Source: Branchinecta lynchi
Lineage: Eukaryota > Arthropoda > Branchiopoda > Anostraca > Branchinectidae
DNA length: 64,000 bases
Assembly: GCA_023053575.1 (NCBI GenBank)
Contig: JAKZAP010000007.1
Location: 26,933,464 to 26,997,463 of the forward strand
Direction of reading: 5' to 3'
Numbering within the stretch: the stretch's first letter is position 1; the number at the start of each line of letters is the position of its first letter. Under the pieces are notes generated by a model. That model made no database searches, was not told the DNA's origin, and worked only from the letters and a program-made list of their open reading frames with translations. The position numbers and the translations under genes are program-made. Below, piece by piece: positions 1 to 64,000 of the stretch.

Positions 1-738
1 ATACTCGATTACTACTTTGAAATTAGTATTTCCATTTCTTATAATCATGTTGTTATCATCATTTCTTCTTAGAAATAATTTATGCGATGCACCTCTGAAG
101 AATCGTTTGTTTCCTTTCAGAAATCCAAACAATTCTGATAATGGTAAATACATATTTACTAATTTACTGCTCTTTGTTCTGTTATATCTTTTTTCAAATC
201 CTTTATTATAATTATTATTATTTCTCAAACTGACTGTTCCACCCCCTGCTGCAGCCCCTGCTACTACTGGAGTTGCAGTAAACGAAGCAATAACAGGATT
301 AATTTCTTTTCCTTGATTATAATCCTTATACCAGAAATGATTTCTTGCTGCACTTCTAGAATAATCATCAGAGTATTCAATCAACTTTGTAACGGTAGTT
401 GTAATACCAACATGATTAATTTTTTCAACCGATTCATCGTTTATTACATACTCAGCGGTACTGAATAAATTAAATCCATTATTCGTTAAAGTAGCAACAT
501 CGGTTGCAGCTATAGGAGTCCCATCTTCGTTTACTATTCTTACACTGACATCAAGATAACTTTCACTTGGATAAAACCAAGAATCTAATTTCTTTGTTAC
601 GAATTCAAACTCTGATTTATTAGATACATTCACATCTGTTTCTCGAATTTCTTTAAATTCATATTTAACCACTGTATCATCCACAAGCGGTTCGTCAAAT
701 ATGTTCCATTGAGGACTGATAACTTTATTTACTGCCAT
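1..738 (-). CDS. Major capsid protein (double jelly-roll hexon), N-terminal part, cut by the window edge
   Basis: The reading frame opens at an ATG within TATAAATGG and stays open for all 246 codons to the window edge, so the C-terminal part is missing. The protein starts MAVNKVISPQWNIF and contains a capsid-like segment (LIEYSDDYSRSAARNHFWYK) followed by a Gly/Ala-rich loop and a basic Asn-rich stretch. Its position beside a small basic virion protein and the penton is the usual place of the hexon-like capsid gene in Polintons and adintoviruses. The product would form the trimeric capsomers of an icosahedral shell. The assignment rests on gene order, start and general character rather than on a recognised catalytic motif. 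A structure prediction showing two stacked jelly-rolls would confirm it. Confidence 0.72.
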   Translation of the reverse strand, partial: MAVNKVISPQWNIFDEPLVDDTVVKYEFKEIRETDVNVSNKSEFEFVTKKLDSWFYPSESYLDVSVRIVNEDGTPIAATDVATLTNNGFNLFSTAEYVINDESVEKINHVGITTTVTKLIEYSDDYSRSAARNHFWYKDYNQGKEINPVIASFTATPVVAGAAAGGGTVSLRNNNNYNKGFEKRYNRTKSSKLVNMYLPLSELFGFLKGNKRFFRGASHKLFLRRNDDNNMIIRNGNTNFKVVIEY

Positions 739-768
739 TTATATAAGAAAGAAATTATTAAATAAAAC

Positions 769-1125
769 TTATTTCAGAATCTTTAATCCATTTCCAGTCA
801 TTAACGTTTTGATCAAGTCCTGACTTCTTTGATTTAAAATCCTTTTATTTGTACCGATAAGATCCTTCATCGATTTTTTGTTTCCAATTACATCAATGAG
901 TTCCTTCTTGTTTACATTGATCAGATCTTTCCCATATTCTATTGCTCTGTTTTTCAACAACTCAAATCTCGGTTTAATAATATTATTATACATTGACATA
1001 GCCCCATCTTTTATTTGTTTTGCTGACGTTTGAAATAACTGGGAATTAACAATGTTTTTGAATACACTACCGATTCCACTTCCATACTGCTTTTTATAAA
1101 GTAATCGCTTATTATTAATCAACAT
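769..1125 (-). CDS. Small basic virion protein, possibly membrane-active (pVI/pX-like)
   Basis: This is a 118-residue Lys/Asn-rich protein starting at an ATG in CCTATAAATG. Near the N-terminus is a short glycine/hydrophobic segment (YGSGIGSVF, residues about 14-22), followed by helical, basic sequence and several IGxxK-type turns. Small basic proteins with a glycine/hydrophobic start sit between capsid genes in many adenovirus-like elements and are proposed to be packaged, DNA-binding or membrane-disrupting minor capsid proteins. That role is inferred from size, composition and position only. The gene lies 30 bases upstream of the capsid start on the same strand, so the two are probably expressed together. 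No enzymatic motif is visible. Confidence 0.55.
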   Translation of the reverse strand: MLINNKRLLYKKQYGSGIGSVFKNIVNSQLFQTSAKQIKDGAMSMYNNIIKPRFELLKNRAIEYGKDLINVNKKELIDVIGNKKSMKDLIGTNKRILNQRSQDLIKTLMTGNGLKILK

Positions 1126-1157
1126 TTATAGGTAAATAATTTTATTTCACTAATCCT

Positions 1158-1871
1158 TTAAGCTTTTCTTAAATGCAGCACGTATCCAACGTTATCACCA
1201 TTCAAATCGATAGGTCTTCCCAACTGATCAGTAATTGTCACTCTCAAGGAGTAAATAAAGTCTTTTGTATTAATAGGAAGGTAGATTAATTGTCTAGGAT
1301 TCTCAACAATTTGACAACCCGGTTCTGTATTCGGAACAAATGTCCAAATGACATCTGATTTACTTTTGTTTACGATAGAACTGTTTACAAGAGAGCAGTG
1401 AATTTGAATTTTATCAACGCTTCTTGTTATATTCGGAAGCTTTGTACCTTCATTGATTTTCTTAGATATCTCACTATCCTTCTCAAATCCTAAAATCTGA
1501 CACAAGTCACTATTAAATCTAAACACATATTTTTCTTGTAATAGTATGACAAATCTCATAGATGCTGGATTGGATGAAATTACAATAGGACATTTATCTT
1601 TTGGGGTATCAAAATACTGACACAAAAAATAATTCAAACAATCATCGTTATACATCCCATTAGGAATAGTAACATTCATCCATCCCCCCTCTTCGTCTTT
1701 CCTGTATTTAAATGTATTATTTCCAAATTTATCACTTATATTATGCCATGAATACCACAAAGTACACTGATTCAAACCTATTTCATAATCCCAATTACGA
1801 TTCAATTCGATTGGTTGACTAAATGTTATATCAATGATACTTTCATTACCTTCAATGTTTAACAACACCAT
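1158..1871 (-). CDS. Penton / minor capsid protein (single jelly-roll)
   Basis: The 237-residue protein starts MVLLNIEGNESIIDI and has the pattern I associate with Polinton pentons: an N-terminal strand followed by WDYEIGLNQC, a central strand-rich body, and a C-terminal signature TDQLGRPIDLNGDNVGYVLH. Its length fits a single jelly-roll vertex protein that would form pentamers at the icosahedral five-fold axes. It starts inside TCTAATAAATGG, and the stop codon TAA of the preceding gene is the first three bases of that motif, so the two genes are packed with no spare sequence. It lies between the coiled-coil virion gene and the small basic virion gene. No transmembrane segment or signal peptide is visible. 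Confidence 0.8.
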   Translation of the reverse strand: MVLLNIEGNESIIDITFSQPIELNRNWDYEIGLNQCTLWYSWHNISDKFGNNTFKYRKDEEGGWMNVTIPNGMYNDDCLNYFLCQYFDTPKDKCPIVISSNPASMRFVILLQEKYVFRFNSDLCQILGFEKDSEISKKINEGTKLPNITRSVDKIQIHCSLVNSSIVNKSKSDVIWTFVPNTEPGCQIVENPRQLIYLPINTKDFIYSLRVTITDQLGRPIDLNGDNVGYVLHLRKA

Positions 1872-1877
1872 TTATTA
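1869..1877 (-). promoter_or_regulatory. TAATAAATG start motif shared by the viral genes (representative site)
   Basis: The start codon is the last three bases of TAATAAATG, preceded by A/T-rich sequence. The same or a near-identical motif (AATAAATG, TATAAATG or ATTAAATG) spans the start codons at 738, 1125, 1871, 2699, 3785, 4740, 5385, 6079 and 10457 on the minus strand and at 10892 and 11801 on the plus strand. It often follows a short pyrimidine run (TCTA, CCTA). It is absent at the apparent protease start (4147). The arrangement resembles late promoters of poxviruses, where TAAATG fuses transcription and translation starts. A promoter role here is inference from recurrence on both strands. 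Confidence 0.55.
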
Positions 1878-2699
1878 GAAATATTTTTTATATATTGAAT
1901 TGTAATTTCTCTTCGTAAGAAATTTATTTCGCATTAACGAATCCAAAATATCAATAGCTTCATTTCTCACCTCATCAGATGTATTTCCGTTTACTCTGCT
2001 ACCTATCAAAGTGTATAATTTTGAAATCATTTCATCACAATTCATAAATATTCCAGTTCCTTGTTGTCTGATAAAGGGTATACTAGATTGAATTTTTCTT
2101 AATCTATCCTTATAGTCTTGTATAAATAAAATAATTTTATCATACTTACTAGAACTATAACTTTTACTTTTCAGACCACCATAACTTTGACTTATAGGTG
2201 TTAATTCAGCCAAAGCATCTTCTATATTCTCTGGGTTATCATAATAAAAATGAGGCATCTCAAAATATTCCCCTTCATATCTTCTATGATTATCTCTATA
2301 TTTCACATTAAGTGTTTTTAATAACTCTTTATCAATACCTTCATTCAGATCAACAACTTTTATACTTGTTGGAGATGCTTCTAAAGCGGTTGACTGCATT
2401 TCTACCCCTGAAACTGGAAGCTGATATGGTTGAATCGTTTCACCTAGCTGGAGAAGCCTTGTTCTTGAACTATCATCACCTTCCTGTAGTTTATTTATGA
2501 TCATTTCAGTGTTTTCTTGTAATTTTTTGATGGTATCTTTAGTGTTTTCTTTTTGTGCTATAATAACTGGAGCGTTTAATTCTGAAGCATATTCCCGAAA
2601 TCCTGCCTTCTCCATCTCATTTTGCTGAACCTTTCTTCTCTGAATTTCTCTGTTCTTCACTATATCCGATAAAATATCACTCAAGCGTCTTGAATCCAT
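1875..2699 (-). CDS. Coiled-coil virion-associated protein, function unknown
   Basis: The 274-residue protein starts MDSRRLSDILSDIVKNRE within TATATAAATGG. Residues about 1-80 are strongly charged and heptad-like, consistent with a coiled coil. The middle is polar with a Tyr-rich patch (RRYEGEYFEMPHFYYDNP). The C-terminal segment (DEVRNEAIDILDSLMRNKFL, then an NYNSIYKKYF tail) is a helical module that I recall at the end of uncharacterised Polinton proteins encoded beside the penton. It lies between integrase and penton with 16 and 3 spacer bases, so it is probably co-expressed with the capsid genes. No catalytic motif is visible. It could be a minor capsid cement, a portal-like or a core protein; I cannot decide. 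Confidence 0.6.
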   Translation of the reverse strand: MDSRRLSDILSDIVKNREIQRRKVQQNEMEKAGFREYASELNAPVIIAQKENTKDTIKKLQENTEMIINKLQEGDDSSRTRLLQLGETIQPYQLPVSGVEMQSTALEASPTSIKVVDLNEGIDKELLKTLNVKYRDNHRRYEGEYFEMPHFYYDNPENIEDALAELTPISQSYGGLKSKSYSSSKYDKIILFIQDYKDRLRKIQSSIPFIRQQGTGIFMNCDEMISKLYTLIGSRVNGNTSDEVRNEAIDILDSLMRNKFLTKRNYNSIYKKYF

Positions 2700-2715
2700 T
2701 TATATACAACTAATT

Positions 2716-3687
2716 TTATTTCATAATAAATTTTGAAAGTTCTTTTTCATAAAACCCTCCTTGAATTAATTCCCCACTTTTGTCAGATATTTCATAAGTA
2801 ATGGGAATGGTAGGTCTGATGGTTGCTATCTGAAATACCTCATCCGTATAATTAGGTAAATATCCTTTATCGAAAATACTTTTTTCTTTTTTAATTCTGA
2901 CTAAATCCCCTACTTTGACGTTTCCTCTGATTTTGTACTCATCTACTGGAGGAAACAGAGCACTAAAAACCTTTTTCTGATTAACCTTTTTACTAGCATC
3001 AACTGGTTTCATTTGTATTGAGCGGTGATACGAGTTATTATAATTATTTACGAATACAGGTAAAATATCAATCCATTTACTAGAGTTGTTGTGAGTAAAA
3101 TATTTCCATAGCTTTTCTTTTAGCGTTCTATTGAACCGTTCAACGATTTGTGCTTTCAATTCGCTTTCAGATGCAAACCAGTGTATGCCGTTATTTTTCA
3201 AAAAAGTTTGAACATTTCTCATCACAAATTCTTTACCTTTATCAGTTTGTAGTTTCTTAGGAATTCTTTCTTTAAATATAACACTGAATGCTTTTATTAT
3301 TTCAGCACCCGTTTTGTCTTTCAGAGGGATACACCAAGCATATTTACTAAAGCAATCAATAACAGTTAAAATGTAATTTGTTTTATTATTTTCTTTTTTA
3401 TATTTCTGCATGTCAACTAAATCAGCTTGCCATTGCTCATCAACATAGTGAACATACACTCGCCTCCTTTCAAAGTTATGATAGGAAGGTTTGTGTAACG
3501 TATACACATTCTCATTTTGCAACACATTTTTTATTTTATCCTTGGAAACCTTAACACCATTTTCTTTTAATTTTCTGTAAATATCATCCACACCTGAATA
3601 ATTAGAATAATACGTCTTTAAAATATCTGTTTCTGCGTTGAGGTTTTTTTTAAAAAGCGATTTTTCCTCGATCCGCAAATAACACAA
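2716..3687 (-). CDS. Retrovirus-like DDE integrase, no in-frame AUG before the catalytic core
   Basis: The integrase would insert the element into host DNA. The rve core carries the acidic triad: D89 in QWQADLVDM, D149 in QTDKGKEF and E183 in QIVERFNRT, numbered from position 3687. The D-x33-E spacing is close to the family's usual D-x35-E. A helical N-terminal domain precedes the core. The tail (GNVKVGDLVRIKKEKSIF onwards) looks like an SH3-type C-terminal domain, and I see no chromodomain. The listed start is a TTG. In this frame the first ATG is inside the core (VDM), so normal AUG initiation would give a dead fragment. The frame overlaps the zinc-ribbon ORF (3618-3785) in the -1 register with a slippery T TTA AAA inside the overlap. 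I infer that it is made as a frameshift fusion. A simple indel in this copy is the alternative. Confidence 0.88.
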   Translation of the reverse strand: MCYLRIEEKSLFKKNLNAETDILKTYYSNYSGVDDIYRKLKENGVKVSKDKIKNVLQNENVYTLHKPSYHNFERRRVYVHYVDEQWQADLVDMQKYKKENNKTNYILTVIDCFSKYAWCIPLKDKTGAEIIKAFSVIFKERIPKKLQTDKGKEFVMRNVQTFLKNNGIHWFASESELKAQIVERFNRTLKEKLWKYFTHNNSSKWIDILPVFVNNYNNSYHRSIQMKPVDASKKVNQKKVFSALFPPVDEYKIRGNVKVGDLVRIKKEKSIFDKGYLPNYTDEVFQIATIRPTIPITYEISDKSGELIQGGFYEKELSKFIMK

Positions 3688-3785
3688 TTCCCTTTCAGCA
3701 TTGGAACATTATTTTTTTGTGACACTGCCTTAAACATTGATTCAGTGTCAGTGCTCTTTTTACATTTCATACAATAAATCTCCAT
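3618..3785 (-). CDS. Small zinc-ribbon protein (DUF5679-like), overlaps integrase in another frame
   Basis: A 55-codon ORF starts at an ATG in TCTAATAAATGG, the motif used by the other genes. It contains two CxxC pairs (YCMKCKK at Cys5/Cys8 and NCVICG at Cys34/Cys37) about 25 residues apart. The Met-Leu-Lys-Gly step before the second pair and the aromatic basic residues after it are typical of the DUF5679-type zinc ribbon of viruses and phages, as I recall that family. Once the ribbon is complete, the ORF runs over T5A8 and stops 11 codons later, while the integrase frame continues in -1. The ribbon may therefore supply the N-terminal zinc domain of the integrase, as the HHCC domain does in retroviral integrases. 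It is too short for most gene callers. Confidence 0.72.
   Translation of the reverse strand: MEIYCMKCKKSTDTESMFKAVSQKNNVPMLKGNCVICGSRKNRFLKKTSTQKQIF
3648..3654 (-). promoter_or_regulatory. Candidate -1 ribosomal frameshift heptamer (T TTA AAA)
   Basis: Read in the frame of the zinc-ribbon ORF, the heptamer is T TTA AAA, which fits the X XXY YYZ rule. A further A AAA AAA step lies directly behind it (run T5A8, plus-strand 3644-3656). Slipping back one base moves ribosomes from the zinc-ribbon ORF into the integrase frame. I did not identify a convincing downstream pseudoknot by eye. Confidence 0.5.
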
Positions 3786-3802
3786 TTATTAGAAAACAAT
3801 TT

Positions 3803-4147
3803 TTATAAACGAAAAGCTACCAACTTCATTTTGCGCTTAATGTAGGAAATACAGTGAAGTCCACAATTTAATTCATCTATATTTTGAACAGCAAGATTTT
3901 CATAAGCTATTTTTTTCTTTGAAGTTCTTAGATATTTAATTATTTCTTTTCCTGGGGGAATACCGAAAGAATCGAAAAATTCTACATAGGGGGATTCAGA
4001 TAGATTACAATAGGCAACCCAGTGAGTTCCAGGCATTCCGAGTTTATCAAAATTAATGACACCGCATTCCGAATCGTTTATATGTTTGGGTAGCGTATCT
4101 AAAGAGAAAACACCTCGAAACTGTGGTATACTCCCTAATGCATCCAT
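3803..4147 (-). CDS. Adenain-like cysteine protease (maturation protease)
   Basis: The protease would cleave capsid precursors during virion maturation. The C5/Ulp1-type catalytic set is present: His42 in GTHWVAY, Asp59 in EFFDSFG, Gln88 and Cys95 in NCGLHC, numbered from the MDALG methionine. The conserved FRGVF...DTLP segment is at residues 10-20. The listed ATG is not in the TAATAAATG context, and it cuts the first conserved helix. The frame stays open upstream to 4216 and encodes PLTNFDI just before the methionine, a segment I recall as part of the conserved N-terminus of these proteases. There is no other ATG in that extension. It overlaps the end of the AT-hook gene in the -1 frame, with a slippery A AAA AAC at 4204-4210. 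Translation as a frameshift fusion is therefore likely; the short form from 4147 is the alternative. Confidence 0.85.
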   Translation of the reverse strand: MDALGSIPQFRGVFSLDTLPKHINDSECGVINFDKLGMPGTHWVAYCNLSESPYVEFFDSFGIPPGKEIIKYLRTSKKKIAYENLAVQNIDELNCGLHCISYIKRKMKLVAFRL

Positions 4148-4170
4148 AATATCAAAATTAGTTAGAGGTC

Positions 4171-4740
4171 CTACTTTACTTTTGCTTCTTTTTTGATGTC
4201 CCCGTTTTTTGACTTCCTAGGCCTTCCACGTACCCCATTACCCACAACTTTTTGTGTTCCAGGGAGTGTAAGCGCGCCACCTGTGTTGACATCATCGTTT
4301 TTTTCCTTCCTAGGCCTTCCACGTACCCCATTACCGGTAACTTTTTGTGTTCCAGGAAGTTTTAGCGCACCACCTGTGTTGGTCATTTTATCCATAATTT
4401 TCTTACCAGCGAATGTACCCAAAGCAGCAGCACCACTTGTTAAAGCTGCCTTACCAAGGGTAATTGCTAGCGGTATTAAAAATGGAAGTAATCCACCTTT
4501 TTGAATCGCTTCTCTCATCTGCTTGTATGATACATCAATATCACAACCCTTATTATTCATTTTACATGTTTCAATTTTATCAAATTGTCGTTTACTTAAA
4601 AGTAACTTGACTGGTTCTCGTTCATTTTGTCTACTATGACTAACACGTATCTGACATTTTTGTTTAGCATCAAAACATTTCTTCAGCTTTCCTTTCTGAA
4701 GCTTTGACAAATAAACTGTATACTCCATTGTTTCAACCAT
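4171..4740 (-). CDS. Minor virion protein with hydrophobic core segment and two AT-hook repeats
   Basis: The 189-residue protein has three parts. Residues 1-80 are basic and contain repeated LSKxQ/KLLLSKRQFDKI-type units. Residues about 84-111 form a hydrophobic Gly/Ala-rich segment (LLPFLIPLAITLGKAAL onwards) that could insert in membranes. Residues 121-145 and 152-176 are two near-identical repeats, each ending in RGRPRK, the AT-hook core for minor-groove DNA binding. Similar basic-plus-hydrophobic proteins in adenovirus-like elements are thought to be membrane-active or genome-condensing virion proteins. The gene starts in CCTAATAAATGG. Its 3' end overlaps the protease frame, and a slippery A AAA AAC lies eight codons before the stop, so it may also serve as the N-terminal part of a protease fusion. 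Confidence 0.68.
   Translation of the reverse strand: MVETMEYTVYLSKLQKGKLKKCFDAKQKCQIRVSHSRQNEREPVKLLLSKRQFDKIETCKMNNKGCDIDVSYKQMREAIQKGGLLPFLIPLAITLGKAALTSGAAALGTFAGKKIMDKMTNTGGALKLPGTQKVTGNGVRGRPRKEKNDDVNTGGALTLPGTQKVVGNGVRGRPRKSKNGDIKKEAKVK
4204..4210 (-). promoter_or_regulatory. Candidate -1 ribosomal frameshift heptamer (A AAA AAC)
   Basis: In the frame of the AT-hook gene the bases read A AAA AAC followed by GGGGAC. This is the heptamer type used at several retroviral gag-pro junctions. The protease frame opens only two codons earlier (stop TAG at 4217-4219) and runs without interruption into the protease. No strong downstream stem was obvious by eye. Confidence 0.5.
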
Positions 4741-4770
4741 TTATTAGGGAATTAATTTATCTTATAAAAT

Positions 4771-5385
4771 TTATTTACCAGCCATCATTTTTTCTATTCT
4801 GGTAACGAATGGTTTGTCAACAGGTTTTAGCTCTAGCTCTAGAAGCCTTTTTAAAATATTTACTACTGCTCTTTCAATATTATCGATACGAGTTTTTTGA
4901 CCAGCAATCTTTCCTTCAATTATACCGTTATGGGTGTGTTGCCCCAGAAGCTTTTTGTCATAATCTAAAAGATTCATAGTTAACGTTGCTAAATTAACAG
5001 CATCATTTTTGTTTCTACGGTTTTGAACATTTGTTATCAACTTGTTTTCAGCGTTAATCTCTTTATCATTAACTCGAACTATTTCTTTTACAAATAACCC
5101 TTTATCTTTGTTCCTTACCAACGAATTATCAGGAGAATCATCTATCGCAGTTAATCTGTTGATATCTTCGCTAAAGTATTGGTTGGCTTGCACTTGTCCT
5201 GCAGTCATTTGTTCTTTAAATTGATTCATAATCACAGTCATAGATCTTAAGCTAATAGCATCCTTGTCTGCCTTGGCATCACCTAAATTTATAATTCGTC
5301 TATCATGTAGGTTAATGTTACCATTTTCGTCAGTAACTTTCGATTCGTTACTAACCTTTTTTCCAACACTACCAAATTTATTCAT
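4771..5385 (-). CDS. Putative fibre/spike-like trimeric virion protein
   Basis: The 204-residue protein carries two copies of a pattern of the form N-x-I-N-(x)n-R-I-I-N-(x)n-DA-(I/V)-x-L: residues about 22-47 (GNINLHDRRIINLGDAKA, then DAISLRS) and 109-133 (EINAENKLITNVQNRRNK, then DAVNLATL). Such DxRIxNLGDPxxxxDAV blocks occur in phage tail-fibre and adenovirus-fibre-like trimeric shafts. Residues about 160-187 are a heptad-rich helix (DNIERAVVNILKRLLEL) that could trimerise. The gene sits between the packaging ATPase and the AT-hook protein and starts in TATAATAAATG. The fibre assignment is inference from the repeat pattern; it could instead be an internal scaffold. Confidence 0.5.
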   Translation of the reverse strand: MNKFGSVGKKVSNESKVTDENGNINLHDRRIINLGDAKADKDAISLRSMTVIMNQFKEQMTAGQVQANQYFSEDINRLTAIDDSPDNSLVRNKDKGLFVKEIVRVNDKEINAENKLITNVQNRRNKNDAVNLATLTMNLLDYDKKLLGQHTHNGIIEGKIAGQKTRIDNIERAVVNILKRLLELELKPVDKPFVTRIEKMMAGK

Positions 5386-5401
5386 TTATTATAGAAATAA
5401 A

Positions 5402-6079
5402 TTATCCGGTAAATTTTTCAAAGTTTTTCCTGTACTTAAGGGTTTTATCTTTTATTTTTAAATCTATGAAGAAAAAACCGTAGCCCTTGGTTGCAGTCTC
5501 GAATTGTTTGAGAAATTTTTCATCGTCTATACTGGATACATGGCTTTGTCTTATTAATTTTACTTCTTTTGGATTAGAACACTGAAAGAATGCAAAATAA
5601 TTGCACTGGAGCCTTACCACCTTTGGCGTTTTATGATAGCTTTGAGACAAGTAAATAATTGAGGCATTTTTCTTTCTTCCTCTTATGAATAAATCTTCTA
5701 TTTTCTTCTGGTCTTTTTCAGTGACAAAATCGTCAAAGATAATCAAGTTTTGGTACTCAGGGTCTAAGTCGTCAACATCGACAATATCATCAAGATTGTT
5801 ACTTACTGTTAAGACTTTCGATTTGCATTGTGACTCCAAAGTGGTTAAATTGGTTATAAGGTCTTGATATTTATCTTCTTCAAGATCTTTAGCATACAAG
5901 TATATTCGGTTGAAACAAAGATATTCATAAATTAAATTCAAAAGAAGGTTAGTTTTCCCTGTTCCAGAACTACCACAAATTAAGAGTCTGAATGGCCACT
6001 GAGGTGCAAGGTCGTGCTTATTCTGATAAGTGTTCTTTTCACTAAAGTCATAGACTTTGATTGGAGCCTTTTCATTCAT
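5402..6079 (-). CDS. FtsK/HerA-type genome packaging ATPase
   Basis: The 225-residue P-loop ATPase would pump viral DNA into capsids. Walker A is GSSGTGKT at residues 36-43, and Walker B is LIIFDD at 112-117, followed by a conserved FV. A sensor-like strand IIYLSQSY is at 141-148. Length and motif spacing match the short A32/FtsK-HerA ATPases of Polintons, virophages and adintoviruses. The start is an ATG in CCTAAATAAATG. Upstream, on the polymerase side, lies a 13-copy tandem repeat and no other gene, so this is the first gene of the minus-strand morphogenesis block. The frame is intact. Confidence 0.92.
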   Translation of the reverse strand: MNEKAPIKVYDFSEKNTYQNKHDLAPQWPFRLLICGSSGTGKTNLLLNLIYEYLCFNRIYLYAKDLEEDKYQDLITNLTTLESQCKSKVLTVSNNLDDIVDVDDLDPEYQNLIIFDDFVTEKDQKKIEDLFIRGRKKNASIIYLSQSYHKTPKVVRLQCNYFAFFQCSNPKEVKLIRQSHVSSIDDEKFLKQFETATKGYGFFFIDLKIKDKTLKYRKNFEKFTG

Positions 6080-6124
6080 TTATTTAGGAAGAATTTTTCA
6101 TTATAAGATTTACTTGAGTATTTT

Positions 6125-6391
6125 AAGTATATACTTGAAGTTTTGAAGTAGGTACTTGATTTTTTTAAGTAGGTACTTGAATTTTTTAAGTAGGTACTTG
6201 ATTTTTTTAAGTAGGTACTTGAATTTTTTAAGTAGGTACTTGAATTTTTTAAGTAGGTACTTGATTTTTTGAAGTAGGTACTTGAAGTTTTTAAGTAGGG
6301 ACTTGAAGTTTTGAAGTAGGTACTTGAATTTTTTAAGTAGGAACTTGAAGTTTTGAAGTAGGTACTTGAAGTTTTGAAGTAGGTACTTGAA
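6125..6391. repeat. 13-copy 20-21 bp tandem array between PolB and the ATPase gene
   Basis: Thirteen units read AAGTAGGTACTTGAATTTTT with small changes (first unit AAGTATATACTT; others AAGTAGGGACTT and AAGTAGGAACTT). Each unit contains the short inverted repeat AAGTA-GG-TACTT, so every copy can form a small hairpin or bind a dimeric protein. The array begins about 45 bases upstream of the ATPase start and ends at the PolB stop codon. It separates the replication gene from the morphogenesis genes, which suits a regulatory or replication role (inference). Confidence 0.9.
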
Positions 6392-6392
6392 T

Positions 6393-9300
6393 TTAATGTT
6401 TATAACCTAAAGGTAAAGTGTGTATTTTATCGCTTGTTACTATCCTTTTATCATCCTTAGGATCTAACGCTTTTTTATTCTGTTCTTCTAGAAACATATT
6501 GTGCTTGTATGATCTTAAGTTATACTGGGTTATAGAAAGGTTTTCCGTTTTACCAAACAGTACATCCTTATAGTTTTGAATCGTAATTTTATCTTTAACT
6601 ATATTGGTTTTTATTCCTTTCAGTTTTTTGCTAGCTTTTGAAGGGTCTTGGTTGTCCTTTAAATAAGCATATACTTTTGATCGTAATCCAACAAACTCTG
6701 TCATAACCTGTCCACCTAATTCATCTTTCATCATTCCTATCACTTTCTTATTTACACTAGGAAATCCATATTGATTATCTTTCGCATAATCAGATGTATC
6801 GAACCTCTCATTCAAATCTTGTTTGATATCTTCATAGAAATCTTCGGTTCGAATGTCGTATATGAAAGAATCAGTGTCCATATAACACAAATCAATTTTA
6901 TCTCCATATTTAGGCTTCATATAATCATAATGGAATTCATACATCAATAACTTGGATAGTTCTAATACAGCAAAGCCGATGTACATTGGTTTGTCTAATT
7001 TTATCTTTTCCTTTGACATTCTTGCTACTGAAAAGTTTTCACTGAATATTATTTCAGATTTAAAGTTGGGTTTCTTTATTATTTTTTCTCTTGTTGCATC
7101 ATCCGTTATTATTTCCATATCCGCTCGCTTCCTAACGTTTTCCATAGTTTTTCCAAAGCAAGCATTATTCATAAGCTTAAAGAAATCCTTCTCAAAATCA
7201 TTTGTACCTTTAGTTCTAAGTGCTGTGTTGTGGTCTATATATCCTTTTAAGTAAGCACTTTCAGTGAATCCTAGTATTCTGTGTACTCTTTTTAATATCA
7301 AGCCTTTTTGTAAATAAAATTCTAGGTTCCTGTGGTGAACTACATAGTTGGTTTTATCTAATACTGTGGTACATAGCTTACCGTTAAAGTGTTCGGGTGC
7401 TAATGGTAAATCCTTGTGTAATTCGTGTATTTCTTTTGGATATTCTAAATCTACCTCATATATAGCACCTACATTCTGTAATTTCATTATCGAATTGATA
7501 TGAGTTTTTAGATGGTTGTAATACTCGATTGATTCGTATTCATTCCTTTCTTTCAAATCATCCGGTATGGAAATGAATTGGAAATCATTCGCTGGTAAAT
7601 TCTGCGACATCGCCCACCCATATAAATTATTAGCGTCTAAATACATTAAATAATTAGGTGGTTTATGCTTATTATAATCACTTGTATATTTATTATTTGC
7701 TTTTGCGTATCTTTTTATACATTGGGATACACCACCTCTTATTCCCTTTTCAATGAATGTATACATGTCTTCCTTCGAGAACAGTGGTAGTTCTACTTTT
7801 GAATGCTTTAAGAAAGAATCCCATGTCCAGCCAGGAGCTGAGAAGTAATGAAGTGGATCCAGATCATAATTATGTATACAAACGTTCCTGAAATTCTCCA
7901 CAACATCTGATAGAATTAACACATCACTTTTTAGGTACAACTTGGTATAATCAAGTAATGTTTCACAGTTAAATTGTTTCCATATAGATACCGCTCTTTT
8001 ATAATCACTTTTGTCAATACCTTTCCCTGTCAACCTAGAATAAAAGCTTTCTATTGGTGGTAACTTTGTACATTTCATTTTATCGAAACTATCTACGAAT
8101 TCATAGGGATACACCCCTTTTTTAATTATTTCTTTGAATTCTTCATCGTTATTGAAACTATTCGATGTGTACTTGAAATTCTCTCTTAGATGATTACAGG
8201 GTACTTTGCAATCACATTTCGCTAAATTTGCTGATAGTTTGTCTAAAGATGAAGCCATAAATCTAATCGAATCTATAAACCGGATCTCATATTTTATTTC
8301 CGTATCCGTCTTTCTTATACTTATTGATTTCGAGAATGATATGAAACTTTCTGCACTTTCAAAAATTCCGTTATCAGGTATCAATTCTCTAACAAATAAA
8401 TGAGAATCATATTTTGATAAATTATGCATTACTACCGGGATATGCCTAGGAATCCTGTATTTCATATTACATTCAGCATGAGCAAATCCCCTATCTTCTC
8501 CTGTCATGTGGTCGTGATCAAAGTGAGGATTTTCAGTAATTTCAGTTGTACAGATGTGACAAGTCTTATCCATTAGATTTTTCCATTTTTCGGTAATTTC
8601 TGAATTGGTATAAGTATGGTTTCTTTGTCTGCTTTCATATTTGTTTGCAATTTCTGTGGATACTTTTGTAACGGTTTTAACAAAATGTTTTGCAGCGTCT
8701 TCACCGAAATAGTCATAGTATTTGTTCTGGTTTGTATCAAAGGAACAGCATACCTGAAATCCGTAAGCAAATGGTTTCTGTTTGGCCACTTTTATTGTTT
8801 TCTTTCCGTTTACCTGATTGTATTCTTCGTTATAAGACTCAAAGTCTGCTATTATGCAATAAGGTACTTTCATTTGTTTTGCAATATTTTTATATTGTAT
8901 ACTTGAACCTTCAGGAGGCATTATTATATCAGGATCTTCGCAATTATTTTTACTTTCATGTTTTTCAAAGTGTTCTTCTTTTGTAAAATGCCTTCCGCAA
9001 AAAGTGCATAGGTATGTCTTTGTTTTATTTTTAGAGATTTGACTACCAACTAATCTGCTCAGATCCTTTACCAATACATAATGATTATCGAAATATAATA
9101 AATTAATAACATGTTTAGCTGTTTTGCCATTGATTGTACTTTTTAGTATATGACTTCTGATAATTTTCTCTTTTTCAATTTGAAATAAACAAATCTTAAT
9201 GTTGTATCTATTTTCAAATTTGTGTATATCTTTAGTATCCATTGGGAAGTTGGTAACCCCATCGAAATCAAATTCGTTCTCATATTGTTTATATTTCGAA

Positions 9301-10457
9301 ATTCTTTCCGGATGATCCTTAGCTGGATGTAGATTTGCTAAGATGGACCAAAGAAAGCATTTTTGATCTAAATTTTTTATATTTATACACGCTTTTTTAT
9401 TTTTTACGAAATCTGGCAGTATTTTAAACGTTCCTCCCATGTAAGATTCTATTCGTGTCATCCTATAATCAATTCCTTCATACCGACTAAATTGTAGCCC
9501 AGATCGAGGGGTATTACTTAAAGAACTAAGTCTCTTGTTATTATCATTCAAATGATTATGAGTAAGAATGCTATTTTTATTTATAATCCAAGAAGTACTG
9601 TTGTAATACACTACTACTTCTTCATCATTCTCCTGTCTATAGAATATAACCCTGGTTACAAACTGAACTCTATATTGATAAAGTTCATTCATCCGCCGCT
9701 GTAAATCGGCGAAAGTAAAAGCAATAAGAGTATCTTTTTCTCTTACATTGCTTTCAATAGAAACGTTGATGGTATAAAGGTTTTCCGTTTCCCTAGAAAT
9801 AGTAGGCTGCTGTTCTTCTTCCTTTCTAAATAAATGATCAGGAATCAATTTTTCTTCTTTGATTTTTTTCTTATTTATAAAGAGAGTGGATAAATCGACT
9901 ACTTTCTGTATACTGTTATCACGTCTTTCTGTTTGATCTCTTATGATATCTCTATTTTTCTGTACGGAATCTTTATGTTTGGTAATAATATTATTATAGT
10001 ATTCTTCAACTCTTTTTAGTACTTCTTCTCGGTTTCCGCGAGTTGATAGGTTCTTGTTTTTCAGAAATCTTTTTAATTCGCTTGTCTCTTTTTCTTTGTT
10101 ATCATTGTATTCTTGTTTTAGTTTTGTAATGGTGATATTATTTTCTTTTATCTCATCTTCCAGAATGGTTCGTAATCTCGGTTCTGGTTTGTAGTCGGAT
10201 GGTCTGTTCTTATTATGAGTTCTTTCGTTTCTGCGTTCAATTTTAATTTTATCTTCAGCTATCAAAATATACTTATTAAGATGGTTTATTATATTATTTG
10301 TTATTTCATGTTTCTTAGCTCCATTTGTTTTGATTTTATTAATTTTCGCATAAGTCCGCAGTTCATTATATGTGTATAGCGGTAATCTTTGTATAACCGA
10401 TTTGTTGTTTGATATAACCTTTTTACAAAGCTGAATAACCTCTGCAGTATTCATCAT
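6393..10457 (-). CDS. Protein-primed family B DNA polymerase with N-terminal SAP motifs and an endonuclease VII-like insert
   Basis: This intact 1354-residue replicase would copy the element's linear genome by protein priming. Domains in order: a SAP-like helix pair at about 27-60 (YNELRTYAKINKIKTNG) and a second at about 126-155; an OTU-like conserved block at about 365-470 (CFLWSILANLHPAKDHPERI); a C2H2 zinc finger at 482-506 (YLCTFCGRHF); Exo I IIADFESY at 535-542; an HNH/endonuclease VII-like motif at 633-669 (HFDHDHMTG, HAECNMKYR); Exo II HNLSKYDSHL at 678-687; Exo III YLKSDVLILSD at 841-851; Pol A DANNLYGWAMS at 941-951; Pol B NNACFGKTMENVRKR at 1097-1111; Pol C CYMDTDSF at 1191-1198. 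All catalytic acidic residues are present. The start lies in CCTATTAAATG. It is longer than the minimal Polinton polymerase because of the N-terminal extension. The 3' end abuts the 21-bp array. Confidence 0.96.
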   Translation of the reverse strand: MMNTAEVIQLCKKVISNNKSVIQRLPLYTYNELRTYAKINKIKTNGAKKHEITNNIINHLNKYILIAEDKIKIERRNERTHNKNRPSDYKPEPRLRTILEDEIKENNITITKLKQEYNDNKEKETSELKRFLKNKNLSTRGNREEVLKRVEEYYNNIITKHKDSVQKNRDIIRDQTERRDNSIQKVVDLSTLFINKKKIKEEKLIPDHLFRKEEEQQPTISRETENLYTINVSIESNVREKDTLIAFTFADLQRRMNELYQYRVQFVTRVIFYRQENDEEVVVYYNSTSWIINKNSILTHNHLNDNNKRLSSLSNTPRSGLQFSRYEGIDYRMTRIESYMGGTFKILPDFVKNKKACINIKNLDQKCFLWSILANLHPAKDHPERISKYKQYENEFDFDGVTNFPMDTKDIHKFENRYNIKICLFQIEKEKIIRSHILKSTINGKTAKHVINLLYFDNHYVLVKDLSRLVGSQISKNKTKTYLCTFCGRHFTKEEHFEKHESKNNCEDPDIIMPPEGSSIQYKNIAKQMKVPYCIIADFESYNEEYNQVNGKKTIKVAKQKPFAYGFQVCCSFDTNQNKYYDYFGEDAAKHFVKTVTKVSTEIANKYESRQRNHTYTNSEITEKWKNLMDKTCHICTTEITENPHFDHDHMTGEDRGFAHAECNMKYRIPRHIPVVMHNLSKYDSHLFVRELIPDNGIFESAESFISFSKSISIRKTDTEIKYEIRFIDSIRFMASSLDKLSANLAKCDCKVPCNHLRENFKYTSNSFNNDEEFKEIIKKGVYPYEFVDSFDKMKCTKLPPIESFYSRLTGKGIDKSDYKRAVSIWKQFNCETLLDYTKLYLKSDVLILSDVVENFRNVCIHNYDLDPLHYFSAPGWTWDSFLKHSKVELPLFSKEDMYTFIEKGIRGGVSQCIKRYAKANNKYTSDYNKHKPPNYLMYLDANNLYGWAMSQNLPANDFQFISIPDDLKERNEYESIEYYNHLKTHINSIMKLQNVGAIYEVDLEYPKEIHELHKDLPLAPEHFNGKLCTTVLDKTNYVVHHRNLEFYLQKGLILKRVHRILGFTESAYLKGYIDHNTALRTKGTNDFEKDFFKLMNNACFGKTMENVRKRADMEIITDDATREKIIKKPNFKSEIIFSENFSVARMSKEKIKLDKPMYIGFAVLELSKLLMYEFHYDYMKPKYGDKIDLCYMDTDSFIYDIRTEDFYEDIKQDLNERFDTSDYAKDNQYGFPSVNKKVIGMMKDELGGQVMTEFVGLRSKVYAYLKDNQDPSKASKKLKGIKTNIVKDKITIQNYKDVLFGKTENLSITQYNLRSYKHNMFLEEQNKKALDPKDDKRIVTSDKIHTLPLGYKH

Positions 10458-10891
10458 TTAATAGGGGAATATTTTTATTAATGAATTTCCCAGTCTGCGT
10501 TTTCTCAGCCGTAAAGAAAATCATTGAATTTCTATTACCTTACTACTCTGTGAGAAAAATGTGTACACGGGTTTCGCACATTCTTCACTACTCTTCATGT
10601 GACAAATGTGTGTGTGTACTGGAATCCCACTTTCTGTACTACTCTTCATGTGACAAATGTGTGTGTACTGGAATCCCACTTTCTGTACTACTCTTCATTT
10701 GACAAATGTGTGTGTACTGGAATCCCACTTTCTGTACTACTCTTCATGTGACAAAAATCATATATTTTTTTAAACTTTGACTCACAAGCTCGAAAAAAAG
10801 AGAATCATACTGTAAAAGTAGCCTAGATGGTGGGTGTGTGGAAATTCGAAAAAATCAAATAATTTTTCGAAACAATTTTATTATATAATAA
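10458..10891. promoter_or_regulatory. Divergent intergenic region between PolB and the right-end membrane gene
   Basis: The 434 bases separate the minus-strand polymerase from the plus-strand genes, so promoters for both directions must lie here. It holds the tandem repeat at about 10570-10755. The far side ends in ATTTTATTATATAATAAATGG at the start of the next gene, of which the last bases match the common viral start motif. No coding sequence is convincing here; a short plus-strand frame across the repeat is a by-product of the repeat. Confidence 0.6.
10570..10755. repeat. About 47-bp tandem repeat in the divergent promoter region
   Basis: Four copies of TACTACTCTTCATGTGACAA and three copies of the intervening TGTGTGTACTGGAATCCCAC make units of 47-49 bases. 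The copies are almost identical; the third reads ATTTGACAAA instead of ATGTGACAAA. A run of TG dinucleotides varies in length between copies. Confidence 0.9.
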
Positions 10892-11410
10892 ATGGAAGAA
10901 TTAGAAAAGAAAATGTATGTTTACCGTCGCAGTTACAAGTACTACAATCGTATAAGTAATAGCTTACTTGTATCCAAATTCCTCTTTTCGGCAGCAGGAA
11001 TGTCTGCGTTTCTAGTGCTACCTTTAGCTTCTTTAAGTTTGGGTGCTGTTATCATCGAAATAATTGAAAAGCAGTTAAGCATTGCTGATAGAAAAGCAGA
11101 ATTTAGGACAAATTACAATTTTTATACTGAGTTGTTCTCAATGCTTAAATGCGGACAATTAACAATTGAGGAGGTAATTCAGAGAGAAACAGAGATGCGT
11201 AAGACCTTTCGATTTTTTCCTCGCGAAAAATACATGAAACAGGTTCGCTTGAACGGTTATAAATATTGTAAGAACGAAACTATCAAAATACAAGAAAATT
11301 TACCAAAAAATATAAAATTTTTGCAAAACCTCCCACCCCAGACTTTGAAGATTGAAGATGTTTATTTGTCGTCTTATTATTTTTTATGGTGTGTCTGGGG
11401 TGCCCCGTGA
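10892..11410 (+). CDS. Small membrane protein of the element's right end, C-terminus possibly altered
   Basis: The 172-residue protein starts in TATAATAAATGG. An N-terminal amphipathic, Tyr-rich helix (YRRSYKYYNRISNSLL) is followed by a hydrophobic stretch at residues about 24-58 (LFSAAGMSAFLVLPLASLSL) that could form a two-pass hairpin. A basic helical domain follows. Similar small proteins with a YNRISN-type helix and a Gly/Ala/Ser-rich membrane hairpin are common at the ends of Polintons; their function is unknown. The last 25-30 residues (LSSYYFLWCVWGAP) differ in style from the rest, and the DNA runs straight into a tRNA-like repeat, so the original end may have been replaced. A SLATT-like channel role is possible but speculative. 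Confidence 0.6.
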   Translation: MEELEKKMYVYRRSYKYYNRISNSLLVSKFLFSAAGMSAFLVLPLASLSLGAVIIEIIEKQLSIADRKAEFRTNYNFYTELFSMLKCGQLTIEEVIQRETEMRKTFRFFPREKYMKQVRLNGYKYCKNETIKIQENLPKNIKFLQNLPPQTLKIEDVYLSSYYFLWCVWGAP

Positions 11411-11459
11411 GGGGAGGAAACCCTCTGAGTTTTTTGTTCGCCATCCTCACCATTAACCT

Positions 11460-11555
11460 CAAGTTGATGGCGGGATTCGATCTCACGACATCATTGATGA
11501 AGTGGTTGATCTAAGACGTTGCAACATCTTAGACCACTACACCAACGGGGCCTGC
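11460..11555 (-). repeat. tRNA-derived SINE head inside the viral element
   Basis: On the minus strand the sequence reads GGCCCCGTTGGTGTAGTGGT (A box, near 11555-11530) and then GAGATCGAATCCCG (B box, near 11485-11470), the two internal pol III promoter boxes of a tRNA. The 5' GGCCCCG is not matched by a complementary 3' end, so it cannot fold as a complete tRNA and is best seen as a tRNA-derived SINE or tRNA pseudogene. It separates the two right-end viral genes and may extend leftwards to about 11335, into the end of the membrane gene. Confidence 0.6.
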
Positions 11556-11800
11556 ATAATCTCCGCAACGAAATATTTTGTGATGTGAATACTAATGCGC
11601 AATGAGATTTTCTGTTTTTTGTTGTCCTAAGAGCTTTATCAGTACTAGAGGCAGAATTGTGGGTACGTCGAGGAGATTTTAATTTGATGATGTGATGAAT
11701 ATCGATTTGGATTTTTTTTTTACATTAGATATTATCAATAAAAATATGTATGTGAGTTTGTGAGTCTGGATTTTTATTTAATAAAATTATCCCCTAATAA

Positions 11801-12109
11801 ATGGAGTCCACAAAGGAAGTCTTGAATACAATCAGAATGAATAAATACAATGAGACAATCAGGAAAGAAGAACTAGTTCTAGGACTGAAATATACTATCG
11901 TTAAAATGAGAATTGCTAAGACAAAATATGGTGATAAGTTGGTTGTGGTCATTAATCATAATAACAAACCCTGTGATTTGTTTATAACACAGAAATATAA
12001 TGCCATTGCTAACGAATTACTTTTAAAGAAAAATCTGGTTTTGCAACCGATTGTACGCGAAAACAAGAACAAAGAAACATATGTGGATTTAGAACTGTTT
12101 ACTCAGTAA
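11801..12109 (+). CDS. Small conserved Polinton protein, possible OB-fold ssDNA-binding
   Basis: The 102-residue protein starts in CCCTAATAAATGG. It has a helical N-terminus, then an alternating strand pattern (LGLKYTIVKMRIAKTKYGDK, LVVVINHNNKPCDLFI) and a final acidic strand. The K(T)KYGDKLVV core with a following strand is typical of small beta-barrel proteins at the ends of Polintons. I recall them as candidate single-strand DNA-binding proteins, but nothing in the sequence proves this. It is the last viral gene and is transcribed towards the right end of the element. The frame is intact. Confidence 0.6.
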   Translation: MESTKEVLNTIRMNKYNETIRKEELVLGLKYTIVKMRIAKTKYGDKLVVVINHNNKPCDLFITQKYNAIANELLLKKNLVLQPIVRENKNKETYVDLELFTQ

Positions 12110-12395
12110 TATTTGAATAAAAAATTAAAAATGTAAAAAAAAAAAGAAGTAGTAGTATATTGTAGTATTTTATATGTAGTAAAGGGTGATATTCTCATTT
12201 CTTGTATCCTTTATTTTGGAAGTAAGAAAATAAAAATGTTCTTAAAAAGGGGGATAATTTGGTAAAAAGGATGTTAAAATTTAAGAAATTGATGTTAAAC
12301 TGGGGTTTTGAAATTGGGGGGAGGGTGGAGTAGAACCCGGCTTTATATACTACTTACGTTTCTTCTTTAAATTGTTGCTGCAAAATTTCCCGTTT
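12110..12395. other. Right-end flank of the viral element, boundary unresolved
   Basis: This A/T-rich stretch has a poly-A run, a G-rich patch and no gene. By about 12395 the sequence has become the dispersed host repeat also seen near 40.91 kb. The true element end and any terminal inverted repeat should lie here but could not be recognised without the left end. Confidence 0.5.
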
Positions 12396-15331
12396 TAAAG
12401 GCGCTAGAAATGCATCTGTAAGCAAAACCCTTGAGGCAAATACGATAGCAGGTTCTTAGGGATCACTGATATATACAGTTTGGTCAAAAGTAGGGCCCTT
12501 GTGGCAGAAATGATAATGGGTTGAGATGTATCGTTTGATAAAAAGTACTTTTCGACCTTGCGGTGAAGATGCACACTTTAAGGGAGCTGGAACCTTATTT
12601 GTAAGCAAAACCCTTGAGGCAAAAATGGTAATGAGCTCATGGGGATCATGAAAATGCATATTTTGCTTAAAAGTATTTTTCTTAATTTGTGGTCATGATT
12701 GGTACTTTAAGGCATGGTAGGATCTGGAAAGTGGCGAATTCTAAGCCAATCTTGCCGAATTTCTAATATTCCAGCCAAGTTTCATCGTCTTAGCACATTT
12801 GGAAGTACCTTTACTCGCGATCACCGGAATTCCAGATTCCACCTTAAACTCCCCCCACAGTCGCCTGAGCCAATCCGGTTCTGTAAATGATTTATCCGGA
12901 GCATCTGTTAGTTATTCCCACAAAGTTCCATCTCTATCTCTCCAGTCTAAGCCGGTCACATATCCTTCCCCCCCCCCAGTTGTTGTCGGATCCGGTCCGG
13001 ACATAAAAATAGATCACCAGAGACATGTCCTCTGTTCAATTACAAAATTTCACTCAAATCCGATTACCCGTTCCAAAGTTACGCATGACTCAATATTCCG
13101 GATTCCCCCTTCCTCTACTCCCCCACGACTATCGGATCGAGTATATTTGTATTTACAAGTCAGTTTGATAGGGTCCCTGATACGCCTCCCAAGTTTCGTC
13201 GTGAAAACCCCTAGAACCGCCATCACCGAAATTCCGACAAACACCCCTCCACCCAAGTATCCGGATCCAGTCCAAATTTGTAAACGATTTATATGGAGCA
13301 GATGCTGGTTATTCCCAGCAAGTTTCACTCCGATCACTCCATTCTAACCGTTTCTCGGGATTTCCGGTGTCCCCCCCCCCAACTCTACCATAGCTGTCAA
13401 ATCCAGTTCCCACTTCAGATGGAACATTAGAGATATGTCATTTATTCAGGAATTAAGTTTCATTTCAATCCGATCACCCGTTCGAAAGTTACACACCACT
13501 CAATTTTCCGGATTCCCCCACCCTCCATTCCCCCAAAATGGTCAGATCAGGAAACTGATTATTTCCAGGTTGGTTTGGTCGGGTCCCTGATACGCCTGCA
13601 AAGTTTCATCATCCTAGCACCCCCTAGTCTATATCAACCACTACTAAGGTTCAACAACATATTTTGCCAACCCCTTCGACCTTCGATTGATCTATTTCTC
13701 TCCGAACAAATTATAGCAAAGAATGACTCAACCACGAGCAGAGCTATACTAGTGTGATGAAACAATGACTCATCCATGCGCAGAGCTGTACAAGTGCGAC
13801 AAAAAATAGAGAAAGCATTTCAAGCCCTTCAGCCCCCACCAGTTATCGGATCCGATCCGAATTTGACAAAGACCATCCAACACATTTGTTTTTCATACCT
13901 GTCAAGTTTAATGCACGCCCGATTATCCGTTCCAAAGTTATGAATGTTACTAATTTCCGGATTCCCTATGTTGCCAACCCCCATTGATGGTCGGGTCGGG
14001 GAAGTGCTTATTTCCAAGTTAATCCGGTTGGGTCCCTGATTTGCGTGCCAAGTTTTATCGTCCTAGGTCATGTGGAAGTGCCCAAACTAGCAAAATGCGG
14101 ACAGACCGACAGACGGACAGACATTACGATCGCTATGTGGCACTTGAGTAAGCTCAAGTGCCATAAAAAGGAGGTGGTGTAGGCATTTATACCCATGAAA
14201 AACTGACATCTCGGATTATCGATGTACCATGCTTGGACGAAACGGCTGAAATTCTATGGGAAAGTCTAAAGCCGAGACGCCTCCCTCGCCAGGTTAATGG
14301 GATTCTGGTCTCCGCTTTTTATGGCATTTGCCGTCCGGCCAAGTGCCATATACCGATCACTTTTCCGTCGGTCGGTCGGTCCGTCGGTTAGTCCGGTGTT
14401 TGCGAGTTAGGGTACTTCCAGATATGCTAGGACGATGAAACTTGGCAGGTATATTAGGAACCCGACCAAAACTAAGTTGAAAATAGTCACTTGCTCGATC
14501 CGACCATGGTGGGGGGAGGGAGGGGAGCCGGAATCCAGAATTTAGTGGCATGCATAACTTTGGAACGGGTTATCGGATCTTAATGAAAGTTGATATTTGT
14601 TGAGACGTCATGTCTCAGATGTTCCATTTCAAGTCCGGACCGAATCCGATGAATGTGGGGGGGGGGGCGCAGGGGGGGACCGGAAATCATATGACAAGCT
14701 TAAAGTGGAGGGATCGGGATGAAACTTGGTGAGAGGAACAAGCACAAGCCCTAGGTACATCATTGGCAGACGCGGACGGGAATCGTGCACTGTGGTGGGA
14801 GTTGGAGGGGGGGGCCGGAATTCCGGTCATACGGAGTTAAATTACTTTTAGGTGGGCTGGGATAGTGAAACTTGGCAAGCGTACCAGGGACCCGACCAAA
14901 CTAACTTGGAAATAGTCACTTCCCCGATCCGACCACCGTGGGGGGAGTGGAGGGAAGGGGAATCCAGAATCTAGAGGTACGTATAACTTTGGAACGGGTG
15001 ATCAGATCTTAATGAAACTTGATATTTGGAAAGACCTCGTGTCTCGGATGTCCCATGTGAAGTCCGAACCGGATCCGATTATTGTGGGGGGGAGTCAGGG
15101 GGTAGCCGTAAATCTTGTGACACGGTAAGAGTGGAGCGATTGGGATGAAACTTGGTGGGAAGAACAAGCCCTAGATTCATCAGTGACAGAACTGGATCGG
15201 GTTCGAGCACTGTGGGGGGAGGAAGGGGGTCCGGAATTCCGGTGATCACCAGTTAAAGTACTTCCAGATGTGCTAGGACCATGAAACTTGAACATTAGAG
15301 ACTTGACATGATTAGAATATTTTTGCCTCAT
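12395..15331. repeat. Cluster of dispersed repeat family A
   Basis: Degenerate copies share recurring blocks: AAGCAAAACCCTTGAGGCAA, AAGTTTCATCGTCCTAGCAC, CGGATTCCCC and long C or G runs. Blocks appear in both orientations (forward to about 14090, reverse afterwards), so several copies are nested or inverted. The many AAGTTTCAT and ATGAAACTTGG motifs recur every 100-150 bases. Apparent ORFs here are by-products of the repeat and I see no host gene. Confidence 0.75.
14146..14173. repeat. Terminal hairpin of family A
   Basis: A perfect inverted repeat with arms TGGCACTTGAG and CTCAAGTGCCA is separated by four bases (TAAG). It directly follows a CAGACGGACAGA microsatellite and CGATCGCTATG. A near copy is at 17275-17303, where CGATCG is on the other side. 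Confidence 0.85.
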
Positions 15332-15666
15332 GGGTTTTGCTTAGAACTGAATTTCTTAAAGTACAAATGATACTTTTGATTAAAATATACATTTCATTCT
15401 CCCGATGAGCTCATCATCATTTTTGCTTCAAGAGTTTTTATTACAGATGAATTTCTAGCGCCCCTAAAGTGCGCATCATCACAGCCAAATGTCTTACCAA
15501 ACGATACGTTCTCGTGATTTCCAAGGACCCATTATCTCAAGGGTTTTGCTTACTATCTCAAGGGTTTTGCTTACAAATAATCACAGCAAACCCACGAACT
15601 GAAGAATTCCTACTTTCATCCTCTGACCCAGCCTTGCAAGTGCCATATGAGCTTGCAGCTCTTGTT
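15095..15666 (-). repeat. Family A copy, inverted partner of the copy at 40733-41350
   Basis: The block ends with AAGTGCCATATGAGCTTGCA followed by GCTCTTG (15637-15666). It matches the 40733-41350 block in reverse orientation over several hundred bases, including the short frame translating as VLVISKDPLSQGFCL. An extra TATCTCAAGGGTTTTGCTTA is duplicated in this copy only (15533-15572). Confidence 0.8.
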
Positions 15667-15667
15667 A

Positions 15668-17080
15668 TTATTCCCCCGGTCAATCTGCGCAAGAAAGAGG
15701 TCATTTTTACAGAGAAACTTCAATTAAGCGCTGATTATGTTTCAGGTAAATACCCAGGCTGCGAAATTTTTATGATTGGAGATGCTAATGAATTAAAGTT
15801 GGATCACTTATATCAAAGTTTAGAGCTTAGACAAATTGTTAAGTTCCCTACCACTAAGGGGGGAACTTCTTTGGACGTTATTGCTACAAATTTACATGAA
15901 TTTTACGAAAAACCTGTAACGGGTGGTAGCTACCATTGCGAATGCGAATGGTAGCTGCCATTTCGTATTAGAGTTAAACCCACGTAATAAAATTCGAATT
16001 GAATATACTACTACTATAATTACATCTAGACCTATAACTGACGATGGGTTGGTCAGTTTTGGGACTTGGGTCTCAAAAGAAGCATGGGAAGAAGTTTATG
16101 GAGCAAAAGGAAGCGAGAAGAAGGCTTCGGAACTACAGAAAAAGCTACCAACTAAATATTAAGATTTTTTTCCGTAAAAACAGACAAAAAATATTCCGCG
16201 GACCGCCCATATGTTACGAAAGAAGTTAAAGATATGGTTCACGAAAAACGTCGGTTATTCCGAAACGGAAGGACGAAAGAGGCAAATAAATTGAAAAATA
16301 AACTGCGCAAACTTACAAGACAAGCTGGGTCTGCGTATTACTCTACAAAAGTTCAACATCTAGCTGAATCAAAGCAGTCGCAGTGGTATAGAAATAAAAA
16401 CTATTAGTCGGTAAGGTGCAGAAGGGAATTGACGGACGAAAAGGAAGTGGACACTGCACATAAGTTAAATGCTCATCTTGTTGATATAGTCCAGACCCTA
16501 CCACCTCTCCCTAAGGATGAACTTCCGGAAGTGCCCCCAAGTTTCAAAAATTTTCCCTTGATAAACACCCAAGATGTGGTACGTAAGCTCAAAGCACTGA
16601 AAAGAACGAGTATAACCCCAATTGATATTCCAATTAGTTTAATAAAAGCTTTTCCCGATAAAATTCCTAAGCCCCTCTCTCAGATATTTAATAAAATAAC
16701 TACATCTGGAAAATACCCTTCTTTTTGTTCTACCCCAAGTTCTACCCCAAAAGAAAGAATCCCCAAATGACTTCAGTGGTGTCGGTCCGGTAACAATTAC
16801 ACCAATTTTTAGTAAGGTTTACGAGCAATTCCTATCATCTTGGCTCAAAGAATCGATTCTAAAACATATTGACCCAGTGCAGTTTGGTAATCTGCCAAAA
16901 ACCTCTACAACCCATTATTTAGTTAGCTTAGTTGGTAGGATCCTTAAAAATTTAGATACACCTGATCATTGGATCAACCTTATTGCCATCGATTTAAAAA
17001 GACGTTTGATCTCATTAGCTACAGTAAGCTCGTGGATAAACTTTTAAATACATTTAATGTTGATTCCTTCTAGTTAAGAT
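15668..17080 (+). pseudogene. Decayed non-LTR retrotransposon (endonuclease and reverse transcriptase remnants)
   Basis: The plus strand shows an APE-type endonuclease C-terminal piece (IGDANELKLDHLYQSLELRQ, then GGTSLDVIATN), a linker, the start of a reverse transcriptase (RKLKALKRTSITPIDIPISL, then LSQIFNKITTSGKYP), and its middle (FSKVYEQFLSSWL, then QFGNLPKTSTTHYL). The pieces lie in different frames with several stops, so the copy is dead. The order endonuclease then RT on one strand fits a CR1- or RTE-like LINE; the clade is not certain. The YADD active site has been lost. It begins where a family A copy ends. Confidence 0.82.
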
Positions 17081-17159
17081 AGTGGAAAAATTTTTAACCG
17101 GTAGAACTCAGCGAACAAAATACAAAGGGGTCTTGATGTATCCAGTGTTTGCTTGGTGT

Positions 17160-18873
17160 CTTCCCACCAAGTTTCATCTCATAGCCGAAGGGCAAGTGCC
17201 ATAAGAACGCACCTTTTCATTAGTGGGTCTGGACATGGTCTGGAGCTACTCAGATTGATCCTTGGTTATGGCACTTGAGCATACTCAAGTGCTATATAGC
17301 GATCGTGATTTCTGTCGGTCTGTCTGTCTGTCATTCTGTCGTTCTGTCCAGGTTTTGCTAGTTTGGGCACTTCCACACAAGCTAGAACGATGAAACTTCG
17401 CACACATATCAGGGACCCGACCACATCAACTCACAAATAATCACTTCCCCAATCCGACTTTCCCCGTATCCGGGAGTCCGGAAACTATAAAGCAAAAGGG
17501 GAGCAAAATGTACCAGAAAGAGCACTGCCCAAAACGGGATCGAAGCACGGACCTCTGCGTCGCGAGTCAGGTGCTCTACCACTGGGCCACGACTCGATGT
17601 ATGAAGAAGCAAATGCGGGACTTGATACAGTTTAAAGATTAAAGTAAGACCAAGTGGTGAAACGCTTCCCCATAAGCTAGGACAATGATTAACTTGGAAA
17701 TAATCACTTTCTAGATCCGATCGTAGTGGGGGTAGTGGAGGGATGGGAAATCCGGAAACTATTAACCTGCATAACTGTGAAAGGGTAATCGGACATGCGT
17801 GAAACTTGGCATGTGTCAAGGACAAGTGTTTCGGATATTCAGTTTCGAATCCGGACCAGATTCAGGCATATGAGAGAACCGACCTGGTTAACTTGGAAAT
17901 AACCACTTCCCCGATCCACCATCGCGGGGGGAGTGGAGGGATGGAGAATCCGGAAACTAGAATCATACGTAACTTTGGAACGGGTGATCGGACATGCATG
18001 AAACTTGACAAGTGTGAAGAAAAAGTGTCTCAGATTTTCAATTTTAGGTCTGGCCCGAATCCGATAACTGGGGGCGAGGGTAGAGGGGGGAACGGAAATC
18101 TTTTGAAACGCTTAGGGTTGAGGGATCGGGATGTAGCTTGAAGGGCAGCACGAGCATTAACCCTAGATACTTTATTGACAAAATAGGACCGGATCGTGTC
18201 GCAGTGGAGGGTGTCTGAGGGGATTTCCTGGATTTCCGCGGTGATCATCAGTTAGGGTACTTCCGGATGCCCGGCATCTAGTGACATTCATAACTTTAGA
18301 ACGGGTGATCGGACGTGAATGAAACTTTACAAGTGTCAGGAACACGTGCCTCAGATTATCAATTTCAAGTTCGGAACGAATCCAATAACTGGGGGGGGGG
18401 CTGGAGGGGGGTGCAAGAAATCTCGTGAAACGCTTAGAGTCGAGAGATTGGTATGGGACTTGGGAGGAAAGACCAAGCATTAGCCTCGGCATAAACCGTA
18501 GAGACAATACTGACAAAACAGGACCAATCTTGTCACAGTTGGGGGAGTTTGAGAGGGTTTTCCACAATTCTGGTCATCACGATTCGAGCTAGGGTACTTC
18601 CAAATGTGCTATGTCTATGAACTTGGCAGACTGCGCTATGACCATGAAACTTGGCAGGCATGTTAGGGACTCTGTCCCTCGCCCGATCCGATCATCGCTG
18701 TGGGAGAAACAGTTATTACTGAGTGGAGTAACTATTTCAGATTTAGTCGATCAAGCCGATTTTCTGATGAAATGAATATCGGGAGAGAGATGCGGCCTTG
18801 ACAACTGCAAACCGTATCTGACAAAACATGCTAACTGTTCTTACAAGTGCCATATGAGCTTTCAGCTCTTGTT
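17160..18873. repeat. Second family A cluster, reaching the WAP exon's splice site
   Basis: The block holds the hairpin variant at 17275, GGTCTGTCTGTCTGTC microsatellite and repeated ATGAAACTTGGCA blocks, and ends with the family terminus CAAGTGCCATATGAGC (18844-18873). The last bases provide the pyrimidine tract of the next exon's acceptor. No gene is visible. Confidence 0.7.
17521..17595 (-). repeat. tRNA-like sequence (SINE or tRNA pseudogene)
   Basis: On the minus strand GGCCCAGTGGTAGAGCACC (A box) is followed by an anticodon-arm-like segment with loop CTCGCGA, then GTGCTTCGATCCC (B box). The acceptor-stem halves do not pair, so a functional tRNA is unlikely. Confidence 0.6.
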
Positions 18874-18885
18874 TTTTATTGGCAG

Positions 18886-19059
18886 GCACCACCTGCGAAA
18901 GAACGTGTCCATATAATCCGCCAGGTGCCGTCGGAATCTGCTCAAATAGTTGTGGAAAAGGTTGTCCCCAGGGACAAGGCTGTTGCTTAGTGGGATGTGT
19001 CCATACCTGCAAGCGACTGCTTTATAGCTCAGGAATAGGAGACAGGTGTCCGATTTTCG
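18886..19059 (+). CDS. Secreted cysteine-rich gene, WAP-like exon (internal)
   Basis: The exon follows an acceptor CTTGTTTTTTATTGGCAG and ends at a consensus donor GTGAGT (19060). Both ends are phase 1, so its 174 bases form a module that can be added or skipped without a frame change. It encodes a domain with the spacing C-x3-C-x3-C-x5-CC-x3-C-x3-C (ICSNSCGKGCPQGQGCC, then LVGCVHTC), which fits a WAP four-disulfide core, a fold common in secreted protease inhibitors and antimicrobial proteins. Phase and strand agree with the exons at 29855 and 34863, so I assign them to one gene. Upstream exons and the signal peptide were not found. Confidence 0.75.
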
Positions 19060-19525
19060 GTGAGTGTGGCTTTCCCTTGCGATTTTCTTGCTTACCATTT
19101 CATACGCTGTCTTTGGAATATGACGATAGCACCTTATCTTACCGACCCTTAAATCAAACTTGTTAGCGACAAGAGGCTTTTGTTGCCTGATGGCGTCAGC
19201 TGTCCTAAAAGAGTGAAGGTTGACAAAAGATCTCCAAGTGACTTCTCTCGTCTCTGTCGACGACTATCTTGGAACAGCTGTAGTTTCTGCCATCACTACC
19301 TCCTTCATAAGTGTAACGTTAAACTTAAACCGTTATATGGTAAGCGTGTCCGAAGTATCTAGGCGGGTCCTTTCCCTTGGACATGATCCGACTCTTGCCT
19401 ATAAAACCAGCACAACTCTATATAATGGCTTTATTCATATCATACCGCTAATATCGAAACCCCGTAAGATCGGTACAATAATACAAAAACCTTAGTTACA
19501 GAATATGAACACTTGCTGATACGGT
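19060..19525. other. Intron sequence, nothing recognised
   Basis: Sequence between the WAP exon donor and the first hAT-type MITE. No exon with paired splice sites and no named repeat was recognised. Confidence 0.5.
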
Positions 19526-19533
19526 GGTCGAGG

Positions 19534-19827
19534 CAGGGGCATCACGACTGGGTGGAGGGGAGGGGGATGCCTCCCCCCAATGCTGTCGTCCAATCGGTAA
19601 AAAATAACCGAGTCGGCGCGAAGCGCCGCGATTTTTCGTCAAAACAGTTGATTATTTTCATGAAAATCGGAATAGATTTTTCTGAAAATCAGTCGATTTT
19701 TTTCAAGAATGTGATTTTGTTGTTGAAAACAGTCGTTTTTTCTGCAGAAAAAGTCGGTAAAAATTACCAGCCAGTCGGTAATGTACTCATCCCCCCCTCC
19801 CAAACATTTTGGCTAGTAACGCCTCTC
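19534..19827 (+). mobile_element. hAT-type MITE, copy 1
   Basis: The 294-bp element starts CAGGGGCATCACGACTGGG and ends GGCTAGTAACGCCTCTC, imperfect terminal inverted repeats of hAT style. It is flanked by a perfect 8-bp target duplication GGTCGAGG (19526-19533 and 19828-19835). The inside is a series of (T/A)CAGTCGATTTTT-like units. It has no coding capacity. Confidence 0.9.
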
Positions 19828-20296
19828 GGTCGAGGCCCAACTTCGTAATCCAATGTAATGCACTGATTCCGGAATACTGACTCTCTCTCCTTCTCGATAC
19901 CTGATTTTTTATACTAATTTCCTCCAGAGGTTTCTCTAACAAAACCATTAATGTGTCAACCTTTAAAGACTTCGAGTGAGGGACAAACAGCCTCTAAGAA
20001 GCGAATTTCTATCGTCAGAGTGGATTGAAAGAATTTCTAACAAAACCAATAATGTGCAAAACCTTCGAGCGAGGGTCATATAGCCTCTAACGAACGAACT
20101 GCTAACAGCAGAGTAGATTGAACTGGCAACGGAAAGAATCTCTGGAGAGAAAGTACGTTGAGGTCGAGCAGGAGAGTTTGGAAATAATAGAAATGATGAA
20201 AAGCTTACTATTATATAAGGGACTTCCGTTAAGTGGACAACTCGGTTCCAGGAGAAGTTGTACCATTTTTGGGGGATTCCAAAACATAAGTGGAGG

Positions 20297-20670
20297 CAGG
20301 GGCGTCACGACTGGGGGGGGGGGAGCGTCCCCCCAATGTTGTCGGCCAGTCGGTAAAATTAACCGAGTCGGCACGAAACGCCGGTATTTTTCGTCAAAAC
20401 AGTTTATTTTTTTCCAGAACAGTCGGTTTTTCTGAAAATCAGTTTATTTTTTCGTCAAGACAGTCAGTCGGCTTTTCCGAAAATCAGTCGAATTTTTCCG
20501 AAAATGAGCCGATTTTTTCCGAAAATCAGTCGATTTTTTCCAAAACTGTCATTTTTTTTCGAGAAAACAGTAGTTTTTCTGCCAAAACAGTCGATAAAAA
20601 TTACCAGCCAGTCGGTAAATGCCTTGTCCCTCCCCCCCCCAAAAAAAACATTTGGCTAGTAACGCCTCTG
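20297..20670 (+). mobile_element. hAT-type MITE, copy 2, nested in a family B repeat
   Basis: The 374-bp element runs from CAGGGGCGTCACGACTGG to GGCTAGTAACGCCTCTG with an 8-bp target duplication AGTGGAGG (20289-20296 and 20671-20678). Removing it restores AAGTGGAGGGATACCTATGA, which is exactly the family B terminal sequence seen elsewhere, so the insertion came after family B. Internal CAGTCGATTTTTTCC-type units are more numerous than in copy 1. Confidence 0.93.
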
Positions 20671-20678
20671 AGTGGAGG

Positions 20679-21490
20679 GATACCTATGACATCAAAAAAG
20701 TTTTCCGTCTGTCAGCACGATAACTCTCGAAGGGAATGAGATATTTTGATGAAGCTTGGTGAGAGGATTCTTCGAATCAAGGGAAAATTCGAATTTGAAG
20801 ATGGGCCCGAACCTGCATATTTAGGGGAGAGGGAGGGGTTTCAAATAAAGGGGCTAAAAAAATATTTTTCAAAAGCTAATGAGATAGTCGGTTAAGGGGT
20901 AAGAGGACGTGCTGAAGACGAATATGAATATTTTCGCCGGACAAGTAGTTCACCTGGAATTCGGACTAAGCCACAAAGTTTGTTTACATTAAAAGTTTTA
21001 TCTGAATTTGATTAGATGTGCAATTCATGTGTAAGAAGACATGCTGAATCTGAATATGAAAATGATTTTCTACCTGTACACACAGTTCACCACGAATCCG
21101 TCTGAAATCGGAAAATTTGTTAAAAGTTAAAGTTTTATCTGAAGTTGATTCGAGGCTCGACAGAGTGGTAAAGAGATACGCTGAATCTGTTTTTGAACTT
21201 CAGTTTTATGTAAGGCACCCGGAATCCGGCTGAAACCAGAAATTTGGCAGAAGTGATGCAGGAACTTTCGTCAAAGTAGAGATGACACAGGCTATAGGGG
21301 TGTGCATACTGAATTCATATTTGAACTTGATCTTCTCAGATGATTCCCATTTGCCTTAATCTGTTTCTAAATTTTATTATTAATGTGTCAAGGAGTCTGG
21401 CGAAGACTGTACCTCTATAAGACCCGATTGTCTGGATCAAATATTAAATATTTGGGATCCCATCGAAATCTTTGGTTTTGGTTTGCTTCA
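20679..21490 (-). repeat. Family B repeat array, reverse orientation
   Basis: After the terminal AGTGGAGGGATACC and ATAACTCTCGAAGGGAATGA block come three to four diverged units with AAAGTTTTATCTGAAGTTGA and a GACAAGTAGTTCACC segment. It closes with TTTGGGATCCCATCG at about 21453-21467. No gene. Confidence 0.8.
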
Positions 21491-21802
21491 AGACTACTTG
21501 AGCTTCCTAAGACTGGGGGGGGGGGGGGGGGTCAATAGAGAGATTGTAACGGTCTCAGCAAAAACAGATAGATATGCACCATAATCGAAGAACAGCAAAC
21601 CCACCAAATTTAAGGTTGTGAGCTATAGGATTCGTGATTTTTAAAGAGTCTGAAGAACCAGCGTTTGGTAATCATTATGAGCCTGTAAGCTAGTGGAAAC
21701 GTCTTCCGACCCTTTCTTGATTATTGGATCCCGGTACTGGAAAAGTATTATTTTTTAATATATAAGGTTTGAAGCCAAGCTGACCGTTCATTTCAAATAA
21801 GG

Positions 21803-22490
21803 TAGAAAAAACGAGATGTTTTTGGTTTTTTCTTGATCAGCTAGTTACCCCTCCAAGATGATGTGCGAGGGATAAATACAATTTCGGATATTTCGGTTGC
21901 ACTTCAGGCAAACCGTCCTCAGCGAAAAAAACAAAACTAAATAAAAAAAATCCAACACAATCACAACAGGAAAACGATGCGGAACCAACAGACAATAAGA
22001 CGACATGTCACTAAAAACCAGAAGAAAGATGCGGACAGAACGACATGTAGATAAAAATAAAATAACGAAAGATAAAATGTGCGTGTTCTAAGTGTACATG
22101 TACAAGTCTGTGATTATTTACAGTTCTGAATTCTGTGTATATTTACAATTTACCATCCGTCTGGGAAAGCGCAGAAGCTTTCACCCAGAAAACGGCCCAC
22201 TCCGAAAATCCATAATATGCTTGACCACTTTCAATAAAAGTTCAACGGAACTTCATGTCGTTCTGTCCGCATCTTTCTTCTGGTTTTTTGTTACATGTCT
22301 TCTTATTGTCTGTTGGTTCCGCATCGTTTTGTGTTGGATTGTATGATTTAGTTTTGTTTTTTTCCCTGAGGACGGATTGCCGGAAGTGCAACCAAAATAT
22401 CCGAAATTGTATTTATCCCTCGCACATCATCTTGGAGGGGTAACTAGCTGATCAAGAAAAAAACCCGAAAATCTCGTTTTTTTTTATTAA
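21803..22490. mobile_element. Foldback element with about 240-bp inverted arms
   Basis: The left arm (about 21804-22050) and right arm (about 22254-22490) are near-perfect inverted copies, both containing GATCAGCTAGTTACCCCTCC-type and CCTCGCACATCATCTTGG-type sequence. The spacer is about 200 bases. A shorter relative is at 46983-47284. There is no coding capacity. Confidence 0.85.
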
Positions 22491-22659
22491 TTATTATTTT
22501 TATTTTTATCAGAAATGACGTCCTGATGGTCCGAAACTTTTGAAATAGGTCTCACATACCTACTACTGTTCAGTTTTTGCACCCAATCCACATTATTTTT
22601 CAAAAAATTATAAGTTAAAGCTTAGGCGAGAATGACAATCTCGTTACCCACCACTTCTT

Positions 22660-23070
22660 CACTTAAATTGGCTTAAAGACACGCTGAAAATGCGTTACGT
22701 CGTTGTTCTACTATTCACGAGTCATTAATTTTCAAATAGTGGAATTTCCGTGTGATTTGTTGTACCTCTCTGCGCTTGCATTTTTGTTGTATGCCTTACG
22801 AGAAACATTTATGTTTTTTTTTGCTTCAGGCACTATGCAACCTTCGCCAATATCACCACTGCCTACTGAAAAGCCGAGTTTGTGTCGAGATTAAAATTTC
22901 CCGTGTCATAGAGAAATTTACGCAGCGGGGACGGCCGCAGATATTCTGAACTTTATAACTAGAGCAGATACTGTAAAATAAAAGAAATCCCTTTGCAGAA
23001 TCCAAATCTTTCAATGTATTCAATTAAATGACAGAACAATAAGTTGGATGTTCAGTTAAACTCCAAGAAT
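22660..23070 (+). repeat. Dispersed repeat, direct copy of 53270-53640
   Basis: Shared blocks in the same order include GAAAATGCGTTACGTCG, TTGTACCTCT, AAAAGCCGAGTTTGTGTCGA and GAGATTAAAATTTCCCGTGT versus diverged equivalents near 53290-53640. An exon-like acceptor inside this copy is therefore part of a repeat. Confidence 0.7.
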
Positions 23071-24000
23071 AATAGTATCGAAAATGTCAACAGAGTCACA
23101 GAGATACACGAATATGCGAGTGCATAGCTTTTTTGTTAATTTACATAACACTTCGTGCGATTCAAATACAGTCTTGGTTTTATAAAATCTTAGTCGAAAT
23201 AAATACACTGAATATAATCTCTTCCTGTTGCAATGTCAATTGGGTCAATCCAATCTGTCTTAGTTCCGCGAGAGTTCTTTGCGGTACAAAAGAATAATAG
23301 TAGTTTCAAAAAAAAGCGCTAGGATTTTCGACTATAAATAAAACAATACATTAGTTAAGAAGCAACGTAATAAAGTAAAATCAAAAAGAGTTAAAAGATG
23401 GGTAAAATATGGACTGAAGGATTTCACTAACACTCGGGTGCTTGAGTCGGAGGGGGGGGGGGGGGCGTTAGTTGTTGTTTGTCGATGAGCTTCACTGCTA
23501 GTTTTGCCCTTCGGACAGATGGTTCACCAGTGAAACTGGGCAGGAGGTCTCGATGATTTCTGAGTTCAGGATTTGTCTTCAGAAATCCATGACTAGTTTA
23601 TGTCACCTTTCCTTGACTGTTCGGAGATTCAAGACTTCTAAGCTCACTGTTTTCTGAGTATTCTCAATAAAACCATTTGGCTGGTTTGTAAGTGAACTGT
23701 GCCAGACTGCATATGCGTATTAGACGGCTTGTCTTGCATAAGTTTTAAGAAGAAGTGACTTCAGCTCAAAGCCGAATCTTCATAAATAGGACAATAATTT
23801 TGGCAACCCATCTGCTTTTGACTCAATACTGGTAATGTTAGTGTTCCAATGGAGTGTGCACATTTCCGGTAGTCTGTCGGAAGATGACGTTTTGTTTGAG
23901 GTTCAGGTTCAGGTTTATATATTTACGTATAAATTTATAAAATAAATTACACTTCTTTCCCGGCAGAGAGGCATCTCGAATGCTCGGGAACAACATACAG
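23071..24000. other. Intron sequence with a poly-G tract, nothing else recognised
   Basis: It holds a 16-base G run near 23451-23466 and A/T-rich sequence. No exon-like segment was supported. Confidence 0.4.
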
Positions 24001-25575
24001 TGAAAAAAAACAAGACCAAAGGTTTCGATGGGATCCCAAAAATTCAATATCTGATCCAGACAACTGGGTCTTGTCTTAGCCAGATCGAGTCATCGCCAGA
24101 CTCCTTGAAAATTTTTACAGTTAAAATTCAGAAACAGATTAAGGCCAAATAGCTAATCACCTGAGAAAACCAAGTTCAGATATGGATTCAGCAAGTGTGT
24201 TTACCCCTATAAGTTATATTTGTTTTGACGAAAACTTCCTGCCACTTCTGCCAATTTCTCGGTTCCGGCCGAACTCCAGAACTACTTGTCCGGCGAAAAA
24301 AGAAAGCTCAAAGACGAAATCAGGGTATCTTCTTTCCCCAGTAATGAACATCTAATCAACTTCAAATATAAATTTAGCTTATAACAAATTTTCCGATTCC
24401 AGCCGGATTCCGGTCGAACTATATGTCCGGGTAAAATATGATTGTCATACAGGGACTCAGCATCTCTTCTTACCCCTAAACCGCTAATCTAATCAACTAG
24501 AAATAAAACTTTGATTTCCAACAGTTTTCCGGTTTTGGCCGGATTCCGGGCGAACTGCATGTCCGGGTAGAAAATTGTTTTCACATAAGTGTTCAGCATG
24601 TCTTCTTGCCCTAAATCCAACATCTAATCAACTCCAAATAAAACTTTTAATTTTAACAAACTTTCCAGTTTGGGCCGGATTCCGGGCGAAATACGTGTCC
24701 GTCGAGAAAATAGTTTTCACCATAATCTTCAGCATGTCTTCCTACCCCTAAATCGAACATCTAATCAATTTCAAATAAAACTTTTACTTTCAACAAACTT
24801 TCCGGTTTGGGCCGGATTCCGGGCGAAATACTTGTCCGTCGAGAAAATAGTTTTCACCATCGTCTTCAGCATGTCTTCCTACCCCTAAATCGAAGATCTA
24901 ATCAACTTCAAATCAAACTTTTATTTTCAACAAACTTTCCGGTTTTGGGCCGGATTCCGGGCGAAATACTTGTTCATCGAGAAAATAGTTTTTACCATAA
25001 TTTTTAGCATGTCTTCCTACCCCTAAATCGAACATCTAATCAATTTCAAATAAAACTTTTACTTGCAACAAACTTTCCGGTTTGGGCCGGATTCCGGGCG
25101 AAATACTTGTCCGTCGAGAAAATAGTTTTGACCATCGTCTTCAGATGTCTTCCTACCCCTAAATCGAACATCTAATCAACTTCAAATAAAACTTTTACTT
25201 TCAACAAACTTTCCGGTTTCGGCCGGATTCCGGGCTAACTACTTGTCCGATGACAAAATGATTTTCACTATCGTGTTCAGCATGTCTTCTTACCCCATAA
25301 TCGACTGTCACATTAGCTGTTTCAAAATATTTTGTTTGTCCCTTAATTTGAATCCCCTCCCCCACCCCTAAATGTAGAGCTACAAAGCCCATCTACGAAC
25401 TTGACTGGTCCTACGACCCAACGAATCCTCACACCAATTTTTCATCAAAATATCTCATTCCCTTCGAGAGTTATCGTGCTTACAGACGGATGGACAGACG
25501 GACGGACGGACGGACAGACGGACAACTTTTGCGATGTCATAGGTATCCCTCCACTTACGTTTTGGGATCCCAAAA
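24001..25575 (+). repeat. Family B array of about eight 137-bp units with ORF remnant and palindromic end
   Basis: It opens with a remnant of the family B ORF (TKGFDGIPKIQYLIQ, ending KQIKAK at about 24150). About eight units of roughly 137 bp follow, each with TCCGGTTTGGGCCGGATTCC, CTTGTCCGTCGAGAAAATAG and CTTTTACTTTCAACAAAC. It ends with the ATAACTCTCGAAGGG-type block, a GACGGACGGACGG microsatellite and the 16-base palindrome TTTTGGGATCCCAAAA at 25560-25575. Confidence 0.88.
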
Positions 25576-25869
25576 ACAGTTTAACCTAAATAAATAACGA
25601 GTAATCATCCGCAATACCATAAATACAAAATAAATAATAAAATACCACATTCACCAGAACTGACTTGCACCTCCGAATTTTCAGTCCTGTGGACCTTTGC
25701 AAGGGAATGCAACCCGGGGAAACAAATAAATAAATTTAATAATTCATAATGATTATTTCTTTAAATCTCTTCTTTATTAATCCTTCAGAAGAACCTACCT
25801 GGATCTTACTATTATATTTATTATAATTGATTATCGCACTATTCCGCAATGAAAATCGCGACCGCTCAC

Positions 25870-26350
25870 ATCTTATCAAAGGCTGCCTAACCAAATCTGT
25901 TTGTTGAGGAAATATACTCTAAAAAGGGTGCTCTTTTCTTCACTGACCATAAGTTCTACCTGGTTTGCTTCAGCTTTGCGCTGTGTCAGCAGGGTCTTCA
26001 CCGGTTCGGAAGGGTTAACCTCAAGGAGGAAACCTAGTAGGGACATAGTAAGGTCGTAAACAATTTTTTTCATCTCCTACATTAGTTCATTGATTACCAG
26101 TAGGAAATCCAGTGGGCCAAGTTTAGAACCTTGTTCTGCTCCGCAAGTGATATCAAGCAGATCGGAAGTTTCACGATCTTGCGGGCTCCCATGGTGTTTG
26201 CTTCATCAGTGACCTTCTGGTGCTCAAGATAGTCGAAAGCCCTGACAAAACCAGCTATGATATCTTAACTGACGACAAATGCTCCTTGTTTCTTGAGATG
26301 TCAACGCTTGGCTCTTTAACTTGTCCATACTACCAAGTTGACTCGGGTCC
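25870..26350 (-). pseudogene. Decayed LINE reverse-transcriptase fragment
   Basis: Read on the minus strand, the pieces resemble a reverse transcriptase: SQLGSMDKLKSQAL (the QFGxxKGxSTTHAL region), GFVRAFDYLEHQKVTDE (the first catalytic Asp region, xxFDxxxH), and YDLTMSLLGFLLEVNPSE (a damaged YVDDLTMSE). Stops and frame changes interrupt it. The clade is uncertain. Confidence 0.55.
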
Positions 26351-26359
26351 ATTTTGTTT

Positions 26360-28343
26360 GTTGGGTAGGGTGCAATAACTCTTTATATATGTTAGTTCTC
26401 ACAAAGGACAGAATGATCGCTCAGAGTGGAAGATGCGACGTTCTTCATCCAGTTCACGTGCTTCTGAATGAGTGCCAGCTATAGGCAGAGATAATTAGTT
26501 AATAATTTTATTACCCATCATAATATATAAATACAAAAAAATGGAGTAGGAAAAATAAGGAAAAGGTACACAATACACAACACTACATAATCAACAACAC
26601 ATTGTCAACTATTTCAGGAGTCTATACATATCAATTGTCGGATCAAGGTCTTCCCTATACCGCACTAAACGTTTCTGCACTTCGATGAACTTGTGGTTCG
26701 TTGATTCTTTCGATACATATGTGGTTATGTGTGACATTTAGGCTAGAATGTGTGTTTTTTCCTCTGTGTATATGGCTACGGCTGAATTAAATAAATAAAT
26801 AAATAAATAATTTTTTACGGGCTAGGCTACTCCATACTTCCTTGATAGGCTGCTGTTACTTGAACAAGGCGGATGTCTCAGATATTTTGCAAACTTATAA
26901 AAGCACATGCATAATGCTTTAATATCTGACACAGTTCAAATACACCTAAACGGTTATAATGCAAGGAAGTGGGGAATAACGAACGCATTATACACTTTAC
27001 TTATAATGCTTCTACAAAACTTATGATTTAATGCAATAATAAGGCCATAAGCTTTGGAGGTTTTCAGCAAAAAAAGTGTTTAACAACAGATGAATAGCAC
27101 GAATACTGGGTCCAACAGGCCAATATAGACAGGTCCAATAATACACTCCAGCAAAAAATGACGCGCTTGTGGACTGGACTTGAGGCTAAATACGTTGAAA
27201 ATGTATTCGAAAGTACCTTAAATGTTTTCAAGGAATCGGTGTTTGTATTCGAGAATCGACGAAAAGGTTTCGAAATTTTTTTCAGGTCTTTGAGAAACTA
27301 CAAAAATATTCGAGACTTTCTAAAATGTCTTTGACATTTAAATTGAAATTAGAAACTGAAGAATGACACAAATGTATTCGAGAAGGAAAAAATTCTCGAA
27401 GACTTAAACAAAAACCTAGAAGACTTTTGGTCGATTCTCGAATACAAACACCAATTCCTCCAAGGCATTTGAGGGATTCTCAAATACAATTCTGACGTAC
27501 TTACGCCTCAAATCCATTCAATACGTGCCATAACTACCTAGCTGAATCTTTTTTTATTTCCTAGCATATTTTCATTCGTTACGGGGAAGGACGGCTAAGA
27601 ACCGAAAGACCGGACAAATCGCGGTTATTGTTCATTGTATGGTTGCTTTAATAAATAAGTAAGTAGGTAATTTATTTATGACCCTTCATTTTGAAAAAGC
27701 GGAGTAAATGACGAAAATAAACAAAATGTTCTTGTTGAGAACATAATTGCCTCCGTCAGACGAGCTTATGGGCTGAGAACCAAATCATTTCCCAAAGTTG
27801 GTACAATGTGTTACAATGGTGGTACAATGTACAATGTATTGTACAATGTACAATGTCCATTGTACAATGTGGTACAGTGGTATTTTTGTTGTACATTTAT
27901 CAAGGAAAACTGACTGGCTGAGCAATCAGAGAGAGATTTGATTTTTGAGATTTTACAGATACTGACATGGTGCGATCAATCCATCTTTGGGGTGCATATA
28001 AAATTCCAACCCCGTTAGATGCACTGAAGAGTTTCAATATTTGCGGAAGGTCAGATTATATATGTAATTAGCTCGGCTTTACTACCCTTGATGCTCTTCT
28101 GGGTGCTACGATAGTTGCTATCAACGACTGGAGGCTCCCGATGCAGGGCGGTTCGAAGGGGGGCAAGTGAGTCCACGACATCTCAACTGGCCTATTATGA
28201 ACGGAGGTGACACTTGACGTGTAACCTGGAATGGCGGTTTCCGAATTCTGATACGATAATACCCTAATATGCGCCCTTATATCAATACGAATCCCCACTA
28301 CCGAAACGCTCGAAAAACTTAGCGTTCCATTGACGTCCGAAAC
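26360..28343. other. Intron sequence with a foldback and short tandem motifs
   Basis: An inverted pair lies at about 27145-27530, with arms GTGTTTGTATTCGAGAATCG and CGATTCTCGAATACAAACAC. A TAAA microsatellite is near 26786-26810, and a cluster of TACAATG motifs is at 27800-27890. No coding exon was supported. Confidence 0.6.
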
Positions 28344-28346
28344 TTA

Positions 28347-29377
28347 AGCCGCTTTCACATTGATGCGTAGTGCCTTTCACACTAAGCTACGTCTTATATC
28401 TACAACTAATTATTTAGGATAAAGTTAATTTCAAGTTTTCAGAATTTATTTCATTCTTCTAATTTTACTTATCACATCTCGTTATCCCCTGCGAGATTAG
28501 TCATAATTTTATATTTTGTATTTTCTTACATTTGTATTTTTGTAATATTTCCGAGCGAGGTCGCGCTATTTTTTTGAAGGGGGCTATCTTGTATTAAAAT
28601 AATTAGTTGTAAATATTCAGTTTGTAAATAAGTTTGTCAGTATAATCAAGTTTAATGAGGGTTGTAAGTTCAAGTTCAGTAAGGGTCAATGTAAATATAA
28701 AGTAATCTCGGTAATTTGTTAAATATGTAAAATGTAAATAAGTGCCTGTGCTTTACTGTAACTTTTGATTTTGACTCAAGTAGCATATGGGAATAATGTA
28801 GTTTTAGTCTGTCAAGGTTATACGACACTACGCAACCTCTGCGTCACGCTTACGGCGACGCAACGCAAAGCTTACGCAGAGAAATAAAGTGCAACGCAAG
28901 AATAGAAACAAGTTCTATTCTTGCATTGCGTCAACGCGTTAGGCATCAGATTTGTCAGTGAAAAACTGAAGTTTTTGAAGAGAAAATCGACGGCTCTGCC
29001 ACCTAACCTCGTATCTCACTTACACAAAATTGTTCAGGAGAGCCAAAAAACTTCTTATTTTCGTAGCTTTTGTGTTCTAAAATTGAAAAAAAATAACAAA
29101 GGTGATATTATTTGTTATTTTTTGACAATTTTAAAACACAAAAGTTACGAAAATAAGAAGATTTTTGATCTCCTGAACGTAAATGAGATACGAGGTTAGG
29201 TGGCGGAGCCGTCGAAATGAAAATTTGGCAGAAGAAACAGGAAAGGGAAAACGTAAATACGCATCCAGCGTGACATGTTCTCGCGTAGATGTGAAAGATA
29301 CGATACGTAACCTGTAGGCAATGCAAGATAAACGCATACGCGACGCATCGCAACGACGCGTCAATGTGAAAGTGGCT
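28347..29377. mobile_element. PIF/Harbinger-type element with TTA target duplication and a nested hairpin
   Basis: The 1031-bp element has terminal inverted repeats AGCCGCTTTCACATTGATGC and, at the right end in reverse complement, AGCCACTTTCACATTGACGC. It is flanked by TTA on both sides (28344-28346 and 29378-29380), the 3-bp target duplication usual for PIF/Harbinger elements. Inside is a separate hairpin (28986-29217). No transposase frame is present, so it is non-autonomous. A related right end occurs near 48765. Confidence 0.8.
28986..29217. repeat. Foldback hairpin, about 105-bp arms, nested in the Harbinger-type element
   Basis: Arms start CGACGGCTCTGCCACCTAAC and, in reverse complement, CGACGGCTCCGCCACCTAAC. 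They stay alignable for about 100 bases around a spacer of under 20 bases. Confidence 0.88.
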
Positions 29378-29380
29378 TTA

Positions 29381-29854
29381 ACTGCAATGCAACAAAAAGT
29401 AAGATATCATTGCAAAACGATTTGTTGGTAATGAAAAGAGGTTTTCGGAACTAAAGTTATTTTGAGTTAATGAAATGTCAGTAGGTATCAACAAAGGGTT
29501 ATTTTTCGAATATAAAGCGTTAATCGATACCAATCAATTGTTATTTGGTGTCAATGAAATGTTAGCTGGCGCCAGTGAAAAGTTATTTCCTAGTTTCACA
29601 TTATGACCTCAATAATTAGAAGCCGAAATAGAGAAAATTCCACGTTGACCGTTTTAGGTAATAATTTTTCCATTCTAATGTGATACCTCAAAGTGGTCGG
29701 AAAAGCTTACAATTAAAAGACTAAAGCAGTGTTTCTCAATCACTGACAACTTTCCCGAACATTTCCCCCCAAAAAAATGTTCTATTCTACATCGAGCTCT
29801 GAAAAAGAGGTCGGGACTGTGATGCGAAGACTCACTATCTTTTTCTCTTGCCAG
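29381..29854. other. Intron sequence, nothing recognised
   Basis: Sequence upstream of the small Cys-rich exon; it ends in its acceptor tract TTTTTCTCTTGCCAG. Confidence 0.4.
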
Positions 29855-29947
29855 TATCTACACCAATACCCGAACAAGGATGCAAAAAATGTCCGGCGGA
29901 TTACGTCTGTGGTGAATTCACCGACGGCACATTCTCTTGCCTGCCTG
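29855..29947 (+). CDS. Secreted cysteine-rich gene, small internal exon
   Basis: The 93-base exon lies between acceptor TTTTTCTCTTGCCAG and a perfect donor GTAAGT (29948). Both ends are phase 1, matching the WAP-like exon. It encodes STPIPEQGCKKCPADYVC, then a short Gly/Thr turn ending FSCLP, a compact four-cysteine module. In the next exon the phase joins as a Gly codon. The module's function is unknown; in secreted invertebrate proteins such C-x2-C-x5-C units often flank inhibitor-like domains. Confidence 0.7.
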
Positions 29948-30475
29948 GTAAGTAGCTCTAGCTCTATTATAACTAAAGGCGCGGACAAACGATCAGGTTT
30001 TCCCGGCAGATTTTCTGCACTTTCATCATGAAGCTTATAAAATCTCAGCTTTTCCGTACGGAATTTGTGATGGTGCCGACAACCCTGGCAGGAACTCCAG
30101 TCCACGCGCGACCGCTGTGACCTTATTCGTCTGAAGTAACCACAATAGCAAGCGCTCAAGCCCTTCCGGTCATCACATGGTTTTATATGGTACTCCCTTT
30201 GCTTTGAATCTTCTTCAAGTCGAGTCAGATATCACTTCCGCACGCTATACTACCAAGTGCCGCTGGCCGCGTGTGCAGCACGAGCTTTTGGATCTGATTG
30301 CGTAGTGAGGGGGCTCAAACTCCCGAAAATTTCAGAGAAAATTCGCTATATTTTTAAATTTTGCGAAATATTTCAATTTTTCTGAATATTCGCAATTTTC
30401 GAGAGGCTCCGAATATTTCAATTTTGCGAATAGTCGTTTGAATGTTTCAACCGTTAAATTCACTTTTTACATCTA
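29948..30475. other. Intron sequence, nothing recognised
   Basis: Sequence from the donor to the start of the large inverted family B composite. It includes repeated GAATATTTCAATTTT-like AT-rich motifs and no exon. Confidence 0.4.
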
Positions 30476-30479
30476 TAGT

Positions 30480-31979
30480 GTTGACGCTGGAAAGATCTGA
30501 TCTGATCTGGAAAAGAATCTGAAGGATTTTACTCGGACCACCTTCCCATCTCTACTTGATTTGACTCCTCCCCACCGGCAACTGAAGACTAGAATCGAAC
30601 TGGATTTCATACCGAGACCGGAAAAATGTATCAAGTGAGACATCCAGTAAAGTTTGTGACGAGATCCTGACCAAGATCAAAGTGCCTTTCAATCTTCTAT
30701 CTGATCAGGCTGTGCTGCCACAAAGTGAAAAGAATACCTCAGTTGAGCTCACTTCCTACTTAGCACAAGTAAATCACGCGTTGAAATGTGCTGAATCAAG
30801 TGCTGTTCCTCTTCGACGTGTTCGTGAAAAGTCTCAGGTCGAAGACTGGTCAAACAAGACCAAAGGTTTCGATGGCATCCCAAAAATTCAATATCTGATC
30901 CAGACAACTGGGTCTTGTCTTAGCCAGATCCAGTCATCGCCAGACTCCTTGAACATTTTTACAATTAAAATTCATAAACAGATTAAGGCCAAATAGCTAG
31001 TCATCTGAGAAAACCAAGTTCAGATAGGGATTCAGCATGTGTGGTACAAGTCTTTGACGAAAACTTCCTGCCACTTCTGCCAATTTCCTGGTTTCGGCCG
31101 AACTCCAGAACTACTTGTCCGGTAAAAAAAGAAAGCTCAAAAACGATTTCAGGGTATCTTCTTTCCCCAATAATGAACATCTAATCAACTTCAAATAAAA
31201 ATTTAACTTATAACAAATTTTCCGACTCCAGCCGGATTCCGGTCCAACTAATTTTCCGGGTAAAATATGATTTTCAAACACGGATTCAGCATCTCTTCTT
31301 ACCCTTAAATCGGTTATCTAATCGACTAGAAACAAAACTTAAGCTTCTAACAATTTTCCGGTTTTGGCCGGATTCGGAGGGAACTACATGTCCAGGTAAA
31401 ACATTTTTTCACATAAGTGTCCAGCATGTCTTCTTGCCCAAAATTGAACATCTAATCAACTTCAAATAAAACTTTTAATTTTAACAAACTTTCCGGTTTG
31501 GGCCGGATTCCGGGCGAACTACTTGACCGTCGAGAAAATTCTTTTCACCATCGTCCTCAGCATGTCTTCTTACGCCTAAATCGAACATTTAATCAACTTC
31601 AAATAAAACTTTTACTTTTAACAAGCTTTCCGGTTTTGGCCGGATTCTGGGCGAACTACTTGTACGATGACAAAATGGTTTTCACCATCGTGTTCAGCAT
31701 GTCTTCTTACCCCATAATCGACTATCAAATTAGCTGTTTCAAAATATTTTGTTTGACCCTTAATTTGAACCCCCTCCCCCACCCCTAAATGCAGGGCTAC
31801 AAAGCCCATCTACGAACTTGACTGGTCCGACGACCCAACAAATCCTCACACCAAGTTTCATCAAGATATCTCATTCCCTTTGAGAGTTATCTTGCTTACA
31901 GACGGACGGACGGACGGACAGACGGACAGCTTTTGCGATGTCAAAGGTATCCCTCCACTTACGTTTTGGGATCCCAAAA
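30480..31979 (+). repeat. Family B copy A, plus orientation, with ORF fragment and palindromic end
   Basis: A decayed ORF region (open at 30682-30996, ending KQIKAK) is followed by about five 137-bp units. Then come the AGTTATCTTGCTTACAGACG block, a GACGGACGGACGG microsatellite and the palindrome TTTTGGGATCCCAAAA (31964-31979). Compared with copy B, the ORF's first part is frameshifted. Confidence 0.88.
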
Positions 31980-32244
31980 ACCATAAGCTAATGTGGATTC
32001 AGAAAAATGTTATCCGGATTGCTGAAGACCCCTCCAAACTCTAGAAGAATAGCAAGCCTGCCAAAGTCCCGAGGACCAGTGTGTCTGAAAAAAAGCGGGT
32101 TGAATATTTCGAGCGCGAGTTCAGTGCACCCAAACAAAATACAGAGGAGTTTTTTAAAAAACAGGTAGACCTTGCTCTTTCAAATAAGTTGAAATCTTTC
32201 CTGTTAGTGTCGTCACCCACTCGCTCTTGCTCCCGTTTGGTCTT
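31980..32244. other. 265-bp spacer between two family B palindromes, ORF-like
   Basis: Between the palindromes at 31964 and 32245 lies a segment whose plus strand reads as coding-like protein (HKLMWIQKNVIRIAEDPSKL, one stop, then EKKRVEYFEREFSAPKQN and FFKKQVDLALSNKLKSFL). The palindrome itself reads GIPK in this frame. It may be a leftover of the family's own protein or of a host gene. I do not recognise it. Confidence 0.5.
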
Positions 32245-33614
32245 TTTTGGGATCCCAAAACGTAAGTAGAGGGATACCTATGACATCGCAAAAGTTGTCC
32301 GTCTGTCCGTCCGTCCGTCCGTCCGTCCGTCCGTCCGTCTGTCCGTCTGTCCGTCTGTAAGCACGATAACTCTCGAAGGGAATGAGATACTTTGATGAAA
32401 TTTGGTGTGAGGATTCATTGGGTCGTCGGACCAGTCAAGTTCGTAGATGGGCTTCATAGCCCTACATTTAGGGGTGGGGGGGGGGGGGTTCAAATTAAAG
32501 AGCAAACAAAATATTTTGAAACACCTAATTTGATAGTCGATTACGGGGTAAGAAGACATGCTGAACACGATGGTGCAACACCAAAACTGGAAAGTTTGTT
32601 AAAAGTAAAAGTTTTATTTGAAATTGATTAAATGTTCGATTTAAGAGGTAGGAAGACATGCTGAGGACGATGGTGAAAAGCATTTTCTCGACGGACAAGT
32701 AGTTCGCCCGGAATCCGGCCCAAACAGGAAAGTCTGTTAAAATTAAATGTTTTATTTGGAGTTGATTAAGGCAAGAAGTCATGCTGAACACTTATGTGAA
32801 CAAATTTTGTACCTGGATATGTAGTTCCCGCCGAACCCGGTCAAAACCAGAAAATCGTTAGAAGCTTAAGTTTTATTTCTAGTTGATTAGATAACCGATT
32901 TAAGGGTAAGAAGAGATGCTGAATCCGTGTTTGACAATCATATTTTACCTGGAAATTTAGTTCGACCGGAATCCGGCTGGAGCCGGAAATTTTTGTATAA
33001 GTTAAATTTTTATTTGAAGTTGATTAGATGTTCATTATTGGGGAAAGAAGATACCCTGAGTTCGTTTTTGAGCTTTCTTTTTTCGCCGGACAAGTAGTTC
33101 TGGATTTCGGCCGAAACCAGGAAATTGGCAGAAGTGGCAGGAAGTTTTCGTCAAAACAGATATAACTTATAGGGGTAAACACACATTCTGGAACTTGGTT
33201 TTCTCAGATGACTAGCTATTTGGCCTTAATCTGTTTCTGAATTTCAATTGTAAAAATGTTCAAGGGGTCTGGCGATGACTGGATCTGGCTAGGACAAGAC
33301 CCAGTTGTCTGGATCAGATATTGAATTTTTGGGATGCCATCGAAACCTTTGGTCTTGTTTGACCAGTCTTCGACCTGAGACTTTTCACGAACACGTCGAA
33401 GAGGAACAGCACTTGATTCAGCACATTTCAACGCGTGATTTACTTGTGCTAAGTAGGAAGTGAGCTCAACTGAGGTATTCTTTTCACTTTGTGGCAGCAC
33501 AGCCTGATCACATAGAAGATTGAAAGACACTTTGATCTTGGTCAGGATCTCGTCACAAACTTTACTGAATGTCTCACTTGATACATTTTTCCGGTCTCGG
33601 ACTAGCAAGTTCAC
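32245..33614 (-). repeat. Family B copy B, minus orientation, with intact 132-residue ORF end
   Basis: This is the mirror image of copy A: palindrome (32245-32260), GTCCGTCCGTCC microsatellite, several 137-bp units, then the ORF at 33216-33614 on the minus strand. The ORF product (MNLLVRDRKNVSSETF, then FNLLCDQAVLPQSEK, KTKGFDGIPKIQY and a KQIKAK end) is nearly identical to the copy A fragment. I do not recognise a domain. The repeated units lie 3' of the ORF, like a long untranslated tail. Confidence 0.85.
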
Positions 33615-33859
33615 CGCCTTTATTTCAAATTTGCAAAGTATTTGATGGGACGGCCAGCGTGGACAAGTAATTCTTTTCTGCAGAGAAATTATCGATTGGT
33701 AAACCCAGCGTGAGTTCTTGAGAAGCGTTTTAGCGATTTTTCTACTGAATGTCAGGAGTCATTCCATCTTTGGTCTTTTTTGTTTGTTCCGAGCTCGTAG
33801 TTATCGAAATATGTTTTTACTTTCCTTTGTTTCTCTTTCGTTCTTCTTGTTTTTGGGAT

Positions 33860-34640
33860 ACCAAAACGTGGAGAGTGGAGAAAACCATTTTCTCGCCGAA
33901 CAAGTAGTTCGTCCGGAATCCGGTGAAAACCGGAAAGTTGGTTAAAAGTAAAGGTTTTATTTGAAGTTGATTAAATGGTCGACTTAGGAGTAAGAAGACA
34001 TGCTGAACACGGTGGTGAAAACCATTTTCTCGCCGAACAAGTAGTTCGTCCGGAACCCGGTGAAAACCGGAAAGTTGGTTAAAAGTAAAAGTTTTATTTG
34101 AAGTTGATTAAATGGTTGATTCAGGAGTAGAAAGACATATTGAACACGATGGTGAAAACCATTTTCTCGCCGGACAACTAGTTCGCCCAGAATCCGGCGA
34201 AAACCGGAAAACTTGATAAAAGCAAAAGTTTGATAAGATGACAGATTAAGGGATAATAAGACAAGCTGAGTCTGTATATGACAATCATTTTTTACCCGGA
34301 TATATAATTACTCCGGAAACCGGTTGTAACCGGATTTTTTTTTTAAGTCAAACTTTTATTCAAAGTTTATTAGATGTTCTTTATAGGGATTTGACGCTGG
34401 ATTTGTTTCTGAATTTCCTTTTTTTGCTGGACTAGTAGTTTGCTCGGGAAGTCTCGGTCAGTATCGTCAAATAGATATAGCTTCTAGATGTATATCTGAA
34501 CTTGGTTTTCTCTGATGATTAGCCTGGCGAACACTGGATCTGGCGAAGACTGGATATGGCGAAGACAAGACCCTATTGTCTGAATCAAATATTAGATTTC
34601 TGGGATCCCATCGACACCTTTGGTCTTGTTTACTCCGTCT
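33860..34640 (-). repeat. Third inverted family B fragment
   Basis: It starts with a variant terminal TTTTGGGATACCAAAACGTG. Three clean units containing ACCATTTTCTCGCCG and TTTTATTTGAAGTTGATTAA follow, then decayed ones. It ends at TCTGGGATCCCATCG (34600-34615) next to a remnant of the ORF's KTKGFDGIP segment in reverse. Confidence 0.8.
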
Positions 34641-34862
34641 TTTTTGGGCCTCGCACAGTTTTGTTCAGTGACGAGTTATAAATAAAATGATGATGATGAT
34701 GATGACTATTTTTCATTCACGGCGCAAATAGCAAGGTATTGTATCTGCAAAAACACCTAATCATCAACCATGAATATTCATTAATCAAATGTGAAAGAAT
34801 CATCAGAAGTAAATGGAAGTTTACAATGAGCTTTGGATATATGGCCTTATTTTTATTTACAG

Positions 34863-34975
34863 GTTCCGAAAATGGATGTCAAACCATTAAGTGCAGCTCT
34901 ACAACCCGGTGCAAACTGGAAAGAGTAACATGCGTTCGAGCGCCATGTCCTCCGATCGCCAGATGCCTACCATAA
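34863..34975 (+). CDS. Secreted cysteine-rich gene, terminal exon
   Basis: The acceptor TTTTTATTTACAG precedes a phase 1 exon that runs to a TAA stop at 34973-34975. It encodes SENGCQTIKCSSTTRCKLER, then VTCVRAPCPPIARCLP and stop: six cysteines in the pattern C-x4-C-x5-C-x6-C-x4-C-x5-C. This pattern, with the APCPP step, recurs in secreted invertebrate cysteine-rich proteins. It connects in frame with the exon ending at 29947. No polyadenylation signal was obvious close by. Confidence 0.7.
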
Positions 34976-36990
34976 ACAGAATGACAGCTTAAGCACCGGA
35001 AAGTCCTAGCTGATTCACTTCATCGTTTCTCCGTAGCAACTTTAAAGTACCTGTCTTACCCATAATACTAACGCAACCTACTTCCATAATCACTCCATAT
35101 ACTTCTAAACCGGAATCCCCAGTTTTCGTACGATACATTCTAACCCCTCTAACAGAACCACGCTGATTTTCTCACTTGCCGTGTTTTGCTATCTCGATTT
35201 GTATCACGCTGTCGAAGGTTGTTGCGACAAGTTTTTCCATCAGAAAAATGGGTTATGTAAATTGTTTCCCTGTTTTCACTATAAGTCAACGGGTCTCGGA
35301 AATGACTTAAAACAGCCGAAACCGTGGGTTATTAGTTGAAAGCACAGCCTCGTTTTAAAGTATTCAAATATTTTAAAATATTGTCAGTTGAAGAGTGAAT
35401 AGTGCGAGGGATCCTTTAAGCATTCCTTCGGCTTAAGCCGACAGGAATCATATTTGATGATCGCTAAGCTGATAATTCAGCCGTGGTTTATCTCAGCGAC
35501 ATTTCGGTCCTTTTTTCAAGGGTCCTCTTTAGGCTTCTAGAAATCACCAAGCTGCAATACTCTGCAGTATACAGTCTAAAGAGGGCCTTTGCCAAGCAGG
35601 GCCGACGAAATATCGGCAGACTAATCTGCTTCGCGCCATCCAGTGTGCAGCTTATTTTGATTCTCTTTTCCCATTATTCAACCAGGAATTAGGTAGAGTG
35701 ATATGAAGACACGGCTATACTATGTTTAAGTCGCATTCATTTTCTAATACGGTCATTTCCATTTTTATTTTGTAGTAAACTGTGAAAGTTCCCCTTCGTA
35801 TACACTATAGACATCTAGCGGTATAATCTGAAAGCCAAGGAACCACAATTTTTGAAAAGAGCCTCGATTCAACGTGAGCTTTTCGAACAGTTGGCACCGT
35901 TGTCCCTAGTTTATCACAAACAAGCACTTGGGAGTCAAGTTTTCCCCGCCGGATTTTCTGCCTCTTGGTTTACTAAAAATTCTGTATTTTCATCATCTAT
36001 ATGGTTAACTAAGAACAAATCTCAACTTTTCCGTAGCCTACGGAACTGAAACTGAATCGACTGATTAAGTTTCAAAAGCTTCACGCCGACAGACCAACAA
36101 CACTGGGGGGGGGGGGGCCTCCTCTCCCATACGACACGCTACAAGTTCGCAAGACTTGGACTAGATCACGGGAAGTCAAGTTAAATGTTCTGGATTCGTA
36201 GTATATGTTCATGTTGTTCATGTTGTTTTGTTTAGTTTGTTTGTTGTTGGTTTTTCGTTATTTATCGTTTTGTTTCTTTCATAATACTCCGTATTTTGTG
36301 TTTTACACTTTACGGGTAATAAAGATCATTCATTCATTCATTCTTTCAACCCAAGCTGACTGCAGGCTCAAGCCGCTCAATCTGGAAAATGAACTGCATT
36401 TCACCTGAAATGAAGTTCATTTTCTAGCGGCTTTTTCCAGCTTTTTGGTATTTTCCAGCGGCTTGAGCCTGAAGAGGACCCTTGCCAAGAAGGGCCGAAA
36501 TATAGCTCTAATAAAATCTAGCTGACTTAACCGTTTTGTACCGTCAAATATAAATTTAAAGGACTCGGGGGGGGGGGGTCGCCGTGGGGTTTTTGGTACC
36601 GGGGATAAGGGGGGGTGTTGGCACCGGGGGGGGGGGGGGACGTGTTTTATTTTAGCCGTGGGGAATTTCGCCGAGGGGGTTTGGTGCCGGGTTTTTTTTG
36701 GCGGAGGGGTTCTCGCCTAGACCCGTGCAAGCTTGACGGTAAGCTTGACGAAAAGGCGACTCGGGCGTTCTCACAGATTCGCTTTCCGAAAGGCAATTTG
36801 AGAATACGCCCTTCATAGAATCCAATGACGACTTCGCACCGACTGCGACTGCGCTCCCGTTGTCCGACGGGAGATACCGTGGATCGAGCAAGAAGATTAC
36901 TCAATTGCAAGTATAAAAATGCCCTGAAATGGTGCAGGAGGAACGCTACGCAGCTTCGCACCAGTGCACTTGAACTAAGTTTTTCGGGAT
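34976..36990. other. Downstream region with SINE-like fragments and G-rich tracts
   Basis: Fragments of a repeat with CCCAAGCTGACTGC and TAGCTGACTTAACCGTTTTG (near 36350-36560) also occur at 43965-44460. Long G runs lie at 36105-36117 and 36567-36650. No gene was supported; a set of GC-richer frames at 36.65-37.0 kb comes from the G-rich patch and an adjoining repeat also seen at 45.83-45.91 kb. Confidence 0.5.
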
Positions 36991-37685
36991 CGCGGTTTTG
37001 TGAGTTCTGAGCTCGTGTTTCTCGCCTTACTAAAGCATCTGCCCCTAAGCCATCTGATCAGATAGCTGATGCTAAAAGACCGGAAGCAATAGAAGAATTA
37101 TGGAGTCGACACTTCGGGGCAGTCTTCTCGTCAGTGCCATCGGATATTGCAACATCAATATCCCGTCTGAGTGAGCAGATCCCAGTACTACACTACTGAG
37201 CAGCTGATCACATTTGCCCACACGGCATAGGCGGTCCTTTGGCTCACTGGGAGTAAATCTGGGGGACTCGACGGGATCACAGCGGACCACCTTAGGCATG
37301 GCGGGCCCATAATGGTATGTTTACTTACTGCTCTTTTAATGGTTTACTCAATCATGGTTTTGTACCTGATTCTTTAACTGAGGTTTGCTGGTCCCTATTC
37401 CTAAATCCTAATCAGGTGACCAAACGTCAATTAGCGTCAGGTGACCAAACGTCAATTAGCGTCAACAGGCCGACTGCACTAGCTGCGGTAGTTACGAAAG
37501 TTTTTGAAAAATGTCTTTATGAGTCGATTGAACCTACTAAAAGATCTTCACATTCTCAGTTTGGATTCAAAGCTGGCCTGGGTACTGACCTGTGTATTTA
37601 TTTACTGAAGTGTATGATCCAGTTTTACTGGTTATTTTCAACACCCTTATTTGCGTGTTTTCTGGATGCTAAGGCTGCGTTTTGA
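36991..37685 (+). pseudogene. Non-LTR retrotransposon reverse-transcriptase fragment (plus strand)
   Basis: Pieces in shifting frames read as the N-terminal half of a LINE RT: EELWSRHFGAVFSSVPSD, FNGLLNHGFVPDSL, then KVFEKCLYESIEP, SQFGFKAGLGTDLC and LFACFLDAKAAF, where the first catalytic Asp lies. A 17-base piece is duplicated (GTGACCAAACGTCAATT, twice near 37417-37460). The RT stops abruptly at 37685, where the minus-strand RT fragment begins. Confidence 0.78.
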
Positions 37686-38432
37686 TTTTGAAATCAAAAC
37701 TCAGAGCCACAGTATCACAAATACTTAGTAGTTTATTAAGCCCAAACACGGGAGATGAAAGAACAACGAGATCGTCAGCAAATAGGAAGTGGTTGAAGCA
37801 AGTCCCACCGATGAAATAGCCTAAATTAGACTCCTTCAATCTTTGAGACAACATATCAACATACGCTGCATAGAGAAGAGGAGAAAGGACTCCTCCTTGC
37901 CTCAGGCCATTCACCAGATGAAAAGAACTGCTAGATGCAGACCCCCACCTCACACGAAACTCCTGATTACGGAACCAAAAAGCGAATAGACGGATAAACT
38001 GAGGCGGAACTCCTCTACTCACCAGAATCTTCAACGTTGTACTATGGTTAACTCTATCAAACGCCTTAGTTGAGTCAACGAAGCAAACAAAAACCGGTGG
38101 TGAATTCAACCAAAAATACTCAACTACAAATTTAAACAAAAAAATTGCAACATCAACTCCATGGAGCGCCTTAAATCCAAACTGGAAATCACTTGTCCGA
38201 AGGTTGGGTCCAATTTCAGACAAAACACACTTTTCGAACAACTTCGAAATAATCGTTGCCAAGCTATATGCCTGTAGTTTTCCGACTTCGAAACATCGCA
38301 ACCGCGCCCTTTCGATATGGGCACTAAAGCAACATGAGTCAGCTTCGAAGGGACATAAACGTGAGAAATAAAAGCATTAAACAGACGCGCTTTAGAAGCA
38401 GGATAAAAAAAACAATGCAGGAATGACCACAT
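37669..38432 (-). pseudogene. Non-LTR retrotransposon reverse-transcriptase fragment (minus strand)
   Basis: The longer open stretch (38301-37669) carries FGFKALHGVDVAIFLFK, FVDSTKAFDRVNHST (catalytic Asp A), GLRQGGVLSPLLYAAYVD and the active-site box LFADDLVVLS. An overlapping frame up to 38432 has the upstream fingers (VYVPSKLTHVALVPISK, ENYRHIA), so one frameshift separates the two. Both ends are truncated. The motif order fits a jockey/CR1-group LINE; it is a dead copy, but younger-looking than the one at 15.7 kb. Confidence 0.88.
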
Positions 38433-39401
38433 GCTAAAAGCTTACCTCTAAATGAAATAATAAATACAAATTTAACAGATGTGTTCGACACAGTGTTGTG
38501 ATATGTTTTTCAAGTAGTTACAGGCCAATCCCTGCAGTTATAAGCGCACGCAGTCCTATTAGCTTAGATCAGATACACGGACAAAACTCTTTAAAACCTC
38601 TGTCTTAGGTATCATGCAGCGACCCTGAATACCCCGACAAAACTGAGCGGACCTAGAGGTATTTACTGTAGTTTTACCCGTCTACCTAAATTACGTCTTC
38701 GCCGTTGCCCATCGCAGAGAAAGAAAATGCAAGAGGCGACCAAAATCAGAAAAGATGTTGGTAAAGAATGCTCTTGAGCGCATCCAGAGAACCAATCAGC
38801 TTTGTCTTCTACTTTTCCTCAAGCCGGCTTCATAGCGATATAGCTAACTGTAGCGGTAACGAAACGTGATGTGGCGCGAAGCTACCAACCTCCGCTCGTA
38901 CGCAGCTGAAAAGTCGTGGGAAATACTCGACTCCGCACAGTCATAGTACAGAGATAACGGAGATTCTATTTATTTTTCTTGGTAAAAAGCTCCTCGGAAG
39001 CCAGAAGCGGAAGCCTGACCCACCTTGAAAAAATGAGACACAGTGGGCACAAATCGTTCTTGTGCGTTAGGGGGAGGAAATATGACACTGAAAGTTGGAA
39101 ATCTCATGAACGGGAATGGACGGAGCCATATGTGACGCAGAATGAATCCATAGTACAGGTTCTTTAAAAGATACATCGTACCCAAGATGCAACATACTTC
39201 CGTAACTGCATTCATCAGTTCATAAACCCGGAGACCCAAGTTTCGTATGTTATTGTGAACCCCCTAACGACACCTCGCTAATATTTGTACTTGCCGCTGT
39301 TCACTAGCTTCCATGCGCAATATGCTCCGGACGCCTGTCCGCGCATCAAACAAGATGCGTAAAACCAGTTTTCTAAATCTTGCCAAGTTTTTGCTAGAAG
39401 T
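38433..39401. other. Intergenic sequence, nothing recognised
   Basis: No exon with splice signals, no clear repeat boundary and no RNA gene was recognised. Confidence 0.4.
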
Positions 39402-40562
39402 CATTGCGTCTGGGAAAGTACTCAAACTGCCAAAGCCGCGGATAATCTGTTAAAAGCAGAGCTTAGTTTTTACAGTAGTCAGATAGTTCTAAATATCAAC
39501 AGTAAATAGTGCGAGGTGTGGTTTAAGCTTCTGGGGGCTAGCACAAAAACACCTCGTATACTTTCTGTTATTCTTATAACTCAGTCCTATACATTCTTAA
39601 ACTATTATTATTGATAACAGATATCACCTCCCGGGTTTAACAGAAACTACAGTGGAATAGTACCGTTCAATATTCAAAAGTATTTACGTAACCCCATTTA
39701 TGATAATAAACAGAGGGACACCACGTCGATTGACAAAACCCGGTACAATACAGAACAAACCCATCTGACATATGATTATTAAATAAAGAAATATTATTAA
39801 TTCCATGACTCCATGACTCACCACTAGACGGGAACCCGCCCCATAAAACCACTGGCACTCGGCAAGATCAACCCGAATCCCCCCCCCCCCCCCCCCACCA
39901 AAGAAAAACAACACCCAATGCGCAAACGAGGGTAACCGATTGCCGGCAACTTATGTGGACTCTAACCAAAGTTTATAACTAACATAACAACATCAAAGAA
40001 ATAAGAATTCAATTTAAAATTTTAATTTATCATTTACACAGAAGTATATTAAAACCTTGAACCTTATTAATAAGCATAATTTGGAAAATTAGTGTCCTAG
40101 CCGTTAATACCTTATCATCCGCCATATCTGGTAATTGCCACCAATTTCTTATTCCATTGACAAAATGACTTGAAAGACAAATTACAGTTAGTCATCGTCT
40201 GACGTGACACGATATGGCTGTTAAAAAATGAATGGTTTTCTTGATAGTCGAGAAATCACCCTGGCAACTGAGTATTGATTCATAATCGATAAACAAACCT
40301 TCCCGAATGTATAAAGAAATCCCCGACGTCAACACAAAGCGGAATTTCGGGTGAAGCTGAAGGCGCTGCACACATTCTACACCTCGTTCGCAACCGAAGC
40401 TGTTTTTCTTTAGTTTTAGTGCTTTATATATTTTGTCACTGATCGCTAATTGTATTTTCTGTCTTTTGTTCTTTGTTTATTTTTCTTCCATTTACTCCGT
40501 TCTCGTTCAGTTTGAACGTAGCGGGTTACAAAGAATAGACATACATACATACTTATGCGTTA
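39402..40562 (+). repeat. Long dispersed repeat, direct copy of 47708-48515
   Basis: Shared sequence starts at TTGCGTCTGGGAAAGTACTC versus ATGCGTCTGGGAAAGTGCTT and continues in the same order through GTTAATACCTTATC, ATTGATTCATAATCGATAAA and AGAAATCCCCGA to the end. This copy is about 350 bases longer and carries a 16-base C run near 39880. Confidence 0.85.
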
Positions 40563-41860
40563 CCCATGGTTCACACTGCTGCGGTTTCGCGCAAAATTCT
40601 GCGTCATGCGACATACGAGACAAATCGTGCGACAAGCAACGCAGAACTTTGCGTTTCGTCGCAGTGTCGGATGCGTTGAAATATTTCAACTGATCCGACA
40701 TAACGCATGCGATTCTTGAGGGAAAGAAAAGAAACAAGAGCTGCAAGCTCATATGGCACTTGCAACGCTGGGTCAGAGGATGAAAGTAGGAATTCTTCAG
40801 TTCGTGGGTTTGTTGTGATTATTTGTAAGCAAAACCCTTGAGATAATGGGTCCTTGGAAATCACGAGAACGTATCTTTTGGTAATACATTTGGCTGTGAT
40901 GATGCGCACTTTAGGGGCGCTAGAAATTCATCTGTAATCAAAACTCTTGAAGCAAAAATGATGATGAGCTCATCGGGAGAATGAAATGTATATTTTAATC
41001 AAAAGTATCATTTGTACTTTAAGAAATTCTGCTGTAAGCAAAACCCTTGAGGCAAAAATATTCTAATCATGTCAAGTCTCTAATGTTCAAGTTTCATGGT
41101 CCTAGCACATCTGGAAGTACTTTAACTGGTGATCACCGGAATTCCGGACCCCCCTTCCTCCCCCCACAGTGCTCGAACCCGATCCAGTTCTGTCACTGAT
41201 GAATCTAGGGCTTGTGCTTGTTCTTCCCACCAAGTTTCATCCCAACCGCTCCACTCTTAGCGTGTCACAAGATTTACGGCTCCACCCTGACTCCCCCCCC
41301 CACAATAATCGGATCCGGTTCGGACTTCACATGGGACATCCGAGACACGAGGTCTTTCCTAATATCAAGTTTCATTAAGATCTGATCACCCGTTCCAAAG
41401 TTATACGTACCTCTAGATTCCGGATTCCCCTTCCCTCCACTCCCCCCACGGTGGTCGGATCGAGGAAGTGACTATCTCCAAGTTAGTTTGGTCGGGTCCC
41501 TGGCACGCTTGCCAAGTTTCACTGTCCCAGCCCACCTAAAAGTAACTTAACTCCGTATCACAGGAATTCCGTCCCCCCCCCCCCTCCAACTCCCACCACA
41601 GTGCACGAATCCCGTCCGTGTCTGCAAATGATGTACCTAGGGCTTGTGCTTGTTCCTCTCACCAAGTTTCATCCCGATCCCTCCACTTTAAGCTTGTCTT
41701 AGGATCGAACTTGGTCTGTCCTTTGACCTAAAGGATCCTCCCACCAAGTTTCATCAAAATATCTCAATCCCCTCGAGAGTTATCGTGCGGTCAAACGGAC
41801 AGACGGACAACTTTTGCGATGTCGTAGGTATCCCTCCACTTGCGTTTTGGGATCCCAAAA
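40563..41860. repeat. Family A copy (40733-41700) joined to a family B end
   Basis: Family A starts with AACAAGAGCTGCAAGCTCAT (40733) and runs in forward orientation as the inverted partner of the 15.1-15.7 kb block. From about 41700 the sequence becomes the end of family B, with GAGAGTTATCGTGCGGTC, a short GACAGACGGAC run and the palindrome TTTTGGGATCCCAAAA at 41845-41860. Before 40733 lies an element end similar, in inverse, to 49520-49650. Confidence 0.8.
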
Positions 41861-41864
41861 GCAG

Positions 41865-42650
41865 CCACAACTTTTTGATTGGCATTTTGTTCTATGACAT
41901 TCTTATGTCCTTTCAAAACTCCTGATATTTGGACCTTGGATTAATCTTTCGGAACTTAGAGAAGGTAGTGGGCTGAGTGCACTTTTAAGGCTAGTGTTTG
42001 ATCTAAAAAGGTTGGTTTCTACATACTGCATTTAAACCTCAGTTGAGCTGAAGTCAGACATATGTTGAAAGCTGTCAGTTTCGACAAAAATCTAGCCAGG
42101 TAGATTCAAGTATATTATATCGCGGAAGAGAAAATAAAGAAGGCTAAGTAGCCTACGAAAGACAAGAGTTGCGTTTTTGCAGATACCATGGTATCTGATA
42201 CCACGTTCTAGAGTCGTTTTTCCAGATATCGTGGTATCTGATACCACGGTCGAAAGGCGTTTTTGCAGTTATTGTGGTATATGATATTCAGATACCACGG
42301 TCCGACCGTGGTAACTGGTCGTGGTATCTGACAAAAGTCATCTCACTTTTCAACATTTGTTGTCAAATTGGTGGGAAAGAAGTTTGGCACTTAGTAATGT
42401 GACTGAATATCAGTTTTTCCTCTGGGATGGCTTCGAAACGTATAAATCCGGCAATAGCCGTTTTTGCAGAGCAACCGTGTATCAGATACCATGATAATTG
42501 CAAAAACGACTAATTGCAGATCCAGTTACCGTGGTAACAGATACCATGGTATCAGCAAAAACACAACTAAGGAAACGACTTCGGAAAGACGACGAATCAC
42601 ATACGCCTTAGCTAAGATTCTGTTAGAATACGTGTTGAACTGTATTCCTT
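41865..42650 (+). repeat. Dispersed repeat, diverged copy of 52431-52790, interrupted by a foldback
   Basis: CACAACTTTTTGATTGGCAT aligns with CACAACCTTTTGATTGGCAT at 52431, and ACATACGCCTTAGCTAAG aligns with CCATACGCCTTAAAG later. Between them this copy has an extra 400-bp foldback that the other copy lacks. Confidence 0.75.
42168..42567. mobile_element. 400-bp foldback rich in CAGATACCATGGTATC motifs
   Basis: Ends are GTTGCGTTTTTGCAGATACC and, in reverse complement, GTTGTGTTTTTGCTGATACC. At least six copies of ATACC(A/G)(C/T)GGTATC-like palindromic motif are inside. The related repeat at 52.43 kb has no such insert at the equivalent point, which marks it as an insertion. Confidence 0.82.
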
Positions 42651-42651
42651 C

Positions 42652-42883
42652 TAGAGGCTCAAAATGTTTTGTTTGTTAGTTTTTTTGTGGGGGGGGGGGG
42701 GCACGGTATTTACCGACTAGCTGGTAATTTTTACCGACTATTTTTAAGGAAAAATCGACTGTTCTTAAGAAAAATCGACTGTTTTCATCAAAAATCCGGG
42801 CGCTCCGCACCGACTGTTATTTTTATGCCGACTGGCAGACAACATTGGGGGGGGGGGGTCACGCTCCATACGTGACTCCCCTA
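42652..42883 (-). mobile_element. hAT-type MITE, copy 3
   Basis: The 232-bp copy is in reverse orientation relative to copies 1 and 2, with internal TTTTTACCGACTATTTTT and AAAATCGACTGTTTTC units and G/C runs. It is flanked by a perfect 8-bp target duplication ATTCCTTC (42644-42651 and 42884-42891). The site without it reads like the sequence at 53665. Confidence 0.88.
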
Positions 42884-43558
42884 ATTCCTTCAGAAGAAAA
42901 AAAGAGCTGTAAGCTCATATGGCACTTGCACGGGTTGAGAAGTATTGTTTGCACTTTTTTGTTGTACCTTTTGACTTTGCGGTGAAGATGCGCACTCTAA
43001 GGGAGCTACAACTTCATTTGTAACAAAACCCTTGAGCCCTATGCGATCGAGATTAGTACTTTAAAGGTCAATGGGCTCATCAAACTACCCCAATCCTTAA
43101 AGCTATCTTTGAGATTCGCAACAACCTGTTTTTGTTTTTTGACAATTCTTAAGTGGCCTCTAGTTTAGAAAAATGTGCCTCGAGCGAGATTACTGTTCCT
43201 GTATCCCGTTACTAACTGGCGATTCTAGTGGTTTACGAACTTCACAAGCCCTTCGATAGCTCAACTGAATACTCGATGAAAAATGTGTAGCCTGCGTAGT
43301 AGTATGGTAGTAGTACGAAAACGTTGCATGTAATAATATGTAATAGCGAAGAATACTATAATTTAATGTGCCTCAGACTGGTCCAATCTTATGTAGTAGT
43401 ATCCAGTAGCATCCTGTCTTGCCATAGTAGTATCCAGTCTTGCTAAAAGTAGCATATAGTAACACGGTAGACTTGAAGTAGAAGCATGTAGTAGCATCGT
43501 TAGTACTCCATACAACTTTTTCGTACTACTTCATAGTACTATTTTGAGATTATTTTTT

Positions 43559-43630
43559 CATCGGGTAGAGCATCAGTACATGGAGCCAAAGATTGCACGT
43601 TCAAATCCTGCTTGAGCAGCTTTTTTTTTT
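43559..43630 (+). repeat. tRNA-like sequence with oligo-T end
   Basis: TCGGGTAGAGCATC resembles an A box, GCACGTTCAAATCCTGC a B box, and a T10 run follows directly as a pol III terminator. The 5' acceptor half is not complementary to the 3' end, so it looks like a tRNA pseudogene or SINE head. Confidence 0.5.
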
Positions 43631-43838
43631 CTCCACTTCACTACTACTATGACTTTCACATCGAGGATGCCAGACGCTTGCATCGGTCTTTTCACATCGC
43701 GAAGGCTCATGCGTCAGAATTGAAAGTAATATTTACTTTAAAGTAATATCAAACTTAGCGCAAGATTTGCGTAGTCCAGTTTAAAAGGTTTTCAACGTGA
43801 AAGCAGCATTGCGATTACTTCGTTGTGTGCATAGCGCA

Positions 43839-44742
43839 GAGATGGGCGGATCCGGTTTCGAATCTTCTGCTTATAAGGCTGGATACGGATTCGGATTCCA
43901 AACCGCCAATCTTACGAATCCGCTCAAATTTCTAGTCTACATCCTTCCATACATGTTCCTTCAGCCCAAGCTGACTGCGAATCATACTTGACGGTGCTAA
44001 ACACGTAAGTCAGCTACAATTTATTAGAGATATATTTCGGCAAGGGTCCTCTTCAGGCTCAAGCTGGAAAATGGACTTGTGAAAAACTATTAAACATTCT
44101 TCCTTAATATCCAATTTTGTCAACTATTTCTTTGAAATTGGTTGCAGTCAAAGCTGGTCCTGTGATTTCATTCTGGACATGGCTATTGTTTTTGCTGTTT
44201 GATTGGGTCGTCGAAAGGATAGAGATTCTTCTGCATTTTGGTTTAGGAGTCACCTATCTCTTCTTCTTCTTTCCAGCTAAGATGGGTACTTGTCGGCGGC
44301 ATGGGCGATTTGTAGTTCAGTACTTCGGTGACAGATGCTCCTCCAGCCCAAGCTGACTGCGAATCATATTTGACGGTGCAAAACGCATAAATCAGCTACA
44401 TTTTATTCGGGCTAAATAGCTCTAATACAATGTAGCTGACTTATCCGTTTTGCACCGTCATATATATCCTTCGAATTCCCGTTTCCCCAATTTTACACAG
44501 TGGGTAATACAGCTACTTGGTATCCACCAACAACCATTCTCAGTAATCCCGTTATCTGATTTCCTTAGATGCAAGTGTTTGTTGTCACCTCTGATTTTTA
44601 AGTATAACCTACGTACATGATTTGATTTTGGATTCCATTCTGTATTCGAATCCTCAGTATGATATGGTGGCTTCGGAATCGGACTCGTACCTAGCCCTAG
44701 ATTCGGATTCAAGTCTTTTCACGATCGGATTCGCCCATCTCT
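43839..44742. mobile_element. Possible hAT-like element with CAGAGATGGGCG ends
   Basis: It starts CAGAGATGGGCGGATCCG and ends CGGATTCGCCCATCTCTG, inverted repeats of hAT style. Flanking 8-mers GCATAGCG and GCACAGCA match at six of eight positions. The inside contains the CCCAAGCTGACTGCGAATCA repeat twice. A related pair of ends lies at 48846-49276. Confidence 0.55.
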
Positions 44743-45054
44743 GGCACAGCATAAACGTTTTAGTTATTCATCCAGTCCAACGACGAAAACTCAAGTATGT
44801 AGCCTACTTGCATTTATGCTATTTATACTTACAAGGGTATCGGCTATCAGTGTGGCTCGCTGGTATAGATGTAAAAAGCAAATTTTGCACTGAAAAATTC
44901 AGTCGAGTATTCAAAAACTTTAAATATTTGGAGGCCTCTCGAAAAATTGCAAATTTTGTGAAAAAATTAAAAAACTGAAAAATATGGCTGAATTTCGCAA
45001 GAAAAATAAGATTTTCGCTGCAAGTTTCGAGGATTTGCGCCTCTCACAGTACTC

Positions 45055-45228
45055 AGTCATATTGTGACTTGTGAGGGAGCAAAGTCATATTGTGACTTGT
45101 GAGGGAACAAAGTCATATTGTGACTTGTGAGGGAGCAAAGTCATATTGTGACTTGTGAGGGAGCAAAGTCATATTGTGACTTGTGAGGGAGCAAAGTCAT
45201 ATTGTGACTAGTGAGGGAGCAAAGTCAT
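45055..45228. repeat. 28-bp tandem repeat, six units plus a partial one
   Basis: Units start AGTCATATTGTGACTTGTGA and continue GGGAGCAA. They begin at 45055, 45083, 45111, 45139, 45167, 45195 and 45223 with only two single-base changes. The array lies about 200 bases downstream of the thioredoxin stop codon. Confidence 0.95.
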
Positions 45229-45431
45229 AGTCAAGGCTTAGTTTTAGAGCCAATTAGAGCGAGTCGCAGGTAAGAATTACATAAATTTTACTCCAGGACC
45301 TTACCACAGTTCATACAAAAAAAAAGTTATTTAATACTTCACTGTGTGAATACGAAAACGAGAAATAGCACAGAAAGTGCAGTTGATAGCCGGACTCGAA
45401 CAACTGCACAATCCAACTGGCAGTGGCAGCT

Positions 45432-45494
45432 TCACTTGTGTGATACAATAAGCTCCTTCAACTTGTCAGCGTTAGCTCCAGAAAATTCAGCTAC
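45432..45494 (-). CDS. Thioredoxin, last coding exon
   Basis: On the minus strand an acceptor tract of T's ending TAG precedes VAEFSGANADKLKELIVSHK and a TGA stop. This is the C-terminal strand and helix of a classical animal thioredoxin, and the exon starts in phase 0 exactly where the 51052 exon ends (KNGER|VAEFSGA). The intron between them is about 5.6 kb. It is too short to be found by ORF length and was recognised by the FSGAN motif. Confidence 0.92.
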   Translation of the reverse strand, partial: VAEFSGANADKLKELIVSHK

Positions 45495-46233
45495 CTAAAA
45501 AAAAAATGTATCATACATAAAAAGGTGCAAAGAAAAGAAAAATGAAGAGTTCCCACGCGCTAGGATGTCTCCTTAACACCCGCACAATGATTAGGTTCCG
45601 CAGGTGTGTTTCTTTCTACTTTTATATTCTCTTCCGTTCGGTAATAACAAATTAACAACTACCAGTTCAAAGTTAAAAACACTATTCTCAACGTGCGACG
45701 CCGCACATAAACTTATAGGAATGGCATCTTTTACTGAGAGATAGCTTTCAAACCACCAGATGGCTATCCAAATTTCTCTACTTCGCTGCTACGTCGTCAC
45801 CGCTGCGCCAGCATGGCCCAATTACCCGCAAGCTTGACGAAAAGGCGACTCTGGCGTTCTCACTGATTCGCTTTCCGAAAGGTTATTCGAGAATACGCCC
45901 TTCGTCACAGCGAAATAACACTAGAGAGTAGCGCCAAGACTTTATAACTGTGTCACACACTCGATAGCAGCGGCACCGGTGAGCAAAACATGGGACTTTC
46001 TACTCATCAACCTGTGGATCGACTTTACTATATCTGTCACAACTGCTGATACTAAGGCATTGGGCGACCTCCAGAATCTAGTACACTGCGCAGAACGCAG
46101 AACTTGATTATAGCAAATTCTCACGTTTAGTCGTTGATATTCACGGACAAGAAAACATATTATTTATTTTCTAACATATTATTTCTTTTCAAAATGGCAC
46201 GTCATAAATAAATTACTTACTCACTTATACTTT
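45495..46233. other. Thioredoxin intron sequence, nothing recognised
   Basis: Holds a short GC-rich segment (45830-45905) that is similar to 36730-36810; otherwise no feature. Confidence 0.4.
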
Positions 46234-46539
46234 GAGCGTGTTCCACCCTACTTACCGTAGTTACTACGCATGACGTCACGAATTCAGGCTTTTTGCCGTC
46301 AAGGCTGGAACGATTTTTTTTATTTTCCAGCAGGATCTGACGCCAGGGGTAAATCCGACCAATCACGTTACAGAGATGCGTAGTTACTACGGTTACTACG
46401 CTCCCGGGCATGGTAAGCAAATAGTAACTATTAGTTACTATTCCGACAAGGTTGGAACGGTCAGCGTAGTAACTTTTCGTGAGGATGGAACGGAAATAGT
46501 AACTAATAGTAACTATTGTTAGAAGGGTGGAACACGCTC
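46234..46539. mobile_element. 306-bp MITE with perfect 16-bp terminal inverted repeats
   Basis: Ends are GAGCGTGTTCCACCCT and its exact reverse complement AGGGTGGAACACGCTC. The inside repeats TAGTAACTA and GTAGTTACTACG motifs. TTT flanks both sides, which may be a 3-bp target duplication. Superfamily not assigned. Confidence 0.85.
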
Positions 46540-46982
46540 TTTCAGATTGTTGCTTTCTTCATATGTTACATCGTGAACACGCTAACGAAACCTCAATAAT
46601 GTTTGTACTTGCCAATATTCAACAGCTTCCATGCGCAATATGCTCCCGACGAGTGTTCGTGAAGCATGCTTTGTATACAAACAAGAGCTGTAAGCTCATA
46701 TGGCACTTGGAAGGGATAAGATGTTTTGATTGATCAAAAGTAAGTTTCGACTTTGCGGTTGAGACGCGCACTCTAAGGGAGCTAGAACTTCATTTGTAAG
46801 CAGTCGTAAGTAAGTAATTTGTATGTAAGTAAAATGTAAGCATTTGTCCCCCCCCCCCCTGGCTACCGAATCCGGTCAAGACTTTAAACGGGACATCACA
46901 GATATATAATCAGTTATTAAGTTTCATTACAACTCGATCAGAATATAAGGTTTGAAGCCAAGCTGACCATTCATTCCGAAAG

Positions 46983-47284
46983 AAATAGAAAACCGTGATT
47001 TTCGGGTTTTTTTTATTGATCAGCTAATTATTTAATTATTGTTTATAATTATTTATGGTAACTAAATGGTTTTTAGTTACATCTCGTCTTATTGTCTGTT
47101 GGTTCCGCATCGTTCTCCTGTTGTGATTGTGGTGGATTTTATGGTTTTGTTTTGTTTTTCGCTGAGGACGGTTTGCCGGAAGTGCAACCGAAATATCCGA
47201 ATTTAAATTTATCCCTCGCACATCATCCTACAGGGATAATTAGCTGACCAAGAAAAAACCCCGAAAATCACGGTTTTCTATTTA
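46983..47284. mobile_element. 302-bp element with about 48-bp terminal inverted repeats
   Basis: The left end reads AAATAGAAAACCGTGATTTT; the right end is its reverse complement with few changes. The inside is related to one arm of the larger foldback at 21803-22490 (for example CTTATTGTCTGTTGGTTCCG). No coding capacity. Confidence 0.85.
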
Positions 47285-47707
47285 CGCCGATCAGATCACC
47301 CGTTCGAAAGTTACACATTACTCAATTTCCCGGATTCCCCTGCCCTCCTCTCCCCCCAAAATGGTCGGATCGGAAAACTGATTATTTCTAAGTTTCTTTG
47401 GTCGGGTCTCTGATACGCCTGCCAAGTTTCATGGTCCTAGCACATCTGGAAGTACCATAAGTCGAAAAAGTGTGACAAAATGCCCTTCATTTTCAAGTTT
47501 CCAGCACCCTCCACTCCCCCGCATATGGTCGGATCGGGAAACTGATTTTTTCCAGGCTTGTTTGGTCGTGTCCCTGATTTGCCTGCCAAGTTTCATTGTC
47601 CTAGCACATCTGGAAGTACCCTAAGTGTGACAAAAAACTCGGACCGACCGAACGACCGACGGAATTGTGATCGGTATATGGAAAACCGGTTTTCTGAATC
47701 TTCCGAA

Positions 47708-48515
47708 GTCAATGCGTCTGGGAAAGTGCTTAAACTGTCAAAGACGCAGATAATCTGTTAAAAGCAGAGCTTAGTTTTTACAGTATTCAGATAGTTTGGC
47801 ATATTGGAATATAAACAGTAAATAATGCGAGATGTGATTTAAGCTCTGTGCAGGCTATAATTTCCGTTCGTTTTATAACTCAGTCCTGTACATGCTTAAA
47901 TATTATAGTGATAAGAGATATCACATCTTGGGTTTAAAAGAAACTACATGTCGTACGCTAAGGGGCGTTGTACCGTTCAATATTCTAAAGAATTCACGTA
48001 ACTCCATTTATTAAAAAGCATTATTTTCGAAAATGATAGTGTCCCAGTCGTTAATACCTTATCGTCTGCCATATCTGGTAATTGCCGACAATTTTTTATT
48101 CCATCAACAAAATGACTTGAAAGACAAATTACACTTAGTCATCGCCTGACGTGACGCGATTAGGCTGTTAAAAAATGAATGGTTTTCTTGATAGTCGAGA
48201 GATCACCCTGGCAACTAAGTATTGATTCATAATCGATAAAACAAACCTTCCCGAATATATAAAGAAATCCCCGAAGTCAACACAAAGCCGAATTTCGGGT
48301 GAAGCTAAAGGCGCTGCACATATTTTACCCCTCGTTCGCAACTGACACTTGTTTTCTTTATTTGTAGTGCTGTATATATTTTGTCATTGATCGCTAATTG
48401 TCTTTTCTGTCTTTGGTTCTTTATTTATTTTTCTTCCATTTACTCCGCTCTTATTCAGTTGGAATGTAAGGGGTTACAAAGAATATACATACATAAATAC
48501 TGATGCGTTATACGA
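47708..48515 (+). repeat. Long dispersed repeat, direct copy of 39402-40562
   Basis: Co-linear with the other copy, ending in the same ATTGATTCATAATCGATAAA and TACTCCG blocks. Lies in the large thioredoxin intron. Confidence 0.85.
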
Positions 48516-48845
48516 CACGGTTTTTTCTTTGATGTTCCTACGTAGGCTACGGCACAACCATATTAAGCTGATGAAGAAAAACTTACTAATGATGATCGAA
48601 ACGAAAATTCAGCAGGAGAAAACGAGAAATGTAAATACCCGTTCAGCGTGAAATCTTCTCGCATACGTGTGAAAGATACGCTACGCAACCTGTGCGCAGC
48701 GCAAGGTAAACGCATACGCAGCGCATCGCAACGACACGTCAATCCGAAAGCGGCTTTAAAGTTTACACGGAAACGCAGACGCTACAGGAAACTGAGCGTG
48801 TCTGTCAAGATGATTCTGCACTCTTCAGGAATAAAGGGACCCTCC

Positions 48846-49276
48846 CAGAGATGGGAAATTGCGGATTCGAATCAACGATCCATCCTATTGTCCGGTTCGA
48901 TTCCGGATTCCAATATTCTACTTTTCAAGCTGGATTCGGGCTCGGATTCCAAACCTAAATCTTACGAATCCGCTCAAATTTCTTGTCTACATTCTTCCAG
49001 TTTCCGTTTCCAAAATTTTACACAGGGGCTTAGGCAATCCAACTTTTTGATCTCCACCACCAACCATCCTCAGCACTTTATCCCGTTATCCGATCACCTT
49101 CGATATCACTGATATTTGTCACCTCTGACTTTTAAACCATAACCTACGAATATGATTTGAATTTTGTTAAGGTCGGATTCGAATCCAAAGCATGAAATAT
49201 TGGATTCCGAATCGGATCGGAACCTAGACTTAGATTCGGATTCGAATCCTTTCAGGTCGGATTCGCCCATCTCTGT
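48846..49276. mobile_element. Second CAGAGATGGG-ended element
   Basis: It starts CAGAGATGGGAAATTGCGGA and ends CGGATTCGCCCATCTCTG. It is rich in GGATTCGAATCC palindromes. Flanking 8-mers do not match, so a clean target duplication is not visible. Confidence 0.5.
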
Positions 49277-51051
49277 TCGGGAGATGGTCTTTGAATACCC
49301 TGGGTACAATCAATAAGTGGGCTACTAGCAAATTTCAGACAGGCTATCGTATGTCATCTAGTTCAAATCGGTTTTTATCCAGGTTTGCTCACAAAATATC
49401 TGTCTTCAACCCTCAAAGGTTTACGATGCTTTCTTTAACAAACAGGTTGAGTAATCTAACTTAAGTTCTTAAAAATAAAAAAAAACTGTTTTTTTTTCTT
49501 TCCTATTAAAAACCGCGAGCATTTGACGGACGAGTTGAAATACTTCAACGCAACCGACACTGCGACAAAACTCAATGCTTGTCGCACGCTTTCTGTCGCA
49601 TCTCGCAAAACGCAGAATTTTGCACGAAATCGCAGCAGCGTGAACCAGAAGTTGGTCCTTAGCCCAAGATGAGGTTTTCAAATGACACTTAAGTCGCTTT
49701 AACTGGTGCTGCTTTCGTATCTTATCTTTCACACCTGCACGAGAACATATCACACTAAATGCATATTTACGTTTTCCTTTTTGAGTTTCTTGTGCGAAAT
49801 TTTAATTTATTTCAAGAATTAGTAAGTTTCAATCATGACTAGTAGCTTTTTCTTTATCATTAGTAGGTTATTTTCCAGATTTCTTCAAAATCGTTAATCC
49901 TTCACTGAAAAATCTGATGCCTAACGCGTTGAAGCAATGCAAGAATAGAACTTGGTTCTATTCTTGCGTTTTGTTTTATTTGTCTGCGGAAGCTCTGCAT
50001 TGCGTCGTGACGTGACGCAGAGGTTTCGTACCTTAAGGCGTATTCCCAGAGGGTTCCACTTGAGGAGTCCCAGCGTTTTTGTTTCTGCCGGGGAGTCACT
50101 CCCCGTATTCTCGCGAGTCCCCACGGACAGGGAATGCTCCGAATTTCGTCAACTGCACATATTTTTGTTAGAACAAAATCCAATTTGGATGGTGTTCTCG
50201 TTGTCTTCCGTATGCGGAGTCCGCGTGGACTTACTCCCTCTATTCTCGCCGTTCCCTTTGATTCCTCAAGGAGTCCTCGGGAAACAGCAAAAATACGCCT
50301 TTATGTAGATATGATAATTACTGATATTATCTAGTTTTTAGTTTCGTGTGAATTTGACCAAATTATGATTTTTATTTCTGGATGTTTTGATAAGTTGACA
50401 TGCTCCGTATGATTAAAGGTTTTACTTAGAGCTTTATTGTGAGATACAAATATGTACATGAATAACATGCATAACCAAATAACTAACATTAGTTATATTT
50501 GTTTTTAATCCTTAAGTTATACACATGATGGAAGAAATTCAATGTTCAGCTTCGTCCGTGAGCAAATTTTTGAAAATAACGCTCTACGCGTCAATGTGAA
50601 AGCAGCTTTCTGGTCTACGAGGGTGTCCTATTTATAACAAGTTTCTTTTACTGCGGAAACGGAGTTTCTTGAAGCTGACGTCACCATATCAAAGATACCC
50701 GAGGTATTCCGCCAGAGAGTGTTTTAGAAAGAGTGGACGAGTTGGATACTGCAAAGTACACAATTTGGTAAAATTGCTAAATACTTTAAAACCATGCTCT
50801 GCTTTTGACAAACCGACGCGGAGTTGTTGTTTTAAGCCTTTCTCCTGTCCGACTGACTCCAAGCAAAAATAGGGAAAATTTACATATTCGGTCGTCGGGA
50901 GCATATTACGCAGCGAAAATAGGGACAAAAGGCAATTGCGAATATCCGTAAGTTGTCGTTTGGGGGAGGGGGGGGGGGGTGACTAGACTGTATTAAATCC
51001 GGGTTTCCAGGTTAAAGAATATGTCCTTTAAGCGCTTAGAGGGGTACTTAC
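49277..51051. other. Thioredoxin intron with Harbinger-like end fragments
   Basis: A segment near 49520-49650 is an inverse copy of 40565-40695 (GCGACAAGCAACGCAGAA-like). An end AACGCGTTGAAGCAATGCAA and TCTACGCGTCAATGTGAAAG (50585) resembles the Harbinger-type element at 28347. No exon. Confidence 0.5.
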
Positions 51052-51177
51052 CCTTTCACCATTCTTCACTAGGAAAAACGTTGGCATGCAATTGACATTG
51101 AATTCCATGGCTAGTTCTTCGCTCTCGTCTACATCAACCTTAAGGAAAACAACGTCTTTGAACTCGTTCGCCATTAC
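51052..51177 (-). CDS. Thioredoxin, third exon
   Basis: Read on the minus strand between acceptor TTTGTTTTACAG and donor GTAAGT, the 126-base exon encodes VMANEFKDVVFLKVDVDESE, then LAMEFNVNCMPTFFLVKNGER. It contains the conserved FLKVDVDE strand-turn and the cis-proline motif CMPTF that faces the active site. Both ends are phase 0. It joins to the 56024 exon as PKVE|VMANEF and to the last exon as NGER|VAEF, giving a continuous thioredoxin. Confidence 0.95.
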
Positions 51178-52430
51178 CTGTAAAACAAAGAAGCAAAGAT
51201 ATAGTCGGACGAAAAAATAAGGGAGAGGAAAGTTTTCCATCCCTGCTCATAGCGCGGACATACGATCAGGATAGGGAGCTCCCGGACTGGAATTCCTGCC
51301 CCAATTTTTGGCACCATCATCACTTCCATATGGAAAAGTTGAAATTTTTTCAATTTGATGATGAAAGTGCAGGAAATCCGGCCGGGATATCCTGACCGTG
51401 TATTTACACTTTCAGTAAAGAGATTTCCCGCCTATGTGCTGGATGAGCAAACAATTAGTAGCCATCTACCGCACTGACGAGGCTGAAAAGCTCTTGGCCC
51501 TGATATCAGTTCAGCTTGAAGTCAAGGAATATAAAATACAGGACGTCATGTCCGTTAGCTCGAACTGTAATCTGTTCAAAGTGTAAATATATATTTTAAT
51601 TTAAGTTGTTTTTCTTTCTTTTCTCCATTTACTCGACTATTTCTATTTTATTGAAGTGGGTGAATAAAACGATTCATTCATGTAGGTTTATTTATTTATT
51701 ATATCATAGCTTTAGAGAGAGAGAGATAGAAATTTAATGAGTAAATAAATAAAAAAACACTTCCGTTTAACAACCACTTCAAGAAGTAACCTTGTCCTAG
51801 GGGTTGGCAAGAAAAATAAAAACTGCATTAATTTTAAAAAGGTCAATAGAAAATTATAATAAAGTCTTTTATTCCGTCAAAACGAAGAGAGATACATAAT
51901 TATACACAGAAGAGGTTATGCTTATAAGTGTGATCTCGACTTTCCCTATTCTTAAAACAAAATCAAGTCTATAGCTCTTCTAGCAACGTATATGGGCAAA
52001 GGCCTACACTGCAAAACAAAATCTTGCCCTATTGGCTACTTGATTAATCTTGTCCCTATAAAGACAATCGTATCTCTTATCTCAGTAGAGAAATTATTAT
52101 GCAGTTAACTTTAATCCTTACTCCGAGAAATTTTGTGCAGTATCTAAATGGCCGAAATCGATGATCTATCTGTGCAAGGGCTGTATTAGAAAGCAGGGGG
52201 AAGCTCTTTTACTTAACCTAGAGGTTGGATTCTCGGCAGGCTATACCAGTTGGCTTTCTGAAAACGCGACTAGCTCCGAAGCGTTTTATCAGCAATTTTG
52301 AAAAAGTAGAACTGGACTGCTTGTGACAAATATTAAATTAACTTATTAAAAATCAATATTACATTTCCTAATACTTCGTAGAACAGGCTACGATTTTTGG
52401 GAGCAGTAAATTTGGAAAAACAAACAGACA
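51178..52430. other. Thioredoxin intron, nothing recognised
   Basis: A/T-rich sequence with a short GAGA microsatellite near 51713-51725. No exon or clear repeat boundary. Confidence 0.4.
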
Positions 52431-53640
52431 CAACCTTTTGATTGGCATTTGGTTCGCTGACACTCTTCTGTCTTATTTGGACCTTAGATTAACCTTTCAG
52501 ATAATAGAAAAAGGTAGTGGATTGAATGCAATATTAAGACTAGTATTAGATCTATAAAGGTTGGTTTCGACACAATGAACTTTAAAGTTCAGTTGAGCTG
52601 AAGACAGAAACGCGAAGTCAGATTTTGAGAGCTGTTAGTTTTGACAAAAACCTAGCCAAGTGGATTTAAGTGGAATGTATCGGGGAAGAGATAATAAAGT
52701 AGGCTACGTGTGAAAGATAAGGAATTGACTTCTCCAAACAAAAGACCACGAATTCCATACGCCTTAAAGCACAACTCTTACTAGAAATGATCTTTTCCCT
52801 ATGAAATGAATCAGAAAAAATATTTTTTGAGGTACCATTACTTTCCACCTAAAACTAGCGATTCTCTTGTTAGCGCTTGTCGACTACATCCAGCCTTCCT
52901 GCTCTCCGACGCGGCGCTGGACGCAAACATTTGAAAACTGAACGTGTCTTGGTCAAAACTAAGCAAATAAAAGAAGTAATAAACAGAAGATTATCACATC
53001 CATATATGTGCAAGAGTTGTCAGCGGACGTTGAAGACTCCGGCAAACTTTTCGTTGGATCACGGGAAAACTCGGAAAGGCCGAAAAAGCGCGAAAAATTC
53101 GTTGTTACGAAACGAAACATTGGAAAAAGGTGGGGATTTTAGAAGCTTATAATTCCGTATCGGAGCTAAGTATATTATAAAAGGCAGAATAGGCAAGAGG
53201 GGTCCTTAAAGACTGAAAAGGGCTGAGACGGGACAATCTAGTTGCTCATTACTTATTCACTTAAAGAGGCTTGAAGACCCGATAAAAATGCGTTAATTCG
53301 TGGCTCCGCTACTCAAGATTAATCGAATTTCATATAGTCGAATTTCGTTCTCGGATTTCTGGTACCTCTATCCACTTGTACCTGTGTTGTGTGCCTGACC
53401 AAAACGATGGACGAAAAATAAGTTTACACGCAGTTAGTTACCGTCTCCGAGCTGCTCACTGGCCACTCAAAAGCCGCATTTATACCGAGATTCAAATATT
53501 ACGCGTCATAGTAGAATTTGCGTTGTGGAGACGGCTATAGTGGAAAATAGAAAAAATCCCTTAGGAAAATCCAAATAACTCGGTGTATTCAATTAGGTGA
53601 TACAAAATAAGTTGCTTTTCAGTTAAACATTAACTAAGAT
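52431..53640 (+). repeat. Two dispersed repeats (52431-52790 and 53270-53640)
   Basis: The first matches 41865-42650 without the foldback; the second matches 22660-23070. A frame between them (52877-53152) is basic, lacks a start context and has no recognisable domain. Confidence 0.65.
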
Positions 53641-56023
53641 TCTGTTAGAATATGTGTTTAACTGTATTCCTCAGAAGAAAAAAAAAGCGAATTTGTCTGT
53701 CAACAATATTAGTAGACTAGTTTATTTATAACCCGCCATTTCGAAAAAGCGGAGTAAATGAAAGAAAATAAATAAAACACAAAGACACAGAAAAAGAAAC
53801 TAATTTTCAATCTTCGGCCAGGAAACAGTGGAGAAGGTTGTGAGCTGGTTGGGCTCTGTTGTCAACGATTTTCGATGGCGACGAAGAAACATCCAAAAGG
53901 GTAACACTTGCATGATGAATTTTGAACTTCTCCGCAATGTATTGGTTACGACATAATTTCGACAAGTGGAGCAGGTGCTTTGCACATTTAAAATCATTAT
54001 CTTATCTTTTTAATCTCCTTCTTTCGCAGAACATGAGTGACATCTGAACGAAATAGTGTAGAAGGAGCGCAGAAGGTGCTGTACAAATTTCCCAAAGCTT
54101 TACAATTATAGTGCTGCCGTATACTGCGTCTCTTTAACTTGTTAACATATTTTACTATCTCATCTGTGGTATGAAATGAGACTTGGAGCGCTGGACTGGT
54201 TAACGGCCATATTCCAATCCAGCGCTCCAAGCGGACTAATTTCTGAGAGTCCCCCATTGCCTCATTATAAACTAAACTTTTTTTCAAAGATGCCAGAAAA
54301 TCCTTCAACCAGCTTTGGAAGGTTTTTTTTGCTATAGTTCTGGCTCTGTTGTTGTTCTTTCTTTTTTTTTTGGTTCATTATTAGGTTAATCTGTTAGAAG
54401 CTAGTTTCGTGTTGTTTCTTGTATGGTTTATGTCTTTCCGTATATTCCTTTTTTCCTCTTTTACTGTATTTATACTCCGTCTTTATCTTTGTGAGTACCA
54501 TGGGTCATAAATAAATTATTATTATTATTATTAGAAGAGAGAGATTGTTAAATATGGTTCATTAAGTACGGAGTAGAACCTACTATTTTTCACTTCTATT
54601 ACTTCTACTACTTGGGAAGCAGATTGCAGATAGGCGTTTTTCCGTGACACAATTGTGGGCCACATACTTCTGAGTGTCTTTTGCAGAAACACGAGCCACA
54701 AGATGAAAATCACCGTTTTGTCTATTTTTTGGGGCGATAATTTCAACTGTCTCAATATACAAAATAAAAATCATGTAAGAATCTCGGCTTTCGTCCTTAC
54801 ATTCCGTGCAAAAAGGGTCTTCAGTTTTATGTCTAAATACTTGAGAAAGTTTTTATTTATTGTTTGGCGATACTTTGCTGCTAAATTTGAATTTCCCCTC
54901 AAAATCGAGCCACAAAATCGACAATCACCTCGGCAGTTGTTTGTCAAATTTGAGCCACAAAGCGAGCCACGAAAATCTTGTTGGTCGCGGAAACATTCTT
55001 TTGGGCCGCACAAAAAGGCCGTCGTAACGCTCTTTTCGAGCCACAATCGACACAGAGCTTGTTTATGGGAGCACGGGAAAACGCCTTGTATGAATGAGGT
55101 TAGTCCGCTTAAAAGCTCTGATCTGAAAATGGCAAGTTCTAGATGATATGAGATTTTTCTACTTTAGAAATACATCTTTTAATTACCCAAACCATTATGA
55201 ATCATACCAACGTTCTTTGGTAACGTCGCCAATAAACATGGCCAGATTTAAAGCGCCAACTAATAAATATAAGAAGTAGAATTAGGTCAACCTCTCTCTG
55301 TAAATCCCTCATTCGCTCTTTTTCAACAGCGCTCCTGGCGGATCAAAATACGATTGGAAACGCTACTCCGAGATGACGAGTAAACTTACCACCAAAACAT
55401 GAGAATTCGAGAGTTTGATTTTCAGCTCAGCTAAATGGTAAAAAAAACCTAATAAAATAAAACCATGACGAGCTTAAAATCATAATCGGTATAAAAACAA
55501 TGAATGCAACATCATAATTAGAAATCCTAGCTTTGGCTAAATGATCATTTACACGGCGGGTATTTTTCTCCGAAGACGATAGGGGAAAGTTTTCACCCAC
55601 GGTTGGTCACCAAAAGTAACTTCTTACACCCTGGAGAGTAACCCAATGTAACCCTGAGTAACCCAAAGTATCCTCAAAGTAACCCAAAGTATCCCAAAGT
55701 AACCCAACGTATCCTCGTACACCCTGGTTCTTGGTGACCAACCCTGGGTGTTCACATGGTATCCGGGTATTTTTCAAGGGAGACTACTATCATGTGGCAA
55801 TAAATTCCAAATTTGTAAAGCTCAGGGTATCTCTCTACAATGGACATAAACATAGGTCCATTTGGATCACTTCTTTTATGGACAGAATAAAAATTATTGC
55901 TCCAAAAGCCGATTTTGTTGTTGCTGACGTCGGAGAATACCCTTAGAGTTTTGAAGTAGAGTTTCAAAACCTAATAATCCACTAGGAGCGCTCAATCTGA
56001 AAAGTCGGGATTCAGGTACTTAC
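53641..56023. other. Thioredoxin intron, nothing firm
   Basis: It contains an ATT microsatellite near 54517-54532, and repeated AGTAACCCAAAGTATCC motifs at 55630-55720. Several mid-length frames on both strands (for example near 54.6-55.1 kb) have no recognisable domain or splice pairing. Confidence 0.45.
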
Positions 56024-56128
56024 TTCTACTTTGGGTGCAATCATCTTGCAGGGCCCGCACCAGGTGGCATAGAAGTCAATCACCATCAGTTTGCCGCCAG
56101 CCTCGGCAACGGCCTTCTTGTATTCATC
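56024..56128 (-). CDS. Thioredoxin, second exon with the WCGPC active site
   Basis: The 105-base exon lies between acceptor TACTTTTTCAG and donor GTAAGT on the minus strand. It encodes [20 protein letters not shown], then [15 protein letters not shown], with the redox-active Cys pair in WCGPC. Thioredoxin is a small cytosolic or nuclear protein that reduces disulfides using electrons from thioredoxin reductase. Exon borders match those I recall for animal thioredoxin genes. With the other two exons this gives 97 residues. The missing first exon should add about eight or nine residues including the start Met and must lie at higher coordinates; I could not find it. Confidence 0.97.
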
Positions 56129-56449
56129 CTGAAAAAGTATATAAATTAATATGATGATGATGATGAAATTTTATTTACGCACTTAAGAAGAAGAAAATAG
56201 TGCAGTATAGATCGTATGCAGAAGAAACGATGCTGCCTTCAATTTATATATGTTGGCGTGAAACGGAGAAGTCAGCTGAGACTGTTCCATCGACATTTCT
56301 GCCCTTCTTTGCAAGGGTCCTCGTACGGCCGTGTACAGAAGAAACGAAGTTTCATTCAATTTATCGCTGGAAATCGTGATGTCGCCGTAACAAACTACAC
56401 TCGACTTATCCATTATCCACGTTAAGAAAATATTGCGATTTCGGGTAGA

Positions 56450-57020
56450 CCTACTGCCAGAAATTCTGCGAAAATGAAAACAACGAAAGCGGAGACAAAC
56501 AATGAAAGATTGCGATTTCGAGTAGGCCTATGGCCAGAAATCCTGTGAGATGTGAAAACGACGAAAGTGGAAACACACAATGAAAGATTGAGATTTCGGG
56601 TAGGACTATGGCCAGAAATTCTGTGAAAAAGAAAACAACGAAAGTGGAGACAAACAAAAAAAGATTGCGATTTCTATGGCCAGAATTCCTGTGAAAATGA
56701 AAACAAAGAAAGTGGAGACAAGCAATGAAAAATTCCGATTTCAGATAGGCACATGGCCAGAAATTCTGTGAAAATGAAAACAACGAAAGTGGAGACAAAC
56801 AAAGAAAGATTGCGATCTCAATGGCCAGAAATCCTGTGAAAATGAAAACAAAGAAAGTGGAGACAAGCAATGAAAAATTCCGATTTCAGATAGGCACATG
56901 GCCAGAAATTCTGTGAAAATGAAAACAATGAAAGTGGAGACAAACAGTGAACAATTGCGATTTAGGGTAGGCCTATTGCCAGAAATTCTGTGAAAATGAA
57001 AACAATGTAAGTGGAGCCAA
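56450..57020. repeat. Eight-copy tandem array, units of about 70-77 bp, in the first thioredoxin intron
   Basis: Each unit has GGCCAGAAATTCTGTGAAAA, ACAACGAAAGTGGAGACAAA and GATTGCGATTTCGGGTAGGC. Copies start near 56457, 56533, 56610, 56680, 56756, 56824, 56900 and 56971. Some units lack a short segment, which makes the period vary. Confidence 0.9.
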
Positions 57021-57204
57021 ACAATGACTATACATAGTTACTGGCATGGGTGCTTTCAGGTGTTGCTTGCTTATAGTTATAACTGATTCTAAGTAGCTCG
57101 GTTAGTACTGCCTTTTTCTGACCAGAAACAGAATCACTGGTAAATATATTGTAAATATGCTACTATGTCGGCTTACCGATTGTGGCCTACAAACGGTTAC
57201 AATA

Positions 57205-57616
57205 GTCGCGTTTTTTGCAATCGCTTGGAACGAAAGTTGCCGTTTTTTGCGATCGACTGTCGACTGGAGGTCCAGTCGATCCGTTTTTTGTCGCTTGACT
57301 GGACATCGACTGGGAACAAAGTCAACAGTCGATCCGATGCACCTTTCTCTTGGAGGTCCAGTCAAACTTGGTGCCAAATTTTGAAAACTGAAACATGTGG
57401 ACCCAAAAACGTAAAATTTACACCTCAGGAAGCGCCAGTACTGCAGTAGTTTCAGAGACTGCCGAGGGAAGAGTTGTGGTGATGGACTGATTATTGACTG
57501 ATTTAGACCGTTTTTTGAAGGGTTGTTCTCGCTCCCCTATCAAGCGACAAAAAACGGTCAACTGCATGAACCCGGGAACAAGTCCCAATCGCCAGTCGAT
57601 CTGCAAAAAACGCGAC
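57205..57616. mobile_element. Tc1/mariner-type MITE with TA target duplication
   Basis: Ends GTCGCGTTTTTTGCA and TGCAAAAAACGCGAC are perfect inverted repeats, flanked by TA on each side (57203-57204 and 57617-57618). The 412-bp inside repeats CGTTTTTTGC and GACTGG(A) motifs. No transposase frame. Confidence 0.8.
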
Positions 57617-59718
57617 TAATAGCCTACTCGTTGGGGATGTTGGTGAACTTCGTTATTTGCTGATTTCATGGTTTTGGCAAACCAATGGAATTAAAGCGTA
57701 AAGGACGGTATGTACTTTTAGAAAGAGATTCAGGCTTTCAAATCTTTATTTTAATCATGGTGTATTTTCAGAAAAGGAAAAAGACCCATGAAGATGAGAC
57801 GTACAAGGATTGCTCCAATGGCAGAGTAAGTGCTTTTGTTACCCTAGTTAAGAAATTTGGTGTTTTTACACTGCGATCGGTTGCTGATCAGTCGTGTCAA
57901 CCTTTGAGATCTCTTGGTCACAAAGTTCGTCTATGTCGCCTCTTAGAAATTCTCAATGTTTATGTTTTCCGAAATATGAAATATCTACCAAATGTTCTAG
58001 GACTGAAACACAACTTAGTACGGAGGTCTCTAGAGAAAAAGATTTCCAGACATTTAGTGGAAAGCAACTTCCCCAGAGGCTCATGGGCACGAGGATGCAA
58101 GTCCTCTCCTCTCCTCTGACGAGCCTGTTTTGCATAACACGAATCTTAATCCTTCTTCTTCTTCAAACTTCAAAATTGGCTTTGGGTCTGGCTTGGTGCC
58201 AATCCTTTTTCACCTTTCTGTTCTTCTTCTCCTCTTATCACTGTTGAACGTCGTGCGATAGAACGATTTTAATCATCTGGTGGTATATCGTCGCTTCTTT
58301 TCGTATCGGGGGAATCCACCATTTCTTCATCAGGGTTCGAATCCAGCCTGGCAAAAAGATTCACGCAACTATGCTAGGAGATACCTAGCAGAGGGTATGA
58401 TGAGTTTGAACTGAGCAAGTGTCAGAATATGCCCCCAACCAGCAGCAGAATATTTTATAAGCACAGAAACTATCCCTACCAGAGCAGTCTAATGGGAGCC
58501 ACAAGCAACGCAAATGTCTTCCCTGCGATCTTGGATATCACCCTACCGAAGACAAATGTCAGGGTTCCGAATCCACCCTGACTTGACCTGACTGACCCTT
58601 CAAATCCGGCCAAAAGGACGAATCCTGGATTCTCCAGATTCAGATCCACCCATCTGTAACGGTGCCTAGGGTGAGCAGGGAAGCTTGGGCTCTTTTGAAT
58701 TCTAGATATAGGGCTTCATACTTGAAAAGTCTAGCACAGCATCAGGATTACTTGTGCCATGCAGCATTTGCCTTTTCCAGAGCTGAGACGTTTCTTTCAA
58801 TCGACGAGAGCTCAATTCGTGATGGGGCTTTAATGCCTTTCAGCTTACTAGATCCTGCATTCTGCGTTAAGCTCCAAAAGGCAGAACCGAATAGTTTGTG
58901 ATGTTATGGCTGGCCTTTTCAAATCCACTCTGTACGGTCATACATACCTAATTTCTTCGAGACATGTACAGCCATAACTTGTATGATGCAATACGATTAT
59001 TCCGAGATCAAACAAACAGAATGACAAATGAGAAGCAACAGCACCAACTGCCTGCAGCACCTTGACCAGCTTGGTAAGAGCAAAACTCTTGTATGCGTTC
59101 GGCGAAGAACATGAAAGATCAGACATGTTATTTTCAAGTTAATGTTATTTTAGGATTTAGGCTTTGGGGTTTAGAAGTTCAAGTTATAACTAAAGATGGT
59201 TGCCCCCGTAACAAGTAGAGATAATAGGATTTTAACAGGATTAAGTTACGAATGTTAGGTCTATAGTTTATTACAAACATTGGACGTATTTGAGACAGTA
59301 ATTTAAAAGTGCCCTGTATAGACTAGGATAGATGTATTTGAAGGGATAGGATTTTCCAGTTGAAAGTTGTCATATAGGCGCCATTCTTTTCTAAGGGAGG
59401 AAGGGAAGTGTACACTCACAAGTCCAAAATTCTGATTTCGGTAATCATCAGCAATTAATAATTAAAGAACCTAAGAAGCAAAGGTTCTATAAGTAAATTG
59501 GGTAGACCTGATACTATGCAGAAATATGCCACTACCTACCAAAGATATATCCATACACTGGAAGTTGTCGGCCTAAGGCTGACAAAAGGGTTCAGAAGCG
59601 ATACCCAGTGCTAAGTGACGGCGAGAGCTAACTTAAAGAGATTGGTGGCGCAAATTAAAGTTCTCACCAATTGTTGTTGGCCGCCGGTTGCTAGTTTTTA
59701 AAGGAAATGGTACAATGG
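57617..59718. other. No gene recognised
   Basis: A tRNA B-box-like GGGTTCGAATCC lies near 58332. Open frames at 57685-58119 and 58662-58901 lack start context, splice signals and recognisable domains. A family-style CAGATTCAGATCCACCCATC end near 58636 hints at another CAGAGATGGG-like element fragment. Confidence 0.4.
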
Positions 59719-59990
59719 CAGAAGGTTGTAACGCAACACTTTCTGGGTTACGGGTGACAGGTTTACCTGATTTATAGGAATATTTTAGTTTAACCGTAAA
59801 CGGTATCCCTTGGAATCAGATTTTTGACACAATAAGTAAATTATTAAAAATAGGGCAGAAATTTGTAATGCAACACTTTCTGGGTTAGGGGTGACAGGTT
59901 TACCTGATTTATAGGAATATTTTAGTTTAACCGTAAACGGTATCCCTTGAAATCAATTTTTGACACAATAAGTAAATTATTAAAAATAGC
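59719..59990. repeat. Two-copy tandem duplication, period about 136 bp
   Basis: GCAACACTTTCTGGGTTACG at 59733 repeats as GCAACACTTTCTGGGTTAGG at about 59869, and the following TTTAACCGTAAACGGTATCC and AAATTATTAAAAATAG blocks repeat too. Copies differ by a few bases. Confidence 0.92.
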
Positions 59991-60921
59991 TGATATGACA
60001 ACCTTCAGCCTGGTTGAGCAAGTAAAACTACAGGTTGTAGGTATTTTTAGAGCTGTGTCGGGAGACACTTTTTGGAAGGCGTGAGGAGTGTAACAACACA
60101 AAATATTTAATTCCAAATCTTTACAACAACTCTTGCAAAGTGCCTTTTCCTCGACGCACCTTCTTAAAAATGCTTTATGTTTGGGAGCTGGCGAAAATGT
60201 TTAATCTTGGAGAGCCAGCCAAGACTGGAAATGATTTAAGAAAAAGCACTATATAAGACCAATGTAATCGTATGTATAGAGGCAGTCTTAAGCTGGTCTT
60301 AAGACAGTGGTGATCGTTGGATTAACAGATGTATTCGATGTATGTAGAACTTCAATATTAAAAGTAAGTGTGTTTTCTAACCACTGTTTATTTCATGTAG
60401 GACCTAGGACCCACCGTCCGAACTTCCCCCTCCACAGTTACGAACCAACCCTTCGAGGATTAAGATCAGAGTACCGGTATAGTCTAATATGTACCAGCCG
60501 CTCGGGTACACGCTACACGTATATTAGATGCTTGGTTTCGTACAACAGTTAAAGCATACACGATTAGAGAGATACTCCTAATTTAACGTAATTTAACACT
60601 TGAAGCAGAAATTCAATTAAATTTCTTTGATTTTGAATTTATTAAAAAGGTCCTTCCTCTTTTGAAGGCATCTGACGGTTCGGACCGCCATCTTCTCCAT
60701 TGAAGGTGGGTTCCACCCGGCAAACTTTTCAAATTATAAAAAACAAAAGAGAGGTGTCAGCTGAGTCACTTTCATAGGTGAATAGAGAGATTGCACCTTA
60801 CCCGATGAAAACAGATATCCCTATACCATCGTCACGGGAACCTAAAAAAAAAAATTGAGATTGGGAGGTATAGGACTTTCAACTTTGAAATTAAATGACC
60901 GGTGTTTGACCATCAATCTGC
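59991..60921. other. No gene recognised
   Basis: A/T-rich sequence without supported coding, RNA or repeat features. Confidence 0.4.
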
Positions 60922-61144
60922 AGTTGGGCACCAGACTTTTTGGAGAATTCCCCTCCACAGGGGAATCCCCTGCACAGGTGAAAAAGAATCCCCAGTGGAG
61001 GAGATAGTGTTGGGGGAAAAGTGTGAGCAGATGGGAAAACTGCACTTTTCCCCCAACACGATCTCCTCCACAGGGGATTCTTTTTCACCTGTGCAGGGGA
61101 TTCCCCTGTGGAGGGGAATTCTCCAAAAAGTTTGGTGCCCAACT
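60922..61144. repeat. Near-perfect 223-bp hairpin with about 100-bp arms
   Basis: Arms start AGTTGGGCACCAGACTTTTT and (reverse complement of the far end) AGTTGGGCACCAAACTTTTT and remain alignable to a loop of about 20 bases near 61030. An internal CCCCTCCACAGGGGAATCCC motif is itself partly palindromic. No target duplication was obvious. Confidence 0.92.
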
Positions 61145-63320
61145 GTTCTGAGCCAGGGACTTGCATGAATGTTAATTGGGCTATTCCTTAATCGTATAGA
61201 TCAATTTTTGCAAAAGAGTTTCCAAGGAAGTAAGAGCTTCAAGGCTCCAAAGTTTGAACACAAAAAAGGAGTCTCAAATCGTATTGGTCGGCGATGACAC
61301 GGATTTGAATAAATGTCACATAATAGACCAATAAGACGAGACTTCGTCTTTGTTTACAAACTTTGACGCCTTCAAACTCTGATCAGAAAGAACACTCAGT
61401 TACAAAAGTTATATTATTCCAACAAGAAGGTGCAATTTGCTGGCTCAAAGTGGCTATCAGAGGTCGATAATTTACTCTCAAAGTTGAAAATCCTATACTT
61501 CCTAATGTTAATTTTTTTTCATTGGGATCCCGTCCATTTTCGTTGGGTATGGTGCAATCTCTCTATGGTGAATTAGCAAAATATTCAAAAAGTGACAAAA
61601 GTGTGAGTGATTATTACTAGTAGGATAACTATCCTAGTTCCCGAACGATTTTCACATTTAATGGCAGATTTCTTTTTAAAAAATTGCAAGAAATTTCCCC
61701 GAGCAGATAGAAGAAAACTCTCATCAACTTATCATTCGTTGTAAGACTGGCTTACTTACTGGTACATTCCACCTTTCTAGTTTGTAGCGGATGGTCGTAA
61801 CAGTACTTTTTCTGAACTATAGTATCATTTCTCAGTTTCCGAACGCCAAGAGATCAGAAAACCGTTCGGAAACCAATGTTCGGAACCCATGTTCCAGTTC
61901 CCGAATTTTTCGTCTCAGTTACAGAACTTAGAATCAAAACGAAACTGATTGTCGGTTCAGTTTTCAAACAGCAAACTGTGTCTTCATAGCCAAAGCACCT
62001 GGGTAACACTAGTTGAAGGTTAGCTGTGTTAGTATTCGTCATTCCAACCATTGTTTTACTAGAAGCATATTTTTTAAAACGCTGTTTATGTACGGCGTTA
62101 GACTGCCGAGAGTAAGATATTTTCTTTGTTTGGTTGAACTGCCATTTCATTCATCTTTAATGAAACGATGAACTAAGGTGGAAAGTAAGTTTCAGTATTT
62201 CGGTTCTGTAATTAGGTGCGAAATTTCAGTATTCTAAAAAAAAAATTTGTTAACCAAGTTTAGTTTTTCTCCAACAGGTATGTAATGTATATCCTCCTAT
62301 GACACACGGTAAGTATTATTACGATAATCTTCACACAGAAAATTAGTGGTGGAAATGGTCGGATGATATGAAGACGTATCAGCCTCCAGAGAGAATGATA
62401 TGAAGTCATCAGCTTCCAGAGAGGATGATATGAAGTCATTAGTCTCCAGAGAGAGTCTCTGTTCGGCGAAGTTATAATACAAGGCCTACTGAATACACAA
62501 GGCCTACTGAATTTCTGGTCTTCACCTGACTTGTATGGACCAAGCACAATAAACCAAAAAGATCAATTCAGAATGTAAGATCTTCAAAACTCGAAGAACT
62601 TGATCAAGGAATTATAAACAGTACCCATGAGTCGTTTTTTCGCTAGATTTCATATGAATTAATATTCCAGGATGAAAACAGATTTATCGTAGTTTTCAAC
62701 CCTATCTCACCCGTAAATTAAATATTGGCTTACGGGGCCCATCTGGAGTAGGCTTGGTACTTGTACTTCCGTAAATCATAGAAGTACTTGGCACAACACT
62801 TCCCAGAACGTTCATCCCACATATTCTTGTTGTTCGGATACATAGACCGTACGTTCAAGAACCGGGATTGTTTTTCTGAACGATTCTTCTTCGACCGTTC
62901 GGGGACCAGAAATGTGTCATTCAGATCGACGTCCAGTCTTTCCGTTTTCTTTGGAGCCTGAACAATAGGTCCTAGGCGATGAAACTAAAAAAACGGGCGG
63001 AAACCACAGAAATAGGGATTCGAGGATTTCGTTCGGAAACTCGAAAACGCATGCAACCAGTTTCCGAACAATAGTACCCTCGGCAAAAACTTTATAAATA
63101 TGTTATAGGATGCGACATCAATAAAGTGTGGTATACATTTTGCAGGAAAAGATGCCCTCTTTTGAGTGGTGTCAAAACTTTTAATTTAAAACTTAGCAAA
63201 ACGGAAGCAAACTAATTGCAGAAGACCTATTCAGACTAGTACACTAGCCCCATTTCAGGCACAGTGCTCAAACGTCTAGCACCATGCCTGGGTGCTAGAC
63301 GTTCAAGTACTGTACCTTGG
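61145..63320. other. No gene recognised; small foldback at about 61230-61375
   Basis: The foldback has arms with CCAAAGTTTGAACACAAA and, in inverse, TTTGTTTACAAACTTTGACG. A block of three GAGAATGATATGAAGTCAT-like repeats lies at 62365-62460. The rest is featureless to my reading. Confidence 0.45.
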
Positions 63321-63850
63321 ATTTCATGTATGATGCATGGATTTCAGTATACAGTGCATACAGAAAAAACAAAGTTTCTGTCATCACAACTGAGCACCGG
63401 CTCGGACAGGGCTGAAATTACTACTATGAATTAGAGAAATCAAAGACAATCCTTTACATATTTTTCACAACAAAAACAAAAGGGCTCTAATGATGATGGA
63501 GATGAAAAACCTAACAGCACCCTATCTATTTTCCATGTATTTTCCCTATCTATTCCCCAAGAGCCAATATTCTGGTTGGCTGCTAGGTAGAAAAAGCTGA
63601 GGCACAGGACACTTTGCATGCAAAACCCTTTGCTATGTAGAAACGGAAATGAGGTTTTTCACACCTGTCATCAGCCGAGCCCTTTTGTTTTGGTTGTGAA
63701 AAATATTTAAGGGATTTGATTTCTCTAATCCATGGTAGTAATTTCAGCCCTGTCCAAGCTGGTGCTCAGTTGTTATAACAGAAACTGTGTTTTTGATGTA
63801 TGCACTGTATACTGAAATCCATGCACCATACAGGAGTGTTGCATGAAGCC
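63320..63850. repeat. Foldback with about 160-bp inverted arms
   Basis: Left arm (about 63330-63490) with ATGGATTTCAGTATACAGTG and right arm (about 63670-63850) with CACTGTATACTGAAATCCAT are inverted copies. Both also share the CTGAGCACC / GGTGCTCAG and AGGGCTGAAATTACTAC blocks. The spacer of about 180 bases is unrelated. Confidence 0.85.
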
Positions 63851-64000
63851 GCCCTTACTATGGCACCGCCCATCCCCCAATTGGCCATGGTACATGATCC
63901 TGCCACCTTGGATCATGAAGCTGCCACCCCCAGAAAAATCATGCAAATTCCAACAAAACAGCAAATTTTGTTATTTGCAAAAGGTCAAGGAACCTCTCTG

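Follow-up and report, generated by a model that had tools for sequence, protein, structure and literature searches.

The Polinton-Type Element and Its Genes

The window, meaning the whole stretch of 64,000 nucleotides analysed here, carries in its left 12 kb a Polinton/Maverick element (adintovirus-like), one end of which lies outside the window. On its minus strand the element encodes a capsid piece, an integrase, a protease, an AT-hook protein, a packaging ATPase and an ORF of 1354 amino acids, beyond which two small ORFs are found on the plus strand. The integrase is retrovirus-like (rve, 7.7e-15 in Pfam), the packaging ATPase is of the A32/FtsK-like type (Pox_A32, 2.1e-13 in Pfam) and the protease is adenovirus-like (Foldseek top match 4wx4), while the capsid candidate, an incomplete ORF at 1-738, shows only a weak match to DJR-like_dom (22.5 bits against a cutoff of 27). 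The 1354-aa ORF (6393-10457, minus strand) matches the SAP and Endonuclease_7 (Endonuclease VII) models and no polymerase model in Pfam; we take it to be the protein-primed family B polymerase of the element. A 204-aa protein (4771-5385, minus strand) scores 21.1 bits with the model of the T7 tail-fibre N-terminal domain, under the cutoff of 25.2. The family is very abundant in the host genome assembly (575.7 Mb in 216 contigs), and its frames are open in most of the copies listed.

Most genes of the element share a start motif. Positions 1-10480 contain 239 ATGs on the minus strand, 11 of which follow TAA, and nine of these are gene starts (capsid, 118-aa, 237-aa, 274-aa, zinc-ribbon, AT-hook, 204-aa, ATPase and 1354-aa genes); the two plus-strand genes likewise carry a TAAATG start. 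This core, present at 11 gene starts between 738 and 11801, resembles the poxvirus late-promoter motif and may be a promoter or initiator. The protease and the integrase do not possess it, and each of them lies in the -1 frame behind a gene that does. The earlier note had held that the apparent Met of the protease lacks the motif used by almost every other gene, and on this point it was right; the motif itself had been drawn too long, as there are 7 exact copies of TAATAAATG in the window, 6 of which stand at gene starts, and what the genes share is the core TAAATG. Around the protease junction no TAAATG was found in any of the 119 loci scanned, out of 123.

The Junction Between the AT-Hook Gene and the Protease

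The 0-frame ORF of the junction (4171-4740, minus strand) starts with TAATAAATG and encodes a small protein of 189 aa that contains a hydrophobic stretch as well as AT-hook repeats (AT_hook in Pfam, 17.6 bits, cutoff 17.4); we infer that its product is a virion protein. Read from 4740 to 4171, it ends in TCA AAA AAC GGG GAC ATC AAA AAA GAA GCA AAA GTA AAG TAG. The heptamer A AAA AAC at 4204-4210 (minus strand) stands in the X XXY YYZ phase of this frame. The protease frame (3803-4216, minus strand; 137 codons from stop to stop) opens at 4216, directly after the TAG at 4217-4219, is -1 relative to the AT-hook frame and overlaps it by 46 nt, so that the position and phase described in the earlier note are borne out. 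This frame is open and has no start of its own. Its first ATG (4145-4147, minus strand), which is not part of a TAAATG, comes 23 nt after the AT-hook stop, and the segment PLTNFDI (4148-4168, minus strand) is encoded only upstream of it, again as had been claimed.

Taken alone, the junction heptamer is not beyond chance in a tail so rich in A and in lysine codons. Among synonymous recodings of the last codons of the AT-hook gene, 35% contain some canonical heptamer, 5% contain AAAAAAC itself and 8% contain a heptamer together with an open -1 frame; across the whole window AAAAAAC occurs at chance (48 found, 45.1 expected). Structures 5-9 nt downstream are common stimulators of -1 frameshifting, yet not universal, and at this junction the RNA fold of four downstream stretches, pseudoknots aside, was no better than that of shuffles (z from -0.19 to 1.63). 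A second in-frame AAAAAAC lies one AT-hook repeat upstream, at 4297-4303 (minus strand). At this place a canonical heptamer is found in 52 of the 81 copies whose AT-hook frame is long and open, and the repeat as such therefore does not always keep a heptamer.

The AT-hook protein also contains two NTGGA sequences (4366-4380 and 4273-4287, both on the minus strand), which fit the adenain cleavage consensus (M/I/L/N)xGG-x. These sites are weak evidence, with a shuffle mean of 0.92 for both consensus forms together. The related protein P0007 has both sites and P0008 has variants of them, and at least one such site is present in 84 of 89 copies.

Identity and N-Terminus of the Protease

On the basis of its structure model, built with 30 sequences (mean pLDDT 87.6), the protease is an adenain-like peptidase (C5), with a His/Cys layout on a predicted adenain fold. 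The best PDB match of the model is the adenovirus protease (4wx4, Foldseek E 6.9e-07), the Pfam C5 model scores 12.7 bits, under its cutoff of 21.3, and residues H65, D82, C118 and C122 are invariant in the 30-row alignment. A helix predicted at residues 20-27 begins within PLTNFDI, and residues 1-12 are modelled at pLDDT below 50. The C-termini, in the window (3803-3850) as in the copies, take several forms, with frames of 133 and 137 codons that differ in their last residues.

The earlier note had assigned PLTNFDI to the conserved N-terminus of this family, and comparison with relatives supports this. A strict PLTNFDI-like pattern is found in 77 of 121 related proteases, and the remaining 44, inspected by eye, have a variant or a part of it, with the exception of P0001, P0005, P0006 and P0050. 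In the relatives, motifs of the type PL[TSN][ND]xDI lie upstream of the position of the Met at 4147, and this Met is not conserved in the 30-row alignment. The gene calls of the relatives, which have starts by construction, mostly begin a few residues before the motif, and a pattern MLPxRPL recurs at these starts; from this it would seem that proteases of this kind normally have a start of their own, the family of the window being an exception. P0001, of all relatives the closest to the window (86%), has been called from the same internal Met.

Of the nearest relatives outside the genome (P0001, P0007 and P0008) only the protein sequences are known. Queries with the protease, the AT-hook protein, the alignments of both, the ATPase, the capsid piece and the integrase returned no confirmed relative from viral contigs, and none was found among phages. 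A scan of genome contigs returned a single relative, L001, in which the protease forms an independent gene starting at an ATG of its own. L001 is a Polinton-like contig within a Balneolales genome record, probably a contamination.

The Junction Across the Copies of the Genome

From the same genome 131 loci were fetched (L002-L132; L001 comes from the other source), of which 7 repeat the same place, leaving 124 distinct copies. These were drawn from the best-ranked matches, at first those most similar to the extension-bearing protease, and thus lean towards intact junctions; the list obtained with P0001 as the query, and the search that pointed to C17:7932950, are less biased in this respect. 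With up to 2 mismatches allowed, the 35-mer that begins at the heptamer gives 736 matches across the genome, and its reversed control gives none. With the extension-bearing query, which itself favours full-length protease frames, 149 of the 150 matches listed have a frame of 137 codons and one has 157 codons, none with a stop. With P0001, a query that begins at the Met and is for this reason blind to the extension, the frame measures 133 or 137 codons in 139 of the 150 copies listed, and a single one of these 139 is interrupted by an inner stop.

The heptamer is canonical in 118 of the 124 copies (AAAAAAC in 115, AAAAAAT in 2 and AAAAAAA in 1). The six others comprise two copies joined there to unrelated sequence (L010, L048), two with a shorter run (L043, L044) and two with point changes (L106, L110). 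PLTNFDI is exact in 119 of 124. The codon at the place of 4147 is ATG in 118 copies, TTG in L011 and L063, ATA in two and ATT in one, and L100 is out of register. The five copies with another codon retain PLTNFDI, the sixth, L100, being disrupted in its frame, and not one of the 124 copies has a protease-frame ATG between the heptamer and codon 24. As L011 and L063 share the TTG and differ at 16 of 2445 bases, this variant has multiplied by transposition or duplication.

The earlier note had named two findings that would speak against its reading, an AUG at 4147 conserved as the start and a sequencing error or indel. Neither holds, the former in view of the motif that the relatives carry upstream and of the five copies with another codon, the latter in view of an arrangement that is common to many copies and kept in the divergent copy L124. 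The 736 matches of the 35-mer likewise led us to reject sequencing error. A non-AUG start upstream of PLTNFDI was rejected as well: in 111 copies, the sole near-cognate start found in more than two between the heptamer and codon 24 is the ATT beside the Met.

Some copies depart from the common arrangement. The protease frame of L043, L044 and L045 extends beyond its usual upstream limit and contains Met codons there. L041, L047, L122 and L128 carry a stop of the AT-hook frame one codon before the heptamer, with the protease frame open; since L122 and L128 share their stop, such copies may have spread, perhaps helped in trans. In L115, L126 and L127 the AT-hook and protease frames are naturally in register. 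These in-register copies imply that the arrangement can change, the split form being the common one among the copies read. A further copy, at C17:7932950, was judged in register by the length of its frame.

Under neutrality about three non-synonymous changes are expected for each synonymous one. Against the window, the protease body shows synonymous and non-synonymous codons in the numbers 8 and 9 (L011), 8 and 9 (L041), 8 and 6 (L020), 16 and 21 (L045), 16 and 25 (L124) and 11 and 3 (L016), so that by these codon counts the changes between copies appear only mildly synonymous. In a genome with hundreds of copies, trans-complementation blurs whatever is concluded from a single one.

A Divergent Subfamily

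Three members of a divergent subfamily (L124, L045 and L132) occur among the 150 matches listed. L124, whose protease is 79-83% identical to that of most listed copies of the main family, keeps an open AT-hook frame, the codons CCA AAA AAC GGG, the protease in the -1 frame and the same stop position. From the heptamer to the ATG, L124 and the window are identical at 60 of 66 bases, against 373 of 527 in the upstream AT-hook gene, a count that includes gaps (about 446 aligned bases by estimate; p about 0.07 on that basis). Among codons for identical amino acids, synonymous changes are found in 0 of 10 in the overlap and 32 of 122 outside it for L124 (p about 0.05), and in 1 of 10 and 22 of 111 for L045; synonymous constraint in the overlap is weak, and these comparisons offer hints only. 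The protease of L124 has Arg at the place of the otherwise invariant His 65 and a deviant C-terminus, and is for these reasons probably inactive. In its relatives L045 and L132 the AT-hook frame is broken before the heptamer and the protease frame is open. What the sequences show directly is the frames, the heptamer and its phase, the lack of a start and the conserved N-terminus, and the persistence of the arrangement in many copies and in the divergent L124.

The Zinc-Ribbon/Integrase Pair

A second pair of genes in the element shows the same layout. The zinc-ribbon ORF (DUF5679; 3618-3785, minus strand) starts with TAATAAATG and provides the 0 frame, and the integrase ORF (rve; 2716-3708, minus strand) follows in the -1 frame, its first ATG being codon 99 (0-based) of the stop-to-stop frame. 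Two overlapping heptamers, T TTA AAA and A AAA AAA, lie in phase with the zinc-ribbon frame at 3645-3654 (minus strand). In 84 of 91 loci the two ORFs stand in this -1 relation, and at least one in-frame heptamer is present at the junction in 85 of 91, whatever the relation of the frames. The parallel that had been drawn with the integrase stands as far as the arrangement goes; actual frameshifting is what we infer from it. The simplest account of both junctions is that -1 frameshifting is used twice.

Alternative Routes to the Protease

The lack of a usable start, together with the position of the frame, -1 behind the AT-hook gene at a slippery sequence, makes the protease a probable frameshift product. 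The same fusion would also arise by transcriptional slippage, in which part of the transcripts gain a base as the RNA polymerase passes the A run. In slippage of the potyvirus type an RNA virus polymerase adds a base at an A run; the A run near the fusion point is common to both cases, and an added base gives the -1 frame here too, but the enzyme differs, that of potyviruses being an RNA virus polymerase. What speaks for this route is that both junctions have A runs, 6 long at the protease and 8 long at the integrase, and that no stimulatory RNA structure was found. Yet the window has no more than 6 A in the run at the protease junction, 117 of 124 copies have C or T as the last base of the heptamer, and slippage of this kind has no need of in-phase heptamer codons, whose phase is nevertheless kept in the divergent L124; we regard it as unlikely. 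An internal start at the Met of 4147, by leaky scanning, by reinitiation after the AT-hook stop or from an own promoter, would yield a protease without PLTNFDI. The ATG is there in most copies (118 of 124), it is only 23 nt past the AT-hook stop and P0001 has been called from it, but such a product would be cut within the helix at 20-27 and lose the conserved motif, no TAAATG precedes it, the TTG variant of L011 and L063 has multiplied and the alignment of 30 rows holds no conserved Met at this position; we regard this start as unlikely too.

According to another account the start was lost once, either most copies have a dead protease or the in-register copies alone produce one, and the elements spread by complementation. 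The existence of L115, L126 and L127, the persistence of copies with a stop before the heptamer and the changes in the protease body, not strongly synonymous in most pairs tested, agree with it; against it stand the frame, mostly open in the copies listed, and the excess of synonymous codons in L016 against the window (11 to 3), and we give it a small chance. Smaller still is the chance of splicing, which would supply the protease frame with an AUG from an upstream exon, joined close to the AT-hook stop. The genome is large and presumably eukaryotic, and GTAAAGTAG occurs near the AT-hook stop, but the stretch ahead of the possible acceptor is A-rich and has no pyrimidine tract, and intact vertebrate Mavericks are described with intronless ORFs in the part of the source consulted (PMC8097293).

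Relation to Known Systems

Retroviruses use slippery sites of the type A AAA AAC for the gag-pro -1 frameshift. With this system the junction shares an A AAA AAC heptamer, in phase and close to where a gene for a putative virion protein ends, a protease without a start in the -1 frame and a short overlap. It differs in that it belongs to a DNA element and concerns an adenain-type cysteine protease, in being known from sequence alone, in having no downstream stem that could be found (pseudoknots aside) and in the place of the heptamer, ten codons before the stop.

A closer precedent comes from the adintoviruses. A 2024 preprint, as far as the part consulted goes, describes hypothetical slippery sites in adintovirus Penton ORFs (PMC11071296) and proposes a similar slippery-site relation for a 'Hexon-Adenain (Hexain) fusion' (PMC11071296). 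The virus lineage, the type of protease and a proposed -1 event that would tie the protease to a virion protein are the same there, whereas the partner there is the hexon, and section 16 of the preprint contains no copy-level test (PMC11071296); in the element of the window the partner is the AT-hook protein, 124 copies have been compared and the integrase offers a parallel case. Other Polinton/Maverick elements have separate pro and int genes, as described in the part of the source consulted (PMC8097293). They and L001 have much the same gene set as the element of the window, and differ from it in that the protease is a gene of its own, with its own ATG in L001. Within the literature searched, largely at the level of listings, we found no tested frameshift for a Polinton protease, the closest being the hypothesis just cited (seen in part; PMC11071296), and no report of a protease fused through a slippery site to an AT-hook partner or supported at the level of copies.

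Proposed Mechanism and Significance

Judged from the reading frames and the structure model, the protease lacks a usable start and is probably made by -1 frameshifting as an AT-hook-protease fusion. A fraction of the ribosomes on the AT-hook mRNA would slip by -1 at A AAA AAC and produce the fusion, and those that do not slip would read ten more codons to the stop and release the AT-hook protein alone; both the ribosome as the agent of slippage and the rate of the event are suppositions of this scheme. The fusion would carry the protease into the particle, where cleavage at the NxGG-A sites of the AT-hook protein could set it free. The integrase is apparently expressed in the same way, behind the zinc-ribbon ORF. 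We lean, by a little, towards the wider reading that the element makes its protease and its integrase solely by -1 frameshifting, each as an extension of another protein, the other genes being expressed via TAAATG, and that a plan like gag-pro and pro-pol has thus arisen in a DNA virus lineage.

For annotation, the reading, if it holds, is a warning that calls of the protease and the integrase from the first Met are truncated in the family of the window element. The Polinton lineage is often placed near the origin of adenoviruses and other eukaryotic DNA viruses. Should the reading be right, one of its elements packages its maturation protease and sets the dose in the manner of a retrovirus, by fusing it to a minority of a virion protein, and the way in which proteases of the Polinton type reach the particle at a low dose would become testable.
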